Shown here: in pieces, positions 1 to 64,000 of the stretch
How positions within the stretch are numbered: the stretch's first letter is position 1
Layout: the number at the start of each line of letters is the position of its first letter
Source of the DNA: Salicibibacter cibi
GTDB lineage: Bacteria; Bacillota; Bacilli; Bacillales; Marinococcaceae
Assembly (NCBI RefSeq): GCF_016495865.1
Contig: NZ_CP054706.1
Location: 992,001 to 1,056,000 of the forward strand
Reading direction: 5' to 3'
DNA length: 64,000 bases
The notes under the pieces: model-generated
Told to the model about the DNA's origin: nothing
Seen by the model: only the letters and a program-made list of their open reading frames with translations
Database searches by the model: none
Made by a program: the position numbers and the translations under genes

Positions 1-2
1 CC

Positions 3-1421
3 GTGTTTCCTGAAGTCAAAGGCATAAATGAAGAATGCGGACTATTTGCGATTTGGGGGCATTCGGAAGCGGCGCAACTGACGTATTACGGCCTGCACAG
101 TTTGCAGCATCGCGGGCAGGAAGGGGCCGGCATCGTCACGAGTGACGGAGAGGAACTTCACATTCATAAAAACACGGGCCTATTGACCGAAGCCTTTCAA
201 GCAGGTGATTTGGATCGTCTTCCGGGTCGCCAAGCACTGGGACATGTGCGCTATGCCACCGCCGGCACTAGCGGGTATGAAAATGTTCAGCCGCTTCATT
301 TTAAATCCGAAGATGGAAGTCTCGCCATGGCTCATAACGGCAATCTCGTCAATTATCAAGGATTAAAAAGTGAGCTCGAACGGAGCGGAAGCATTTTTCA
401 AACGACGACCGATACGGAAATTTTAGCTCACTTGATGAAACGCCACCGTTCCGATGAACTCCGAAATCAACTCAAAGAGGCGCTTCCACAGTTAATCGGC
501 GCTTATTCATTTGCTGTGATGACCGAAGAGGAGCTCATTGTCGCGCTCGATCCCCACGGGCTGCGTCCGTTATCTCTTGGACAACTGGGAGACGCGTACG
601 TCGTCGCGTCAGAAACTTGCGCGTTTGATCTTATTGGGGCCGATTATGTTCGTGATGTCGAACCGGGTGAAATGCTCGTTTTTAACCGCGACGGCATGTT
701 CTCCGAACGATTTACGGAGGCAAAAGAACGAGCGCTTTGCAGCATGGAATACGTGTATCTTGCCAGACCCGATTCCAACCTTGAACAAATTAACGTGCAT
801 ACCGCGAGAAAACAATTGGGAAAACAACTCGCCCGTGAAGCGGATGTGGAAGCGGATGTCGTCACCGGTGTGCCGGACTCTTCGATATCAGCCGCGATCG
901 GTTTCGCCGAACAAACAAACATCCCTTATGAACTCGGCTTAATAAAAAATCGTTACGTCGGCCGCACGTTTATTCAACCGTCGCAAGCGTTGCGGGAACA
1001 AGGCGTGAAAATGAAGCTTTCCGCCGTGCGCGGAGTCGTGGAAGGAAAACGGGTCGTGATGGTTGATGATTCCATCGTGCGCGGGACGACGAGCCAACGA
1101 ATCGTGAAGTTGTTGAAAGACGCAGGCGCAAAGGAAGTGCACGTTCGTATTAGCGCTCCGCCGATTATACGTCCGTGTTTTTATGGCATAGATACGTCAA
1201 CAACCGATGAATTAATTGCTGCTAATTACACGACGGAGGAAATGCGCGAGAAAATGGGCGCGGATTCCTTGCGCTTCCTATCGATCGACGGCTTGAAGAC
1301 GGGCATTGGCCGGGATGATTCGCAGCCTAATTGCGGGCAGTGCCTAGGTTGCTATACAGGCCAATATCCAACGGCGATCCCAAATGGAAAAAAAGAACTT
1401 GTCGGATCGGGAAAAAGATAG
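3..1421 (+). CDS. purF: Amidophosphoribosyltransferase (PurF)
   Basis: First committed step of purine synthesis: PRPP plus glutamine gives 5-phosphoribosylamine in the cytoplasm. The GTG start leaves an 11-residue propeptide before Cys12, the N-terminal nucleophile freed by self-processing in the Bacillus-type enzyme. LQHRGQEGAG lies near residues 34-43 in the glutaminase domain. The PRPP loop VMVDDSIVRGTTS is near 351-363. Cys246, Cys392, Cys444 and Cys447 fit the four ligands of the [4Fe-4S] cluster of Bacillus-type PurF. The 472-residue length is normal, so the gene is probably complete although it starts at the window edge. It opens a tight purF-M-N-H-D run, 12 bp before purM. Confidence 0.97.
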   Translation: MFPEVKGINEECGLFAIWGHSEAAQLTYYGLHSLQHRGQEGAGIVTSDGEELHIHKNTGLLTEAFQAGDLDRLPGRQALGHVRYATAGTSGYENVQPLHFKSEDGSLAMAHNGNLVNYQGLKSELERSGSIFQTTTDTEILAHLMKRHRSDELRNQLKEALPQLIGAYSFAVMTEEELIVALDPHGLRPLSLGQLGDAYVVASETCAFDLIGADYVRDVEPGEMLVFNRDGMFSERFTEAKERALCSMEYVYLARPDSNLEQINVHTARKQLGKQLAREADVEADVVTGVPDSSISAAIGFAEQTNIPYELGLIKNRYVGRTFIQPSQALREQGVKMKLSAVRGVVEGKRVVMVDDSIVRGTTSQRIVKLLKDAGAKEVHVRISAPPIIRPCFYGIDTSTTDELIAANYTTEEMREKMGADSLRFLSIDGLKTGIGRDDSQPNCGQCLGCYTGQYPTAIPNGKKELVGSGKR

Positions 1422-1433
1422 GGGGAAAACGAC

Positions 1434-2456
1434 GTGCGTGATGCATACAAAGAAGCAGGCGTAGATGTGGAGGCCGGTTATGAAGCTGTCTCTCGCATGA
1501 AAAAACACGTGGATCGGACGAAACGCCCCGGCGTACTTGGCGCGCTTGGCGGTTTTGGCGGAACGTTTGACCTTTCTTCTCTCGATTATAAACAGCCGGT
1601 GCTCGTTTCCGGAACCGATGGTGTTGGCACGAAACTGCTCCTTGCTATTGCTGCCGATCAACACGATACGATCGGTGAAGATGCCGTCGCCATGTGTGTC
1701 AATGATATCCTCGTTCAAGGTGCGGAACCGCTTTATTTTCTTGATTATATCGCTGCCGGCCAGACCGACCCTGCACGCATGGAAGCGATCGTCAAGGGCA
1801 TTAGCAATGGTTGCCAACTAGCGGGGTGCGCCTTGATCGGTGGGGAAACGGCGGAGATGCCGGGGATGTATGGCGAAGATGACTATGACGTGGCCGGCTT
1901 TGTCGTCGGAGCTGTGGAGAAGGATGCGCTCATCACGGGGAATGAAGTGCGGGCGGGAGATCGCTTGCTCGGATTGTCATCTTCAGGTGTGCACAGCAAC
2001 GGGTTTTCCCTCGTTCGGAAAATCATTAATGATCAAGGATTGGATTTGGAAAAAACATATGCGTCCATGGAGATGCCCCTCGGATCAACGTTGTTAGCGC
2101 CGACGAAGATTTACGCGCAGGAAATACGGAAATTGCTTTCGACACTTCCGGTTAGCGGAATGGCACATATTACCGGCGGCGGTCTTTTGGAGAACGTTCC
2201 GAGGCTGTTGCCGAATGGGCTTGGTGCACACATCGATCCCGCCCGTTGGGAAAAAGCGCCCATTTTTCCTTTTTTACAGCGGGAAGGACAATTGAGTGAT
2301 CGGGACATGTACGGGACCTTCAACATGGGCATTGGCTATGTCATCGCGGTTCGACCGGAACGGGAACAGGAAGCGCTTGAGGTTCTCGGCAATGCGTATG
2401 CGATCGGTACGGTGAATCGGACCGGAACATTGAGCCTTGAAGGGGTGTCGGTATGA
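1434..2456 (+). CDS. purM: Phosphoribosylformylglycinamidine cyclo-ligase (PurM, AIR synthetase)
   Basis: ATP-dependent closure of FGAM to aminoimidazole ribotide. The 340-residue protein has the PurM hallmarks [14 protein letters not shown] near residue 60 and [11 protein letters not shown] near residue 137, typical of the dimeric ATP-binding AIRS fold. A GTG start follows the ribosome site GGGGGAAA 12 bp after purF. The stop overlaps the purN start by 4 bp (ATGA), indicating translational coupling. Confidence 0.97.
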
Positions 2457-3022
2457 GGATCGCCCTATTTGCCTCGGGGACGGGAAGCAACGTGGAATCA
2501 ATTCTAAAAGCGATCCGGGAGCAGAAAATCGATGCAGTCCCTGTGTTCGTGTTTAGCGACCGTCCGGACGCGTCCGTGTTGGAAAAAGCGAAGCGTTATG
2601 AAGTGCTTACACATACGTTTCAGCCCCGGGATTTTGACAGCAAGCAGCAATATGAAGAGTCGTTGCTGCAGCTTCTGGAAAAAAACGATGTGCAATGGGT
2701 TATTTTGGCCGGCTATATGCGCCTCTTGGGAGCAACGATCGTCGAGCCTTACGCCCATCAAATCGTAAATATTCACCCGTCCCTGTTGCCGGCGTATCCG
2801 GGACTCGATGCGGTCGGACAAGCATTGGATGCAGGGGCGAAAGAAACTGGTGTAACGATTCATTACGTAGATGCTGGCATGGACACGGGAACGGTCATTC
2901 GACAGAAAACCGTGTCAATCACAACGGATGATACGAAAAAATCATTGGGAGAAAAAATAAAACAGGCCGAACATCAATTATATCCGGAAACGTTGCAACA
3001 ATTGTTCAGGAAGGGGTTCTAG
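2453..3022 (+). CDS. purN: Phosphoribosylglycinamide formyltransferase (PurN)
   Basis: Transfers formyl from 10-formyl-tetrahydrofolate to GAR. The sequence begins with the phosphate-binding ASGTGSN loop. [12 protein letters not shown] carries Asn106 and His108, and [10 protein letters not shown] carries Asp140; these form the known Asn-His-Asp catalytic set. Length of 189 residues is typical. It overlaps purM by 4 bp and abuts purH with no gap, so all three are co-translated. Confidence 0.97.
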
Positions 3023-4552
3023 ATGAAACGGCGGGCTTTGATAAGTGTCAGTGATAAAAGCGGAATATCCGACTTTGCAAAAGGACTAATAGAAATGGAT
3101 TTTGAGATTGTTTCGACGGGTGGGACTCAACGTGCGCTGGAAGAGGCAGGTGTACGGGTTATCGGCATTTCCGAAGTGACGAACTTCCCGGAAATTTTGG
3201 ACGGACGGGTGAAGACGTTGCATCCGGCGATTCACGGCGGCCTGCTGGCTGACCGGGCGAAGGAAGCACATCGCGAAGCATTGCAAGCACAAGCGATTAA
3301 CCCGATTGATCTCGTTGTCGTGAACCTCTATCCCTTTAAAGAAACGATCAGTAAAAAGGGCGTGGAGGACGCGGACGCGATTGAAAATATTGATATCGGC
3401 GGTCCGGCCATGTTGCGGGCGGCCGCAAAAAACCATGCCCATGTAGCGGTCGTGACGGATCCCGATGACTACACCCGGGTGTTGGAAGAAGCCCGTGGCA
3501 GCGGCATCCGTTTTGATACCCGCAGGCATTTGGCGGCTAAAGCCTTCCGGCATACCGCGGCGTATGATGCATTAGTCGCCGATTATATGACGGAAGAAGC
3601 GTTTCCGGAAACGATGACGCTTACGTACGAGAAAAAACAGGCATTGCGTTACGGAGAAAACCCTCATCAAGGCGCTTCGTTTTATCAACATCCGTTGCCG
3701 ATGGCTTCATCGATGGCGGCTGCCGAGCAGTTGCACGGAAAGGAACTTTCCTACAACAATATCAATGATGTGAATGCCGCGTTCGCTCTTATTTCCGAAT
3801 TCAGCGATACGAAGGCAGCAGTCGCAGTAAAGCATACGAACCCGTGCGGGGTAGGGATTGCCGATACGTTGCCGTCCGCTTTCGAAGAGGCTTATGCCGC
3901 CGACCCTGTCTCTATTTTCGGAGGGATTGTCGCTGTTAATGACACGGTGGACGCCGATACGGCAGAGCAGTTGGCGAAGATATTTCTGGAAGTCGTTATT
4001 GCGCCGGATTTTAGCGATAAAGCGCTTGCAATCTTGCAAAAAAAGAAAAACATCCGTCTTTTGAAAGTGGACATGGCCGGAGACCGGAAAGGTTCCCATG
4101 TCCTGACGTCGGTGAGTGGCGGGGTGCTCGTGCAAGATGCAGATGTGAAAGAGCTCGCGGATGCAGATGTAAACGTGGCGACGAAACGAACGCCCACATC
4201 TGAAGAATGGCGTAGCCTGGAATTTGCATGGCGCGTTGTGAAACATGTGAAATCCAATGCCATTGTGTTAACGAAAGGCAACCGCACCGTCGGTGTGGGA
4301 GCAGGACAGATGAATCGGGTAGGCGCCGCGGAAATTGCGATTGCGCAAGCCGAATCCGAGACGCAAGGAAGTGCGCTTGCTTCCGATGCATTTTTTCCCA
4401 TGAAAGATACGGTGGAAGCCGCGGTGAAAGCAGGCGTAACGGCGGTTATTCAACCCGGCGGCTCCAAGCGAGACCAAGAATCGATCGACGTCGCCGATGA
4501 AGCAGGGATCACGATGGTGTTCACCGGCATGCGGCATTTCAGACACGCCTGA
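3023..4552 (+). CDS. purH: Bifunctional AICAR formyltransferase / IMP cyclohydrolase (PurH)
   Basis: Catalyses the last two steps to IMP. The N-terminal MGS-like cyclohydrolase domain starts with ALISVSDKSGI. The C-terminal transformylase domain has RYGENPHQ near residue 210 and the catalytic KHTNPCGVG near residue 272. The protein has 509 residues, within the family range. The ATG directly follows the purN stop and a GGAAGGGG ribosome site lies inside purN. Confidence 0.97.
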   Translation: MKRRALISVSDKSGISDFAKGLIEMDFEIVSTGGTQRALEEAGVRVIGISEVTNFPEILDGRVKTLHPAIHGGLLADRAKEAHREALQAQAINPIDLVVVNLYPFKETISKKGVEDADAIENIDIGGPAMLRAAAKNHAHVAVVTDPDDYTRVLEEARGSGIRFDTRRHLAAKAFRHTAAYDALVADYMTEEAFPETMTLTYEKKQALRYGENPHQGASFYQHPLPMASSMAAAEQLHGKELSYNNINDVNAAFALISEFSDTKAAVAVKHTNPCGVGIADTLPSAFEEAYAADPVSIFGGIVAVNDTVDADTAEQLAKIFLEVVIAPDFSDKALAILQKKKNIRLLKVDMAGDRKGSHVLTSVSGGVLVQDADVKELADADVNVATKRTPTSEEWRSLEFAWRVVKHVKSNAIVLTKGNRTVGVGAGQMNRVGAAEIAIAQAESETQGSALASDAFFPMKDTVEAAVKAGVTAVIQPGGSKRDQESIDVADEAGITMVFTGMRHFRHA

Positions 4553-4567
4553 GGGGGAAACGATAAG

Positions 4568-5830
4568 ATGAACGTTTTAGTCGTTGGCAGCGGTGGCCGC
4601 GAGCATGTGCTTGCTTGGAAATTAAGTGACAGTCCGAATGTGGAGTGTGTATATGTTGCACCGGGAAATCCGGGAATGGAGCATGTGGCTGAGCGGCTGC
4701 CCATCGATGCCACAGATGGAGAAGCCTTGGTGGAAGCTGCGAAAAAACACGAGGCGGAACTGACCGTCATCGGCCCGGAAGCGGCGTTGCTTGCGGGTGT
4801 TGCCGATGTTTTCGAACGGGAAGGGTTAAATGTATTCGGACCAAAAAAGGATGCCGCCCGCATCGAAGGGAGTAAATCCTTCGCAAAAGATATAATGAAA
4901 AGGTACGGCATCCCTACGGCAGGATATGCAGTATTTAGCGATTATGAAGAGGCACGTGCCTATGTGGCAGACAAAGGAGCGCCGATCGTTGTCAAAGCGG
5001 ATGGCTTGGCGGCCGGGAAAGGGGTGACGGTCGCCATGACGATGCAGGAAGCATTTGATGCGTTGGCAGATGTTTTATTGGACGATGCTTTCGGGTCAGG
5101 TGCGAAAGTTGTGCTCGAGGAATATTTGCAAGGAGAAGAGATTTCTTTGATGGCGCTTGTAAATGGGGACACGGTCGTACCGCTCGCGGAATCCCAGGAT
5201 CACAAACGTGTTTATGATAATGACCGGGGACCGAATACCGGAGGGATGGGCGCCTATTCCCCCGTTTCTCACGTCAGGGCGGACATGGTTGCAGAAGCAG
5301 TCGATTCGATTCTTCAACCGGCGGCAGCGGCGATGGTGACGGAAGGTGTCCCGTTTACGGGCGTATTGTACGCCGGTTTAATGGTAACCGAAGACGGGCC
5401 GAAAGTGATTGAGTTTAACGCCCGTTTCGGTGATCCGGAAGCCCAGGTAATTTTGCCGCGCCTGGACAATGACTTGGCCGAATTGCTTTTGGAAGTACTC
5501 GACGACCGCATGCCTATGCTTTCCTGGAAACCGCAAGTGTTGGTCGGGGTGGTAGGGGCTGCAGTTGGATATCCCGGACCTTACCAAAAAGGACTGGAAG
5601 TGCCGGGCAACCTCTCGTTCGACCCGGAAGACAGCCTGATGTTTTACGCCGGGGTTGATGGCGATGTGAAGCAGCTGCACAGCAACGGCGGCCGTGTGTT
5701 TTTACTAGCCTCATACGGAGATACGGTCGCGAAAGCACAAAAGCGTGTGTATAAAAAGATGAATACTTTGAATCTTGAAGGCTACCATTATCGCAACGAT
5801 ATTGGCAACCGTGGGATTGAAAAAGAATAG
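4568..5830 (+). CDS. purD: Phosphoribosylamine-glycine ligase (PurD)
   Basis: ATP-grasp enzyme joining phosphoribosylamine and glycine to GAR. GSGGREHVLAWKL opens the protein, and GDPEAQVILPRL near residue 288 is the metal/ATP segment of the ATP-grasp domain. The 420-residue length is normal. A GAGGGGGAAA ribosome site lies in the 15-bp gap after purH. It is the last gene of the purine operon and is followed by a palindromic terminator. Confidence 0.97.
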   Translation: MNVLVVGSGGREHVLAWKLSDSPNVECVYVAPGNPGMEHVAERLPIDATDGEALVEAAKKHEAELTVIGPEAALLAGVADVFEREGLNVFGPKKDAARIEGSKSFAKDIMKRYGIPTAGYAVFSDYEEARAYVADKGAPIVVKADGLAAGKGVTVAMTMQEAFDALADVLLDDAFGSGAKVVLEEYLQGEEISLMALVNGDTVVPLAESQDHKRVYDNDRGPNTGGMGAYSPVSHVRADMVAEAVDSILQPAAAAMVTEGVPFTGVLYAGLMVTEDGPKVIEFNARFGDPEAQVILPRLDNDLAELLLEVLDDRMPMLSWKPQVLVGVVGAAVGYPGPYQKGLEVPGNLSFDPEDSLMFYAGVDGDVKQLHSNGGRVFLLASYGDTVAKAQKRVYKKMNTLNLEGYHYRNDIGNRGIEKE

Positions 5831-5863
5831 CGTTCCATAAACAACGAAATGACCATTTTCAGC

Positions 5864-5891
5864 AACCGCATTTTCCATGGAAAATGCGGTT
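5864..5891. terminator. Bidirectional terminator between purD and the ABC-F gene
   Basis: A perfect palindrome, AACCGCATTTTCC with its complement, meets at a central CATG. It sits between convergent purD (plus) and the ABC-F gene (minus) and can serve both. No long T-run follows on either side. Confidence 0.7.
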
Positions 5892-5930
5892 TAAAAGTCT
5901 ATTTCGTTTTGGGGAGATAATTTTCCTAAC

Positions 5931-7526
5931 TCAATGCTGTAATCGTTCATTTATTTCTTTTTTTTGACGGAGCAACTGTTGGAATTCTGCTTCTAACGCG
6001 TCCGTTGGCGTGATACTTAGACGGCTTAATACGTCGGAAATTCTGGTTTCTACCTTAAGCAATTCGTCTTGCAGTGGGTCGTGATTTTTCTGCGGCGTCG
6101 TTTGCATATAATCATTATAGGAGCCGTCAAACGTATGGATTGCCGTGTTGTTGATAGCGAAAATTCTTGTTGCTACGTTTTGCAAGAAATGTCGGTCATG
6201 AGATACAAAAAGGACGGTTCCCGAGTAATCGACGAGTAAAGATTCGAGCGCTTCCATGGCGTCGATGTCCAAATAATTGGTAGGTTCGTCAAGGACCAAT
6301 GTGTTCGCATTACTCACAAATAACTTGGCGAAAGCAACCTTTACGCGTTCTCCTCCGCTTAAGACATGAACAGGTTTAAAGACATCGTCCTGTAAAAAGC
6401 TTAGGCGGGCCAATACCGTGCGGATCAGCGATTCGTCATGCGGCGAGGTAGAGCTTACGTTCTCCAGTATGGAAATGTCTGTTTCCAAGACATCCAATGT
6501 TTGGCTGAAATAGCCAAAAGAAACAGATGGCGAGACTTGAATGGAAGGATGCCCATCCATCATCATCCGAAGGAAAGTGGTTTTCCCACTGCCGTTTGGA
6601 CCAATCACGGCAATTTTATCGGCCCCAATCACGGAGAAATTAAAAGCCTTCCATAAAAGGTGGTCTCCTACGGTTCCGGTCACTTGTTCGCCGCGTATGA
6701 TCGTGCGATTACGAAGAGATTCTTCGTGGGTTGTTTGCATCTTGATGGGAGGCAGCTCTTTTATTTTTTCCACTTTATCCAGTTGGTCAATCCGTGATTG
6801 AATGGAGGTTACGCCTTGGTTTAATTTCTTTTGCTTTTTGGCAAAATAGGGTTTTGCGCCGGTGATTTTCGCCTCCGATTTCGAGACGTTTTTAGGTTTT
6901 TTAGTGGCACGTTGGGCTTTCTGTTCTTTTTGTTGCATCGCTTCTTCCAATTGTTTTTTCTTCTGCGCGTATTTTTCGTATTCTTTTTCGTGATGCTGAC
7001 GCGCTTCTTTTTTTTGCTGGGCGTAATCCGAATAATTTCCGGTAAATTCACGAATCTGTCCATCTTCGATTTCCCATATTTTTGTGCAAAGCGCATCCAT
7101 GAAAGCACGGTCGTGGGAGACCAATACCAACGCTTCCTGGCGCCGTTGCAATTGTTTCTCCAGTTTTTCCATGTGCGCTGTATCAAGGTGTGTCGTGGGT
7201 TCATCAGCTAATAGCAGTTCAGGCGCTTGAGCGAGTGTTTGATTAATGACGGCCTGAGAAATTTCACCGCCGCTTTTTTGTTCCATCCGCGGCTTAATCT
7301 GTGGAAGCAGGGCGACGGAGGCATTTTTCGTTATCGTTCCGGAAGCAGGTGGAATTTCTCCGTTAATCACCTGCAACAAAGACGTTTTTCCCGAACCGTT
7401 GCGACCGATTAAGCCGATCCGGTCTCCTTGGTGGATGGTTAAATCATTGATATGGAATAACGTTCGATCTTTTACGTTAAAATGGACGTTTTGTAATTGA
7501 ACCAATGCCAAGTCGATCATCTCCAT
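5931..7526 (-). CDS. ABC-F ribosome-protection ATPase (VmlR/Vga/Msr type)
   Basis: A soluble, duplicated ABC protein with no membrane segments. Walker A motifs GRNGSGKTS (near residue 42) and GPNGSGKTT (near 311) pair with Walker B motifs LLADEPTTHLD and LVLDEPTNYLD. Between the domains lies a long charged linker rich in Lys, Glu and Gln, as in antibiotic-resistance ABC-F proteins that enter the ribosomal E site to displace drugs. The first domain is short between Walker A and its SGGE signature, as in VmlR/Vga/Msr. The C-terminal helix resembles the end of B. subtilis VmlR. Length is 531 residues. A long leader with an attenuator precedes it, which supports drug-inducible expression. Which drugs are covered (lincosamides, pleuromutilins, streptogramins A or macrolides) cannot be read from sequence. 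Confidence 0.88.
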   Translation of the reverse strand: MEMIDLALVQLQNVHFNVKDRTLFHINDLTIHQGDRIGLIGRNGSGKTSLLQVINGEIPPASGTITKNASVALLPQIKPRMEQKSGGEISQAVINQTLAQAPELLLADEPTTHLDTAHMEKLEKQLQRRQEALVLVSHDRAFMDALCTKIWEIEDGQIREFTGNYSDYAQQKKEARQHHEKEYEKYAQKKKQLEEAMQQKEQKAQRATKKPKNVSKSEAKITGAKPYFAKKQKKLNQGVTSIQSRIDQLDKVEKIKELPPIKMQTTHEESLRNRTIIRGEQVTGTVGDHLLWKAFNFSVIGADKIAVIGPNGSGKTTFLRMMMDGHPSIQVSPSVSFGYFSQTLDVLETDISILENVSSTSPHDESLIRTVLARLSFLQDDVFKPVHVLSGGERVKVAFAKLFVSNANTLVLDEPTNYLDIDAMEALESLLVDYSGTVLFVSHDRHFLQNVATRIFAINNTAIHTFDGSYNDYMQTTPQKNHDPLQDELLKVETRISDVLSRLSITPTDALEAEFQQLLRQKKEINERLQH

Positions 7527-7550
7527 TTCTTTTAAAGATGGAGACTATGA

Positions 7551-7640
7551 GAAAACTTGGCTTTTCGCCAAGCTTTTATGGCGAAAGCCTTCGCCCAACT
7601 TATGTAGGTAAGAAAGTTGATTTATACTTTCTTACCTACC
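7551..7640 (-). repeat. Hairpin-rich interspersed repeat, copy A
   Basis: One of four related copies (see 9421, 34551 and 23085). A 14-bp perfect stem, GTAGGTAAGAAAGT, is joined to a second hairpin around CTTGGCttttcGCCAAG. Here it lies between the attenuator and the ABC-F start codon, so it is transcribed as part of that leader. Confidence 0.8.
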
Positions 7641-7647
7641 AAAAATA

Positions 7648-7684
7648 GCCCCCTATTCATAGACAGACGTTCAGAATAGGAGGC
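7648..7684 (-). terminator. Attenuator terminator in the ABC-F leader
   Basis: On the minus strand GCCTCCTATTC pairs with GAATAGGGGGC (11 pairs, one G-T) around a 15-nt loop and is followed by TATTTTT. Its left arm shares CCTATTC with the antiterminator arm 7669-7680, so the two structures exclude each other. Confidence 0.8.
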
Positions 7685-7742
7685 CAAATAGCTATATAAA
7701 CCGCAGGCTACATAATAATAGCAGACCAACCCTATTCTGAAC
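7669..7742 (-). promoter_or_regulatory. Antiterminator stem of the ABC-F leader
   Basis: GTTCAGAATAGG (7731-7742) and CCTATTCTGAAC (7669-7680) form a perfect 12-bp inverted repeat in the minus-strand transcript. Formation of this stem uses the left arm of the terminator. A third strand next to the short upstream ORF, at 7807-7822 (CCTATT plus GAAC), can pair with AATAGG and GTTC of the first arm. That completes a four-segment attenuation switch. Confidence 0.75.
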
Positions 7743-7823
7743 GATGACGAAAAACATGCAAAATAAACCTTCCCATTGAAGGTCGATCATTACACTATGT
7801 TCGTCTGTTCCGCAAAAATAGGA

Positions 7824-7835
7824 TTAGTACTTCAT
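7824..7835 (-). CDS. Three-codon leader peptide (MKY) of the ABC-F gene
   Basis: ATG AAG TAC TAA lies about 30 nt downstream of the predicted transcription start, with AGGA close upstream and GAGGGTG 12 nt upstream. The stop codon is followed directly by the first pairing segment of the attenuator. A ribosome stalled here by a drug would cover that segment and favour the antiterminator. Very short leader ORFs are known from other ABC-F resistance genes. The function is inferred from position. Confidence 0.6.
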   Translation of the reverse strand: MKY

Positions 7836-7874
7836 CGTCCTACAGTTCACCCTCTTTTTTAAATGGTTACTCTT

Positions 7875-7904
7875 ATCATATATCTTATGGATAAGATAAG
7901 TCAA
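7875..7904 (-). promoter_or_regulatory. Sigma-A promoter of the ABC-F gene
   Basis: Minus-strand TTGACT, an 18-bp spacer, then TATGAT. It begins just past the end of the neighbouring transporter gene and directs a leader of about 340 nt. Confidence 0.75.
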
Positions 7905-7927
7905 CAGTGGCTAGAGGCTGCCTGGCG

Positions 7928-9337
7928 TCAAAGCATCCAAACAGCCACAATCGAAGCGACGACAATCCCGATCAATACGGGAATAAAATTTTGTCTTACG
8001 AGTTCAGCGGGTTTCACACCGGCGATTCCGGCATCTGCCGCAGCACCAAATGCCCAGGCAGCGAGTGTTCCGCCACCAACGAAGATCGTAATCACTTGCC
8101 CCAAGGAAGCGAGAATGGCAACATCAACCCCTGTTGCTTGCCCGAGTGCTGCCGATAGGCTTCCGACGAGCGGCAATCCCGAAAATCCGGATCCATCTAA
8201 ACCGGCAAGTATGGCGATCAGCCCAATGCCTACAACAAGCATGGCAGGACTGCCGTCAATATATTGCGCGAGTGATTCGCCGATGTCGAAGAGAAACCCC
8301 GGTGCTCCTTCTCCCAAGACGGCTTCCGCATGATCCGGATGACCCAGAAAGAAGAAACCGGCTAATGGAATAATTGGTGCGAAGATTTTCAGTGCAAAGA
8401 AAAAGCCTTCTTTCATATACTCTACAATGTTGCTCATTCCTTGAATTCCGCTTTTGGCAAACGTCGCAATCATCATGAGAAAGACAGCGGTTCCGCCAAG
8501 AAGGGCGGTTGCTTCTTGGCCTTGAATTGCTTCTTCCGGATGAAAGACGGCACGATACAGCATGAGACCGATAACCGTCAGCAACATGAGTGGGACGACC
8601 AGGGCCATCGTTTTCGAGGTTTTTGGACGCCCTCGATACGTATCCGTCGTCTTGAGATCGAGTGCTGTCTCATCCGCTTTCCATTTCCCTTTTTTCATCC
8701 CTCTTATAATCGTGAAAAACGCGATAGGAATCGCGACCAAACCGACCACGAAAGAAAATAATGCTGTATAGGGTAAAATTTCACCTATCCCCAACCCGGC
8801 GGCAGTAGCTGTTAAATTTCCTGCGCCTTGAACGACGAGATCGCCTGATAACGCCATCCCGTGTCCGAATAAGTTAACGGCGACTGCTGCCCCGATGGCG
8901 GGTAACCCGGATTTGACGGCAATGGGGATCAAAACTGTGCCGACGAGGGCAATTGCAGGCGTCGGCCAAAAGAATAACGAGGCGATGTACATCGTGATTC
9001 CAAGAACAAAAAAGGAAGTCGTTGGATTAAGCATCAACTTTTTCAGAGGGGAAAACATCAATTCAGCGGCACCGACCGCTCGCAACGCTTGCAACATCGC
9101 GACCATTAACGTAATAATCAACATGATGTCAAACAGCTCAATGCCTGCGTTCATAAAAGCTAGAAAGACAGCTTGCGCAGATGAAATCAAACGATCGATA
9201 ACGCCCAAGTCTGTATAGTAAAAGAAGGCAAGTAAAAACGTCCCGAGCACGACCGGAAAAACAACATTTTTTCTCCAAAGAATAAAAATAAACACCGTGA
9301 CAATGACAATAAGAAAAAATACGTGTGTGAAACCCAA
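7928..9337 (-). CDS. Multi-span carrier of the ion-transporter superfamily (GntP/CitMHS-like)
   Basis: A 469-residue integral membrane protein with about twelve hydrophobic segments and very few charges within them. Two half-repeats each have a Gly/Ala/Thr-rich loop, for example FFWPTPAIALVGT and FVGGGTLAAWAFGAAA, as expected for elevator-type organic anion or Na+-coupled carriers. I cannot assign a substrate. The start is TTG, selected because GAGGGGG lies 6-7 nt upstream. The upstream region holds a hairpin repeat, a strong terminator and a folded RNA segment, which suggests conditional transcription. The downstream neighbour is the ABC-F gene with its own promoter. Confidence 0.7.
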   Translation of the reverse strand: MGFTHVFFLIVIVTVFIFILWRKNVVFPVVLGTFLLAFFYYTDLGVIDRLISSAQAVFLAFMNAGIELFDIMLIITLMVAMLQALRAVGAAELMFSPLKKLMLNPTTSFFVLGITMYIASLFFWPTPAIALVGTVLIPIAVKSGLPAIGAAVAVNLFGHGMALSGDLVVQGAGNLTATAAGLGIGEILPYTALFSFVVGLVAIPIAFFTIIRGMKKGKWKADETALDLKTTDTYRGRPKTSKTMALVVPLMLLTVIGLMLYRAVFHPEEAIQGQEATALLGGTAVFLMMIATFAKSGIQGMSNIVEYMKEGFFFALKIFAPIIPLAGFFFLGHPDHAEAVLGEGAPGFLFDIGESLAQYIDGSPAMLVVGIGLIAILAGLDGSGFSGLPLVGSLSAALGQATGVDVAILASLGQVITIFVGGGTLAAWAFGAAADAGIAGVKPAELVRQNFIPVLIGIVVASIVAVWML

Positions 9338-9420
9338 TATAAACCCCCTCAGCAGACGAGTTCACCATTCCGCGTCTATACGATAATGTATGATTGAGGA
9401 GGTTGGGTATGTTACGGTCA

Positions 9421-9512
9421 TTAGAAAACTTGGCTTTTCGCCAAGCTTCTATGGCGAAAGCCTTAGTTGCACTTATGTAGGTAAGAAAGTTGATTTATAC
9501 TTTCTTACCTAC
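9421..9512 (-). repeat. Hairpin-rich interspersed repeat, copy B
   Basis: Full copy that begins TTAG and ends CTAA on the plus strand. It contains the GCTTTTCGCC hairpin and the GTAGGTAAGAAAGT stem. It lies in the leader of the minus-strand carrier gene, downstream of the terminator at 9520. Confidence 0.8.
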
Positions 9513-9519
9513 TAAAAAA

Positions 9520-9545
9520 AGCAACACCCCCATGGAAGTGTTGCT
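9520..9545 (-). terminator. Strong terminator upstream of the carrier gene
   Basis: AGCAACAC pairs with GTGTTGCT and, reading the minus strand, is followed by TTTTTTT. No minus-strand gene lies upstream of it before the divergent yerA region. It is therefore best explained as premature termination in the leader of the gene at 7928-9337. Confidence 0.75.
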
Positions 9546-9564
9546 CATTGCTTTCTCCTTTTGT

Positions 9565-9630
9565 GGTATTTCCTTTTATTCAAGGAAAACTTGTTGCATT
9601 CTTGTCACCCCGCTTTTCCCATGAAATACC
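9565..9630 (-). ncRNA. Folded leader RNA candidate upstream of the carrier gene
   Basis: On the minus strand GGTATTTC (9623-9630) pairs with GAAATACC (9565-9572). Inside it GGAAAA (9614-9619) pairs with TTTTCC (9584-9589). A tiny ORF of seven codons, MQQVFLE, with GGGGTGA upstream sits in the loop. With the terminator 20 nt downstream this looks like a riboswitch- or leader-peptide-type attenuator. I do not recognise a known class. Confidence 0.4.
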
Positions 9631-9786
9631 GAAAATATGTTAGGATAAGATTAGAATTAAAAAATAAGGATCGTTTGAATAGAAAAGAGCAGGTGATGAA
9701 CCATCCATCCTTCATTTTCGCTATGGAACAAGCAATCAAAACGAAGACAAATCAGTGTCGTTCGCGGCGAAAAAGCCCCGACGCAA

Positions 9787-11448
9787 GTGATCACAAATGC
9801 CACGTATCTTAACAGCGGCCGCAAACAATGGATGAAAGCAAACATATGGATTTACCATGATCGCATCGTCTATGTCGGAGACGCTTTACCGGCGAAATCT
9901 CCGAAAATAAATTGGTACGATGCCCGTGGACAATTTATCGTTCCCGGATATATCGAACATCACGCGCACCCATTTATGTTATACCATCCTCGTGCTTTTG
10001 CGGATTATGCGTTGAAACGCGGAACGAGCACAATCTTTAATGATAATCTAATCCTGTTAATCCACTTGGAAAAAAAGAAAGCGCTTTCTTTTATCAGTGA
10101 TATGGGAGAAGGGCCTTCCTCACTGTATTGGTCTACTCGGGTGGACGCACAAACGGAAACCAATGATGAAAACCGTTTGTTCAGCCCGCAAAACATTGAT
10201 GAATGGGTGAATCATCCACTTGTTGTCCAGGGTGGGGAGTTCAGCGGCTGGCCCCGCGTCATCGCAGGGGATGACACCATGCTTCATTGGGTTGAACAAT
10301 TGAAAAAAGCAAATAAACCAATGGAAGGGCATTTGCCGGGAGCCTCGGAAAAAACATTGGCCCAGCTCGCATTACTCGGCGTTATGAGTGACCATGAGGC
10401 GATAACGGGAGAGGAAGTGTTGCGCAGGCTTGATGCCGGCTATATAACGACGCTTCGGCATTCTTCATTACGTCCTGATTTGCCACATTTGATCAATGAT
10501 TTGAAAGAAGCGGGGATTACAGATTTCAGCCGTTTTCTCCTCACAACTGATGGAGGAAGCCCGACGTTTTATGAACCGGGTGTCATAGATTCGCTCTTAA
10601 AAATTGTCCTTGAAGCCGGCATTGATCCATTAGCAGCATATGAAATGGTCTCGTATAACGTCGCCCGTCATTACGGGATCGAAGACATGCATGGCATGAT
10701 CGCCCCCGGGAGAGTGGCGCATCTCAATTTTCTGATGGACGTGCAAGACCCCACCCCAATTTCGGTTATGGCAAAAGGCGAGTGGATTGTTCAAGAAGGA
10801 CGTGTCGTGAATGATCTGAAGCCTTTCGATTGGAGTCCGTACGTCTCTGAACAAAAGGGCATCTCTTGGCGATTGGTAGAAGAAGACATGCATTTTTCTA
10901 TGCCGATGGGCATTCATCTTGTCAATAATGTTCTATTGAAGCCTTATCATATTGATATTGACGCAACGAAAGACAGCCTCGATGAGGGACACGATCAATG
11001 TTACTTTGCCATGATTGATAAAGAAGGAAAATGGCGAATGAACACGATTTTGAAAGGGTTTGCCACCCAATTGGATGGATTGGCAACGACAGTTTCGATT
11101 ACCGGCGATGTCATTATGATTGGGAAAAAGAAATCGGCCATGAAAAAAGCGTTTGAACACTTAAAGGCTGCCGGCGGCGGAATATTTATTGAAAATGATC
11201 GGGAAGATCGTCGCTTTCACCTCCCGCTCCCTTACTTCGGCATAATGGCTGATTTGTCAATGGAGGAGGTCATGGAGAGGCATGCAGCTTTCGATGATGT
11301 TATGAAAGCATGTGGCTATCCGTATGACGATCCTTTGTACAGCATTTTTTTCTTTTCATCAACCCACTTGCCTTATGTACGCACGACAGCAAAAGGGATT
11401 TATGACGTTCACAAAAAAAGCGTTCTCTTTCCTACGATAATGCGTTAA
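9787..11448 (+). CDS. yerA: YerA-type adenine deaminase-like amidohydrolase, 5' end disrupted
   Basis: Amidohydrolase of the adenine deaminase family, close to B. subtilis YerA along its whole length and at the same map position. The metal-site segment reads IEHHAHPF near residue 58, and LLTTDGG near residue 254 carries a conserved Asp. The C-terminal STHLPYVRTT motif is also kept. The GTG at 9787 is not the natural start: homology continues upstream in the same frame to about 9699 (LWNKQ, then QISVVRGEKAPTQV), but that stretch has no ATG, GTG or TTG. An ATG with a ribosome-site-like AGCAGGTG at 9696 is in a different frame and needs loss of one base to join. The substrate need not be adenine. 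Confidence 0.8.
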   Translation: MITNATYLNSGRKQWMKANIWIYHDRIVYVGDALPAKSPKINWYDARGQFIVPGYIEHHAHPFMLYHPRAFADYALKRGTSTIFNDNLILLIHLEKKKALSFISDMGEGPSSLYWSTRVDAQTETNDENRLFSPQNIDEWVNHPLVVQGGEFSGWPRVIAGDDTMLHWVEQLKKANKPMEGHLPGASEKTLAQLALLGVMSDHEAITGEEVLRRLDAGYITTLRHSSLRPDLPHLINDLKEAGITDFSRFLLTTDGGSPTFYEPGVIDSLLKIVLEAGIDPLAAYEMVSYNVARHYGIEDMHGMIAPGRVAHLNFLMDVQDPTPISVMAKGEWIVQEGRVVNDLKPFDWSPYVSEQKGISWRLVEEDMHFSMPMGIHLVNNVLLKPYHIDIDATKDSLDEGHDQCYFAMIDKEGKWRMNTILKGFATQLDGLATTVSITGDVIMIGKKKSAMKKAFEHLKAAGGGIFIENDREDRRFHLPLPYFGIMADLSMEEVMERHAAFDDVMKACGYPYDDPLYSIFFFSSTHLPYVRTTAKGIYDVHKKSVLFPTIMR

Positions 11449-11547
11449 AATAGAAAAGGATGATTTTGCGGGCGTAAGCCGTATCTCATCGAAGATGAAA
11501 AACCTCCTTTGATGGAAGTTTCACTTTTTGTGAAAGAGAGGATTGCC

Positions 11548-11841
11548 ATGCAAATCGATAAATTACGCGGCAAAGAAATGGATCAACTATTTAATGCAAT
11601 TCTATCCTTAAAAGATATCGAGGAATGTTATCAATTTTTTGATGATCTTTGTACTATTAACGAAGTCCAATCGCTTGCTCAGCGGCTGGAAGTGGCTCGT
11701 ATGCTGCAGGATGGAAAAACCTATCATAAAATTGAAGTGGAAACGGGAGCAAGTACCGCTACCATCAGCCGCGTGAAGCGTTGCCTTAATTACGGAAACG
11801 ATAGTTATCAATTGGCACTCAGCCGCGTGCACGGCGAATAA
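11548..11841 (+). CDS. yerC: YerC family TrpR-like DNA-binding protein
   Basis: A 97-residue member of the YerC/YecD family with a Trp-repressor-like helix-turn-helix. The recognition segment is TGASTATISRVKR near residues 69-81. The ATG at 11548 with GAGAGG upstream matches the N-terminus MQIDKLRG of relatives; an upstream in-frame ATG at 11509 is less likely. It sits between yerA and pcrB as in B. subtilis, although yerB is absent and several unrelated genes now intervene. Its targets are not evident from the sequence. Confidence 0.9.
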   Translation: MQIDKLRGKEMDQLFNAILSLKDIEECYQFFDDLCTINEVQSLAQRLEVARMLQDGKTYHKIEVETGASTATISRVKRCLNYGNDSYQLALSRVHGE

Positions 11842-11844
11842 TGA

Positions 11845-11882
11845 GAAGCCCCGGGAACAGACACCTGTCTGCCCGGGGCTTC
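11845..11882 (+). terminator. yerC terminator
   Basis: GAAGCCCCGGG pairs with CCCGGGGCTTC. The 16-nt loop itself contains CAGACA/TGTCTG, so the whole unit is a nearly continuous 17-bp hairpin. The T-tract is poor. Confidence 0.75.
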
Positions 11883-12001
11883 GTTCGTCCGATCATTGCT
11901 ATGCTGATGACATCCCAAAAATGAAAGATTAGTATCAGACATTATTGGCCAGTGTCCGTGTCTAGCTGACATTGTTTGTCCTCATAGGCGAAAGAACCAG
12001 T

Positions 12002-12029
12002 ACGACGCAACTTATTTTCACATAAAATA
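12002..12029 (+). promoter_or_regulatory. Mother-cell (sigma-K-like) promoter of the coat gene
   Basis: CATAAAATA at 12021-12029 matches the sigma-K -10 consensus CATANNNTA, with an AC 17 bp upstream. It lies about 30 bp before the CotD-like ORF. Confidence 0.5.
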
Positions 12030-12058
12030 TAGGTAATCGGTTTAAAGGAGGCTATACG

Positions 12059-12244
12059 ATGTTTGGAAGGCATCCGAAATCATTTGGCCCGTATTCTCCA
12101 TATTCGGCACCATTTGTGCAAACGTATGTGGTCCCGGAAGTTCAAACGGTCCAAACACATTTTATTAAGCACCATGTTTACAAATTTGTCCATTATTATC
12201 CACACACGTATTCACATCAAAATAAAAAGAATCGATTTAATTGA
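12059..12244 (+). CDS. CotD-like small spore coat protein
   Basis: A 61-residue protein rich in His, Tyr, Pro and Val. The segment KFVHYYPHTYSH resembles the HVHYFPHTFS segment of the inner spore coat protein CotD. AAAGGAGG precedes the ATG by 7 nt. A sigma-K-like -10 upstream supports expression in the mother cell late in sporulation. It has no Cys, unlike CotD of B. subtilis. The family call rests on one motif and composition. Confidence 0.65.
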   Translation: MFGRHPKSFGPYSPYSAPFVQTYVVPEVQTVQTHFIKHHVYKFVHYYPHTYSHQNKKNRFN

Positions 12245-12250
12245 TACGAA

Positions 12251-12287
12251 AAAACCCATAGAAGGATGGCGGTCCTCCATGGGTTTT
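12251..12287. terminator. Terminator between the CotD-like gene and the flavin reductase
   Basis: AAAACCCAT pairs with ATGGGTTTT, with an inner GGA/TCC. The hairpin lies between convergent genes and ends in TTTT (plus) and TTTT (minus), so it can stop both. Confidence 0.75.
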
Positions 12288-12293
12288 CAAGAA

Positions 12294-12851
12294 TTAAATC
12301 TTGACGGTCGCCTGTTGGTTTTCGATCCAAGGGATGACGGCATCGGTGACGGTATCCAGAAACGCGATAGTGCCTTCGTCAACGAGATTGCCATCCTCGT
12401 CAAGCTTCGTGTGCACTTGTCCGATGCAAACTTCATTCCCGGGGAGGAGAGGCGAAGAGAGGCCCGGAGCAAAAAGAATATCACGCAAGTGAGATTGGGC
12501 TTTTGCCGTGCCGAGCGTTCCCATGGAAGCGCCCACGATCCATGACGGTTTTCCGATCATTACTTTATCAACACGTGAAAGCCAATCGATGGCGTTTTTC
12601 AGCGCACCGGGAATCGTCGCGTTGTATTCGGGCGTCACCCACAGAACGCCGTCTGCTTCCTCCACTTTTTTCTTAAATGCTGTGACTTCCTGTGATGGGT
12701 TGTTCTCGATATCTTGATTGTAAAACGGAAGGCTCCCGATGTTTAGAATTTCCAGGTTAAATCGATTGGCATACCGTTTTTCCATATGTTTTGCGATTTT
12801 GTAGTTATACGAGTCTTGCCGTGTGCTTCCGACAATGGCAACGATGTTCAT
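12294..12851 (-). CDS. NADPH-dependent FMN reductase family flavoprotein
   Basis: Flavodoxin-like fold of 185 residues. The FMN-phosphate loop GSTRQDSYN is at residues 8-16. TPEYNATIPGALKNAIDW near residue 77 is the signature of the YieF/ChrR/azoreductase family, which reduces quinones, azo dyes or chromate with NAD(P)H. It is cytoplasmic. GGAGGGATTTTTA lies before the ATG. The physiological substrate is unknown. Confidence 0.88.
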   Translation of the reverse strand: MNIVAIVGSTRQDSYNYKIAKHMEKRYANRFNLEILNIGSLPFYNQDIENNPSQEVTAFKKKVEEADGVLWVTPEYNATIPGALKNAIDWLSRVDKVMIGKPSWIVGASMGTLGTAKAQSHLRDILFAPGLSSPLLPGNEVCIGQVHTKLDEDGNLVDEGTIAFLDTVTDAVIPWIENQQATVKI

Positions 12852-12932
12852 TAAAAATCCCTCCGTCGTGATGTGAATAAATATTAATTAAAAACCATAC
12901 GTCCCATTATAATCAAATGAAGGTGAAGATCG

Positions 12933-13823
12933 CTAGTCATTTGATTCACCAAAATTTTCATTCTCAAAAGTGTCCTTCGTAGGAAAAGTTTTTTGGGAAG
13001 GATGGTATTGATTTAAAAACGTTCCCCCGGAGACGTCTTTGACCGTGTACACGACGATAAAGGCGTTTGGGTCAATATCGTAGATCATTTGTTTTAGATG
13101 GAACAATCGTTGTTTTTCAATGACGATATAAACCATTTGATTTTTCTTTTGCGAAAAACTTCCATACGCTTCATATATGGTCGCGCTTGAATTCATTAAA
13201 CGAATGACAGCATCTGCGATGTCGTTTCCTTCTGTGGAAATGACGTTGAGGGCTTTCCTTGATTGAAAACCTTCCAATACGTAATCGGTGATTTTTTTGC
13301 CGATGTATAGCGCAACAATGGTGTACATCGTATGGAGCGGACCGATGATAAAAATTCCGATTCCCACAATCGTTGCATCGAGGACGAAGTTCGAACCTGT
13401 GAGTTCCCAACCGAACTTATGATTAAGCATGCGGGCAACGGTTGAGGTGCCACCGGTTGTGCTTCCTGCCTGAAAGATGAACCCGAAACCGGCGCCGGTG
13501 AACACACCGGTGAAAATTGCAGCCAATAACGGATCTGCCATCGGTTGGCCCCAGTCTTCCATCAGATAAACAAATAAGGAAAATAACGGTACATTTAATA
13601 GAGATTTATAAATCATATGCTTCGGCAATACCCGGTAGCCAATTGCCAGCAATATAGCATTAAAAATGAAGGTGACGATCGCTGGGGAAAATCCTAGTGC
13701 ATAGAAAAGCAATAAAGCAAGCCCGGCGATGCCCCCTTCCGCCAAGTTGTTGGGCATGGCAAATTGTGTGATCGACAAGGCAAATAAAAACGTCCCGAAC
13801 GTTAAAAACAATAGATTTTTCAA
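12933..13823 (-). CDS. YitT family membrane protein (DUF161/DUF2179)
   Basis: A 296-residue protein with five to six N-terminal membrane spans, including the Gly/Thr-rich loop QAGSTTGGTSTVARML near residue 119. A soluble C-terminal DUF2179 domain follows from about residue 210 (VYIVIEKQRLFHLKQMI). This is the standard YitT layout, common in several paralogues in Bacillus. Function is unknown for the family. GTAAGGGGGGC precedes the ATG. Confidence 0.85.
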   Translation of the reverse strand: MKNLLFLTFGTFLFALSITQFAMPNNLAEGGIAGLALLLFYALGFSPAIVTFIFNAILLAIGYRVLPKHMIYKSLLNVPLFSLFVYLMEDWGQPMADPLLAAIFTGVFTGAGFGFIFQAGSTTGGTSTVARMLNHKFGWELTGSNFVLDATIVGIGIFIIGPLHTMYTIVALYIGKKITDYVLEGFQSRKALNVISTEGNDIADAVIRLMNSSATIYEAYGSFSQKKNQMVYIVIEKQRLFHLKQMIYDIDPNAFIVVYTVKDVSGGTFLNQYHPSQKTFPTKDTFENENFGESND

Positions 13824-13985
13824 AGTAAGCCCCCCTTACCGTTATGTCCTTTTTTTCTGTGCGATAATCTCACCAATACCATATTTTTAAATGGGACACA
13901 AGAAAAGTGGGAAGGTAAAAAGATAAAAACAGGCCGAAAACGTGATTTTGTCCTCATCCAAGGAGAATGAGGACAAAAGGTATTT

Positions 13986-14162
13986 AGGGATTGCTGAATA
14001 ACGGAAAAAGACTGGCACATAAGCATTTCCTTTGGTGTTGCCAAAGCTAGATGCAAGGAAATCCATCCTATAAGCAAAAAAACCCTTGCACTTCTGGCAA
14101 CATACGGAGGGACGACGCTGCAATGGCTTCAGCTGATAGCTGCAAGTTGTTCAGCAATCCCT
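13986..14162. mobile_element. MITE family 1, copy 1 (internally deleted, 177 bp)
   Basis: The ends are AGGGATTGCTGAA and TTCAGCAATCCCT, perfect inverted repeats. The interior matches the full copies at 15151 and 37213 but lacks the central part. It starts 2 bp after the stop codon of the AEC carrier gene. No transposase is encoded. Confidence 0.85.
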
Positions 14163-14164
14163 AT

Positions 14165-15088
14165 TTAAAAAAGGATCATTGCCACATAGATAACGATCGT
14201 TACAGTTATACCACTTAGAACCGTTGAATACAGGACAATCTGTGCGTGCAATTCCGGCGCTACCTGATTGTCAAGTGCGATGGTCGCTGTATTTCTTGAC
14301 GTCGGAAACGAACTTGCGATGAGTAACGATTGCGCCATTACCCCATCAATGCCAAGGATGAATATAATAAGGAAAGCAAACACAGGACCGACAACTAACC
14401 TTCCGAGAATACTCCAGACAATGACGCTATGAAATGACTTGATATTTATGTGGGCCAGTTGAGCGCCCAATAGGAAAAGCGCTAAGGCAAAAAAAGCATT
14501 GGCAAGTTGTTCTAGTGGCACAAGTGCAAAATTGGGCAACGGAATATCGAAAAATTGAAAGATGATTCCAAAGAGTAAAGCATGAACAATGGGCAACCGA
14601 AAAATAGCTTTTAGAATATCAACGGCTGACTTTGATGCAGAGACTAAATTATAAAGGCCATATGTATAGGTAAGTAAATTTTGGAAAACAATCATGATAA
14701 TTTGAATGGAAACCCCTAAAGGATTCGCACTAAAAATCAATTGACTGACAGGTAAACCGTAATTGCCTGAGTTCATAAGGGAAATACTGTTTTTCAAAGC
14801 TGCGCTTTCTTGCCGCTTAAGGTTTAATAACTTGGACAAAAAATTGCCAAGTAGAATGGTACTGCAAGTAAATAAAAACAAATAAAGAAGAAGTTGACCC
14901 AACAGTCCATAATCAAACTCAGCCTGATAAATATTTAAGAAAACGGCTGCTGGCATAAAACAATAGGTAATAAGTTTTACGATCGGAGTAAGTTGAAAGT
15001 TAAACTTCTTCTGCAACAGCACTCCAATGGTCATCACAATTAAAATAGGAAGAATAACGTCCAGAAATACAACGCTGATTAAATTCAC
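14165..15088 (-). CDS. AEC (auxin efflux carrier) family transporter
   Basis: A 307-residue membrane protein with ten hydrophobic segments in two five-helix halves. SLMNSGNYGLPVSQLIF near residue 103 and the late ASSFPTSRNTATIA segment are the typical crossover motifs of AEC carriers such as YfdV/MdcF. These export or import small carboxylates, including malonate in some bacteria. The substrate here is unknown. It is isolated between two MITE copies and ends in TAA two bases from one of them. Confidence 0.85.
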   Translation of the reverse strand: MNLISVVFLDVILPILIVMTIGVLLQKKFNFQLTPIVKLITYCFMPAAVFLNIYQAEFDYGLLGQLLLYLFLFTCSTILLGNFLSKLLNLKRQESAALKNSISLMNSGNYGLPVSQLIFSANPLGVSIQIIMIVFQNLLTYTYGLYNLVSASKSAVDILKAIFRLPIVHALLFGIIFQFFDIPLPNFALVPLEQLANAFFALALFLLGAQLAHINIKSFHSVIVWSILGRLVVGPVFAFLIIFILGIDGVMAQSLLIASSFPTSRNTATIALDNQVAPELHAQIVLYSTVLSGITVTIVIYVAMILF

Positions 15089-15109
15089 ATAAAGACTCCA
15101 TTCTAGGAA

Positions 15110-15133
15110 TCATCCCCCGGCACCGGAGGATGA
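15110..15133. terminator. Hairpin between the CitMHS and AEC genes
   Basis: TCATCC-c-CCGG pairs with CCGG-a-GGATGA and AATTTTT follows on the plus strand. It lies downstream of the CitMHS gene on the minus strand, now separated from it by MITE copy 2. A terminator role is likely but the T-tract faces the plus strand. Confidence 0.45.
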
Positions 15134-15150
15134 ATTTTTAAATCTAATAT

Positions 15151-15437
15151 AGAGACTGCTGAATAACGGAAAAAGACTGGCACATAAGCATTTTTCGTTG
15201 GTGTTGTCAAAGCTAGATGCAAGAAAATCTATCCTAAAAGCAGAAAACCCTTGCACGTCTGGCAACACACGGAGGGACGGTGCTGCAATGGCGAGACTCC
15301 AGCGGAAAAACGGACGCGTCAAGCCCCCGAAGCGCCGGTTTTGCGCGAGGAGGCTTGACCGTTCGTCCGCGGAAAGCGAAGCCATGGAAGCGGCATCCCG
15401 GCTTCAGCTGATAGCTGCAAGTTGTTCAGCATTCCCT
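15151..15437. mobile_element. MITE family 1, copy 2 (full, 287 bp)
   Basis: Ends AGAGACTGCTGAA and TTCAGCATTCCCT are flanked by the exact 5-bp duplication AATAT (15146-15150 and 15438-15442). It has the same length as copy 4. It inserted exactly at the stop codon of the CitMHS gene. Joining the flanks through one AATAT also gives TAT TAG, so the stop was recreated. Confidence 0.92.
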
Positions 15438-16788
15438 AATATATACCGAGGATGAAACCTAAAATTAATCCAATGATACCGAAACCCCAGAACCAGAAGA
15501 AAGCGTATTTCATGAATCGGCCTATTTGTACACCGGCGAGCCCAACGCCCAACCACATAGCTGGGGATAAAAACCCTTGTGAAAAAGTACTTGAAACTAA
15601 CATCATAAAAGCGGTAGATTCCGAAGCGACGCCAAAGTTGGCGGCAACACTCTCAACAACCGGAAAGATACCGAAATAATAAGCATCTGTACTCATGATG
15701 ATATCCAAGGGAATTCCAAAAAATGCCACGATCACGTGCGTATAAGGGCCAACAGCATCAGGGACGATCCCTACGATAGACATAGCAAGCGAGTCCAACA
15801 TACCTGATTCAGTCATCACGCCCAAAAAGAGTCCGGCGGCAAGGATGATCGAAGCCATCATGAGCGCGGCAGGCGCATGCGCGCGAATACGTCCCATTTG
15901 ATCATTCACACTATGGTAGTTCAAAGGTAAAACGATCGCCAACCCGATCATAAAGGCAAGCCCCGGAGGTGCGATATCCAAAAGCATTAAGAGCAAAACC
16001 CCGAGTAACACGGCAGCATTGAGCCAAAGCATGGCAGGGTGTTTTCTGGGCGTCTCCTCGGCTGCTGCTTCATTATCTTTTTGCTGTTTCATGAAGTCAT
16101 CAGCCAGTGCTCTCGCGTTGACATTTTTTTGGGCTTCAATTTCTCCATTATTTATGCGTTTCTCAATGCGTTTCTTTTCCCTCAGTCCAAGGACTACCGC
16201 GAAACCAATGGCCACGACGAACGCGGCTATTTGCCAAGGAATCAATGGAAACCATAGGTCGGCAGGATTATCATAACCAAGTACCGAAGCAAGTCTCCCT
16301 ACCGGTCCGGCCCAGGGGACGACGTTCATAAACCCGAGACTAAAAGTGGCAAGCATTAAAAGTAACATTGGACTCATATTTAGTGCCCTGTATAAGCCAA
16401 TAAGGGCAGGAACCGTCAACAAATACGTGGTTGCGCCGGCACCGTCGAGGTGGGCGATCGCTCCGATGATAATGGTAACGATAGTAACAACAATCACATT
16501 CCCTTTTGTGAGGATAATCATATTTTTTATAATCGGATTAAATAAACCGACATCGTTCATGATGCCAAAGAAAATAATGGCAAAAATAAACATGACGGCG
16601 ACGTCCATGACTTGATCAATCCCGCCGCTAAAAAATTCCGCGAGGTCGTCAAATCCAAAACCGGCTATGAGTACCCCAATAACCGGAATAAGGACCATCG
16701 CAACTACTGGATGAACCTTTCCCCACATTAGGAGGCCAATAACCGCTAAAATGATTAAAAATCCGCTAATAGCTAAATATGGGTCCAT
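15436..16788 (-). CDS. CitMHS family carboxylate carrier
   Basis: A 450-residue carrier with about twelve spans and a hydrophilic, charged central loop (residues 195-245). The loop GAIAHLDGAGATTYLLTVPA near residue 109 and MSTDAYYFGIFPV near residue 353 are characteristic of CitM/CitH, which import metal-citrate complexes with protons. Whether citrate or another acid is carried cannot be told. GGAGGTTCC lies before the ATG. The TAG stop straddles the end of MITE copy 2. Confidence 0.85.
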   Translation of the reverse strand: MDPYLAISGFLIILAVIGLLMWGKVHPVVAMVLIPVIGVLIAGFGFDDLAEFFSGGIDQVMDVAVMFIFAIIFFGIMNDVGLFNPIIKNMIILTKGNVIVVTIVTIIIGAIAHLDGAGATTYLLTVPALIGLYRALNMSPMLLLMLATFSLGFMNVVPWAGPVGRLASVLGYDNPADLWFPLIPWQIAAFVVAIGFAVVLGLREKKRIEKRINNGEIEAQKNVNARALADDFMKQQKDNEAAAEETPRKHPAMLWLNAAVLLGVLLLMLLDIAPPGLAFMIGLAIVLPLNYHSVNDQMGRIRAHAPAALMMASIILAAGLFLGVMTESGMLDSLAMSIVGIVPDAVGPYTHVIVAFFGIPLDIIMSTDAYYFGIFPVVESVAANFGVASESTAFMMLVSSTFSQGFLSPAMWLGVGLAGVQIGRFMKYAFFWFWGFGIIGLILGFILGIY

Positions 16789-17123
16789 TTATGGAACCTC
16801 CTTAAAATTTAAATTATATAGTGGCTCTTTGCCCAAATCTATCGTTGATATCAATGAATACTGATGGGATATCGATAGTGCCATGTTTCAAAAGTTCTGA
16901 TAGCTTTTCTAGTTGCGTGGCAAGATGATTAAATCCGATTTGACTTCATAAATCTATGCAAGCATGGGCAAAAAGCGGATCGGATTTACTCCTATCAAGC
17001 GATCATACCGGCTCGTCCAAGGCAGATCCATCCAATTGGAGGAATGAAGCACTGTCAGTGTTATTCTTCCCTTAGAGGGACAAGAACGGGGTTGCCGTTC
17101 TTCTAGTTGCTGCTTTCTGTTCC
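16789..17123. other. Intergenic region between CitMHS and lacI-type genes
   Basis: 335 bp without a gene. It contains the palindromes TTGATATCAA and GATATCGATA near 16850-16880, and a TATAAT on the minus strand near 16815 suitable for the CitMHS promoter, though with a poor -35. A hairpin AGAACGG/CCGTTCT near 17085-17103 lies after the regulator gene and is a likely terminator. Confidence 0.4.
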
Positions 17124-18134
17124 TTATATGGTAGAACGATTTAAATCTGTTGTCTTTCGAATCATGAGTTTAGGTTCCAACGTTAATTGCAGGTCTTTGT
17201 GTTCATGTGCATCCACCTCCATCATATGAATAAGATGTTCAATCGCATATAGCCCCATCGGCTTGTCGGAATGATGGGTCAACGTGGTCATTTGAATAGC
17301 GGCGTGCGCGGTCATATCAATATTGTCCATCCCGCATATACTGAAATCTTCCGGAATTTGAAACCCCATGTGCATTAAATAGTTTTGACAAAATAATGCC
17401 ATTGAATCTGTAGCGGCAAATATGGCAGTCGGCCTGTCAGGTAACAGCAACAACTCATCCACTGCTTGAACCACCGATCGTTCTGTCGTATCCGTTTCTT
17501 TAATCCATCCGGGTTCGATAGTGTGGTTGGTGGCTTTCATGGCTGTTCGGTATCCGGATAACCTCCCATTAAACGTTGAGGTATACGTCGCCCCCCCAAT
17601 CCAAGCAATTTTTGTATGCCCAAGTTTCAATAAATGATTGGTGGCCAATTGGCCAGCTTTTTCATTATCTATTTCCACATAGTTCCCGCCTGATTGATGT
17701 CGACGGTTGAACATAACGAAAGGCACTTGAGCATTTACGAGATCTTGATAAATCGGATCATCAATAAAAATAGAAGACAGAATAATTCCATCTACTTGTT
17801 GCTTCAGCACCTCCTCATAAATAGCGAGATTGTCCCCCTGATCTTCAAAATAGACAAGCGTATGGTACCCGTGCTTTTTGGCATCATTCACAATGGTTGT
17901 CGTTGAATCGACAAAAAATGGATTGTGTAAAGGACCGGAGATTAAAGCAATGTATTTGGTTTTTTTTTGTTTTAAACTGCGTGCCACGACGTTCGGCCGA
18001 TAGTTTAGTTTTTCGATTGCCTTTTGAACTTTATCGACTGTTTCTTTTTTTACTTGTTCCGGCGTATTTAACACTCTTGAAACCGTTGGCTGCGAGACGC
18101 CGGCTTCGCGAGCGACATCTTTAGACGATACCAT
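17124..18134 (-). CDS. LacI family transcriptional regulator
   Basis: A 336-residue repressor. The N-terminal HTH SKDVAREAGVSQPTVSRVL is followed by the hinge RPNVVARSLKQKKTK and a periplasmic-binding-protein-like effector domain (residues 60-336). ATG at 18134 was chosen because AGAGGG lies 9 nt upstream; an in-frame TTG three codons earlier abuts that site. It is divergent from the five-gene operon starting at 18357. A palindrome TAATACGTATTCA overlaps its own promoter and a perfect TGAATACGTATTCA overlaps that of the operon, so it likely controls both. Confidence 0.9.
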   Translation of the reverse strand: MVSSKDVAREAGVSQPTVSRVLNTPEQVKKETVDKVQKAIEKLNYRPNVVARSLKQKKTKYIALISGPLHNPFFVDSTTTIVNDAKKHGYHTLVYFEDQGDNLAIYEEVLKQQVDGIILSSIFIDDPIYQDLVNAQVPFVMFNRRHQSGGNYVEIDNEKAGQLATNHLLKLGHTKIAWIGGATYTSTFNGRLSGYRTAMKATNHTIEPGWIKETDTTERSVVQAVDELLLLPDRPTAIFAATDSMALFCQNYLMHMGFQIPEDFSICGMDNIDMTAHAAIQMTTLTHHSDKPMGLYAIEHLIHMMEVDAHEHKDLQLTLEPKLMIRKTTDLNRSTI

Positions 18135-18159
18135 TGTTCCCAACCCTCTTCCATGTGAC

Positions 18160-18200
18160 TAATACGTATTCATTGTAAGCGGTTTTATATCCGACGTCAA
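18160..18200 (-). promoter_or_regulatory. Promoter and operator of the lacI-type gene
   Basis: Minus-strand TTGACG (18195-18200), 17-bp spacer, TACAAT (18172-18177), then the operator AATACGTATT (18161-18170). A cre-like TGTAAGCGGTTTTA (18174-18187 on plus, 13 of 14 to consensus) overlaps the spacer, suggesting CcpA control as well. Confidence 0.65.
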
Positions 18201-18275
18201 TATGAATTTCTGTTCTTTATACGTATGATTTGTGTTGCTAAAGCACTAATATGAAAACATTAACTTATTATGTTG

Positions 18276-18325
18276 AGAAAACGTTTACAAGAGAGAAATT
18301 TTATACTATGATGAATACGTATTCA
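18276..18325 (+). promoter_or_regulatory. Promoter, LacI-type operator and cre of the catabolic operon
   Basis: TTTACA (18284-18289), 17 bp, TATGAT (18307-18312). The perfect 14-bp palindrome TGAATACGTATTCA (18312-18325) starts at the -10 and covers the initiation site. AGAAAACGTTTACA (18276-18289) fits the CcpA cre consensus except for its first base and overlaps the -35. Confidence 0.75.
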
Positions 18326-18356
18326 AAAACAACTATTATCTAGGGAGTGTCGTATA

Positions 18357-19631
18357 GTGGCGAGTTTTCTAAAAAAAGGAAAGACAAATGAAGAAAAACA
18401 AACAGCTGACCTAAAAGTTCAACAGTCGGTAGGCGAAATCATTCAAAGTATAGAAGATCGAGGCGATGAAGCTGTCCGAGATCTTTCGGAAAAGTTTGAT
18501 CAGTGGTCTCCGCAAAGCTTTCGTCTCTCCAAGGAGGAGATCGAAGCTGCAATTGATGCACTGTCGGACGATGTGGTTCAAGATATTAAATTTGCGCAAA
18601 GTCAAATTGAAAATTTTGCTCGCCATCAACGGGCATCCATTCAAGATATTGAAGTAGAAACCCGACCGGGCGTCATTCTTGGGCATAGAAATATCCCCGT
18701 AAACAGCGTTGGCTGCTACGTTCCCGGCGGTCGCTATCCAATGGTGGCATCCGCTCATATGAGTATTGTTACTGCGAAAGTGGCCGGTGTTGAACGTGTG
18801 GTTGCGTGCACGCCTCCCGCAAATGGTGAAATTCCGAAAGCAACGGTTGCGGCCATGCATATGGCAGGCGCAGATGAAATTTATCTGTTAGGTGGTGTGC
18901 AAGCCATGGCAGCAATGGGAATTGGAACAGAAACCATGGATCAGGTCGACATGATCGTCGGACCCGGAAACGCCTTTGTCGCGGAAGCGAAACGGCAACT
19001 CTTCGGTCGTGTAGGCATTGATTTGTTGGCAGGGCCGACAGAAACCCTCGTTATCGCTGATGAGACAGCTGACGTAGAAATGGTTGCAACCGATATACTT
19101 GGGCAAGCTGAGCATGGGCCTACCTCTCCCGGTGCATTGATTACAACGTCCCAAGCGTTGGCCGAATCATTGGAGGGTGAAATTTCTCGCCAGTTACAAA
19201 TCTTGCCAACTGCAGAAGTTGCAGAAATCGCTTGGAGAGATAACGGGATCATCATAGTCGCAGAAAATAAAAAAGAAGCAGTACGTGAAGCGGATAAACT
19301 AGCATTTGAACACGTTGAAGTGCTTGCAAATGATCCGGATTATTTCTTGGATAATCTGAAAAACTACGGCGCATTATTCCTTGGCCCTGAGACGAACGTT
19401 GCTTACGGGGATAAAGTGATCGGTACCAACCATACCTTGCCTACCAAACAAGCGGCGAAATATACAGGAGGGCTCTGGGTTGGTAAATTCCTGAAAAACT
19501 GCACCTATCAGAAAGTCACGAAGGAAGCAAGCGTCGAGATAGGAAAATATGCAGAAAGGCTATGTGAACTAGAAGGGTTTATGGGGCACAAACGACAAGC
19601 TTCTCTGCGTGTTGAGAGGTACGAAAGGTAA
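18357..19631 (+). CDS. Histidinol-dehydrogenase-family polyol/alcohol dehydrogenase (catabolic)
   Basis: A 424-residue homologue of HisD, which oxidises a primary alcohol to a carboxylate in two NAD+ steps. All functional residues are kept: Zn ligands Gln250, His253, Asp352 and His411, and catalytic Glu318-His319. It is not in a histidine operon. It is controlled by a LacI-type regulator with cre sites and is followed by an Ldh2-type enzyme. That resembles catabolic HisD paralogues such as HpsN, which oxidises dihydroxypropanesulfonate to sulfolactate. The start is GTG with GGGAGTG upstream. The family is certain. The substrate is unknown; a sugar alcohol or sulfopropanediol is an inference. 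Confidence 0.85.
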
Positions 19632-19682
19632 AGAACGCAACCCAATAACCTTCACTAAACGATGTATACTCAAGGGGGTATC

Positions 19683-20741
19683 ATGATGTCAGACAGTTTC
19701 ACTTATATAGAAGCCTCTCATTTAACTGAAATTTCCTCTCTATTATTCGAGAATGAGGGAATGAAAAAAGAAGATGCCGATACCATTGCAAAAGACTTGG
19801 TAGCTGCTAATTTAAGAGGTTTGGATTCTCACGGTGTGTCACGCATCCCGATGTATCTAAAACGTATTCGAAAAGAAGTCGTCAATCCGAAACCGGAGAT
19901 AAAGGTTGAAAAAATAACGAGTGCGGTATCAAAAATAAATGGAGATGCTGGCATGGGATTCTTAGCCGGTCATCGTGCCATGGATGAAGCGATGAACCTG
20001 GCTCGTGAGAGCGGCATTGGCTTAGTAGGCATTCATAATAGTACCCATTATGGGATGGCAGCCTTATACGTTATGCAAGCAATGAGAGAAGGCTTTATAT
20101 CAATGGCGTATACGAATTCTTCCCCTGCAATTCCGCCTTGGGGTGGGAGAACGGCATATTTGGGTGCGAATCCATTCGCTGCCGCTGTTCCTGGCGGCAA
20201 TGAATCTCCTTACGTGTTAGATATGGCGATGACAGTCATTGCGAGGGGCAAAATTAGGTTAGCTGCTACGAATAACGAGTCAATTGCAGAAGGGTTGGCG
20301 TTGAATAAAGACGGGGTGCCAACAACGGATGCGAATGAAGCGTTTGAGGGCGTGTGCCTTCCATTTGGGGAAGCGAAAGGATCAGCCCTTGCCATGCTTG
20401 TGGAACTTTTATCCGGTGTTTTGACGGGGGCCAACTATGGCGGAGATGTAAAAAGTTTATATTTTGATCATTCAGAACCTCAAAATGCAGGTCACTTGTT
20501 CATTGCTATCCGTCCTGACTTATTCGTATCAAAAGAAGAATTTGAGAATCGGATGGATGATTTTGTGAAGAAGACGAAATCACTTCCTCGGGCCGAAGGT
20601 TTTGATGACATTCTAATCCCCGGCGAGCCGGAAGAAAAAAAAGTACAAGAACGTCTTCGTACAGGTATTCCGATTAGCGAGAACGTCGTTGCCGGCCTAC
20701 GCAAAGAAATAAAAGAAAGTGGCGTACACGCGTCTATATGA
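19683..20741 (+). CDS. Ldh2/malate dehydrogenase family oxidoreductase
   Basis: NAD(P)-dependent 2-hydroxyacid dehydrogenase of the Ldh2/ComC/YlbC type, about 352 residues. LRGLDSHGVSRIPMYL near residue 45 and NSTHYGMAALYV near residue 120 carry the conserved His residues, and GEAKGSALAM near residue 231 is typical. ATG at 19683 or 19686 follows AAGGGGG; an ATG at 19662 overlaps that site and is less likely. ComC of this family oxidises sulfolactate to sulfopyruvate. Together with the HisD-like enzyme upstream, this suggests alcohol to acid to 2-oxoacid, but other hydroxyacids fit equally well. Confidence 0.85.
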   Translation: MMSDSFTYIEASHLTEISSLLFENEGMKKEDADTIAKDLVAANLRGLDSHGVSRIPMYLKRIRKEVVNPKPEIKVEKITSAVSKINGDAGMGFLAGHRAMDEAMNLARESGIGLVGIHNSTHYGMAALYVMQAMREGFISMAYTNSSPAIPPWGGRTAYLGANPFAAAVPGGNESPYVLDMAMTVIARGKIRLAATNNESIAEGLALNKDGVPTTDANEAFEGVCLPFGEAKGSALAMLVELLSGVLTGANYGGDVKSLYFDHSEPQNAGHLFIAIRPDLFVSKEEFENRMDDFVKKTKSLPRAEGFDDILIPGEPEEKKVQERLRTGIPISENVVAGLRKEIKESGVHASI

Positions 20742-20755
20742 TAAAGGGTGATTGT

Positions 20756-21586
20756 ATGTTTCCATTTGCTTATCCTTACCAAACAGAAGAAACGATCAAA
20801 CCAATGTTTAGTGCAAAAGGTTCCGCAAAAGAAATCATTCCTTCCCTGGCATCCTTTGGTTATGATGGAGTTGAATTGTTAGTACGGGATGGACGTGAAG
20901 CCAATTTGCCTTATGTATCCAAAATAGTCACTGATGAAGGGTTAAAGGTAGCCTCGTTTGGAACAGGTCCTATGGCTGCAGACGATCGACTGTCATTTTC
21001 ATCTTTGGATAAAAGCTGCCGAGATGAAGCGATAAAACGAACCATTCACCTGATTGAATGGGCGGAAGTGTTTGATTGCTCCGTTACAATAGGGAAGCTG
21101 CGCGGACAAATGAGTGATGAACACCCTGCTTTATCTTGGGAACATATGAGACAGTCTTGCGATCGTGTGCTTGAAGCTGCTGAAAAAAGGAACGTAACCA
21201 TTTTAATCGAACCACAAAATAAAAATCAGATGAATAACTTAAATCGCACAAAGGAGACAATGACTTTTATTCAATCATTTACGTCTGCCAATTTTGGCAT
21301 TATGCTCGATTGTCTTCATATGGAGGCAGAAAGCCGTGAGCCTTATTTTGTTCATCTGTTTCATGAAGCGATCGATAAATTAGGCTTCATTCATCTCACG
21401 GATAGCGACCGTTTGATGCCCGGAGAAGGAACGTTTGATATGAATGAAATCATAAATGCTATTCGTCAAATGCCACGGACGCCTTTTGTAAGCTTTGAAA
21501 TTAAACAACAAGATTCATCAATGGCGGTGTCGAAACAAGCGCTTGAACGTGTAAAATCCATCTATGCAGAAAATGAGGGATATTGA
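20756..21586 (+). CDS. Xylose-isomerase-like TIM-barrel protein
   Basis: Sugar phosphate isomerase/epimerase superfamily, 276 residues. Probable metal ligands lie in ILIEPQN, IMLDCLHME, FIHLTDSDR and the late SFEIK, the usual Glu-Asp-His-Glu arrangement of IolE/IolI/Hyi-type enzymes. The start at 20756 is preferred because AAAGGGTG stands just upstream; an ATG at 20738 overlaps the previous stop but has no ribosome site. It ends overlapping the next gene. Isomerase, epimerase or dehydratase activity are all possible. Confidence 0.8.
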   Translation: MFPFAYPYQTEETIKPMFSAKGSAKEIIPSLASFGYDGVELLVRDGREANLPYVSKIVTDEGLKVASFGTGPMAADDRLSFSSLDKSCRDEAIKRTIHLIEWAEVFDCSVTIGKLRGQMSDEHPALSWEHMRQSCDRVLEAAEKRNVTILIEPQNKNQMNNLNRTKETMTFIQSFTSANFGIMLDCLHMEAESREPYFVHLFHEAIDKLGFIHLTDSDRLMPGEGTFDMNEIINAIRQMPRTPFVSFEIKQQDSSMAVSKQALERVKSIYAENEGY

Positions 21587-22245
21587 TGTCCGGTAACATC
21601 CGAATTGGGCTCGTTCACGCTACAATGAATTCAGTGTCACCGATTCTTCACGCGTTCTCGCAATTGGATGAAAAGGCTGACCTTGTGAACTTTATGGATG
21701 AAGGATTAATTTACGAGTTGAATGAGACAAATACCGTTACAAACCGAATGATTATGCGGTTGAGTGCGTTAGCGGGCAAGGCGGTTGAAAGCCATGTCGA
21801 TGCTATTTTATTTACCTGTTCATCTTTTACCCCTTATGTAGCTAAAATTGCCGAACTTATGCCTGTGCCTGTATTAAGCTCCGACATGAGCATGTTGGAG
21901 AAAGCCGTTGATCATAGTTCGGATATCACGGTAATCGCAACGGTAAAAGCAGCGGGTCCGACGACGGAAAGGATGCTAAAGGATATCGCGGCTGAAAGGA
22001 ATAAAACTGTCCGTATTAAAATTTTTGTTTTGCCGGAAGCATTTCAAGCATTGCAAAAAGGGGACGTTTTGGCACATGATCAAATCATCCAAGAAAAAAT
22101 ACATGAGCATAAAGATGATAAAACGATCGTTCTGGCCCAATATTCCATGGCGCGTGCCGTTGAATCTTTCGACCTTCCAAACGTTTTAACAGGTCCGCAC
22201 ATCAGCGCCCAATCGATTATTCAAAAAGCACTTGAGAACAAATGA
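21586..22245 (+). CDS. Asp/Glu/hydantoin racemase-like protein lacking the second Cys
   Basis: A 219-residue protein of the aspartate/glutamate racemase superfamily. The first catalytic loop is present as LFTCSSFT with Cys78. The position of the second Cys reads LAQYSMAR (residues 183-190), with no Cys. Two-base racemisation needs both thiols, so a one-Cys lyase, decarboxylase or isomerase role is more likely, as in arylmalonate decarboxylase or maleate isomerase relatives. ATG follows GAGG by 8 nt and overlaps the TIM-barrel stop. Confidence 0.75.
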   Translation: MSGNIRIGLVHATMNSVSPILHAFSQLDEKADLVNFMDEGLIYELNETNTVTNRMIMRLSALAGKAVESHVDAILFTCSSFTPYVAKIAELMPVPVLSSDMSMLEKAVDHSSDITVIATVKAAGPTTERMLKDIAAERNKTVRIKIFVLPEAFQALQKGDVLAHDQIIQEKIHEHKDDKTIVLAQYSMARAVESFDLPNVLTGPHISAQSIIQKALENK

Positions 22246-22262
22246 AAAGAGGGGAATAAAGC

Positions 22263-23030
22263 GTGAAAATAGAAAATTTATTCTCGGTAAAAGAAAAAGT
22301 GGTGATTATCACAGGGGCAAGCCAAGGAATTGGGAAGGACCTCGCACGTACCTTTGCCGAAAACGGAGCAAAAATTGCGCTTGTGGCACGAAACAAGGAA
22401 AAATTGAATCAAGTGAAAGCAGATGTAGGTCTTTCCTCCAAATATGTCGAGATTTTCCCATGCGACATTACCGAAAAAAAGAACCTCCCGGATTTAGCCA
22501 GCCGGATATACCAAACGTTTGGCAGGATTGATGTCCTTATCAATAATGCCGGGACCAATATAACCAAACCTGCAACAGAAATTACTGAGAACGATTGGGA
22601 TACGGTCCATGACATCAATTTAAAAAGTGCTTTTTTCTTTAATCAGGCCGTCTATCCTTTTATGAAGGCGCAGGGATCCGGAAAAATCATTCATATGTCT
22701 TCTCAGATGGAAGAGGTTGGTTATTACAAACGTTCGGCATATTGTTCCAGTAAAGGAGGAATAAAACAGTTAACCAAATCTTTGGCGATTGAGTGGGCAA
22801 AAGATCAGATCAATATAAATGCAGTGGCGCCAACTTTTATTGAAACGCCGTTAACAGAGAAAATGTTCGAGGATCAAGATTTTAAAGCAGACGTATACAG
22901 CAGGATCCCACTTGGACGGTTGGCAAAAACGGATGATTTATTTGGAGCAGTGCTTTATTTAAGTTCCCACGCTTCGAATATGGTAACAGGCCAAACATTA
23001 TTCGTTGATGGAGGATGGACGGCTTGGTAA
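22263..23030 (+). CDS. Short-chain dehydrogenase/reductase
   Basis: Classical SDR of 255 residues: TGASQGIG near residue 18, NNAG near residue 93, the catalytic Ser in HMSSQME, and Tyr-x-x-x-Lys in AYCSSK. It is closest in style to gluconate 5-dehydrogenase and 3-oxoacyl-ACP reductase families. GTG start with GAGGGG upstream. Last gene of the LacI-controlled operon and followed by a terminator. It probably interconverts a hydroxyl and keto form of the pathway substrate. Confidence 0.85.
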   Translation: MKIENLFSVKEKVVIITGASQGIGKDLARTFAENGAKIALVARNKEKLNQVKADVGLSSKYVEIFPCDITEKKNLPDLASRIYQTFGRIDVLINNAGTNITKPATEITENDWDTVHDINLKSAFFFNQAVYPFMKAQGSGKIIHMSSQMEEVGYYKRSAYCSSKGGIKQLTKSLAIEWAKDQININAVAPTFIETPLTEKMFEDQDFKADVYSRIPLGRLAKTDDLFGAVLYLSSHASNMVTGQTLFVDGGWTAW

Positions 23031-23045
23031 AAATGATATACGTGT

Positions 23046-23076
23046 AAATCCCGCAAAATTTTATACCGCGGGATTT
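23046..23076 (+). terminator. Terminator of the LacI-controlled operon
   Basis: AAATCCCGC pairs with GCGGGATTT, followed by AACTTTTTGG, 15 bp after the SDR stop. Confidence 0.8.
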
Positions 23077-23084
23077 AACTTTTT

Positions 23085-23146
23085 GGGTAGATAAGTGCAA
23101 CGAAGGCTTTCGCCATAAAAGCTTGGTGAAAATCCAATTTTTCTAA
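23085..23146 (-). repeat. Hairpin-rich interspersed repeat, copy D (partial)
   Basis: In reverse orientation, TTAGAAAA through TATGGCGAAAGCCTT and TGCACTTAT match copies B and C. The GTAGGTAAGAAAGT hairpin half is missing. Confidence 0.7.
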
Positions 23147-23175
23147 TATTTTTTCCATTAAAATTCGTTAAAACA

Positions 23176-23296
23176 GGGACTGCTGAATAACGGAAAAAGA
23201 CTGGCACATAAGAATTTTCCGTTCGTCCGCGGAAAGCGAAGCCATGGAAGCGGCATCCCGGCTTCAGCTGATAACTGCAAGTTGTTCAGCATTCCC
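23176..23296. mobile_element. MITE family 1, copy 3 (internally deleted, 121 bp)
   Basis: Ends AGGGACTGCTGAA and TTCAGCATTCCCT. Nearly all of the centre is lost. Flanks AAAAC and AAAAT are a near duplication. It overlaps the 3' end of the threonine aldolase gene and supplies its last three residues and stop. Confidence 0.85.
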
Positions 23297-24326
23297 TAAA
23301 ATACGCATTAATAATCGTTGCCGCTCTTATGATGTCATCCCTCGTTACTCCTCGGTACGTTGTTATTCTAACTTTATAGTCGGAAATGCTCTTCACCTTG
23401 AGTCCTTTATTTAAAAGATCAGATTCAATGGTTTTTGCCGATCGGCCACTTGAAGAAACGTCAACATTGACGATATTTGTTTGAACTGCATCCATGCGAA
23501 TATTTATTTTAGCGTTGTCCTTGATCATACCTGCCAATAGATAAGCATTCTCATGATCTTCCTTTAATCTATCCACTTCTTGTTGAATTGCAGTAATTCC
23601 TGTAGCCGCGACTACGCCTGATTGCCGCATGGATCCTCCCAACAACTTTCTTATTTTTCTTGCGCGTGTGATAAATGCTTTTTGTCCGCAAAGCACAGAC
23701 CCCATCGGAGCTCCTAATCCCTTGGAAAGAGAAAACATCACAGAGTCCGCTGGCTTGACTAATTTTTTGACCGGAATATCGTAATAGACGGATGCATTAA
23801 AGATTCTTGCTCCATCTAAATGAACGGGAATGCCGTTTTCATGGGCAACGTTACAGAGCGTATTCATCTGTTCTTTTGAAAGACAAGTTCCGCCCATAAA
23901 ATTATTCGTGTTTTCCAAACAAAGAAGCTTAATCTCATAATCGTTCATCAACTGATGAATACTATCCATGTCAGGGGCTCCAAATACGTCTGTTTCGAAA
24001 AAGCGCGGAATTAAGCCTCCTATGTTTTCCATAAAAGGCGCTTTCTCGCTTTTATTTATATGGCATGTTTCTCCTGCCAGAACGTTGTCTCCTCTGGTGC
24101 CATGCGTTAATAACGAAATGAGATTGGCCATCGTTCCGCTATTACAAAAAAGAGCAGCTTCCTTGCCCATTACTTCAGCAGCAACGTCTTCCAGATTATT
24201 AACGGACGGATCTTCCCCTCTTCCTAATTTATCTGTTCTGCCATCATCCCCTACTTCCGCATCATACATCGCCTTTCTCATTTTTTCGGTCGGTTGCGTT
24301 AATGTGTCACTTCTTAAATCTATGAT
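23286..24326 (-). CDS. Low-specificity threonine aldolase, non-standard start, MITE-altered C-terminus
   Basis: PLP enzyme cleaving threonine to glycine and acetaldehyde. The family N-terminus IDLRSDTLTQPTEKM is encoded upstream of the first ATG (24281). The in-frame codon 6-7 nt after the ribosome site GGAGGAGG is ATC at 24324-24326. So the gene either starts at ATC or has lost its ATG; use of ATG 24281 would delete 15 conserved residues. The PLP lysine lies in FSLSKGLGAPMGS. The last residues REC and the TGA come from MITE copy 3; joining the flanks restores NEF and TAA. The internal GRTDKLGRGEDP segment is a known variant of the loop. Confidence 0.8.
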   Translation of the reverse strand: MIDLRSDTLTQPTEKMRKAMYDAEVGDDGRTDKLGRGEDPSVNNLEDVAAEVMGKEAALFCNSGTMANLISLLTHGTRGDNVLAGETCHINKSEKAPFMENIGGLIPRFFETDVFGAPDMDSIHQLMNDYEIKLLCLENTNNFMGGTCLSKEQMNTLCNVAHENGIPVHLDGARIFNASVYYDIPVKKLVKPADSVMFSLSKGLGAPMGSVLCGQKAFITRARKIRKLLGGSMRQSGVVAATGITAIQQEVDRLKEDHENAYLLAGMIKDNAKINIRMDAVQTNIVNVDVSSSGRSAKTIESDLLNKGLKVKSISDYKVRITTYRGVTRDDIIRAATIINAYFREC

Positions 24327-24404
24327 CTGATTTCCTCCTCCAATTTGGCCGAGTTTTCCGTTTAAGTAATTTTTCCTTTCCAGCTTAAGAAAATAGTGAA
24401 TATC

Positions 24405-24413
24405 TGCTATAAT
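24405..24413 (+). promoter_or_regulatory. Extended -10 promoter of pcrB-pcrA-ligA-camS
   Basis: TGCTATAAT is an extended -10 element with no good -35, about 115 bp before pcrB. It is the only clear promoter before this operon. Confidence 0.55.
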
Positions 24414-24530
24414 ATAAGCTTGAGGAGCAGTTTACAAGTGCCGGAGAATTTATCCCGGGGTCGAATGAACGTGAAAAATGATTGAGGTTGTAGGGTCCCC
24501 TCATCAATCTGAAGTGGAGGCGCTCTTAAA

Positions 24531-25244
24531 ATGATCGAAGAAATGAAAGCTTGGCGTCACGCGTTTAAAGTGGATCCGGCGAGACCACACTCGGAAAAGT
24601 GGCTTGAAGAGATTTGTGAGTCGGGAACAGATGTGGTTATCGTTGGGGGCACAGAAGGAACGACCATCGACAATGTAACGGAATGTTTAGCAGCTGTCAG
24701 GCGTTTTTCAGTACCGTGTGTGTTGGAAGTGACAGAATTGGAAGCACTTACGCCCGGATTTGACGCTTACTTGATTCCGGTTGTTTTAAATGCTCATCAC
24801 TCGGCATTTATTAGCGGCCTGCACCAACAAGCATTGAAAGCCCACGGCCAGTTCCTGAAATCGGCCGAAGTCTGGGGCGAAGGATACTGCATTTTGAATC
24901 GACATTCCAGCGCGGCGAGACGAACAGCTGCGGATGCGGCAATGGATATGGAAGATATCGTCGCTTTTTCCCGATTTTCCGAAAGCGTTTTGCGCATGCC
25001 AATCTTTTATCTTGAATACAGCGGTACATATGGCGACATTGAAGTTGTAAAAAAAGTAAGCCAAACGCTTGCGCATGCCCGACTATTTTACGGCGGGGGG
25101 ATACAAACGGCGGAACAAGCGACGGAAATGGCCGCATGGGCGGATACAGTTGTCGTTGGCAACGCCCTCTATGAAAATACAGAAGAAGCATTGAAGACTG
25201 TTAAAGCAGTGAAAGAGACAAAAAGGCAAATCAACAAGCGCTAA
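24531..25244 (+). CDS. pcrB: Heptaprenylglyceryl phosphate synthase (PcrB)
   Basis: TIM-barrel prenyltransferase adding heptaprenyl diphosphate to sn-glycerol-1-phosphate, giving archaeal-type ether lipid precursors in Bacillaceae. The start [11 protein letters not shown] is typical. GGTEGTT near residue 38, [10 protein letters not shown] near residue 163 and LFYGGGI near residue 185 form the phosphate- and diphosphate-binding loops. Length is 237 residues. GTGGAGGCGC precedes the ATG. The stop lies 13 bp before pcrA. Confidence 0.95.
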
Positions 25245-25257
25245 GGATGTGCGTGTC

Positions 25258-29571
<4,314 letters not shown>

Positions 29572-29611
29572 TGACCCGGGGATGGCGCTTTCCGAGAGAG
29601 GGGGAAGTTGG

Positions 29612-30841
29612 ATGAAAACAAGGGTATTGGCGGTAGGGTTAGCTTTGCTTCTTGCCCTTTCCGGATGTGCAGATTTTTTGGATCCGGGCGCAACAGAGGA
29701 AACGGCAGAGACAGAGGAAGGCGAAGAGGAGCAACAACGAGCAGCGGCAGATGTGGGGGAGCCGGTTCCCAGTTTGTCGGAATACTATCGAAGCATTTTC
29801 CCGGATGGAGAATATGAAGCCGGAGAAGTCAGAGGCTTTACTTCGGGAGAAGGTTGCTATTCGGGCACCGCCTATAACCGTTTGGACTTGGAAAGGCTGG
29901 AAATAGGGCTTAGTGAAATCGTTTCGGAGACGTTTCCGCCTGAAGATTATTTTATTCAAGAAGGGCAGTATATAGGAAGCGATGAGATGAATGCTTGGCT
30001 GGCCCGCTATGAAGAGTCCGATGAGGATGATGAAGAGGAATATGCAGGCTTGGGGCTAAATCCGCAACTCGAAGAGGGGGATGGTTTTGAAGATCAACAT
30101 AGCAATCATCCATGTGTTCTTTCTCATGTTGTCGAACAAAACTATCACACCGAGAATGACGATGGAGACCTGCAATTGGGCGGCGTAGGGGTAGCGTTAT
30201 CTTTGAATAGCATCTATTATTTCCGTGAGCAAGACGAAGATGGGTCGTATGGTTCCTGGTTTGATGAAGAAATTTCAGAAGAAGAGGCGATCGAATCCGG
30301 CGAGGAAATGGCGGCGGAAGTCGTTAACCGGTTGCGTTCGGATGAACGGGAAGAAGGGATATTGAATGACGTTCCGATCGTCATCAGCCTCTTCCGGGAA
30401 GCCCCGCGGAATTCAATCACGCCGGGGGAATTCATCGCAACAGCAACCGCTGAAGCAGGAAGCGACCTTGGTAGCTGGGAGACGTTGAATGAGGAGCATT
30501 ATTTTTTTCCATCCGATCGAGCATTTGATCATGTGCCTGAAGATGCTGAGCGCTTTAACCAATTCACCGAAGCGTTAAACAGTTATTTTAGAAACCATAT
30601 AGGTGTCACCGCCCGGGGTCATTATCAGAGCAATGAACTCGATCGTCTCTCTATCGAAGTGCCAATCCGGTTTCATACCAAAACGGAGACAATCGCGGTA
30701 ACCCAGCAGGCAGCAAGCGAGGTAGAGGAACATTTTCCGACGGACATTGACATCAGCCTTACCGTCACAACGAATGACCGGACAGAAGCATTGATTACGA
30801 GAGAGAGCGGAGAAGAGGTGAATGTGCACATTTATGAATAA
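29612..30841 (+). CDS. camS: CamS family sex-pheromone-precursor-like lipoprotein (YerH)
   Basis: Lipoprotein of 409 residues. The signal peptide has Lys-Thr-Arg, a hydrophobic core and the lipobox LSGC with lipidated Cys19. The mature part is strongly acidic, with Glu/Asp runs after the Cys. It matches CamS/YerH, whose signal peptide yields a pheromone peptide in enterococci and staphylococci; the function of the mature part is unknown. GAGGGGGAAG precedes the ATG. Its position after ligA is conserved. Confidence 0.88.
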   Translation: MKTRVLAVGLALLLALSGCADFLDPGATEETAETEEGEEEQQRAAADVGEPVPSLSEYYRSIFPDGEYEAGEVRGFTSGEGCYSGTAYNRLDLERLEIGLSEIVSETFPPEDYFIQEGQYIGSDEMNAWLARYEESDEDDEEEYAGLGLNPQLEEGDGFEDQHSNHPCVLSHVVEQNYHTENDDGDLQLGGVGVALSLNSIYYFREQDEDGSYGSWFDEEISEEEAIESGEEMAAEVVNRLRSDEREEGILNDVPIVISLFREAPRNSITPGEFIATATAEAGSDLGSWETLNEEHYFFPSDRAFDHVPEDAERFNQFTEALNSYFRNHIGVTARGHYQSNELDRLSIEVPIRFHTKTETIAVTQQAASEVEEHFPTDIDISLTVTTNDRTEALITRESGEEVNVHIYE

Positions 30842-30883
30842 GGGGATGCAAGTTGTGTCGAACGTTTGGCACGTGGGGAGTTT

Positions 30884-30912
30884 TTGCTCGCGTGCCTGTG
30901 TTTTGATATGAT
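30884..30912 (+). promoter_or_regulatory. Promoter of gatCAB
   Basis: TTGCTC, 17-bp spacer, TATGAT, ending 40 bp before the gatC start. Confidence 0.65.
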
Positions 30913-30952
30913 CATAGTGTTGCTGAGTCCAATGATTGAGAGGTGAACAGCA

Positions 30953-31243
30953 GTGGCCGAGATCACAAAAGAACAAGTGAAACATGTGGCGGACCTTGCA
31001 CGACTAACGTTTAGTGATGATGACTTAGAAACATTTGCCAAACAAATGGACGATGTGATTCAATATGCAGAACGTCTCAATGAACTTGACACCGAAGATG
31101 TCGTACCGACGACGCACGTCATGGACGTACGAAATGTTTTGCGTGAAGATGAAGTGCGTCCGTCGATGAAAAGGGAAGATGTGCTAAAAAATGCGCCAGC
31201 GTCGAAAGATGGACAATTTGAAGTTCCATCTGTCCTGGATTAA
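30953..31243 (+). CDS. gatC: Glu-tRNA(Gln)/Asp-tRNA(Asn) amidotransferase subunit C
   Basis: A 96-residue subunit that stabilises GatA. It starts from GTG with GAGAGGTGA upstream. [14 protein letters not shown] and [16 protein letters not shown] are the family helices, and VLREDEV and the C-terminal FEVPSVLD are typical. First gene of gatCAB; no gap of note to gatA. Confidence 0.95.
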
Positions 31244-31256
31244 GGGAGTGAAAGCC

Positions 31257-32708
31257 GTGTCATTCATGGATGAAACGATAGCATCGATGCATAGCAAAAT
31301 TAAAAATAAAGAAGTAAAAGTGTCAGAGCTAACAGAAAATGCCTACGAAAGAATTCGGGATGTCGATGATTCTGTGCAGGCGTTTCTCACTTTGGATGAA
31401 GAAGGCGCGATGGCTCAAGCCAAGGCGCTTGATGAGCAAGTGGAGCAAAGTGAAAGACAGCCTTTATTCGGAATTCCTGCGGGTATTAAGGACAATATCA
31501 TGACTGAGGGATTGAAAACCACATGCGGAAGTCAGCTTCTGGATAATTTTAATCCCGTCTATGATGCAACCGTTATGAAACGTTTGCGTGAACAAAATAT
31601 CGTAACCGTCGGGAAATTAAACATGGACGAGTTTGCAATGGGCTCTTCCAACGAGAATTCCGGATATCACAGTACGAAAAATCCTTGGAATACAAGTCAC
31701 GTCCCCGGTGGTTCAAGCGGGGGTTCTGCTGCAGCGGTAGCCGCAGGAGAAGTGCCGTTTGCGTTAGGGTCAGATACCGGTGGCTCCATTCGACAGCCCG
31801 CTTCTTTTTGCGGGGTAGTTGGGTTAAAGCCTACATATGGACGAGTGTCCCGTTACGGACTTGTGGCGTTCGCTTCTTCATTGGATCAAATTGGCCCGAT
31901 TACCCGAACGGTCGAAGACAACGCCTACGTGCTTCAGGAAATTGCCGGTCATGATGAGCGCGACTCCACATCCGTGGATGTGACCGTGCCCGATTATCAC
32001 TCAGCACTTGAAGGTAACATTAACGGTTTAAGAATTGCCATTCCGAAAGAGTTTTTGGATGAAGGGGTCGATGCCGGCGTTAAAGAACGGATTCAAGCAG
32101 CGATCCGCACATTGGAGGGAATGGGGGCGACATGTGAGGAAGTATCATTGCCCAATTCAAGGTATGCAGTGGCCGCTTATTATTTGCTTGCTTCCTCGGA
32201 AGCATCCGCCAATCTCGCCCGCTTTGACGGTATCCGCTACGGCGTTCAAAAAGCCGGCGATGATTTAATGGATGTCTATAAAAAGACGAGAAGCGAAGGC
32301 TTTGGCGATGAAGTGAAACGCCGTATTATGTTGGGCACGTTCGCCCTTAGTACCGGATATTACGACGCTTATTATAAAAAAGCACAAAAAGTCCGAACGC
32401 TGATTCGTGAAGATTTTAACCAAGTGTTGCACAGTTATGATGTCATTCTTGGCCCGACAGCACCGACGACAGCTTTTAAAATCGACGAACAAAAAAATGA
32501 TCCGCTTACGATGTACCTAAATGATATCTTAACCATCCCGGTGAACTTGTCCGGAAACCCGGCCCTATCCATCCCATGCGGTTTTTCAAATGGACTTCCC
32601 GTCGGATTGCAGTTGATCGGCAAACCGTTTGAAGAGCGCATTCTGTACCGTGTCGGCCACGCTTACGAACAAGAAACAGGACATTACAAAGAAAAACCGG
32701 GACTATAA
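31257..32708 (+). CDS. gatA: Glu-tRNA(Gln)/Asp-tRNA(Asn) amidotransferase subunit A
   Basis: Amidase-signature glutaminase producing ammonia for tRNA-dependent Gln/Asn formation. The Ser-cis-Ser-Lys triad is Lys78, Ser177 and Ser153 ([20 protein letters not shown]). The protein has 483 residues. GTG start with AAGGGAGTG upstream. Confidence 0.96.
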
Positions 32709-32720
32709 GGGGGCAAAACG

Positions 32721-34154
32721 ATGACATTCGATACGATAATCGGCTTGGAAGTGCACGCCGAATTAAAAACGGATACGAAAATATTTTGCGGATGTTCCAC
32801 ATCGTTTGGAGCGTCGCCAAATACACAAACGTGCCCGGTTTGCCTTGGGCACCCGGGGGTTTTGCCGGTGCTTAACAAACGTGCCGTTGATTTTGCCATT
32901 AAAGCGTCACTGGCGACAAATTGTTCGGTCTCGGAGCATACAAAATTTGATCGTAAAAATTATTTTTATCCAGATAACCCGAAAGCATATCAAATCTCCC
33001 AATTCGATCAACCTCTCGGTGAGCATGGGTCGATTGAGATTGAAGTGGACGGCAAGAAAAAATCGATCGGCATCACTCGCATTCATATAGAGGAAGACGC
33101 GGGAAAATTAACCCATGACGACGAAGAGGATACGTCGCTCGTTGATTTTAACCGCGCGGGAACGCCACTCATCGAAATCGTTTCCGAACCGGATATTCGC
33201 ACGCCGGAAGAAGCGTATGCTTATTTGGAAAAATTGAAGGCAATCCTTCAATATACGGAAGTGTCCGATTGTAAAATGGAAGAAGGTTCGCTCCGGTGTG
33301 ACGCGAATATTTCCTTACGTCCGAGCGGGCAAGAGGAATTCGGGACGAAGACGGAACTGAAAAATTTAAACTCATTCGCCAACGTGCAAAAAGGGCTTGC
33401 TTTTGAAGAGAAGCGTCAGGAACAAGAACTTCGCGATGGCAATGAACTTTTGCAGGAAACACGGCGTTGGAATGATGAGCGCAAAGAAACGACGCTCATG
33501 CGAGTGAAAGAAGGATCCGATGATTACCGCTATTTTCCGGAACCGGATCTCGTCAATCTTTTTATCGATGAAGAATGGCAAGGAAGAATTGCGGAAGAAA
33601 TCCCTGAACTCCCTGATGAAAGACAAAGACGCTATATATCCGAATGGGAAATCCCCGCTTATGATGCCGGCGTGCTGACGCAAGCGAAGGCAAGCGCGGA
33701 CTTTTTTGAAGAAACCGTGGCAGCGGGCGCGGATGCGAAGCAGGCCGCCAACTGGATGATGGGCGAAGTGAATGCCCATTTGAACGCCAATCATTTGGAG
33801 CTTGAAGATGTGGCCATGACGCCGTCGGGGCTCGCAGCGTTGATCCATTTGATCGAAAAGGGAACAATTTCCAGTAAAATTGCCAAAAAAGTGTTCAAGA
33901 CGTTGATTGAAGAGGGCGGAAGTCCCGAGCAAATCGTTAAAGATCAAGGGCTTGTGCAAATTTCCGATGAAAGTGAACTAAAATCCATCGTCGAAGGCAT
34001 TTTGGAAGCAAATCAACAATCCATTGACGACTATAAAAACGGCAAAGACAAAGCCTTCGGTTTCCTCGTTGGCCAAACGATGAAAGAAACAAAAGGGAAA
34101 GCCAATCCGCAAGTCGTGAATAAACTGATTAAAGAAGGCATTGACGCACGATAA
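32721..34154 (+). CDS. gatB: Glu-tRNA(Gln)/Asp-tRNA(Asn) amidotransferase subunit B
   Basis: Kinase and tRNA-binding subunit, 477 residues. It opens with [28 protein letters not shown] near residue 150 is a family signature, and the C-terminal YqeY-like tail ([16 protein letters not shown]) is complete. AAGGGGGC precedes the ATG. Last gene of gatCAB. Confidence 0.96.
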
Positions 34155-34199
34155 AGCAAGGCCAACCTATCCTTTATCCGGGACGGGTTGGCTTTGCTT
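34154..34199 (+). terminator. gatCAB terminator
   Basis: AAGCAAGGCCAACC pairs with GGTTGGCTTTGCTT (14 positions, one mismatch) directly after the gatB stop. Confidence 0.8.
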
Positions 34200-34387
34200 A
34201 TAGGACTCGTGCTTTTTGCAGGAACAAATGAGCGATGACAAATCCAACGCAACGCTTAACATGTTTTGCATAGATATCTGGCTGTTTATGCGATCAACCA
34301 GGTGCTATTGATTTGCCGGTTTTTATGAGAACTCCATGATATGATGCGAGAGTCGGGATGTGGAAACAGACTAAACAAACTAAAAAA

Positions 34388-34409
34388 CACGAGGGAATGT
34401 CCCCTCGTG
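34388..34409 (-). terminator. Terminator of the 32-residue membrane protein gene
   Basis: CACGAGGG pairs with CCCTCGTG and is followed on the minus strand by TTTTTT. It lies 3 bp after the small ORF. The 190 bp before it, from 34200, hold nothing I recognise. Confidence 0.75.
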
Positions 34410-34411
34410 CC

Positions 34412-34510
34412 TTAAGCTTTTTTCTTTGCCGTTACCATCGAAAATGCGGACCAGGCGAATATGCCAATTGCAATAATCACCGTCAATGGTTCCATCCAAT
34501 GAATGTCCAT
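34412..34510 (-). CDS. Small single-span membrane protein (32 residues)
   Basis: A short ORF with strong expression signals: GGAGGG 9 nt before the ATG and an intrinsic terminator 3 bp after the TAA. The peptide has an outside-like start (MDIHWMEP), one hydrophobic span (LTVIIAIGIFAWSAFSMV) and a positive end (TAKKKA), predicting N-out/C-in insertion. I do not recognise the family. Such peptides often partner a carrier or sensor, but no partner is adjacent. Confidence 0.65.
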   Translation of the reverse strand: MDIHWMEPLTVIIAIGIFAWSAFSMVTAKKKA

Positions 34511-34550
34511 CTGTTTTGTCCCTCCTGCCAGCGTTCACCTTAACAAAATC

Positions 34551-34643
34551 TTAGAAAACTTGGCTTTTCACCAAGCGTTTATGGCGAAAGCCTTAGTTGC
34601 ACTTATGTAGGCAAGAAAGTTGATTTATACTTTCTTACCTACT
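34551..34643 (-). repeat. Hairpin-rich interspersed repeat, copy C
   Basis: Full copy with TTAG/CTAA ends and the AAGAAAGT/ACTTTCTT stem, one base changed in the stem (GGCAAG). It lies upstream of the 32-residue ORF. Confidence 0.8.
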
Positions 34644-34708
34644 AAATAAAGGATAAGCTGTTTTTTTGTTTGCGTCAAGAGATGCAAAGATTTTACGCTG
34701 TATCGTTT

Positions 34709-34778
34709 ATCAGCCGAAACCGCCTCGATATCAGCCAAAAAAATCAATATATCAGCCAAAACAAACGCTTTATCAGCC
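34709..34778. repeat. Four tandem 21-bp repeats with ATCAGCC core
   Basis: ATCAGCC recurs at 34709, 34730, 34751 and 34772, exactly 21 bp apart, each followed by AAA or GAAA. The flanking bases differ. On the minus strand an open frame would give a seven-residue LAD repeat. No ribosome site supports that frame. Confidence 0.7.
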
Positions 34779-34839
34779 AAAGTGGGATTAATGCAAGGGT
34801 GGAACCTTTCGAATGATTGGTTCATCACATTTTGCTTGT

Positions 34840-34869
34840 TTGTACATATGTATGGTTTCTTTTTATAAT
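34840..34869 (+). promoter_or_regulatory. Promoter of the 65-residue membrane protein gene
   Basis: TTGTAC, 18-bp spacer, TATAAT. It lies downstream of the ATG at 34813 that would open the longer frame, so translation must begin later. Confidence 0.6.
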
Positions 34870-34908
34870 GAGGATACAAGTCCTAATGGATATGAAAGGT
34901 TGTTCATT

Positions 34909-35106
34909 TTGGATATTACACTAACAATTATTGTTACGATTATTGTACTCTTGTTCTTTTTTCTATTACTGGCGGCGCTTAACATTGCCGCCCATGCTTA
35001 TATTATCAAAGCAGGGGCATCGTATCGAAAAATATTGGGGCACACATTCCTTATGATGGCGATTGTTCTTGTGCTTGGGCTTATTTTTTGGAGTTTTATA
35101 TGGTGA
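34909..35106 (+). CDS. Small two-span membrane protein (65 residues)
   Basis: The protein starts with a hydrophobic span (TLTIIVTIIVLLFFFLLLAA), has a short charged loop (KAGASYRKILGH) and a second span to the end (MMAIVLVLGLIFWSFIW). TTG at 34909 is preferred: AAAGG lies 9 nt upstream and the promoter at 34840-34869 excludes earlier starts. Family not recognised. It is convergent with the GntR-type gene. Confidence 0.6.
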   Translation: MDITLTIIVTIIVLLFFFLLLAALNIAAHAYIIKAGASYRKILGHTFLMMAIVLVLGLIFWSFIW

Positions 35107-35125
35107 AAGAATTCGTATGCTTGGA

Positions 35126-35845
35126 TTAAAGTGCTTCCAGTATTTCATTTCGGGCTCTTTTTCGATGTGACTGCATAAGCATTCGTGCTGCATTTTTATC
35201 CTGTGCTCGCATACAAGAAAGAATAGCTTTATGTTCTATAATTGATCGGAATGGTAGCGGCCTGTTTTCAATGGTAAATAAACGAGCCCGAAAGATTTGG
35301 TCTGCGTGGGTTTCAATGACACTTGAGAGCCTGAGGTTGCCGGCTGAAGTAATGATATCAGTATGAAACTTATCATCTAATCTGGCCCATTCGGATAAGT
35401 TTTTCTCATGTAAAGTTTCTTCTTGGCTTGCAACCAAATCTTCCAGTTTTTCTAATTCTTTATCACTAATTTTTGTGGTTACTATTTCAGCCGCTAAACC
35501 ATCTAGAGCTTCAACGATTTCATAGATCTCTTGCAAATCTTCTTTCGCAATGGTCTTAATGATAAAACCTCGCCTTGGGATTACTTCAATCAATCCCTCT
35601 GTTTGCAGACGGACTAACGCTTCTCTGACAGGAGTTCTACTCATTTGCAAACCTTCTGCCATCTCTCGTTCCAAAATCATTTTTCCGGGTGGAAGATACA
35701 GATTTCTAATCGCCAATCGTATTATTTGATAAGCTTGTTGCGGTAAACGTGTTTCGGATACATCATTTTCCAAACCCTTTGTAGCATTTTTAACGTCATC
35801 CGCATGCATAAATGTAAGCTCTTCTGAGTTAGGCTTTTTTTTCAT
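35126..35845 (-). CDS. GntR/FadR-type (FCD) transcriptional regulator
   Basis: About 239 residues. The winged HTH is near residues 38-105, with MAEGLQMSRTPVREALVRL as recognition region. An FCD ligand domain follows, with metal-type residues in DDKFHTDI and the late EHKAIL. ATG 35845 has GGTGA upstream; a GTG three codons earlier is possible. It lies 64 bp after the dehydrogenase gene in the same direction, so probably one operon, and likely binds the GTATAC sites at 37064 and 37127. Confidence 0.85.
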   Translation of the reverse strand: MKKKPNSEELTFMHADDVKNATKGLENDVSETRLPQQAYQIIRLAIRNLYLPPGKMILEREMAEGLQMSRTPVREALVRLQTEGLIEVIPRRGFIIKTIAKEDLQEIYEIVEALDGLAAEIVTTKISDKELEKLEDLVASQEETLHEKNLSEWARLDDKFHTDIITSAGNLRLSSVIETHADQIFRARLFTIENRPLPFRSIIEHKAILSCMRAQDKNAARMLMQSHRKRARNEILEAL

Positions 35846-35909
35846 AACGTTCACCGACCCTGAAATGAATGGAGAGAAGGAGAACTCCTTCTCATCCTTT
35901 AGTTTATAC

Positions 35910-37016
35910 TTAGTTAGCTTTAATCTTATCATGCATTTTGCTGAGATGGCTAATAATACCATCGGTAACTTCTTTTGTGGAATTTGTACCACCGATATCT
36001 GCCGTTAATAACCCTTCTTTGGTGGTTTCTCTAATTGCTTTATTTATAAGATCAGCTTCTTTTTGAAGACCTAGGTTCTCGAGCATCAACGCCGCACTTC
36101 CAATCGCTCCGATGGGATTGGCAATGCCCTGACCGGCAATGTCGGGTGCTGAGCCATGAACGGATTCAAACATGCTAGGATACCTGCGATCAGGATTCAA
36201 ATTAGCGCTCGCCGCTATTCCGAGACTGCCGGCTAAAGCACTACCCAAATCAGATAAAATATCTGCTAATAAGTTAGAAGCAACAACGACTTCTAAATCC
36301 TCTGGATGTAGAACAAATTGCGCTGCCATTGCATCAACGAGCCACTGATCCGTTTCAACATCTGGATAATCTTTGCTCACACGTTCGAACACTTCATCCC
36401 ATAACACCATCCCATATTGTTGTGCGTTACTTTTGGTGACGCTAGTAACCTTTTTTCTTTTCCGCGTTCTTGCGAGTTCGAACGCGTGACGAATAATTCG
36501 TTCGCACCCTTCTTCGGTAAAGATAGACGATTGTACAGCCACTTCTTTTCCGGGTCCTCTCCCTGTGAAATTACGGCCGCCAATTCCCGAATACTCTCCC
36601 TCGGTATTTTCACGGATTAAAACCCAGTTTAATTGGTCTCTGTCTGGGTGATTTAATGGACTTTCCACACCAGGTAAGAAGTCAACTGGGCGAATGTTGG
36701 CCCATTGATCTAACCCTTGGCAAATTGCGATACGTAATCCCCAAAGACTTATATGGTCCGGTACATTAGGGAAGCCCACGGCGCCGAAGTAAATGGCATC
36801 ATGATTCTTAATCTGCTCCAGTCCATCTTCAGCCATCATTTTTCCATTTTCCAGATAGTATTCACATCCCCACGGAAAATAATCGGTTTCAAATGAGAAT
36901 TTTCCATTTGATTTTTTTTCTAAATAATCGAGTACTCGTAATCCTTCGTCAATGACTTCTTTTCCTATTCCGTCCCCTGGTATGGCGGCTAAACGAAAAT
37001 GCTGTTTGGCGTTCAT
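35910..37016 (-). CDS. Tartrate/D-malate dehydrogenase (YcsA/TtuC type)
   Basis: Isocitrate/isopropylmalate dehydrogenase family, 368 residues. IPGDGIGKEV opens the fold, LIRENTEGEYSG near residue 138 is the substrate loop, and FESVHGSAPDIAGQGIANP near residue 272 binds NAD. This form is typical of tartrate dehydrogenase/decarboxylase and D-malate dehydrogenase; the two cannot be separated by eye. ATG 37016 follows AGGAGGT by 6 nt. A divergent DASS carrier and a glycerate kinase further right fit tartrate to D-glycerate to phosphoglycerate. Confidence 0.87.
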   Translation of the reverse strand: MNAKQHFRLAAIPGDGIGKEVIDEGLRVLDYLEKKSNGKFSFETDYFPWGCEYYLENGKMMAEDGLEQIKNHDAIYFGAVGFPNVPDHISLWGLRIAICQGLDQWANIRPVDFLPGVESPLNHPDRDQLNWVLIRENTEGEYSGIGGRNFTGRGPGKEVAVQSSIFTEEGCERIIRHAFELARTRKRKKVTSVTKSNAQQYGMVLWDEVFERVSKDYPDVETDQWLVDAMAAQFVLHPEDLEVVVASNLLADILSDLGSALAGSLGIAASANLNPDRRYPSMFESVHGSAPDIAGQGIANPIGAIGSAALMLENLGLQKEADLINKAIRETTKEGLLTADIGGTNSTKEVTDGIISHLSKMHDKIKAN

Positions 37017-37051
37017 CAATATACCTCCTATTTTAATTGTGATCTTCACCC

Positions 37052-37080
37052 ATTATCAATTACGTATACATTATTGTCAA
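37052..37080 (-). promoter_or_regulatory. Promoter of the dehydrogenase-regulator operon with internal GTATAC operator
   Basis: Minus-strand TTGACA (37075-37080), 17 bp, GATAAT (37052-37057). The palindrome GTATAC (37064-37069) lies in the spacer. Confidence 0.75.
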
Positions 37081-37115
37081 TGTAAAGGCTTAAAATATAA
37101 ATTAAAGGCATATAT

Positions 37116-37144
37116 TTGACTTTTATGTATACATTGATTAATCT
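37116..37144 (+). promoter_or_regulatory. Divergent promoter toward the DASS carrier with GTATAC operator
   Basis: TTGACT, 17 bp, TAATCT on the plus strand. TGTATACA (37126-37133) lies in the spacer, 63 bp (six helical turns) from the first site. Confidence 0.55.
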
Positions 37145-37212
37145 ATTATTAGTAGATTTTGAAAGCCTTATCATCATTAAGAAAGAAGGTATGAAAATGA
37201 CGTCACTAACTT

Positions 37213-37499
37213 AGGGACTGCTTAATAATGGAAAAAGACTGGCACATAAGCATTTTCCGTTGGTGTTGTCAAAGTTGGATGCAAGGAATTCCATCCTATA
37301 AGCAAAAAACCCTTGCCCTTCTGGCAACGTACGGAGGGATGGTGCTGCAATGGCGAGACTCCAGCGGAAAAACGGACGCGTCAAGCCCCCGCAGCGCCGG
37401 TTTTGCGCGAGGAGGCTTGACCGTTCGTCCGCGGAAAGCGAAGCCATGGAAGCGGCATCCCGGCTTCAGCTGATAGCTGCACGTTGTTCAGCAATCCCT
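37213..37499. mobile_element. MITE family 1, copy 4 (full, 287 bp)
   Basis: Ends AGGGACTGCTTAA and TTCAGCAATCCCT, flanked by the exact duplication AACTT (37208-37212 and 37500-37504). It has the same length and content as copy 2. It lies between the divergent promoter and the DASS carrier gene. Confidence 0.93.
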
Positions 37500-37700
37500 A
37501 ACTTAGTGCTATTTGAAATTATTAAAAGCTATAGATATTGGGTTTCTATACCTGATATATGTAGAAATTTGTTTTGTATTTATATAATATAATTTCATTT
37601 TGAAACCGCTATCAATTAAATCATATAGCACTTAACACCCCAACTATGTATGGGAAGTTGGACGTGTGGTCTGTGACTATTTAAGGAGGAATGAAGCTGC

Positions 37701-38972
37701 ATGAGTTCTGCAGTTATAACCTTGATTTTCTTAGTATTTGCTATAACTATGTTTGCTTGGGAAAAAATACCCCTTCCAATTACAGCAATGATTGTTGCTA
37801 TTGGGCTTGTGCTAACAGGTATTCTAGACCCTCCAGAGGCTTTTGCTGGTTTCGTAGACGACAATGTCCTTCTTTTTATGGCGATGTTTATCATTGGTGC
37901 AGCTGTTTTTGAAACGGGCATGGCTAAGAAAATTGGGGGATTGGTTACCAGATTTGCCAAAACCGAGAGACAGTTAATCATTTCTATTATGGTTATTACT
38001 GCTTTAATGTCCGGCCTTCTCTCTAATACCGGGACTGCAGCTGTTTTAATACCAGTTATTATTGGTATAGCTGCGAGATCAGGGTTCGCACGACCAAGGC
38101 TGCTTTTACCTTTAGTTTTTGCGGCTGCAATGGGAGGTAGTCTTTCTCTGATTGGAGCACCTGGGAATATGATCGCTCAATCAGAACTTCAAGAACACGG
38201 TATGTCATTCGGTTTTTTTGAATATGCATATGTGGGATTGCCTATTCTAATTATCGGTATTATTTATTTTAGTTTGTTTGGATATAAGCTTCTTCCAAAA
38301 GGAGAGGGTTCCCTTCCGGATACTGACTCGGTTTTTAACGATAATACTGATGATTCAAATGTGCCAAAATGGAAACAAATTATGTCAGTGGTAGTTCTTG
38401 TACTAACTGTTCTAGCAATGGTCTTTGAAGATCAGATTGGAGTAGATTTACATATTTCTGCATGGACAGGAGCGTTGATTTTAGTCGCTATTGGGGTGAT
38501 TTCAGGAAATAGTGCAATGAAATCAATTGATATGAATACGATTTTTTTATTTGTGGGTTCACTTGCATTAGCGAGAGGAATCGAAGAATCTGGCGCGGGA
38601 TTGTTAATAGCAGAAACGGTGATCGGGGCTTTTGGCAGTGACCCTTCACCACACCTTTTACTGTTTGTGATATTAATCATCGCTGCAGTAATGACAAATT
38701 TTATATCCAATACTGCAACAACTGCACTATTGGTGCCAATAACTTTTTCCATTGCTAATAGTCTTGGAGCTGATCCAAGAGCTGTTTTAATGGCAACAGT
38801 CATTGGGGGTTCTTTGGCTTACGCAACACCAATAGGAATGCCGGCAAATACAATGGTGTATTATTTAGGTGGATTCAAGTTTAATGATTACGTAAAAGCT
38901 GGAGTTCCGTTAATTATAGTTGCTATAGTAGTAAGCATGATTTTGTTACCAATTTTCTTTCCTTTCTACTAG
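37701..38972 (+). CDS. DASS/SLC13-type dicarboxylate carrier
   Basis: A 423-residue carrier of about eleven to twelve spans. The paired SNT motifs, LLSNTGTAA near residue 110 and FISNTATTA near residue 333, are the carboxylate- and Na+-binding hairpin loops of the DASS family. AAGGAGGAATG lies before the ATG. It is divergent from the tartrate/D-malate dehydrogenase operon and is its probable uptake system. Base composition is visibly more AT-rich than the core genes. The 200 bp between MITE copy 4 and the gene contain an inverted repeat AGTGCTAT/ATAGCACT and a TATAAT. Confidence 0.85.
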   Translation: MSSAVITLIFLVFAITMFAWEKIPLPITAMIVAIGLVLTGILDPPEAFAGFVDDNVLLFMAMFIIGAAVFETGMAKKIGGLVTRFAKTERQLIISIMVITALMSGLLSNTGTAAVLIPVIIGIAARSGFARPRLLLPLVFAAAMGGSLSLIGAPGNMIAQSELQEHGMSFGFFEYAYVGLPILIIGIIYFSLFGYKLLPKGEGSLPDTDSVFNDNTDDSNVPKWKQIMSVVVLVLTVLAMVFEDQIGVDLHISAWTGALILVAIGVISGNSAMKSIDMNTIFLFVGSLALARGIEESGAGLLIAETVIGAFGSDPSPHLLLFVILIIAAVMTNFISNTATTALLVPITFSIANSLGADPRAVLMATVIGGSLAYATPIGMPANTMVYYLGGFKFNDYVKAGVPLIIVAIVVSMILLPIFFPFY

Positions 38973-39362
38973 GAATTAACACCAAAATTTATAGTTTTGT
39001 ATTGCTACACGAACCTTCATTACATTTGACAAGATAGCGTTAGTTTAATGCTGAAATAGTGTAGCCTTGTTTATACAATTTTGGTAGGTGCTCGGTGCGA
39101 TGTGCAAAAAGGGTTGTCTCTCGCTCGGGTTAAGAAAGGAAGTGTCTTGTATTCGGAAGTCGTGGCACAAATAATTAAACTTTCTTAGCATAAAGCATAA
39201 ACTCAGTTTATGTGGCTGTGTTATTCTGACATTTGGTATTATAATAGTAGTCAAAGAAAAATCAGTGGTCTTTATTTTTGGGTTCCTCGTCCGTTAATGT
39301 TTTACGATAGACGATTATATTTAGATATCATTCTATATAAAAACGAATAAGGAGAAATTCCA
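38973..39362. promoter_or_regulatory. Intergenic region with the glycerate kinase promoter
   Basis: 390 bp without a gene. The perfect hairpin CATAAACtcaGTTTATG (39196-39212) is followed by TATAAT (39240-39245) with a weak -35 TGTGTT 17 bp upstream. The palindrome could be an operator. Nothing else recognised. Confidence 0.45.
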
Positions 39363-40496
39363 ATGCCAAACATCATCATCGCACCGGATTCTTTCAAAGA
39401 AAGTATGAGCGCGAGACAGGCAGCAGAAGCGATTCAATCAGGCTTCCAACAATCAGGCGTCCACCATGACTATCATTTGATTCCAATGGGCGATGGCGGA
39501 GAAGGGACGATGGAGGCACTCACCGCCAATCTCGATGGGACATACCACAAGCTACAAGTGGAAGGGCCGAATATCCATCCAGTCGAAGCAACATACGCGG
39601 TATCGAAAGATGGAAAAACGGCCATTATGGAAATGGCCCAGGCGTCGGGACTTGATCGTGTCGCGGCACAGCATCGCGATGTCGGGACGGCGTCAACGTA
39701 TGGAACGGGCGAAGTGATACGTGCCGCCCTTGATCAAGGTGTACAAAAAATCATCCTCGGAATCGGCGGGAGCGCAACGAATGATGGCGGGGCAGGAATG
39801 ATCGAGGCCCTTGGTGCGAAACTCTTGGATGATCAAGGGAGACCGATTGCGCGAGGCGGCGTGGGGCTTGAACATTTGGCAACCATTGATGTTTCGGAAT
39901 TAGATCCCCGCTTGCAAAAAACGGAAATCGTCGTCGCGTGCGATGTAACCAATCCTTTGTTGGGCGAAAAGGGCGCCAGTGCTATTTTCGGTCCGCAAAA
40001 AGGGGCGGACACGGCAATGGTGCAGCGGCTTGATCATGCGCTCGCCCATTTTCACGCGCGAACAGTAGAAGCAACCGGAAATGAACAACAAAAGACACCG
40101 GGCGCCGGGGCGGCAGGTGGCTTGGGGTATGCGCTACTTGCTTATCTGAATGCCGAACTCAAACCCGGCATCGATCTCGTGTTGGAAGAGAGCAATTTCC
40201 GTGCCTACGCTCGAAAAGCCGATGTGATTATTACCGGCGAAGGAAAAATTGACGGTCAATCGGTGTACGGAAAAACACCGGTCGGTGTTGCGAAAGCAGG
40301 AAAAGAAACCGGTACATTTGTGATCGCGATTTGTGGGCAGCTCGGAGAAGGTTATGAGGAAGTGTATGACCATGGCATTGACGCAGTCTTTAGCCTCGTA
40401 CCTGGAGCAATAAGCGTGCAGGATGCGATGGAGCACGGCGGAACGTATTTACGGAAAGTGGCGCGGAACATTGCTAACGTTTATAATGAGAAGTGA
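39363..40496 (+). CDS. Glycerate kinase (GarK/GlxK family)
   Basis: Phosphorylates D-glycerate to phosphoglycerate, 377 residues. IIIAPDSFKESMSA at the start, GDGGEGTMEAL near residue 42, LGIGGSATNDGGAGM near residue 131 and ITGEGKIDGQS near residue 290 are family signatures. AAGGAGAAA precedes the ATG. Its place beside a tartrate dehydrogenase module suggests it consumes D-glycerate from tartrate decarboxylation. It has its own promoter. Confidence 0.92.
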   Translation: MPNIIIAPDSFKESMSARQAAEAIQSGFQQSGVHHDYHLIPMGDGGEGTMEALTANLDGTYHKLQVEGPNIHPVEATYAVSKDGKTAIMEMAQASGLDRVAAQHRDVGTASTYGTGEVIRAALDQGVQKIILGIGGSATNDGGAGMIEALGAKLLDDQGRPIARGGVGLEHLATIDVSELDPRLQKTEIVVACDVTNPLLGEKGASAIFGPQKGADTAMVQRLDHALAHFHARTVEATGNEQQKTPGAGAAGGLGYALLAYLNAELKPGIDLVLEESNFRAYARKADVIITGEGKIDGQSVYGKTPVGVAKAGKETGTFVIAICGQLGEGYEEVYDHGIDAVFSLVPGAISVQDAMEHGGTYLRKVARNIANVYNEK

Positions 40497-40574
40497 GCTT
40501 CGTTGCTTCTTTATTTATTTGTAGCTGTTCTGTACGATACATAGTTACGATCAATCACGTTAGAGGGAATACAC

Positions 40575-41969
40575 ATGACTAAAAAACGAACGCACTTGCC
40601 CGTACAAAAAAATGAGCGGCTCGAGGTCACGTTTCAAGATCTCACTCATGAAGGTGCTGGCGTGGCGAAAGTAGATGGGTATCCGTTATTCGTCCCTGAT
40701 GCCCTACCAGGGGAAAAGGCAGACGTTAAAGTCGTAAAGACGGGGAAAAACTTTGGATTCGGGCGTCTAATGGAGAGACATACGACAAGCACACACCGCG
40801 TCGACCCGCCCTGCCCGATTTATCATTGGTGCGGCGGTTGCCAGTTGCAACACATGGATCAGGAAGCGCAACTGTCATTAAAACGTGAACAAGTCATAAA
40901 TGCACTCCATAAATATATGGGCAGAGAAGATATCCCCGTCCAGGAAACGATCGGAATGAACGAGCCATGGGCGTATCGCAATAAAGCGCAAGTGCCGGTG
41001 GCTGAGCGGGACGGGGAGCTCATCGCCGGTTTTTTTGCCAAACGCTCCCATCACATTGTCGATATGGATCACTGCTTGATTCAAGGCGATCAAAATGACG
41101 CGGCGATACAAGTCGTGAAAAACATCCTAAAGCGTTACGAGATAGAACCTTATGATGAAGCAAGCGGCCGCGGTGTCATTCGCCATATCGTCGCCCGTAA
41201 CGGACGTTTGAGCGGAGAGACGATGGTGATGCTCGTTACGAATGGTGAAGAATTACCCCATAAGAAGAAATTGGTCGAAGCCATACGCAGTGAAGTGTCC
41301 GGCATTCATTCCATCGTGCAAAACATAAATAAGAAAAAAACAAATGTGGTCTATGGTGAGCGTACGGAAATTCTTTGGGGAGAAAAATATATTGAAGAAC
41401 GCATCGGCAAACTGCGTTTTGCCCTATCTCCCCGGTCTTTTTTTCAAGTGAATCCGGTCCAAACGGAAGTTTTATATGAGAAAGTACGCCAATTCGCAGG
41501 ATTGCGCGGAAATGAAACAGTCATCGACGCCTATTGTGGCATTGGCTCAATTTCGTTGTTTTTAGCTGAAGAAGCAAGGAAGGTTTATGGAGTCGAAGTC
41601 ATCGGGGAAGCGATCAGTGACGCGCGTAAAAACGCAAAACTTAACCACTTCCCAAATGTTGAATTTTCGGTCGGAAAAGCGGAAGAAGTCGTGCCTTGGT
41701 GGCGGGCAGCTCTTGGGGTTGAAGCCGATGTCATCGTCGTCGATCCCCCGCGTAAAGGTTGTGACGAAAAACTCTTGCAGACGATGATCGAAATGAAACC
41801 TGAGCGCATCATTTACGTTTCCTGCAACCCGGCAACGCTAGCCCGTGATCTCGGCATTCTTTCGGATGGCGGTTATGAAGTGCAAGAAGTGCAACCCGTC
41901 GATATGTTTCCGCAGACGACACACATCGAGTGTGTGACGCGGTTGGTGCGTAAAATAAAAGAAAGATAG
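40575..41969 (+). CDS. 23S rRNA (uracil-5-)-methyltransferase, RlmCD/RumA type
   Basis: SAM-dependent m5U methyltransferase of 464 residues. An N-terminal TRAM domain (residues 1-70) is followed by CPIYHWCGGCQLQH, the first three Cys ligands of the [4Fe-4S] cluster. The SAM site is VIDAYCGIGSISLFL near residue 317. VVDPPRKGCD and the catalytic YVSCNPATLARDL come near residues 388-420. AGAGGG lies before the ATG. Only 9 bp separate it from mdcG, so co-transcription is possible though functionally unrelated. Confidence 0.93.
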   Translation: MTKKRTHLPVQKNERLEVTFQDLTHEGAGVAKVDGYPLFVPDALPGEKADVKVVKTGKNFGFGRLMERHTTSTHRVDPPCPIYHWCGGCQLQHMDQEAQLSLKREQVINALHKYMGREDIPVQETIGMNEPWAYRNKAQVPVAERDGELIAGFFAKRSHHIVDMDHCLIQGDQNDAAIQVVKNILKRYEIEPYDEASGRGVIRHIVARNGRLSGETMVMLVTNGEELPHKKKLVEAIRSEVSGIHSIVQNINKKKTNVVYGERTEILWGEKYIEERIGKLRFALSPRSFFQVNPVQTEVLYEKVRQFAGLRGNETVIDAYCGIGSISLFLAEEARKVYGVEVIGEAISDARKNAKLNHFPNVEFSVGKAEEVVPWWRAALGVEADVIVVDPPRKGCDEKLLQTMIEMKPERIIYVSCNPATLARDLGILSDGGYEVQEVQPVDMFPQTTHIECVTRLVRKIKER

Positions 41970-41978
41970 GTGTTTGCC

Positions 41979-42587
41979 ATGGAGCCTCATGACCTATTAG
42001 TAATATCCAGTTGGAAAGATCTACAGACTAAAAAAAATGAACCAATCCCAATGTGGGTGAAAACATCCTTGGATACTGCACCAATTGTCGTTGTAAGAAG
42101 AGCGAAGACATTTGCAAATAATATACCAGTTGGAGTACGTGGTTGCAAAAGAAGGGAGCGTTTTGCAACATATGTATCACCCCAGAGCGTGAAAATTCTT
42201 TATCGCCCCTCTGATTTGCTACAGCTGGGTTCTGAATACCTATATCTTCCTCAAGCAAGGGTAACATTTCAAAAAATACAATCATTGTTCGATCAAAAGT
42301 TAAATTGGGGGCCAGCCGGAAGCGCAGGTTATGAAATAGCATCTAGACAAATAATAATGAACGCAGAAAGTGATTTTGACATTGTGATCGACCCACATAA
42401 ACCATTAGGAATAAAAGAAGCCCAAACCTTGGTCGAGAAAATGGATTTTTTTCCGATGTACGTGGATACACAGGTGAAAGTATCACGTGGATCTTTTTCC
42501 CTTAGAGAGTGGGCAAAAGGAAAAGAAGTGATGCTCAAATCAACAAATGGCCCACTTCTTGTAAACGATCCGTGGAGTATAGGGTAA
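41979..42587 (+). CDS. mdcG: Malonate decarboxylase holo-ACP synthase (MdcG)
   Basis: Phosphoribosyl-dephospho-CoA transferase that attaches the prosthetic group to the MdcC acyl carrier. The 202-residue protein has GSAGYEIAS near residue 114 and the nucleotidyltransferase acid motif DFDIVID near residue 131. ATG 41979 follows AGGTG by 7 nt. It lies on the opposite strand from the rest of the malonate cluster and next to its regulator. The family match is by motif and context. Confidence 0.8.
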   Translation: MEPHDLLVISSWKDLQTKKNEPIPMWVKTSLDTAPIVVVRRAKTFANNIPVGVRGCKRRERFATYVSPQSVKILYRPSDLLQLGSEYLYLPQARVTFQKIQSLFDQKLNWGPAGSAGYEIASRQIIMNAESDFDIVIDPHKPLGIKEAQTLVEKMDFFPMYVDTQVKVSRGSFSLREWAKGKEVMLKSTNGPLLVNDPWSIG

Positions 42588-42633
42588 GATAATGGATTTC
42601 TTATGTGTGTTCAACGGAAAATACGAAGCAATT

Positions 42634-43284
42634 TCACCTATAGCCTTCTAGAACATCAGCGTTATGCCGTTCAAGCAGCTGATGTGCATTAGTTAATTTA
42701 TCGTTATATAAGTAGGAAACAAGTAAACGATGCTCTTCCACAGATTTATCTATATTTCCCTCCTTGGAAAAAGAAGCGGTTTGTATCATTAATAATGGTA
42801 TACCAAGACGACGGTACATATCTTGAATCATTTGACTTTTACTCATATCAATAATGGATTGGTGAAATAAATGATTGAGCTTTGAGTATTTAACGGGATT
42901 CTGCTCACTTTGCATATCTTCAAGCTTTTCATTCATCTGTTTTAAAATATGATCATTGATGCCAAAAGTAGCAATTCGATTCATCGCCAGTGATTCTAAA
43001 AAGTTCCTGATCTCTAAAAGATCAAAAATCTCAGTCTGCGTATATTCACGCACTATCGCGCCTTTCCTAGGCATTTTTTCTACAAGTCCCTCTAACTTCA
43101 AAATATAGAGAGCGTCTCGAATAGGCGCACGACTTATTCCGTAGGCATCTGCATAGTTTTTTTCCACAAGCTTATCTCCGGGTTTGAGCTCACCGGAGAT
43201 AATTTGTTCGGTTATATTATCCACGATTTGATGAGAAAGTGCGTCCTTATTGATCGAATGTTCCACATTGTTGCCCCCAGTCAT
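42634..43284 (-). CDS. GntR/FadR-type regulator of the malonate cluster
   Basis: A 216-residue FCD-type regulator. The winged HTH is near residues 15-80 (ADAYGISRAPIRDALYILK), the FCD domain follows, with LNHLFHQSI and the late EEHRLLVSY. It follows mdcDE in the same direction after an intrinsic terminator, so it is expressed by readthrough or from its own promoter. The role is inferred from position; malonate regulators of this type (MdcY-like) are known. The ATG has GGAG only 2 nt upstream; a GTG at 43266 is an alternative start. Confidence 0.82.
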   Translation of the reverse strand: MTGGNNVEHSINKDALSHQIVDNITEQIISGELKPGDKLVEKNYADAYGISRAPIRDALYILKLEGLVEKMPRKGAIVREYTQTEIFDLLEIRNFLESLAMNRIATFGINDHILKQMNEKLEDMQSEQNPVKYSKLNHLFHQSIIDMSKSQMIQDMYRRLGIPLLMIQTASFSKEGNIDKSVEEHRLLVSYLYNDKLTNAHQLLERHNADVLEGYR

Positions 43285-43321
43285 GACTCCATTCTATATT
43301 AATTTTATCACAGTGATGAAA

Positions 43322-43345
43322 AAAAGACTCTATTAAGAGTCTTTT
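43322..43345 (-). terminator. Terminator between mdcDE and the GntR gene
   Basis: AAAAGACTC pairs with GAGTCTTTT and is followed by TTTTT on the minus strand. Confidence 0.75.
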
Positions 43346-43348
43346 CCT

Positions 43349-45034
43349 TTATACATACCATTGTTTTTGCATCATGTCTCTTACTTGATGGGAAGCGGCA
43401 CGTCCGCGGCGGGCTAGCGATGAATCAAGCCTAATTCTTAAGTCAGTGTCCCCTTTGGTACGTATATTGGCAATTGTATCTTTCAGTTTTTGACGAATGA
43501 GTTTTATATTTTCTTCAGTAGGGTTATCAGCGTCTACCTTTCCAATGACTTCGTGTAAAGCTCCGAGGGTTTGAAAAGATTGAATGTCATAAGCCATGGC
43601 AGGAATATTTTCTGTGATTTGCTCCAATTCCTCGATAGATCGTCGAGTTATTCTCGCGGCTGAACCTTTTGACATTACATGGACATTGACTTTTTCATCG
43701 TTCAGCGCGATTAAACGATTGGCTTGCAGACCGTGGGTGAGAAACGCGCCAGATATTGCTTTTCCCACCAAGAGTGAAATGACGGGGTGTCCTGCTAAAC
43801 GTGCTTTCGCATACGCATTGACAGCTGCAGCGCATGCTTGGTGCAATCCCGATAGTTCTTCCACATATCCATAGGCCTGACTAGGAACATCAACGAGTGC
43901 GATGATGGGACGACGCACTTCATTCTCTTCATCAGCTTTCACGACTTCACTGACCGAATGGGCGACGGCCCATCCTTCTTCCAAGCCAACCTCTCCTTCT
44001 CGAACCCGGGGGAATCGATGCTCAGGATCAGGACCAATTGAAATAAAGCGAGCCATGTCGCTCCCAAGTTTGGTGTCCCCGCTCCAAACTGTAGGTGTAA
44101 CTTTAGTTTTAGGTTTCAGTGAAGTCAGAGCATAAAACCATTGCTGCGCCCGATTTCTGATCTTTGGGTTAGGTTTTTGCCCCTTTGTTTCGAGCAATGA
44201 GTGTGATGAAGAAGTGAGTTCTCTAAAATAAGACGGTGAAATATATTCATTAGGGTTTAAATAATTGAGTATGATTCGAAAACGTTCGATTTGTTCAGCT
44301 TTCGGTTTTGATGGCACTTCTGTAAGAGCCTTTTGGACGGCAGCCGTAATTTGTGCGCAGTCATCTTCAACGAGCACATCCGCCAGTGAAGTAGCCACAC
44401 GCTGATAACCGCCAATGCTCCCCCAAATCAATGGTCGATTCCTACTATCCAACTCAGTAATTCCTGCTTCTTGTTCAATGACTTCGGGTCCGTTTAAACC
44501 AAGTCGTCCTTCAGCCGTCATAATCAGTGTACTAAATAAACCGGCGGTGATAGACATCCCGCCAAAACTGCCAATCTTACCAGGGATTACGCCTATAACC
44601 GGGACATAAGACCTTAGCTCAATAACAGCAGTTTGTATTTCAGCAATGGCTAACAACCCGTAATTCGCTTCCTGAAGGCGAACACCACCAGTGTCAAGAA
44701 TAATAACAGGATGTGTCTTAATGTTATTCTTATTATCTTTTAAAGTCAGCTCTAAAGCAGCTGCAATTTTCGCACCTGAGATTTCCCCAATGCCACCGCC
44801 CTGAAAGGCACTTTCGATCGATATCACAACAGACGGTTCTCTATCGATTGTTCCTTTTGCGACAATGACACCGTCGTCACTTTGAGGAACAATCCCTTGT
44901 TTTTCTAAATGAGGAGAAGTAAAACGATCAAACGGCCCGAGAAATTCGTGAAATGAATCTGAATCGAGCAATTGCTTTGCTCTTTCTCTCGCGTCAGCTT
45001 CTACGAAACTGATTTTTGTTTGTAGATTATCCAT
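43349..45034 (-). CDS. Malonate decarboxylase beta-gamma fusion (MdcD-MdcE)
   Basis: Carboxyltransferase-fold decarboxylase that splits malonyl-S-ACP to acetyl-S-ACP and CO2. Residues 1 to about 285 match MdcD (ESAFQGGGIGEISGAKIA near residue 73, IGSFGGMSITAGL near residue 156). From about residue 310 the chain matches MdcE (LVGKAISGAFLTHGLQANR near residue 415). In Klebsiella and Pseudomonas these are separate genes; here one 561-residue chain carries both. It overlaps mdcC by 8 bp. Confidence 0.88.
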   Translation of the reverse strand: MDNLQTKISFVEADARERAKQLLDSDSFHEFLGPFDRFTSPHLEKQGIVPQSDDGVIVAKGTIDREPSVVISIESAFQGGGIGEISGAKIAAALELTLKDNKNNIKTHPVIILDTGGVRLQEANYGLLAIAEIQTAVIELRSYVPVIGVIPGKIGSFGGMSITAGLFSTLIMTAEGRLGLNGPEVIEQEAGITELDSRNRPLIWGSIGGYQRVATSLADVLVEDDCAQITAAVQKALTEVPSKPKAEQIERFRIILNYLNPNEYISPSYFRELTSSSHSLLETKGQKPNPKIRNRAQQWFYALTSLKPKTKVTPTVWSGDTKLGSDMARFISIGPDPEHRFPRVREGEVGLEEGWAVAHSVSEVVKADEENEVRRPIIALVDVPSQAYGYVEELSGLHQACAAAVNAYAKARLAGHPVISLLVGKAISGAFLTHGLQANRLIALNDEKVNVHVMSKGSAARITRRSIEELEQITENIPAMAYDIQSFQTLGALHEVIGKVDADNPTEENIKLIRQKLKDTIANIRTKGDTDLRIRLDSSLARRGRAASHQVRDMMQKQWYV

Positions 45035-45326
45035 TTTGTTTACTCGCCTCCCACGCTTGTTCTAAACGGAGTTGGACGACACCGGGTGTTGCTCCGAAGT
45101 CATTAATTTCAATCGCAGCGGCAAGGTCGTGGTACGCAAAAAAACGATCCAATACAGCTGCCCAGGTTTCTTTGAACCCCTCTGTGCCTGTGCGGATCAT
45201 CACATCGGTCTTATCTTCGTTCTTTGGCTCCATCAAAATTTCCAAATCCCCTGAACCAACAACTCCGATATGTGTTCGTGCCTGTAATGGTGTTTTACAT
45301 TGATAAGAAAATGTTAATTGTTCCAT
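45027..45326 (-). CDS. mdcC: Malonate decarboxylase acyl carrier protein (MdcC)
   Basis: A 99-residue carrier. Ser25 in VVGSGDLE is the expected attachment site of the triphosphoribosyl-dephospho-CoA group. It has the FGATPGVVQLRLEQA end typical of the subunit. ATG 45326 follows GGAGGGTGA by a few bases; a GTG at 45332 lies inside that site. It overlaps mdcDE and starts 3 bp after the mdcB stop. Confidence 0.9.
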   Translation of the reverse strand: MEQLTFSYQCKTPLQARTHIGVVGSGDLEILMEPKNEDKTDVMIRTGTEGFKETWAAVLDRFFAYHDLAAAIEINDFGATPGVVQLRLEQAWEASKQNG

Positions 45327-45328
45327 TG

Positions 45329-46192
45329 TCACCCTCCTTGATTTTTAATAATATCTAAAAAAACCGTTGCTGCTAATAAATCAGCACTTCCGCCCGGTGA
45401 CACCCCGAGTTCAATCATTTTGACATTGAGACGTTGAATTTCATCGTGATTGACCATTTTTTGTTTCATCATTTTACTGGCGTTTACTTGTATCGTTTGT
45501 AATGCTTCTTTCCCTCCTCGGTAAAGAATACATGTGTCATCAAGAGCAGCCATTATGGCGATGAGGACATGAAGTTGTGCTTCGTTTTCACTATACCCTT
45601 TTTCCCGAGCAGTTGTTAGGGTTGGTAGCCCGATGTTTATAACATGAGGGAACCCATTCATTGCTTCCCCGCGAGCGCCACTGACTTGAAAATGTTTTTT
45701 GACGCGATCTCCATGAGTCTCTCCATTAGAGGTATAGCGCTCATCCGGGTAACTTGCAAGTTTTCCCGCCAGACGACAAATATCACCAGGTTTCTTTTTA
45801 TAAGGAGTGAAAAAAACAGAAGCTGATGTTAGTAGCCCAATCGCCCATATTGCACCTGTATGAGTATTCACTCCGTTAGTAGCGCGAAACATTTTTTTCT
45901 CACCTTCACGCCCAATCCTTGCAACTTCTTCGCGTAGATTCTGAGAGGGAATTTGATCATGAGCTACATTTACCATTTGTGAAAATGCTGGTTCTAATGA
46001 TCGAGCAGAACGCTCTATAATTGCCAGATTCATGTCACTATGTGTCCCGGTATCTAGACTATCAACCAGACCGGGCTTTGGCGTTAATTGAGCCTCTATG
46101 AGTAAAGCGTCTACTGCTTGCTTCGATCGTATCTTGGCTAACTGGTTCTCGGAGTTTTCGGTTAATGATGTCATCGAATGTATGGAGATCAT
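45329..46192 (-). CDS. mdcB: Triphosphoribosyl-dephospho-CoA synthase (MdcB/CitG family)
   Basis: Makes the prosthetic-group precursor from dephospho-CoA and ATP. The 287-residue protein has LTPKPGLVDSLDTGTHSDM near residue 36 and the late GVSPGGSADLLAAT motif of the CitG/MdcB family. It overlaps the mdcA stop (ATGA), with AGGAG 10 nt upstream. Confidence 0.92.
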   Translation of the reverse strand: MISIHSMTSLTENSENQLAKIRSKQAVDALLIEAQLTPKPGLVDSLDTGTHSDMNLAIIERSARSLEPAFSQMVNVAHDQIPSQNLREEVARIGREGEKKMFRATNGVNTHTGAIWAIGLLTSASVFFTPYKKKPGDICRLAGKLASYPDERYTSNGETHGDRVKKHFQVSGARGEAMNGFPHVINIGLPTLTTAREKGYSENEAQLHVLIAIMAALDDTCILYRGGKEALQTIQVNASKMMKQKMVNHDEIQRLNVKMIELGVSPGGSADLLAATVFLDIIKNQGG

Positions 46193-47841
46193 GGCCAGTA
46201 GCTCCTGAATTGTTCGGGAGGCTCGTATAATCCATCAGACCAAGTCATTAGATCTTCGACATTTTGTGCTGCTAGTAGAGATCGCTTGGCATCGGATCGA
46301 CGAATCTCTAAATCCTGGGGATAAGCGACAATACCTTTTGAACGTAGATGTTCCTTCTGCTTAAGGGTCTGTTCCATACCAATCGGAGTCACTCCTGCAA
46401 CAGCTGCAATCGCTTCTTTTCTTTCAGCAATGCTGTCCGTTTTGTAAAGGTAAGCAATACCTTCTTCAGTAACGAGATGAGTGACGTCTTCGCCGTAGAT
46501 CATGACTGGGGGTATATCTAATCCAGCCTCTTTGGATACATCAACAGCGTCGAGACGTTCAGTGAATACAGGCGTATTTCCTTGTTGATACGTTTCCATC
46601 ATTTGTACAACAAGTTTTTTTCCTCGAACTAACGCATCGTCCGGATTCATCATATCCAACCACGCAGGCGTTGAGTGCCGTCTTCCTTTTGGATCATGGC
46701 CCATATTCGGAGCACCTCCAAAACCTGCTAAGCGTCCGTGAGTCACAGTCGAAGAGTTTCCTCCATAGTCCATTTGCAATGTTGAACCGATAAAAAGATC
46801 GACTGCGTATTGCCCTGCCATCTGACATAATGCGCGGTTAGACCGAAGTGATCCATCTTTTCCCACAAAGAACACATCTGGACGCTCTGCAATATAGCCC
46901 TCCATCCCCCGTTCACCGCCGAAGCAGTGGATGCTGTCAATCCATCCACTCTCTATGGCAGGGATTAATGTGGGGTGTGGGTTAGCGGCCCAATGTTTAC
47001 AAATTTGTCCTCTTAAACCAAGCGATTCTCCATATGTCGGAAGAAGCAATTCAATTGCGGCAGTGTTAAAGCCTATACCGTGATTTAATGATTGTACTTG
47101 GTGTTTTTCGTAAACGCCACGCAACGTCATCATTGCCATTAAAATTTGAATCTCTGTAATATGACGGGGATTACGGGTGAAGAGCGCCTCGAGTTGATAA
47201 GGTTGATCGGCAACAACGACAACATCGACCCAAGATGACGGAATGTCTACTCTCGGTAACTCATCGACTTTCTCATTCACTTGTGCGATAACTATGCCTT
47301 CACGAAAGGCAGTAGCTTCGACAATCGTCGGTGTTTCTTCAGTGTTTGCTCCTGTATAAAGATTACCTTCTGCATCAGCCTGATCGGCAGCGATCAGTGC
47401 GACCGAAGGGATCAAATCGATGAAAAGCCTACCGTATAACTCTAAGTACGTATGAATATTTCCCATTTGCATTTGTCCATCCTCAATCATCTGTGAGATA
47501 CGTAAGCTCTGCGGTCCAGCAAATGAAAAATCAACACGATTGGCAATGCCTTTTTCAAAAATATCGAGATGTTCTGGTCTTGATACACTGGACATAATCA
47601 TGTGTAAATCATGAATTATGTTTGAATTGACTTCTGAGAGTGCTTCAGATAAAAAAGAGGCCTGTTTCTGATTGTTACCCTCTAAGACAACTTTGTCATT
47701 TGGATGGATCAACGTCTCTAGAGCATAGGTAATGTCATTCGTTTTGACATATTTCCCGTCCAATAGCGCTTCCGCCTGTTTTATGCGTTCGCGTTTTGCA
47801 TCGCGTCTTGTTGTCCATGAACGTTTCGATTTTTGAACCAT
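46189..47841 (-). CDS. mdcA: Malonate decarboxylase alpha subunit (MdcA)
   Basis: Acetyl-S-ACP:malonate ACP-transferase, 550 residues, the family length. NHGIGFNTAAIELLLPTYG near residue 249 and YGGNSSTVTHGRLAGFGGAP near residue 366 are characteristic. ATG 47841 is preferred because AAGGTG lies 9 nt before it; a GTG at 47853 is weaker. Central gene of the cluster. Confidence 0.93.
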   Translation of the reverse strand: MVQKSKRSWTTRRDAKRERIKQAEALLDGKYVKTNDITYALETLIHPNDKVVLEGNNQKQASFLSEALSEVNSNIIHDLHMIMSSVSRPEHLDIFEKGIANRVDFSFAGPQSLRISQMIEDGQMQMGNIHTYLELYGRLFIDLIPSVALIAADQADAEGNLYTGANTEETPTIVEATAFREGIVIAQVNEKVDELPRVDIPSSWVDVVVVADQPYQLEALFTRNPRHITEIQILMAMMTLRGVYEKHQVQSLNHGIGFNTAAIELLLPTYGESLGLRGQICKHWAANPHPTLIPAIESGWIDSIHCFGGERGMEGYIAERPDVFFVGKDGSLRSNRALCQMAGQYAVDLFIGSTLQMDYGGNSSTVTHGRLAGFGGAPNMGHDPKGRRHSTPAWLDMMNPDDALVRGKKLVVQMMETYQQGNTPVFTERLDAVDVSKEAGLDIPPVMIYGEDVTHLVTEEGIAYLYKTDSIAERKEAIAAVAGVTPIGMEQTLKQKEHLRSKGIVAYPQDLEIRRSDAKRSLLAAQNVEDLMTWSDGLYEPPEQFRSYWP

Positions 47842-47843
47842 CT

Positions 47844-48761
47844 TTATACACACCTTTTAAAAAAGTTAGTAATGGATGTTACATCGTTTGCAAGTGAAAG
47901 GGCACGTATATCTGCAAACGTTTGATTCACAAGCTCAGTATACACACGCCCCGGTGGCAGTTGTAAAAATTGACGAATGCCACGTTCATACAACATCGTC
48001 ATCCCGTTATGCCATCGAACGGGTGCCTCAATGTTGAAGGCTAGGTCTTCTCGTATCAATTCTTCATCCTGGAGCAACCTCGCTGAGTGGTTCGCCACAT
48101 AAGGGATACTAGGCCTTGTAATGTTAACTTTTCGTAACTCATGGTCAAGTTCTTTAGCTAGGTCTGAAAATAACGGCGTATGAGAAGGGACACTGACATT
48201 TAACCATTGCACTTTTCTTGCTCCATTCGCACCAGCAATGATAAATGCGTGTTCAATACTTTCCTGTTTTCCGGAAACTGCAATTTGACTATCCGAATTT
48301 TCGTTTGCGATATAGATGATTTGCCCGGCTTCACGTTCTTTTCTTAATAATTGCTCAACTGCATAAAAGCTCAATCCTTGAATGACCCCCATTCCATATC
48401 CATGAGGATAGGAGGCTTCCATTTTTTCTCCCCGATACTTCACTATCTTAAGGGCATCTTCGAAAGAAAGAACGTTTGCAGCTACTGCAGCTGAGAATGC
48501 CCCAACGGAGTGGCCAGCTACATATTTAGGACGGAGACCTTCTGCCATAAGGGCGTAAGCACAGCCAACACCAATCGTAAGCAAGGAGAGTTGGACATTT
48601 CGAGTGGACTGAAGAGCCTCTTGCGTACTCCAATTATAGGGATTTTCTCCTAGGAAAGCATTCGCTCGGGCGATGGTTTCCTGCATTTTTGGGTGATCGG
48701 GAAGGAAATCGAACATAGCAGGAAATTGCGAACCTTGGCCTGGGAATAAAAACACAACCAC
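47844..48761 (-). CDS. mdcH: Malonyl-S-ACP:CoA/ACP malonyltransferase (MdcH)
   Basis: FabD-like acyltransferase of 305 residues that primes the carrier with malonyl from malonyl-CoA. FLFPGQGSQF opens the protein. The nucleophile Ser lies in AGHSVGAF near residue 91, and the catalytic His in SVPSHTPLF near residue 192. The GTG start has GGGGTGA upstream. Confidence 0.9.
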   Translation of the reverse strand: MVVFLFPGQGSQFPAMFDFLPDHPKMQETIARANAFLGENPYNWSTQEALQSTRNVQLSLLTIGVGCAYALMAEGLRPKYVAGHSVGAFSAAVAANVLSFEDALKIVKYRGEKMEASYPHGYGMGVIQGLSFYAVEQLLRKEREAGQIIYIANENSDSQIAVSGKQESIEHAFIIAGANGARKVQWLNVSVPSHTPLFSDLAKELDHELRKVNITRPSIPYVANHSARLLQDEELIREDLAFNIEAPVRWHNGMTMLYERGIRQFLQLPPGRVYTELVNQTFADIRALSLANDVTSITNFFKRCV

Positions 48762-48821
48762 TATGCATCACCCCTTGTTAATATATTTTAGTCGACCGTC
48801 AACAGGGTAGGAATCTAGGGG

Positions 48822-49589
48822 TTACGCACCGAAGATAGTTCGCATGATTAAGAATAGGATGGACGGTGCTAATAACACACCAAGACCTGTGTAGAAAGTT
48901 GCTGTTAGTGCACCGTAAGGGACAAGTCTGGGATCTACTGCTGCTAAACCAGCGGCTACACCACTCGTTGTCCCAATCATCCCTCCGAAAACCATTGCAG
49001 AGCGGGGGTTATTTAAACCAATATAGTTAGCTATAAAAGGTGTCACAGACATAGCAACCACAGCTTTTACAATTCCAGCTCCAAAACTTATAGCAATTAC
49101 TTCAGGACTGGCACCTATCGCAGTACCCGTTACAGGACCAACAATATAAGTAACTGTGCCAGCGCCAATTGTTGTTAAACTTATTGCATCGGTATATCCA
49201 AACATTAGTGCAATGACTACACCAATGACAAACGATAATGCAACCCCCAGGAAAAGGGAGAGGAGTCCAATTGTTCCAGCCTTTTTTAGTTCATTCATAC
49301 TTGCACCAAAAGCAGTAGCAACAATAGCAAAGTCACGCATCATAGCCCCGCCCATTAGACCAATACCAGAAAATAAAGATACATCCGCTAAACCACTATC
49401 ACCACCGGTTTGAACACCTCCAATGTAAGCCAGTACAAGTCCCAGAATAATTGCAATCGATGAACCATTTACATACCCCAGTGTTAAATAGCGAGCCATG
49501 GAATGGGAGACAAACATAATTATACCTACGAGTGCAAATGACATAATCAAACCATTATCGATTAATGCATCAATTAGAATATCACTCAT
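48822..49589 (-). CDS. madM: Malonate transporter subunit MadM
   Basis: A 255-residue membrane protein with about seven to eight spans. SGIGLMGGAMMRDFAIVATA near residue 74 and GGMIGTTSGVAAGLAAVDP near residue 207 match MadM. MadL and MadM form the Na+-coupled malonate importer of Malonomonas-type clusters. Its ATG overlaps the madL stop. Confidence 0.9.
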   Translation of the reverse strand: MSDILIDALIDNGLIMSFALVGIIMFVSHSMARYLTLGYVNGSSIAIILGLVLAYIGGVQTGGDSGLADVSLFSGIGLMGGAMMRDFAIVATAFGASMNELKKAGTIGLLSLFLGVALSFVIGVVIALMFGYTDAISLTTIGAGTVTYIVGPVTGTAIGASPEVIAISFGAGIVKAVVAMSVTPFIANYIGLNNPRSAMVFGGMIGTTSGVAAGLAAVDPRLVPYGALTATFYTGLGVLLAPSILFLIMRTIFGA

Positions 49590-49980
49590 AGCTTTTCGTC
49601 CTCTCCATGTTCATGAGTTTGTGATTGCCCTTTTCCGATTTTGCTAAGGATTGGGACAGCTAAATAGCCGGCAAGTACAGCAGTTGCTCCAGCGATAAGT
49701 GCAACTGGCCCCCCTCTATTGCTCCTGCAACGTTTTGATTAGCAGCCATTGCAACCACAATCGGAATATACATAGCACTCCAAAAAGACAGTCCCTCTTG
49801 TGTAGGTTGGCTTAAACGTTCTCTTTTTCGAAATGCATCGACGATGAGAACAAGAAGGAGCATCGCGATCCCTATACCACCCACATTTGCATCTATACCG
49901 ATCGCATTCCCTAAAACATCACCCAATATAATGCCAATCATCATGCAAATAGACAGCAAAGCAACACCGTAAATAACCAC
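49586..49980 (-). pseudogene. madL: Malonate transporter subunit MadL, frameshifted at a C6/G6 run
   Basis: The start VIYGVALLSICM and the span-rich N-terminus match MadL. At the run of six G (minus strand; 49709-49714) the frame breaks after GAIEGG. One additional G continues as PVALIAGATAVLAG and runs to a TGA overlapping the madM ATG, as in intact madLM pairs. As written the product ends early. It may be a sequencing slip, a true mutation or a phase-variable switch. The GTG at 49980 follows GAGGTG by 6 nt. Confidence 0.85.
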
Positions 49981-50019
49981 AGGAATCACCTCTCTAAAGT
50001 AAGCGTTTCCAAATAAATT

Positions 50020-50085
50020 GTATACAGTCGACTTAATATTTGGTGATAAGTATACTTATAAAAAAGGGAAAATTCAATGATTTAT
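50020..50085 (-). promoter_or_regulatory. Promoter of the malonate operon with two GTATAC operators
   Basis: Minus-strand TTGAAT, 17 bp, TATACT (50049-50054). The palindrome ATAAGTATACTTAT covers the -10 and a second TTGTATACA (core 50020-50025) lies 30 bp downstream, three helical turns away. Confidence 0.65.
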
Positions 50086-50159
50086 TTCAAAAAAATATTT
50101 TGGCTTACATCCAAAAAGATAAAATTTTTCACCAATTAGATCGAGTTACCTTCAAACAA

Positions 50160-50745
50160 TAAGACCGACACTGAGAAAGTCTCTTATCTGAAAGCTCGCA
50201 CTGTGGCAAATCCCACGTTCCTATTCGATCGATGCGATGACCCCTTGGAAAACCATCGTTCCATTCGACAGACTTGGAGCTGTTCCTCCACTTCCATTAC
50301 AGAATATTTTTCGATCATACCTCTACCCTCACAAGGATAAATGCTTTTCGGCCTTATAGCAAACGTTTCGAGTGACAGATCTTGTGCCAACGCTCCATAC
50401 TTTCCAAGTCCCTTACAACGTTAGCTCTCCGTACTGGACGTAGTTGCTCCCCTTAAAGCCTGTGAACTGGATACCACCATTTGGCCGGTATGGCGTGTTT
50501 CAGATGGCGCATTTTCCCTCCACACCACACACCATCGTTGGATGGACTATAGGTTCACCTATAGCCTAAATCTAGACCCTTACATTCGAAAGTTAGTCAG
50601 TTCTTTTCCGTAAGAACATTCTCACCATACATCGTGAGCTTTCCAACTTTCGGGCAGGTGTTGAAGGTTGACGTACCTTCGGCCTTAAAACGGGCATATC
50701 AATTGGAGGATTTGCCTGTCAGGGGGGACGCGTACGTCCAATGGT
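50160..50745 (-). other. Group II intron ribozyme relic without reverse transcriptase
   Basis: About 590 bp without a credible ORF. On the minus strand it has a 5' end like GTACGCG...CTGACAGG, then TGAGAATGTTCTTACGG, AACTGACTAACTTTCGAA, the hairpin CTATAGGTgaACCTATAG and GGGAAAATGCGCCATCTG. This order and these motifs resemble domain I of bacterial group II introns. Domains V/VI and the encoded maturase are not seen. Recognition is by pattern only. Confidence 0.45.
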
Positions 50746-51033
50746 TATATGCCTCAATCATCGCCCAAAACTTCAAAAGGTGCAAGAAACTCATGAATAG
50801 ATGAACCCAGCCACTGTTTAAAAGGGGTAGGATGAATTTTTTCTGCAAAAAATCATCCTTCAAACTCTAAAATGCAGTTTATTTTTGTAAGAAAAGACTT
50901 TGAGTGAGATTAAAACTTTAGTTTTTGAGTGTTAATTAACTGGAAATTTAAACCTTAAGGATTTAAAGCGTAAGTTCTGTTTATTCGAAATTATAGTTGA
51001 TATTGAATATTTCTGATGATATAATTCATTACA

Positions 51034-51195
51034 GAGCGTGTTCAAAAAGCCCCTAAATATTCATGAAAAAATAAAAACGCACCCGAGCAAAAAGAATGGA
51101 TTGCCGGATTTTCCCTTTCATTTCCATTTTTGGCTATATGAACGGAACTCCGCTACAGCTATTTTTGTTTGCAAGGCTACTTATTGAACAACCTC
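51034..51195. mobile_element. 162-bp non-autonomous transposon (MITE family 2)
   Basis: Ends GAGCGTGTTCAAAAAG and CTTATTGAACAACCTC are imperfect inverted repeats (13 of 16), flanked by the exact 5-bp duplication TTACA (51029-51033 and 51196-51200). The end sequence type resembles IS1182-like elements; that is inference. No transposase. Confidence 0.8.
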
Positions 51196-51592
51196 TTACA
51201 GCGATTTGGTCGACTGTATGCATCATTATGTAAACGCTTTTATATTAAATGAACATAGGGATACATACGAGCATAAATTTGCAAAATATTGTAAATTAAA
51301 TTAAAAAGAGATGGTGGAGGAGACAGGGACTGAAATACCTGTATTTAAGAAGCTAATCAAAACCCGTAGTTTATGGATGAATTATCCAATAACCAAAGGT
51401 GTTAATATTAAACCAATTAGTTACGGTGCTCGTTATCTGAATTGAAATTATCCATGAATCGCTGTAACCACCGGATTACAACCACATCCTATCTGGGGAG
51501 AAGAAGTCTTTGTTTATATGCCTTTATTATGACTATCACTGTATAAACACATCATGGGTAGTAAATTAATTTTATGGGCAGGTGCATCAATT
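51196..51592. promoter_or_regulatory. Upstream region of the YfcC carrier gene
   Basis: About 400 bp without a gene. TGTAAACGCTTTTA (51231-51244) matches the CcpA cre consensus at all but one defined position. No clear -35/-10 pair was identified. The 50746-51033 stretch before the transposon holds nothing recognisable. Confidence 0.35.
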
Positions 51593-53032
51593 ATGGGTAT
51601 AAGAAAGGAAAAACCTCAGGAGGAAAATGCACAAAGAAAACAAAGAAGAAAAATTGCTGTGCCAGACGTTTATGTCATTATATTTAGCTTTTTGGTGCTA
51701 GCGTTTATAGCAGCCTACATTCTACCCTCAGGTGCTTATGAAAGAGTAGAGGAAGATGGGATTACACAAATAGTGCCAAATAGTTATCAATTTACTGAAC
51801 CGGATGCAGTTACTTTGTTAGATGCATTTTCAGCTATTCCAAGAGGAGTTGTTGATTCAGCAGATATAATATTTTTAATTTTAACAGTTGGTGGAGTTGT
51901 TGCTATAATTGAATCGACAGGGGCGATAAATGCGGGGATTAATAGTCTTATAAAAAAAACAAAAGGAAACATTAGCGCGATAATTATAACATTCTGTTTA
52001 ATATTTGCCACCATTTCTTCAATAGGAATTACGGTTAATGCAATTATTGCGTTTGTTCCTATAGGAATTTTGATTGCGCGTTCTTTAAAATTAGATCCTG
52101 TTGTAGCAGTAGCGATGACATTTCTCGGTGCATATGCAGGGTGGAGTGGAGGTGTATTTGACCCTACAGTTACAATACTAGGGCAACAGATCGCTGAACT
52201 TCCCTTATTTTCAGGTTATATGTTCCGTATTGCTATCTTTGTAGCCTTTGTCACTGTTACTATTCTTTACATTTTACGATACGCTAAAAAAGTAAGGAAT
52301 AATCCTGGAAAAAGTTTAATGGGTGCAAACCCTTTTTCTCACCTTTCCTTGGAGGAAGACAAAATTGATCAAAAAGAAACGTTTACACTTAAGCATATGA
52401 TAATACTAATTATATTTCTATTGACTATAGGCTTTTATGTATTTGGTGCTTTAAATTTTGATTGGGGGATTAATGAACTTTCGGCTATATTTATTGGTCT
52501 TGGTATCGTTATTGCCCTTATTGGAAAAATTAATCCAAATGAGTACGTTAGACAATTTATGAGTGGAGCTCATTTGGTTATGTACGGAGCTCTAGTTGTT
52601 GGGATGGCACGTGCAGTTGTTATATTATTGGAAGATGGTCAAGTTATTGATACGATTGTTAACAGTGTTACTTATTTGTTAGGTGATTTTCCTGCAGTAA
52701 TATCGATGGTGATACTGTATATATTTAATTTTATATTTAATGGACTTATCACCTCCGGTTCAGGACAGGCTGCAATTGTTATGCCAATCATGGTACCCAT
52801 AGGCGATATGCTAGAAGCTACAAGACAAACAACATTTGTAACATTTAAATTGGGGGATGCAGTTTCAAATATTATAACACCGTTAAGCGGTACATTAATG
52901 GCATGCCTAGCTATTGCGAAAGTTTCATATGTTAAATGGCTTAAATTTGTTTTACCAATAACGATAATTTGGATTATTATGGGTGCTATTTTTGTTGTAA
53001 TAGCAAATTTAATAAATTTAGGACCATACTAA
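51593..53032 (+). CDS. YfcC family membrane carrier
   Basis: A 479-residue protein with about twelve spans, of the YfcC/AbgT-related group (basic amino acid or C4-dicarboxylate carriers). ITVNAIIAFVPIGILIARS near residue 160 and NGLITSGSGQAAIVMPIMVP near residue 385 are typical loops. The N-terminus is highly charged (KEKPQEEN, KQRRK). ATG 51593 follows GCAGGTG; an ATG at 51554 has no ribosome site. The next gene is an M20 peptidase, suggesting import and hydrolysis of a peptide or acyl amino acid. Clearly AT-rich. Confidence 0.75.
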   Translation: MGIRKEKPQEENAQRKQRRKIAVPDVYVIIFSFLVLAFIAAYILPSGAYERVEEDGITQIVPNSYQFTEPDAVTLLDAFSAIPRGVVDSADIIFLILTVGGVVAIIESTGAINAGINSLIKKTKGNISAIIITFCLIFATISSIGITVNAIIAFVPIGILIARSLKLDPVVAVAMTFLGAYAGWSGGVFDPTVTILGQQIAELPLFSGYMFRIAIFVAFVTVTILYILRYAKKVRNNPGKSLMGANPFSHLSLEEDKIDQKETFTLKHMIILIIFLLTIGFYVFGALNFDWGINELSAIFIGLGIVIALIGKINPNEYVRQFMSGAHLVMYGALVVGMARAVVILLEDGQVIDTIVNSVTYLLGDFPAVISMVILYIFNFIFNGLITSGSGQAAIVMPIMVPIGDMLEATRQTTFVTFKLGDAVSNIITPLSGTLMACLAIAKVSYVKWLKFVLPITIIWIIMGAIFVVIANLINLGPY

Positions 53033-53151
53033 AGCATAATAAATCATCTGGCGTAAAGAGTGGATTTTGCGTAGTGGCCAGCCACTACTCACATGAGATT
53101 TTCAGTACATGCTTATAGCAGTTTACTATTTTTATGGGAGGTAGGGGAATT

Positions 53152-54534
53152 ATGGGTTTTAAAGGAATTAGTGATCTGATCACAAGTCGCCGCGAGGAGT
53201 ATTTGGAGCAACTTTTCACATTACTAAGACAAAAGAGTATAAGTGCTCAAAATATTGGGATTGAAGAATGTGCACTTTTGGTAAAAGAGTTAATGAAGGA
53301 AGCAGGAATTAAAAATACTAGTCTTATGGAAACCGACGGGTATCCAGTTGTTTATGGGGAAATGATTCAAGACCCAGAAGCGTTAACCCTTCTTATATAT
53401 GGGCATTATGATGTTCAACCGCCCGACCCTGTTGAAGAATGGCTCACACCTCCGTTTGAGCCAACAATACGAGATGGGAAAATATTTTGTCGCGGCGTAG
53501 GGGATAATAAAGGACAACTTTTAGCGCAAGTACTGGCTATTAAAACTTATCTTGATCATTATGGATCCCTGCCAATAAATATAAAATTTCTTTTTGAAGG
53601 TGAAGAAGAAAACGGGAGTAAAAATTTAGCATCATTTATAGAAAAAAATAAGGATATGTTAAAAGCAGATCTTGTGTACACTTCAGATGGTCCTATGCAT
53701 GATAGCGGAGCACCTTATGTTCTGCTTGGTGTACGTGGCATGCTTTATATTGAAATGACAACTAAAGGAGCCAATTGGGACAATCATGCTGGAAACAAAG
53801 GAAATATTGTACCGAACCCTGCATGGAGGTTGGTTAATCTATTAAATACTATGTATGATAAACACGGGCATATTCTTATCGAAGGGTTTTATGATCATAT
53901 TCGTCAGCCGAGTGAACGAGAAAAACGAATAATGAAAAATTTGCCTTTTGATTTGAATCAAGTTGCGGAAGGTATCGGTTATAAGGATTTGGACATGGAC
54001 GGTGAAACTTACTATAATAAACTGACCATGAAACCAACATTTAACATAGCGGGTTTCACAAGCGGTTACAGTGGAAAAGGAATGAAAACGATTATACCAT
54101 CGGAGGCAACAGTAAAAATGGATATGCGTGTCGTAGTGGACCAAGATCCAAAAGATATTTACGAGAAGGTTTGCTCCCATGTGCAAAAATATGCTCCGGA
54201 TGTTGAGGTGAAGTACTTGGGCGATATGATACCTTCTCGAACATCGACCGAAAATAAGTTAGTAGAGGTTGTTACGAAAGCTGTTCATGATTCGTATAAT
54301 CAAGAACCTGTTTTACAACCAAGTTTGGGAGGAAGCTTACCTGATTACGTTTGGACAAAAATTCTTGGTTTGCCATCTGTAATAGTGCCTTATGCTAATT
54401 TTGACGAAGCTAACCATTCACCAAATGAGAATATGAATGTTGAAAACTTCTTTAATGGTATACATTGTACATGTCATGTAATAAATTATCTTGGAAACTA
54501 CACGAAGAAATCTTCGAACACTCTCATTTCATGA
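53152..54534 (+). CDS. M20 family metallopeptidase (dipeptidase/ArgE-DapE type)
   Basis: A 460-residue di-zinc hydrolase. IYGHYDVQPPDP near residue 82 gives the first His and catalytic Asp, CRGVGDNKGQ near residue 114 the bridging Asp, and FEGEEENGS near residue 148 the catalytic Glu pair. NWDNHAGNKGN carries the lid-domain His. The enzyme cleaves small peptides or acyl amino acids. The ATG follows a GGGAGGTAGGGG tract. Located 119 bp after the carrier gene. Confidence 0.87.
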   Translation: MGFKGISDLITSRREEYLEQLFTLLRQKSISAQNIGIEECALLVKELMKEAGIKNTSLMETDGYPVVYGEMIQDPEALTLLIYGHYDVQPPDPVEEWLTPPFEPTIRDGKIFCRGVGDNKGQLLAQVLAIKTYLDHYGSLPINIKFLFEGEEENGSKNLASFIEKNKDMLKADLVYTSDGPMHDSGAPYVLLGVRGMLYIEMTTKGANWDNHAGNKGNIVPNPAWRLVNLLNTMYDKHGHILIEGFYDHIRQPSEREKRIMKNLPFDLNQVAEGIGYKDLDMDGETYYNKLTMKPTFNIAGFTSGYSGKGMKTIIPSEATVKMDMRVVVDQDPKDIYEKVCSHVQKYAPDVEVKYLGDMIPSRTSTENKLVEVVTKAVHDSYNQEPVLQPSLGGSLPDYVWTKILGLPSVIVPYANFDEANHSPNENMNVENFFNGIHCTCHVINYLGNYTKKSSNTLIS

Positions 54535-54875
54535 ACTCTAAATTGTTTTTTTCACGTCGTTTTTGCCTGTGATTCAATAGATTTGCAAGAACTTTAATTC
54601 TAGGAAATAGAAGGCAGCGGAGGGTTCAAGTGAAGACATAAAGGGACAATAGTCAGTTCAAAAAAAGCCTCAAAAGTAGAAATGAAAACTAATCTTAAAA
54701 AGATCATAAGTTCAGAAATTCTGATGTCGTTTTTTTGTGTGACTGACGCCTTCTTTATTCGTGTCGCTGTTGGGCAATCTCCATGTAACACATGATATCT
54801 ATATTTTGTCACCAGAAAATATGTTCAAGGTTATTTATAAAAAAATAATTCATAACATTTGATAATTAATGCATA
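54535..54875. other. Intergenic DNA, nothing recognised
   Basis: AT-rich stretch after the M20 gene. No ORF with a ribosome site, no clear terminator. Confidence 0.4.
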
Positions 54876-55031
54876 AACCAATATACTGGTTCTCACCCAA
54901 AAAGGTCAGCCAGTCATTTATGGCACAACATGTAGTGTTCAATACGGCAAATCCAAAACAATTCAATATACTGTGTTTTTAAGGACGTATTTTAAAAAGA
55001 CCTATCTTTTTGGGGGCAAACCATATACTGG
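54876..55031 (+). promoter_or_regulatory. Three ATATACTG operator-like repeats before the broken gntR
   Basis: AACCAATATACTGGTT (54876-54891), CAATATACTG (54964-54973) and CCATATACTGG (55021-55031) share the core ATATACTG with dyad CCA/TGG. They lie upstream of a GntR-type gene, the usual place for self-recognised operators. Confidence 0.5.
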
Positions 55032-55036
55032 TTTTA

Positions 55037-55698
55037 TGAAAAACATTACACATCTCCATCGTGTTCCTGTGAGAATGCAGGTATATCACGCTCTTAAAGA
55101 AGCCATTGTTACCTTGGATCTCAGTCCGGAGGTTCGCATACGAGATCAAGAGCTTGCCTCGAGTTTTGGAACAAGTCGGACTCCGGTTCGAGAAGCTTTA
55201 AAGAAATTAGAGGACGAGGGGCTTGTTCAGTCGATGCCAGGATCTTTTACCCGAGCAACTCCATTAAACATTGAGGAGGTGAAACAAGCGTTTATTGTAG
55301 TTGCCGAACTGCATGCACTGGCTACACGACTAGCTATACCTTATATGCAAGAAAAAGATATTAAATTGCTTGAAGATTACAATACTACGTTGGATCAAGC
55401 AATAAAGGATAAAAATGTTGCTGAAGCGGTTCAAGCCGATGATGGTTTTCACGATGTATTTTTAAAAGAGTCGAGAAAAAAAGAAATTTGTGTGGCTTTA
55501 GAGTGTATCCTTCAAAATAAGGCGTCTTGAATTTGCTAAGTTTGGTTCTCTGAAGGGTTTGGAATCGGTTAACCAGCATAATGAGATTATTGGAGCGGTC
55601 TTTAGAGGAAATGAAAAGGATTGATCCGAGTTAATAAAAGGAAATTGGCTCAGTCTTGGTCAAGTACTTACTAAAAAAGCGGGAGGGAAAAGATTATG
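55037..55698 (+). pseudogene. GntR family regulator, frameshifted and interrupted
   Basis: The winged HTH is intact (LASSFGTSRTPVREALKKL near residue 43). The frame breaks near 55510 (stop at 55530), continues one frame over as IRRLEFAKFGSLKGLESV, meets a TGA near 55622, and then reads SELIKGNWLSLGQVL up to a TGA overlapping the next ATG. So the original gene filled the space to 55698 and was coupled to the SHMT-like gene. At least two lesions are present. The start is weakly supported. Confidence 0.75.
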
Positions 55699-57027
55699 AG
55701 TATGGTAGAAACAAATTATGAAGTGCACGATACAAAAGTTTTAAACTGGGCGAAAGAAATAATTGAAGGAAGTCCATCTGAACAGTTAGTTCAGCAGGAA
55801 GTTATTAATGCTGTGGAGCGAAATGCCATCTGGAGAGGACAAGAGTGTTTGAATCTCCTCGCTCCGGAAGCCCCTACAAGCCCGGCTGTTCGCAGATTGT
55901 TATCAGCCGAAGTGGGAACACGAGCAGCAGAGGGGCATATCGGGAGCCAACAACGGTGGTTTGCCGGGACAAAATACATTGATGAAATTGAATCCTTGTG
56001 CATTGAACTGTTAAAAAAAGTATTTGACTCAAATTATGCCGACCACCGGCTAGTGGCAAGCATGATTGGCAATATGGCCGTTTACACAGCATTAACAGAA
56101 CCGGGTGACGACATTATGACATTGTCTCAACCGTTCGGTGGGCATTCGAGCAACCGCAACGATGGACCTGCGGGTGTTCGAGGATTGAAAGTTACAGACG
56201 TTCCGATGGACCCAGTTGAACTCGAAGTTGATCTCGATAAATTTGCGGCAAAAGCACGAGAAAAAAAACCAAAAGTTGTATCGCTAGGGGCTTCCATGAC
56301 CTTATTTCCTTTCCCTCTCAAACAAATGAAAGAGATTGTTAGCGAATGGGAAGGAAAAATTTTCTTTGACGGTGCCCACCAATTAGGGCTTATTGCCGGA
56401 GGGAAGTTTCAAGATCCTTTAAATGAAGGCGCAGATGTGATGACCGGATCTGCAGGGAAAACGTTTAGCGGTCCACAAAGCGGGATTATGGTCTGGGATG
56501 ATGTTAATCTTACGAAACCATTTACCGATACGATTTTCCCTACCCTTGCAGCTACGCATCAAGTCAATCGCGTTGCCGCTTTAGCGGTGTCTTGCGCCGA
56601 ATTCCTGGCATTTGGAAAAGATTATATGGAACAAATTGTTACAAACGCCAAGGCTCTCGGAAATGCGCTTCACCAAAGAGGAATTTCCGTACTCGGTTCC
56701 GATAAAGACTTCACGGAAACCCATCAAGTTATTCTCGATGTAAAAAGGTTCGGGGGTGGCTACGAAGTAGCCAATAAGCTGGCGGAAGCCAATATTATAA
56801 CAAATAAAAATCTCATACCTGGCGACCGCCCCGAAGACTGGGATTATCCAAACGGTCTCAGAATCGGAACAACGGAAATTACAAGAAAAGGCATGAAAGA
56901 ACCAGAAATGGAAATGATTGCTGATTACATCGATCAGCTCCTTAATAACAGAGAAACACCTGAAAATGTAAAATTAAAAGTCCTTGATATGACCACATCA
57001 TTCCAAAAAATTCATTATTGTTTTTGA
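55696..57027 (+). CDS. Serine hydroxymethyltransferase-like PLP enzyme
   Basis: Fold-type I PLP protein of 443 residues, related to but not a standard GlyA. LLAPEAPTSPAVRRLLSAEVG near residue 54 parallels the GlyA N-terminus. DGAHQLGLIAGG near residue 228 holds the PLP-binding Asp. GSAGKTFSGPQSG near residue 254 holds the Schiff-base Lys, where GlyA has HKTLRGPRGG. Relatives act as 2-methylserine hydroxymethyltransferase or aldolases. GGGAGGGAAAA precedes the ATG, which overlaps the end of the broken gntR. Confidence 0.8.
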   Translation: MSMVETNYEVHDTKVLNWAKEIIEGSPSEQLVQQEVINAVERNAIWRGQECLNLLAPEAPTSPAVRRLLSAEVGTRAAEGHIGSQQRWFAGTKYIDEIESLCIELLKKVFDSNYADHRLVASMIGNMAVYTALTEPGDDIMTLSQPFGGHSSNRNDGPAGVRGLKVTDVPMDPVELEVDLDKFAAKAREKKPKVVSLGASMTLFPFPLKQMKEIVSEWEGKIFFDGAHQLGLIAGGKFQDPLNEGADVMTGSAGKTFSGPQSGIMVWDDVNLTKPFTDTIFPTLAATHQVNRVAALAVSCAEFLAFGKDYMEQIVTNAKALGNALHQRGISVLGSDKDFTETHQVILDVKRFGGGYEVANKLAEANIITNKNLIPGDRPEDWDYPNGLRIGTTEITRKGMKEPEMEMIADYIDQLLNNRETPENVKLKVLDMTTSFQKIHYCF

Positions 57028-57076
57028 TGAAAAATGGTGCGCATGCTGATTTCATTTAAAATTTTAAGATTCTCTT

Positions 57077-57100
57077 GAAAAGGAGAGGGTCATCCTTTTT
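57077..57100 (+). terminator. Terminator of the SHMT-like gene
   Basis: AAAAGGA pairs with TCCTTTT, the latter ending in a T5 run, 50 bp after the stop. Confidence 0.65.
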
Positions 57101-57104
57101 CAGA

Positions 57105-58186
57105 TACCGCTGTAGTTTGGGATGGCTTTGCTCCAGAACTGGTAACCAAATCCACCAATGTCCTGCTTCAACTCACGGAACTTACATTCGATTTTGAAGC
57201 GATGTCCTAAAGGTGAATATATCTGTTGGCGCAATCGTCCGGTCGGTGCTGCCCAGAATAGCACTGCCTGTGATAGGTCACCAAGACAAAGCTTAGTTCT
57301 TGATAGAGTCCTTTGCCCCCCCAGCAAATTCAGTCATAGATAGTGAACCATTTCTTCCTTGCCGTACAGGGTTACGGTCGCGGTTTCAAACTCGGATGCG
57401 TGAGTTTGGAATAGCTCTTTCAACTTGACGACAGAGTCCTTCTTCCGCGGACGCCCCCGCCCTCCTTTTCGGGCGGGCGGATGTTCATAGGCAACCGCAT
57501 TCGTTTTTGCTTTTGTCACGATATGCATATGGGTGTTACTGGGCTGATTCAACGGATTCAACTGGTTCAACCGTTTCAGCGCAGGGATACTCAGAAAATA
57601 GCGATCCAAAAATAGCAGAGCCTTATTGAACATTTGGGTAGCCGCGAAACCCTTGTTCAATCATTTGCACGACATGTGTATCTTGCCGCTCTGATGAGGC
57701 GTTATTCCAGCCGAAAATAGTCTTCACGCCATCTTGGAGGTTCATGAACAACGGTAAACAGAACCATTTTTCTGGGTCCCCATGAGAACGCCGACGCCCC
57801 CTCAAATAAATGACCAAAAATGTACGCGGCTTTGGAGGAGTTCTCGGACTCCTGATGGAGTTTCTTAACGGCGGGTATGTGACGGGCTTCCTTGCCCTGT
57901 TTCATCCCATCGCCTACAAGGACGACTCGTCCATTGAGGTGAAGAGGGGAGCGAAACGTTTGACCACCTCAAGCCACTTCCGTCGCAGAGATTCCAACGA
58001 CCATGCGGAGGAGCGAAAGAAATGAATCAGCGTATCGTAACGATGAGCAGGTAGCAAGAGATCGCGCATGACAGAGGTAACGCCCAAATGATCCGAACGT
58101 AGTATGAAACCTATGATGTATGGTGACGAACCAATGACAGGTTTTTTCCTGGGAAAAGCACTCACGACATTCACAAAGGATAGCAT
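57105..58186 (-). pseudogene. Degraded DDE transposase (IS4-like superfamily)
   Basis: Successive frames on the minus strand read YDTLIHFFRSSAW, then GDGMKQGKEARHIPAVKKLH with the first catalytic Asp, then LLFLDRYFLSIPALK with the second, and finally HRFKIECKFRELKQDIGGFG with the Glu region. At least three frameshifts and a stop separate them, so no active enzyme is made. Intact relatives are about 400 residues. The exact family was not determined. Confidence 0.75.
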
Positions 58187-58242
58187 TCATATATTTTAGC
58201 ATGTGTATGGTCAATCGCGTGAAAATAGGGTACACTTCCACT

Positions 58243-58315
58243 ATAACCCTTTCAGCGATTTGATCTCCTTTCTGACAGGTTAGGATATCAGCACACCTTC
58301 GCCAGAAAGGGTTAT
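58243..58315 (+). terminator. Long-loop inverted repeat with T-tract near the transposase relic
   Basis: ATAACCCTTTC (58243-58253) and GAAAGGGTTAT (58305-58315) are perfect 11-bp arms around 51 bp, followed by TTTTTT. It may be an IS-associated structure. The 570 bp beyond it up to the next gene hold only stop-rich AT DNA. Confidence 0.4.
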
Positions 58316-58885
58316 TTTTTCTGCTAGAACTCTTCATTGTCCAGATATTATTAATGGAGGGATAAATGCATGGCACTTATGTCTGAAACTTCCTAGCACT
58401 CCGAGGTTATTTCTATATTAAATAAAAATGGAAAAAAGTAAATTATCATCTTTTCCCACAATTAAATAATAAACAATTAAAAGATCTAATAAAAAAAATG
58501 GTATTTAAAATGGTATTTACTCGGATTTGAGATGGACGAGCAATAAAATTAAACCGGTAAGGAAGATTGGGGTTATGAGCTTCTGTAGCCGGACAAGAAG
58601 CTAGTATGATCGGTAGTGAATCGGCTTTATCTAATGAGGACTGATCACGCGAAAAGGATGCGACGCTGAAGTAATACAATCCAATTTTCAGAATATGTCT
58701 ATAACATATTGATTTTTATGATTATCCCATTAGCTCAGAATGAGTAATCGTTTCTGTTGAAGCATACAAAGTCAATAAGTGTCATGGACGCATTTCTCAC
58801 AGCAGAACCTATCCCTCCACTTCAGGTTGAATAGGTTTACGTTATATATTATAGTTAACTCTCATTTTTGAAAGGAAGGATTTTT

Positions 58886-60088
58886 GTGAAGGAAGAATTA
58901 TTTACGAGATTGGAAGAAATCTATCCAGACTTAGTCGCATTTAGAAGGGACTTACACAAGTTCCCTGAACTATCCCATACAGAAGTACACACACCGAAAA
59001 AGGTTGCAGACTTTCTAACAAATTTAGGATTGGAAGTTAGAACTGGTGTTGGCGGACGCGGTGTAGTTGGCATTTTAAAAGGTACTAAACTTGGGAAAAC
59101 CATTGCTTTACGTGCAGACTTTGATGCGTTGCCGATTCAGGATGAAAAAGACGTGGAATATAAATCACAAATCCCAGGTGTTATGCATGCATGTGGCCAT
59201 GATATCCATACTGCAGGTCTTCTTGGGGTAGCAAAAGTATTGAGTGAAAACCGTGACTCCCTGGCAGGAACAATTGTATTTATTCATCAATTCGCTGAGG
59301 AAGTCATTCCAGGTGGCGCCAAATTCATGATTGAAGATGGTGCAATGGATGGTGTTGATGTTGTATATGGTGCACATGTAAGCTCATCAGATCCGCTTGG
59401 TGTTGTCGATGTAAGAGATGGAAATATGATGGCAAATGGGGATACATTTGAAATTGAGATATCTGGAAAAGGCGGACATGCTGCCACCCCACATTTAACT
59501 GTGGACCCACTGATTGTCGGAAGCCAAATGATGCTTAACTTACAACAAATTGTTAGCCGGCAAATAGATCCATTACAATCAGCTGTCGTATCAGTAACTT
59601 CTTTTCAAGGTGGAGATAGTTTTAATGTCATTCCGGACAAAGCAACTATTAAAGGAACAGTCCGAACCTTTGATCCAAACATAAGAGATTGGGTGGAAGA
59701 ATCAATTAAAAAAATTGCAGTTTCTACTAGCGACACATTTGGAGCCACAGCAACCTGCAATTATGTTAGAGGGTATCCGGCTGTAGTCAACAATCCAGAA
59801 GAAACAGATCGTATAGAACAAACTGCAACAGAACTATATGGAAAGGAAAACGTCAAACGCAATCCACCTAAAATGGGAATGGAAGACTTTGCTTATTATG
59901 TGAAAGAGGCGCCAGGCACATTCTTCTGGGTTGGAGGGGCAATGGAGGATTATGGAGATGTTTATCCACACCACCATCCAAAATTTAATGTACTAGAAGA
60001 ATCGATGCTTTATATAGGCAAATTATTTATTGGAATAGTGTTAAATTATTTAGAAAAGGAAAAAAACGTTCCGCCAAAAAAGGAGTAA
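58886..60088 (+). CDS. M20 family amidohydrolase (N-acyl amino acid/hippurate hydrolase type)
   Basis: A 400-residue di-metal hydrolase of the M20D type. RRDLHKFPELS near residue 20, ALRADFDALPIQDE near residue 77, MHACGHDIHTAG near residue 101 with the metal Cys/His, and FAEEVIPGG near residue 138 with the catalytic Glu. GTG 58886 follows GGAAGGA; the upstream TTG at 58868 precedes that site. The following two genes encode a membrane pair, so the enzyme likely hydrolyses what they import. Confidence 0.9.
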   Translation: MKEELFTRLEEIYPDLVAFRRDLHKFPELSHTEVHTPKKVADFLTNLGLEVRTGVGGRGVVGILKGTKLGKTIALRADFDALPIQDEKDVEYKSQIPGVMHACGHDIHTAGLLGVAKVLSENRDSLAGTIVFIHQFAEEVIPGGAKFMIEDGAMDGVDVVYGAHVSSSDPLGVVDVRDGNMMANGDTFEIEISGKGGHAATPHLTVDPLIVGSQMMLNLQQIVSRQIDPLQSAVVSVTSFQGGDSFNVIPDKATIKGTVRTFDPNIRDWVEESIKKIAVSTSDTFGATATCNYVRGYPAVVNNPEETDRIEQTATELYGKENVKRNPPKMGMEDFAYYVKEAPGTFFWVGGAMEDYGDVYPHHHPKFNVLEESMLYIGKLFIGIVLNYLEKEKNVPPKKE

Positions 60089-60181
60089 AACTAATAGATT
60101 ATAATAGATTACTGATACCTATGAAATTCTGTAAAAAAAAGAGTCTTTGAAAATTTATTTTATTTAGGGAGGAGTCTTACT

Positions 60182-60889
60182 TTGGGAGATGTAATAGAAG
60201 TTGCCAATAGTGCTCCGTTTTGGATTTTTGCCTTTATCATCATTGGGATTGTTATATTCCAGGCAATCATCTTTTTGCGCATCGCAAAAAAATCAGCTCC
60301 AGATGTTGGGATGACACAAAGAGACGAAAGAATTGCTATGAGGACTGGGCTCATTACTGCGATTGGTCCGTCTGTTGCCGTTGCGATTGTAATAATTTCT
60401 TTAATTACGATTCTAGGTTCTCCAATTACATTAATGCGTATTGGAATTATTGGTTCAGCAGCAACAGAATCAGGAGCTGCTCAAGTAGGGGCAAATGCAT
60501 TTGGAACAGAGCTAGGAGGGGATGATTTTCCTATAGAAGCTCTAGCAACTGTAGTATGGACGATGTTTTTAGGAGGGATGGGTTGGCTGATTGTTGTAGC
60601 GTTATTCACCAAACAATTAGGGAAAACACAGAAAAAAATTGAAAAAAATAATCCCAAAATAATGTCTAGTGTTACCTTAGCAGCTATGTTAGGAGCATTT
60701 GGTTTTCTAGTAAGTGATGAAATGATCATTAGTATAAATCACACAATTGCTGGAATTGTTGCTGTAGGGTCAATGATCGGGTTTATGATTATTGCTGATA
60801 AATTGGATATTGCATGGATAAAGGAATGGTCATTGGGTTTTTCAATGGTTATTGGCATGACCGTTGCTCACTTAACCACAATGTTCTAA
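60182..60889 (+). CDS. DUF5058-type membrane protein (carrier subunit 1)
   Basis: A 235-residue protein with about six spans: one N-terminal anchor (FAFIIIGIVIFQAIIFL), a basic loop, then a Gly/Ala-rich core including IGSAATESGAAQVGANAFG near residue 93. I associate it with DUF5058 from memory of layout. The TTG start is chosen because GGAGGAG lies 8 nt upstream. It is followed 58 bp later by a second membrane protein of similar size and style, suggesting a two-protein carrier. Confidence 0.65.
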   Translation: MGDVIEVANSAPFWIFAFIIIGIVIFQAIIFLRIAKKSAPDVGMTQRDERIAMRTGLITAIGPSVAVAIVIISLITILGSPITLMRIGIIGSAATESGAAQVGANAFGTELGGDDFPIEALATVVWTMFLGGMGWLIVVALFTKQLGKTQKKIEKNNPKIMSSVTLAAMLGAFGFLVSDEMIISINHTIAGIVAVGSMIGFMIIADKLDIAWIKEWSLGFSMVIGMTVAHLTTMF

Positions 60890-60947
60890 TCTAAAATAAT
60901 AACACGAAGCATAGGGAGCATAATTAATTATAAAGGGGGAGAAAGAA

Positions 60948-61670
60948 ATGAGCGCAAATCCAGAAAAAGTTGAGACGGAAAATGTAAACACAAATGCATC
61001 AGTTGATAGTGCAATGGATGTTTTTCATAATCGAGCACATTTTTGGGGTCGTACTACACTTTGGGTATTAATAGTAATGTGTTTAGTGCCACCATTATAT
61101 GTGTCCTTTGTTTTAGATGCGCATCCAGGCTGGGATTTAATTGGCGTGGGGTTAATTGGTTACGCTTCGTTTATCGGTATAATGTGGGTGTTAGAGCCAG
61201 TTACGTATTACCCTACCCTTGGGATTGCCGGAACTTATTTAGCCTTTTTAACAGGCAATATCGCAAATCTATGCCTTCCTAGTTCAGCATCAGCACAGAA
61301 AGCAGTTGGAGCAGAAGTAGGCACTCGTAAGGCAGAAGTTGCTGGAACATTTGGAATTGCCATGGCATCGCTAGTGAATACGGTAATCATTCTTTTAACT
61401 ATCTTAGGCGGAACCTACATTTTGTCTATGTTGCCTGCAGCCGTGGAAGGTGTCTTTGACTTTATACTTCCTGCTATATTCGGCGCAGTATTAGGGCAAT
61501 TTGCGTATAAAACACCACAATATGGTGTTCTTGCCATAGTCATTGCAATGGTAGTATTATTTTCTCCTGTTTTTGAGGCAATTCAAATTGCAGCATGTGT
61601 CGCGCTAACTATTACAGCTGTTCTCTTTATGGAAAAACAAAAAAATAAAAGTGCAGAAACGAAAAATTAG
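60948..61670 (+). CDS. Membrane partner protein (carrier subunit 2)
   Basis: A 240-residue protein with a soluble Asn/Thr/Glu-rich N-terminus of about 35 residues and six spans. LTGNIANLCLPSSASAQKAVGAEVGTRKA is split over a loop near residues 105-133 that mirrors the Ser/Ala/Gly loop of the preceding protein. GGGGGAGAAAG precedes the ATG. I do not recognise a characterised homologue. Substrate presumably linked to the M20 hydrolase and amidase on either side. Confidence 0.65.
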   Translation: MSANPEKVETENVNTNASVDSAMDVFHNRAHFWGRTTLWVLIVMCLVPPLYVSFVLDAHPGWDLIGVGLIGYASFIGIMWVLEPVTYYPTLGIAGTYLAFLTGNIANLCLPSSASAQKAVGAEVGTRKAEVAGTFGIAMASLVNTVIILLTILGGTYILSMLPAAVEGVFDFILPAIFGAVLGQFAYKTPQYGVLAIVIAMVVLFSPVFEAIQIAACVALTITAVLFMEKQKNKSAETKN

Positions 61671-61931
61671 AAGAAAAGAAAGCATTTTTTTCTCGGTATC
61701 TGTTAAATGAGCAGACCGGTGGAGAAGTCATGTTTATTCAAGACGTCAACGTTACCAATTATGAGGGTATTGCCAAAGTTAACGGTTTATAGACTTAAAA
61801 TTTGACGAAATACAAAGTTTAAATTACCAGTTCAGATAGAGAGCAATGCTTATTAGGGGAGACAGGAATAATCTTGTCACACCAGCCTCGGTGAACTCCG
61901 GTGGTTTATATTACAAGAAGGAAGGTTTTTT

Positions 61932-63359
61932 ATGAGTTCAGAATTAAAAGAACATTCACTGGTAGCACTCGCAGAAAAAATCCAAACAAAAGAAGTTTCA
62001 GCGATCGAAGTAACAGAGGAATTTATTGCTCAAATTGAAAAGTATAATCCCATCGTGAACGCTATCGTTTCCTTTTCACCTGAACGAGCTCGGTCTGAGG
62101 CTCGAGCTGCCGATCATCGTTTGGCTAATGGGGAGGTGGATGGTCTCTTACATGGCATTCCGATGTCGTTTAAAGATACGCACGATGTAGCTGGTCTTCC
62201 GACGACGAAGGGATCGCCTGTTTTACGAGATAATGTACCGGAAAAAGATGAATTGATCGTTGAACGTTTGCGAAAGGCTGGCGCCATAACCCTCGGTAAA
62301 ACAAATGTCCCTGAATTCGCGGCAGGTTCTCATACCTTTAATGAAGTGTTTGGGATGACTCGTAATCCGTATAATTTGGAGCGAACATCAGGTGGAAGTA
62401 GCGGGGGAGCGGCTGCGGCACTTGCAACGAATATGATTCCGCTCGCAGACGGGAGTGACATGGGGGGTTCTTGCCGTAACCCGGCCGCCTTTAATAATGT
62501 CGTTGGGATGCGACCTTCGCCTGGTCGCGTTCCTACCCATACAAAACCAAATGCTTTTTCAAGATTGAGCGTCCAGGGACCGCTGGCTCGTACGGTTAAA
62601 GACGCAGCTTATATGATGACGGTGATTGCCGGATATGACAAGCGGGATCCCATTTCTATTAAAGAGAGTGGGGAAATTTTCAATAAATCGCTTCAAAGAG
62701 ACTTTAAAGGGGTACGTGTGGCTTATTCTTCCGATTTAGGAGGTCAAATCCCTATTGATCCGATGGTGCGTGAGGGATTTTTAGAGCAAATACCTATCCT
62801 CGAAAAGCTTGGTTTTGTCGCGGAAGAAAACTTCCCGGATATGTGTGGCGCTGATGAGGTGTTTAATGTCTTGAGAGCGCACGATATGGAAACGGCCGCG
62901 GGTGAAATGGTCGAAGAACACCAGGAAAAGATCAAAGATACGTATGTCAAAAACGTGGAACTTGGCCGTCAACTTTCCGGACCGGATGTCGGAAAAGCAA
63001 TGCGGTTACAAACCGAGTTGTTCTCCCGTATGCATACTTTTTTCGGGAATTATGATTACCTCGTCCTTCCTGTCAGTCAGGTTCCTCCATTTGATGCCGA
63101 ATTGGAATATCCAACAACCATCAGCGGTGTGAAGATGGATTCTTATATTAGCTGGATGCGTTCATGTTCGCTCATCACTGCCACCGGCCATCCCGCGATT
63201 TCTGTCCCCGCTGGTTTTACTAAAGACGGCCTTCCACTTGGCTTGCAAATCGTCGGTCCTCATCAAGCAGATTTCGAGATCTTGCAAGCGGCTTTTGCAT
63301 TTGAACAAGCTACTCATTATAGGAAAAAATTCCCTGTTCTAATTTCAAGAGTAAGATGA
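61932..63359 (+). CDS. Amidase-signature family amidase
   Basis: A 475-residue amide hydrolase. The Ser-cis-Ser-Lys triad is complete: Lys81 in SFKDTHD, Ser156 in SGGSSGG and Ser180 in MGGSCRNPAAF. It differs from GatA (31257) in the loop MRPSPGRVP and the C-terminal half, so it is a general amidase rather than a tRNA amidotransferase. The ATG follows AAGAAGGAAGG. The 260 bp upstream contain only a 20-codon ORF of doubtful value. Confidence 0.9.
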   Translation: MSSELKEHSLVALAEKIQTKEVSAIEVTEEFIAQIEKYNPIVNAIVSFSPERARSEARAADHRLANGEVDGLLHGIPMSFKDTHDVAGLPTTKGSPVLRDNVPEKDELIVERLRKAGAITLGKTNVPEFAAGSHTFNEVFGMTRNPYNLERTSGGSSGGAAAALATNMIPLADGSDMGGSCRNPAAFNNVVGMRPSPGRVPTHTKPNAFSRLSVQGPLARTVKDAAYMMTVIAGYDKRDPISIKESGEIFNKSLQRDFKGVRVAYSSDLGGQIPIDPMVREGFLEQIPILEKLGFVAEENFPDMCGADEVFNVLRAHDMETAAGEMVEEHQEKIKDTYVKNVELGRQLSGPDVGKAMRLQTELFSRMHTFFGNYDYLVLPVSQVPPFDAELEYPTTISGVKMDSYISWMRSCSLITATGHPAISVPAGFTKDGLPLGLQIVGPHQADFEILQAAFAFEQATHYRKKFPVLISRVR

Positions 63360-63627
63360 TCTTTCGTTTTGTTTGGTTGAACTATAAATATATGGAACAC
63401 CTTGAAAATATTTTGACGATTATATTATGTACATTATTTATATACTTATCCAATGCTAAAGGAGGAAAATCTTATTTGTCTCTGTTATCTGATCCCGTGA
63501 TAAGTCACACTGGAAGGACCATTTGATGAAAACACAAATTTTATAATGCTCTTAATCGCTATATACAAAGCAAATATTCATGGAACAATCATTAGAAAAC
63601 AATGGAAACCGATATGGTGTAATTTTG

Positions 63628-63972
63628 GGTATGCAGGTTCCCGACTTCAATCTGGAGACCCGACTGTCCTTGGACTTGCCGGTTTCGTTGGTAGCACTTG
63701 ATTCAACGACGATGGCCGTAGGCGAAAACCGGCTTCCCTGGGCGCCTTACCACGGGAAACGTAGCGGCGTTAAAATGCACCCCTATTTCCGTGTGGACAC
63801 ATTGCTCCCCATCCAAGTGGAGACTTCCAAAGGATTGACGCATGATGCGCCCGTTGCTAATTCCTTTTCCTACCATTTGATAACATCTGTATCCGTCAAC
63901 AGAAGAACAGTATTCGGCGAAAAAGCGTGGGTTACGATGACGCTAATCAAATGGAGACTAGGACAGAAATAG
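63628..63972 (+). pseudogene. IS4-type transposase fragment
   Basis: VALDSTTMAVGENRLPWAPY then HGKRSGVKMHPYF and ETSKGLTHDAPVA match the first catalytic region of an IS4-group transposase, where the Asp lies in LDSTT. Neither the N-terminal part nor the following catalytic region is readable: after about 63860 the frame no longer looks like a transposase and ends at 63972. It is a fragment, perhaps continuing out of frame beyond the window. Confidence 0.6.
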
Positions 63973-64000
63973 TAGTACGGCTAAAACGTACACCATGGCA

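What the first reader, a model, noticed from the sequence alone, without database searches (positions are those of the whole stretch)
7641..7904. Four-segment attenuator with a three-codon leader ORF before an ABC-F resistance gene
Seen: promoter TTGACT-18-TATGAT; ORF ATG AAG TAC TAA; then on the minus strand segment 1 CCTATT...GAAC (7807-7822), segment 2 GTTCAGAATAGG (7731-7742), segment 3 CCTATTCTGAAC (7669-7680) and segment 4 GAATAGGGGGC (7648-7658) followed by TATTTTT. 1:2 allows 3:4 (terminator); 2:3 prevents it. Known: ABC-F genes such as vmlR and the Listeria vgaL-type gene are induced by attenuation with short leader ORFs. Inference: a drug-stalled ribosome on MKY covers segment 1 and turns the gene on.
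Basis: partly seen in the sequence, partly recalled or inferred. Interest (0 to 1): 0.75.

Follow-up and report, generated by a model that had tools for sequence, protein, structure and literature searches.

The report
Shared drug-sensing switch for resistance genes
The stretch before this bacterium's antibiotic-resistance gene holds a three-codon reading frame and four matching RNA segments that are predicted to switch the gene on only when an antibiotic stalls a ribosome there, and the same element stands before several unrelated kinds of resistance gene in other Bacilli, so it likely serves as one common alarm.

Summary
The free leader folds as 1:2 + 3:4; with a ribosome footprint masked on the AUG it folds as 2:3. 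The design is conserved: 108 of 111 loci (window included) carry the leader, 103 with three codons, while the peptide varies (MKY in 47 of 108). The mechanism is of a known kind. Rfam's "ncr1575 sRNA" (RF02452) proves to be the vmlR leader and matches the window end to end, below its cut-off; Listeria rli53 and plasmid vga(A) and vga(C) leaders look alike.

New in what I could search: a covariance model trained only on ABC-F leaders also finds the element before Vat acetyltransferases, Vgb lyases, a Cfr methylase and MFS pumps (33 of 34 such loci). It looks like one attenuator family serving a multi-gene resistance regulon, probably sensing a start-codon stall rather than a peptide. A further hairpin covers the gene's ribosome-binding site; in the window the folding model never opens it. 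Induction was not tested; all is computed.

The parts
7875..7904 (-). promoter-like site TTGACT-18-TATGAT
   Evidence: 10 of 12 consensus letters; 2 sites found, 1.7 expected; TTGACT and TATGAT also stand before the leader of L010
7847..7854 (-). GAGGGUGA, likely ribosome-binding site of the uORF, 11 bases before the AUG
   Evidence: AGGGUGA is invariant in the 40 rows of A2
7824..7835 (-). uORF ATG AAG TAC TAA (Met-Lys-Tyr)
   Evidence: a three-codon uORF at this place in 103 of 111 loci
7807..7828 (-). segment 1, begins in codon 3 and includes the stop codon
7725..7742 (-). segment 2, pairs with 1 (anti-antiterminator) or 3 (antiterminator)
   Evidence: 2:3 covariation
7669..7680 (-). segment 3
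7641..7658 (-). segment 4 and U tract: 3' arm of the terminator hairpin (7686-7646)
   Evidence: not listed by the consensus scan
7602..7640 (-). extra strong hairpin between terminator and gene, also in L009; a similar one in L017
7519..7547 (-). segment 5 (UAGUCUCCAU, 7547-7538) and the gene's Shine-Dalgarno (GGAG, 7524-7521) in a hairpin; segment 5 is also the best partner of segment 4 (GGGGGCUAU) in this stretch
   Evidence: P(5:6) 1.00 in the window; best seg4 partner ATAGTCTCC; both pairings in 81 of 102 loci against 78 of 2040 shuffles; 4:5 not predicted to form in the window
5931..7526 (-). Vga-family ABC-F ribosomal protection gene; the true start is more likely TTG at 7511
   Evidence: in L010 a stop codon lies between the aligned ATG and TTG

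Best explanation
The minus-strand leader at 7868-7641 is most likely a ribosome-mediated transcription attenuator: a drug-stalled ribosome on its three-codon ORF is predicted to cover segment 1, so that segment 2 would pair with 3, the 3:4 terminator would not form, and the Vga-type ABC-F gene would be read. Without drug, the ribosome would finish MKY quickly and leave, 1 would pair with 2, 3 with 4, and transcription would stop. Shown here by computation: the parts, their conservation, the covariation, the two folds and the flip under a masked footprint. Inferred: that a ribosome really stalls, that it does so at the AUG, and that lincosamides, pleuromutilins and group A streptogramins are the inducers. 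Because the peptide varies across relatives while the number of codons and the AUG-to-helix distance stay nearly fixed, the sensor is probably a start-codon stall, not a nascent peptide. A second, translational layer (Shine-Dalgarno hairpin, segments 5:6) is likely in the family but uncertain in the window.
For: Fold z -6.3. Free full leader: segment 2 with segment 1, segment 3 with segment 4; footprint masked at -15..+15 of the AUG: all 12 bases of segment 3 with segment 2, and so at all seven 3' ends tried at which segment 3 is complete. Nascent RNA ending before segment 4, 174 leaders: 1:2 in 149 free, 2:3 in 166 with the AUG masked, 65 with a control mask. 108 of 111 loci carry the leader; 103 have three codons, 5 two. 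2:3 helix: 97.7% of cells paired, 4 pairs with double changes, 0 of 500 shuffles as good; 1:2 + 3:4: 93.7%, covariation score 0 of 500. RNAalifold finds 1:2 and 3:4 unaided. Relatives with published experiments: vmlR (PMC9226507, section read), rli53/lmo0919 (PMC11550727 passages), vga(A), named as attenuated in PMC12421871 (passages), where toeprints show these drugs stall at the start codon of two Streptomyces uORFs.
Against: With the terminator complete, the AUG mask flips the equilibrium fold in only 48 of 174 leaders, so in most the switch rests on the order of synthesis. In the window, free RNA ending at 7659-7655 prefers 2:3 by little, without any ribosome; it is one of 19 of 174 leaders that do so at that stage. 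The Shine-Dalgarno hairpin stays closed in both states in the window. The consensus scan does not list the terminator. For vmlR the identity of the MIN peptide was reported as crucial (PMC10201436), which speaks against a peptide-blind sensor. 3 of 111 loci have no such leader, 4 of the 108 were accepted by eye, and 10 of 108 fail the four-segment test. The covariation test uses registers chosen by pairing.
Confidence: 0.88

Rival explanations
1. Peptide-specific stalling: the ribosome stalls because of the nascent Met-Lys-Tyr together with the drug, as on macrolide leader peptides, so that each leader's tripeptide tunes which drug induces.
For: MKY is the commonest peptide (47 of 108); the vmlR work found the MIN identity crucial for lincomycin induction (PMC10201436 passages).
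Against: 15 different tripeptides and two dipeptides stand in the same frame before the same gene family; codon 3 and the stop lie in or next to helix 1:2, so RNA pairing alone can hold them.
Confidence: 0.25
2. General translation-stress sensor: any slow-down of initiation or early elongation (starvation, assembly defects, many drugs) opens the gene; no drug-class selectivity.
For: vmlR is also induced by ribosome assembly defects (PMC9226507 abstract).
Against: The ABC-F, Vat and Cfr genes behind the element belong to families for peptidyl-transferase-centre drugs (the drug ranges are recalled), which suggests a narrower signal; the substrates of the MFS pumps are unknown, so this is weak.
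Confidence: 0.3
3. A trans-acting small RNA, as Rfam's label 'sRNA' for RF02452 suggests; the short terminated transcript acts elsewhere.
For: Rfam type Gene; sRNA.
Against: The 50 RF02452 places that I read (30 best and 20 weaker, of more than 150 listed) all stand before ABC-F or MFS genes in the same direction, judged by the N-terminal sequence.
Confidence: 0.03
4. Chance repeats around an ordinary terminator, no regulation.
For: Inverted repeats are common near terminators; shuffles pass my loose test in 10.3 of 100.
Against: z -6.3, leader present in 108 of 111 loci, covariation.
Confidence: 0.01

Closest known systems
B. subtilis vmlR leader (uORF MIN; Rfam RF02452 'ncr1575')
   Same: Three-codon uORF inside the anti-antiterminator, antiterminator, intrinsic terminator, Shine-Dalgarno hairpin (PMC9226507, section 18 read). 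RF02452 spans 7868-7641 end to end, and its best locus precedes VmlR (L121, 949.8 bits to 6ha8).
   Different: Peptide MIN, not MKY; gene of another ABC-F subfamily; the window scores 34.1 bits, below the family's cut-off of 60. The NusG-dependent pause hairpin was not looked for.
Listeria rli53 / lmo0919 (vgaL) leader (RF01481)
   Same: Vga-type gene; L019 of Listeria goaensis passes RF01481 (77.3, cut-off 70) and holds AUG AAA UUA UAA UCCUG; lincomycin-induced read-through is published (review passages seen; the Term-seq paper itself not seen).
   Different: The window itself does not match RF01481 at E 10; the Listeria leader is shorter; the R1 model finds it only weakly (E 0.0007 to 0.0015).
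Staphylococcal plasmid vga(A) and vga(C) leaders
   Same: L266 (S. epidermidis vga(A), uORF MIN) matches the model at 103.1 bits; pCPS49 vga(C) has ATGAAATACTAA after GGGTGA.
   Different: On plasmids; about 55-56% protein identity. The vga(C) leader spans the start of its circular record and was read in two pieces only.
C. difficile cplR leader
   Same: Three-codon uORF (MR[I/M]), transcription plus translation attenuation (PMC10201436 passages).
   Different: There the terminator stem itself hides the gene's Shine-Dalgarno; sequence likeness was not tested.
trp-type attenuators
   Same: 1:2, 2:3, 3:4 alternation controlled by ribosome position (recalled).
   Different: Here the drug-bound ribosome, not tRNA charge, is the presumed signal.

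Membership tests
Ribosome-mediated attenuators of ARE ABC-F genes | short uORF with ribosome-binding site at the 5' end of the leader | tested here: met
   7835-7824; three codons in 103 of 111 loci
Ribosome-mediated attenuators of ARE ABC-F genes | intrinsic terminator before the gene | tested here: met
   hairpin 7686-7646 with U tract; 3:4 pairs 93.5% of cells. Against: not listed by the consensus scan, whose loop limit is 8
Ribosome-mediated attenuators of ARE ABC-F genes | mutually exclusive antiterminator and anti-antiterminator, the latter overlapping the uORF | tested here: met
Ribosome-mediated attenuators of ARE ABC-F genes | read-through induced by a ribosome-targeting drug | not testable with these tools
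   needs reporter or Term-seq
Rfam RF02452 (ncr1575) | covariance-model score over the gathering cut-off of 60 | tested here: not met
   34.1 bits, E 0.0014, full length
Rfam RF01481 (rli53) | covariance-model score over the cut-off of 70 | tested here: not met
   no match listed at E 10
Vga family ABC-F proteins (NCBIfam NF000170) | score over the curated cut-off of 725 | tested here: met
   737.1 bits over residues 8-525

The most novel reading that the evidence does not exclude
One RNA device, a three-codon (sometimes two-codon) ORF wired into a 1:2 / 2:3 / 3:4 / 5:6 cascade, is shared across Bacilli by ABC-F proteins, Vat acetyltransferases, Vgb lyases, a Cfr methylase, MFS pumps and perhaps an oxidoreductase. 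It forms a multi-gene regulon without a transcription factor that senses any drug stalling ribosomes at the start codon, whatever the peptide.
Probability: 0.6. Interest if true: 0.72.

Novelty: new member of a known kind. Interest (0 to 1): 0.55.

Why it matters
The window's leader itself is one more likely drug-inducible ABC-F attenuator. What could change minds is the breadth: leaders before vga, vmlR, vat, vgb, cfr and MFS genes fall into one recognisable RNA family, so one drug signal may raise target protection, drug modification, rRNA methylation and efflux. It also makes a clear question testable: does the sensor read a peptide, or only a ribosome parked on a start codon? And it relabels a Rfam 'sRNA' (RF02452) as a resistance-gene leader.

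Tried and rejected
An outer half-helix around the AUG (bases before the AUG with bases after segment 2) is clear in vmlR-type leaders (17 of 30 at no more than 5 of 100 shuffles) but weak in the Vga set (27 of 105), so I do not claim it for the window. The reading of a second terminator after 7640 was dropped: the GCTTGGCGAAAAGCCAAG hairpin belongs to a repeat with 73 copies in the genome. A longer ORF inside the leader (ATG ATC GAC..., seen by eye) was not followed up. The 4:5 pairing, common among relatives, is not predicted to form in the window. Plasmid searches with the L217 (cfr) and L194 (vgb) leaders found no match at E 0.001. RF02452 does not match 9 of 14 loci given to it, among them the vat locus L192 and the cfr locus L217, at E 0.1; the one match at L019 is RF01481. 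L219 (a pattern hit in a distant genome, 'ML**') was judged a chance hit. One search was a first version of the segment test that stopped with an error after part of the rows; one search replaced it.

Full report
What was checked. The finding describes a leader on the minus strand at 7904-7641. Every element is in the sequence at the stated place: TTGACT-18-TATGAT (7904-7875), ATG AAG TAC TAA (7835-7824), segment 1 (7822-7807), segment 2 (7742-7731), segment 3 (7680-7669), segment 4 (7658-7648) and the U tract. The gene behind it, 7526-5931, is a Vga-family ABC-F ribosomal protection protein (NF000170, 737.1 bits against a cut-off of 725; VgaA 7nhl 618 bits and VgaL 7nhn 354 bits). The true start is more likely TTG at 7511 behind GGAGAUGAU, since in the sister genome G002 (L010) a stop codon lies between the aligned ATG and TTG.

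Folding. The leader folds far better than shuffles (z -6.3). Free, segment 2 pairs with the segment 1 side and segment 3 with segment 4. When a ribosome footprint (-15 to +15 of the AUG) is held open, all twelve bases of segment 3 pair with segment 2 and the terminator is gone; the same holds with codon 2 or 3 in the P site. Folding the growing RNA at ten 3' ends gives 1:2 at eight of them; at 7659 and 7655 2:3 is ahead by little (-60.8 against -59.6 with segment 3 held open). With the AUG masked it is 2:3 at all seven ends at which segment 3 is complete. Over 174 leaders of the whole set (window included), nascent RNA ending before segment 4 forms 1:2 in 149 and 2:3 in 19 when free (the window's is one of the 19), and 2:3 in 166 with the AUG masked, against 65 with a control mask 28-58 bases downstream. 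With the complete terminator present, equilibrium folding flips in only 48 of 174 (5 of 174 with the control mask): the model needs co-transcriptional order.

Conservation. The sets below include the window's own genome and overlap one another. Relatives of the protein occur in 3 of 4 genomes of the genus (E 1e-100), and at E 1e-120 in 9 of 29 of the family, 80 of 397 of the order and 34 of 398 of the class; one search adds four named Vga-type loci (Oceanobacillus, Piscibacillus, two Listeria). I took 111 loci with a usable upstream region, the window's own (L001) among them; L068 was left out because its gene is cut, L021 because it is not a Vga relative. Two of the 111 (L018 and L046) have identical upstream DNA. 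A motif seeded with 82 exact examples finds 104 of 111 with a score of 15 or more; L018, L046, L113 and L114 score low and were accepted by eye; L107, L119 and L120 have no such leader. So 108 of 111, a count that favours the three-codon form through its seed: 103 have three codons, 5 have two (MK or MI), and in those the helix starts at +8 to +10, as elsewhere (+7 or +8 in 86 of 174 leaders). MKY stands in 47 of 108; 14 other tripeptides (MWN, MKN, MKF, MKL, MIN, MYN, MIY and more) in the rest. Overlapping 1:2 and 2:3 helices: 94 of the 104 with a scorable terminator, shuffles 10.3 of 100 on average; with a terminator search that favours agreement, 98 of 108.

Covariation. On a plain MAFFT alignment of 50 of 86 eligible leaders (A1), RNAalifold finds 1:2 and 3:4 unaided. 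For 2:3, 97.7% of cells pair, four pairs show changes on both sides (8 cells), and no shuffle of 500 does as well. For 1:2 + 3:4, 93.7% of cells pair (2 of 500 shuffles as high) and the covariation score beats all 500, but the number of pair types does not stand out (54 of 500 as high). Across 158 leaders of all gene classes, own partners pair better than foreign ones for each helix (0 of 2000 permutations as good in the whole set and in Vga alone; 6 of 2000 for 1:2 outside Vga), with the caveat that registers were chosen by pairing.

Known relatives. Rfam release 15 gives no hit over the cut-offs in the window, but RF02452, 'Bacillus sRNA ncr1575', spans 7868-7641 end to end at 34.1 bits (cut-off 60). 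Its consensus contains AUGAUUAACUAA, which fits the vmlR uORF(MIN) of PMC9226507 (section 18 read). RF02452 occurs in 125 of 299 order genomes, in 64 over its cut-off (Bacillus subtilis is the one control genome of 14 that rings). The 30 best loci all stand before ABC-F genes, judged by the N-terminal sequence; L121 was searched and is VmlR. Twenty weaker ones that I picked and read the same way stand before ABC-F (18) or MFS (2) genes. So this 'sRNA' is the vmlR-type leader. The Listeria leader L019 passes RF01481 rli53. Leaders of plasmid vga(A) (L266), Vga genes of S. saprophyticus (L267) and Jeotgalibaca (L268), and, weakly, L. monocytogenes vga(G) (L269, E 0.0015) match the model R1, and vga(C) of pCPS49 has the same start.

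The wider family. The exact pattern GGGTGA-N7..13-ATG-N6-TAATCCTA is found at 80 places in 77 of 397 order genomes and at 39 places in 38 of 388 class genomes; the reversed control pattern was not found in them. Nine places are shared, leaving 110. Seventy stand before the Vga relatives above. The other 40 stand before: other or broken Vga-like ABC-F genes 6; MFS pumps 22 of one kind (TIGR00900-like but under its cut-off; 4 of the 22 scanned, the others judged by shared sequence) and 2 Tet-like (under the Tet cut-off); Vat acetyltransferases 4 (L192 344.7 and L213 338.1 bits over a cut-off of 300; L198 partial; L214 by eye); a vat-vgb pair 1 (L220, vat by eye); Vgb lyases 2 (L216, PF24684 454 bits; L194, NF000096 426.9, under its cut-off of 600); a Cfr methylase 1 (L217, NF000424 592.4 over 530; uORF MKY); a short-chain dehydrogenase 1 (L205); and one likely chance hit (L219). 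A covariance model of the first half of the leader, built from 40 ABC-F leaders alone, finds 33 of the 34 loci before non-ABC-F genes at E 8e-5 or better (the miss is L219), 20 of 30 vmlR-type loci under E 0.01 (6 of 30 not at all), and none of 8 control loci. The 34 loci had been picked by the pattern, which covers part of the model, so this is not a fully independent test; in 31 whole genomes searched with the model alone, 12 have a match at E 0.001, including three without a pattern hit (G023, G031, G037). The cfr leader, one vgb leader (L194) and one MFS leader (L202) fail my four-segment test; in the cfr leader the stretch after the hairpin is not T-rich.

A second layer. Shortly before the gene, 76 of 111 loci carry GYCUCC and 23 GUCCCC (the two can overlap). 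Such a segment 5 can pair with the gene's Shine-Dalgarno or with segment 4: both pairings in 81 of 102 loci, 78 of 2040 shuffles. vmlR has such a hairpin (SL-4, PMC9226507). In the window segment 5 (AUAGUCUCC) is the best partner of segment 4, but the Shine-Dalgarno hairpin is predicted closed with and without the ribosome; a strong extra hairpin and a copy of a dispersed repeat separate segments 4 and 5 there, so this layer is open for the window.

How it most likely works. Lincosamides, pleuromutilins and group A streptogramins can stall ribosomes at start codons; toeprints on two Streptomyces ABC-F uORFs show this (PMC12421871, passages seen). A ribosome parked on the AUG covers about 15 bases beyond it (established knowledge), which is where helix 1:2 begins. 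That a peptide so short is exchanged for many others speaks for a stall at initiation; the published need for MIN in vmlR (PMC10201436, passages) speaks against a wholly peptide-blind device.

Literature. Ten searches (listings only, unless a passage is cited) showed no paper that describes this leader before vat, vgb, cfr or these MFS genes. The library holds open-licence papers only; the vga(A) paper (PMC7577164) and a survey of premature terminators (PMC5314783) were not held, and the Term-seq paper was not seen, so prior description cannot be excluded.

Verdict. The window's element is a new member of a known kind; the shared family across unrelated resistance genes is the part that deserves follow-up.

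Noticed in passing
window 7556-7589, 9429-9462, 23105-23138, 34559-34592: Dispersed repeat GGCTTTCGCCATAAAAGCTTGGCGAAAAGCCAAG, 73 copies in the genome at up to 3 mismatches, reversed control 0; one copy sits between the attenuator and the ABC-F start. A related stretch stands at the same place in L009 and in Oceanobacillus L017.
   Followed up: partly
window 7928-9337 (-): 469-residue hydrophobic, permease-like protein upstream of the leader with no Pfam or NCBIfam match at E 0.001.
   Followed up: no
Rfam RF02452: The family typed 'Gene; sRNA' (ncr1575) is the vmlR-type leader; the 50 places that I read stand before ABC-F or MFS genes.
   Followed up: yes
L220: Leader followed by a Vat-type gene (by eye) and then a Vgb-type gene, a possible streptogramin A + B operon.
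   Followed up: partly
L205:1789-2592: A short-chain dehydrogenase gene stands behind a complete leader (uORF MIH); its role in drug resistance is unknown.
   Followed up: no
L264 (LR961926.1, Enterococcus faecalis plasmid): A leader 85% identical to that of the partial vat gene L198, with no Vat-like ORF behind it; a long ORF that looks like a transposase by eye follows instead.
   Followed up: no
L243 (unnamed order genome): Leader (uORF MIN) followed by what looks like an IS200-type transposase ORF (by eye).
   Followed up: no
L018 (= L046), L045, L113, L114: Two-codon uORFs (MK or MI, then UAA) in place of three, with the helix start at +8 to +10 of the AUG; L114 fails the four-segment test.
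   Followed up: partly
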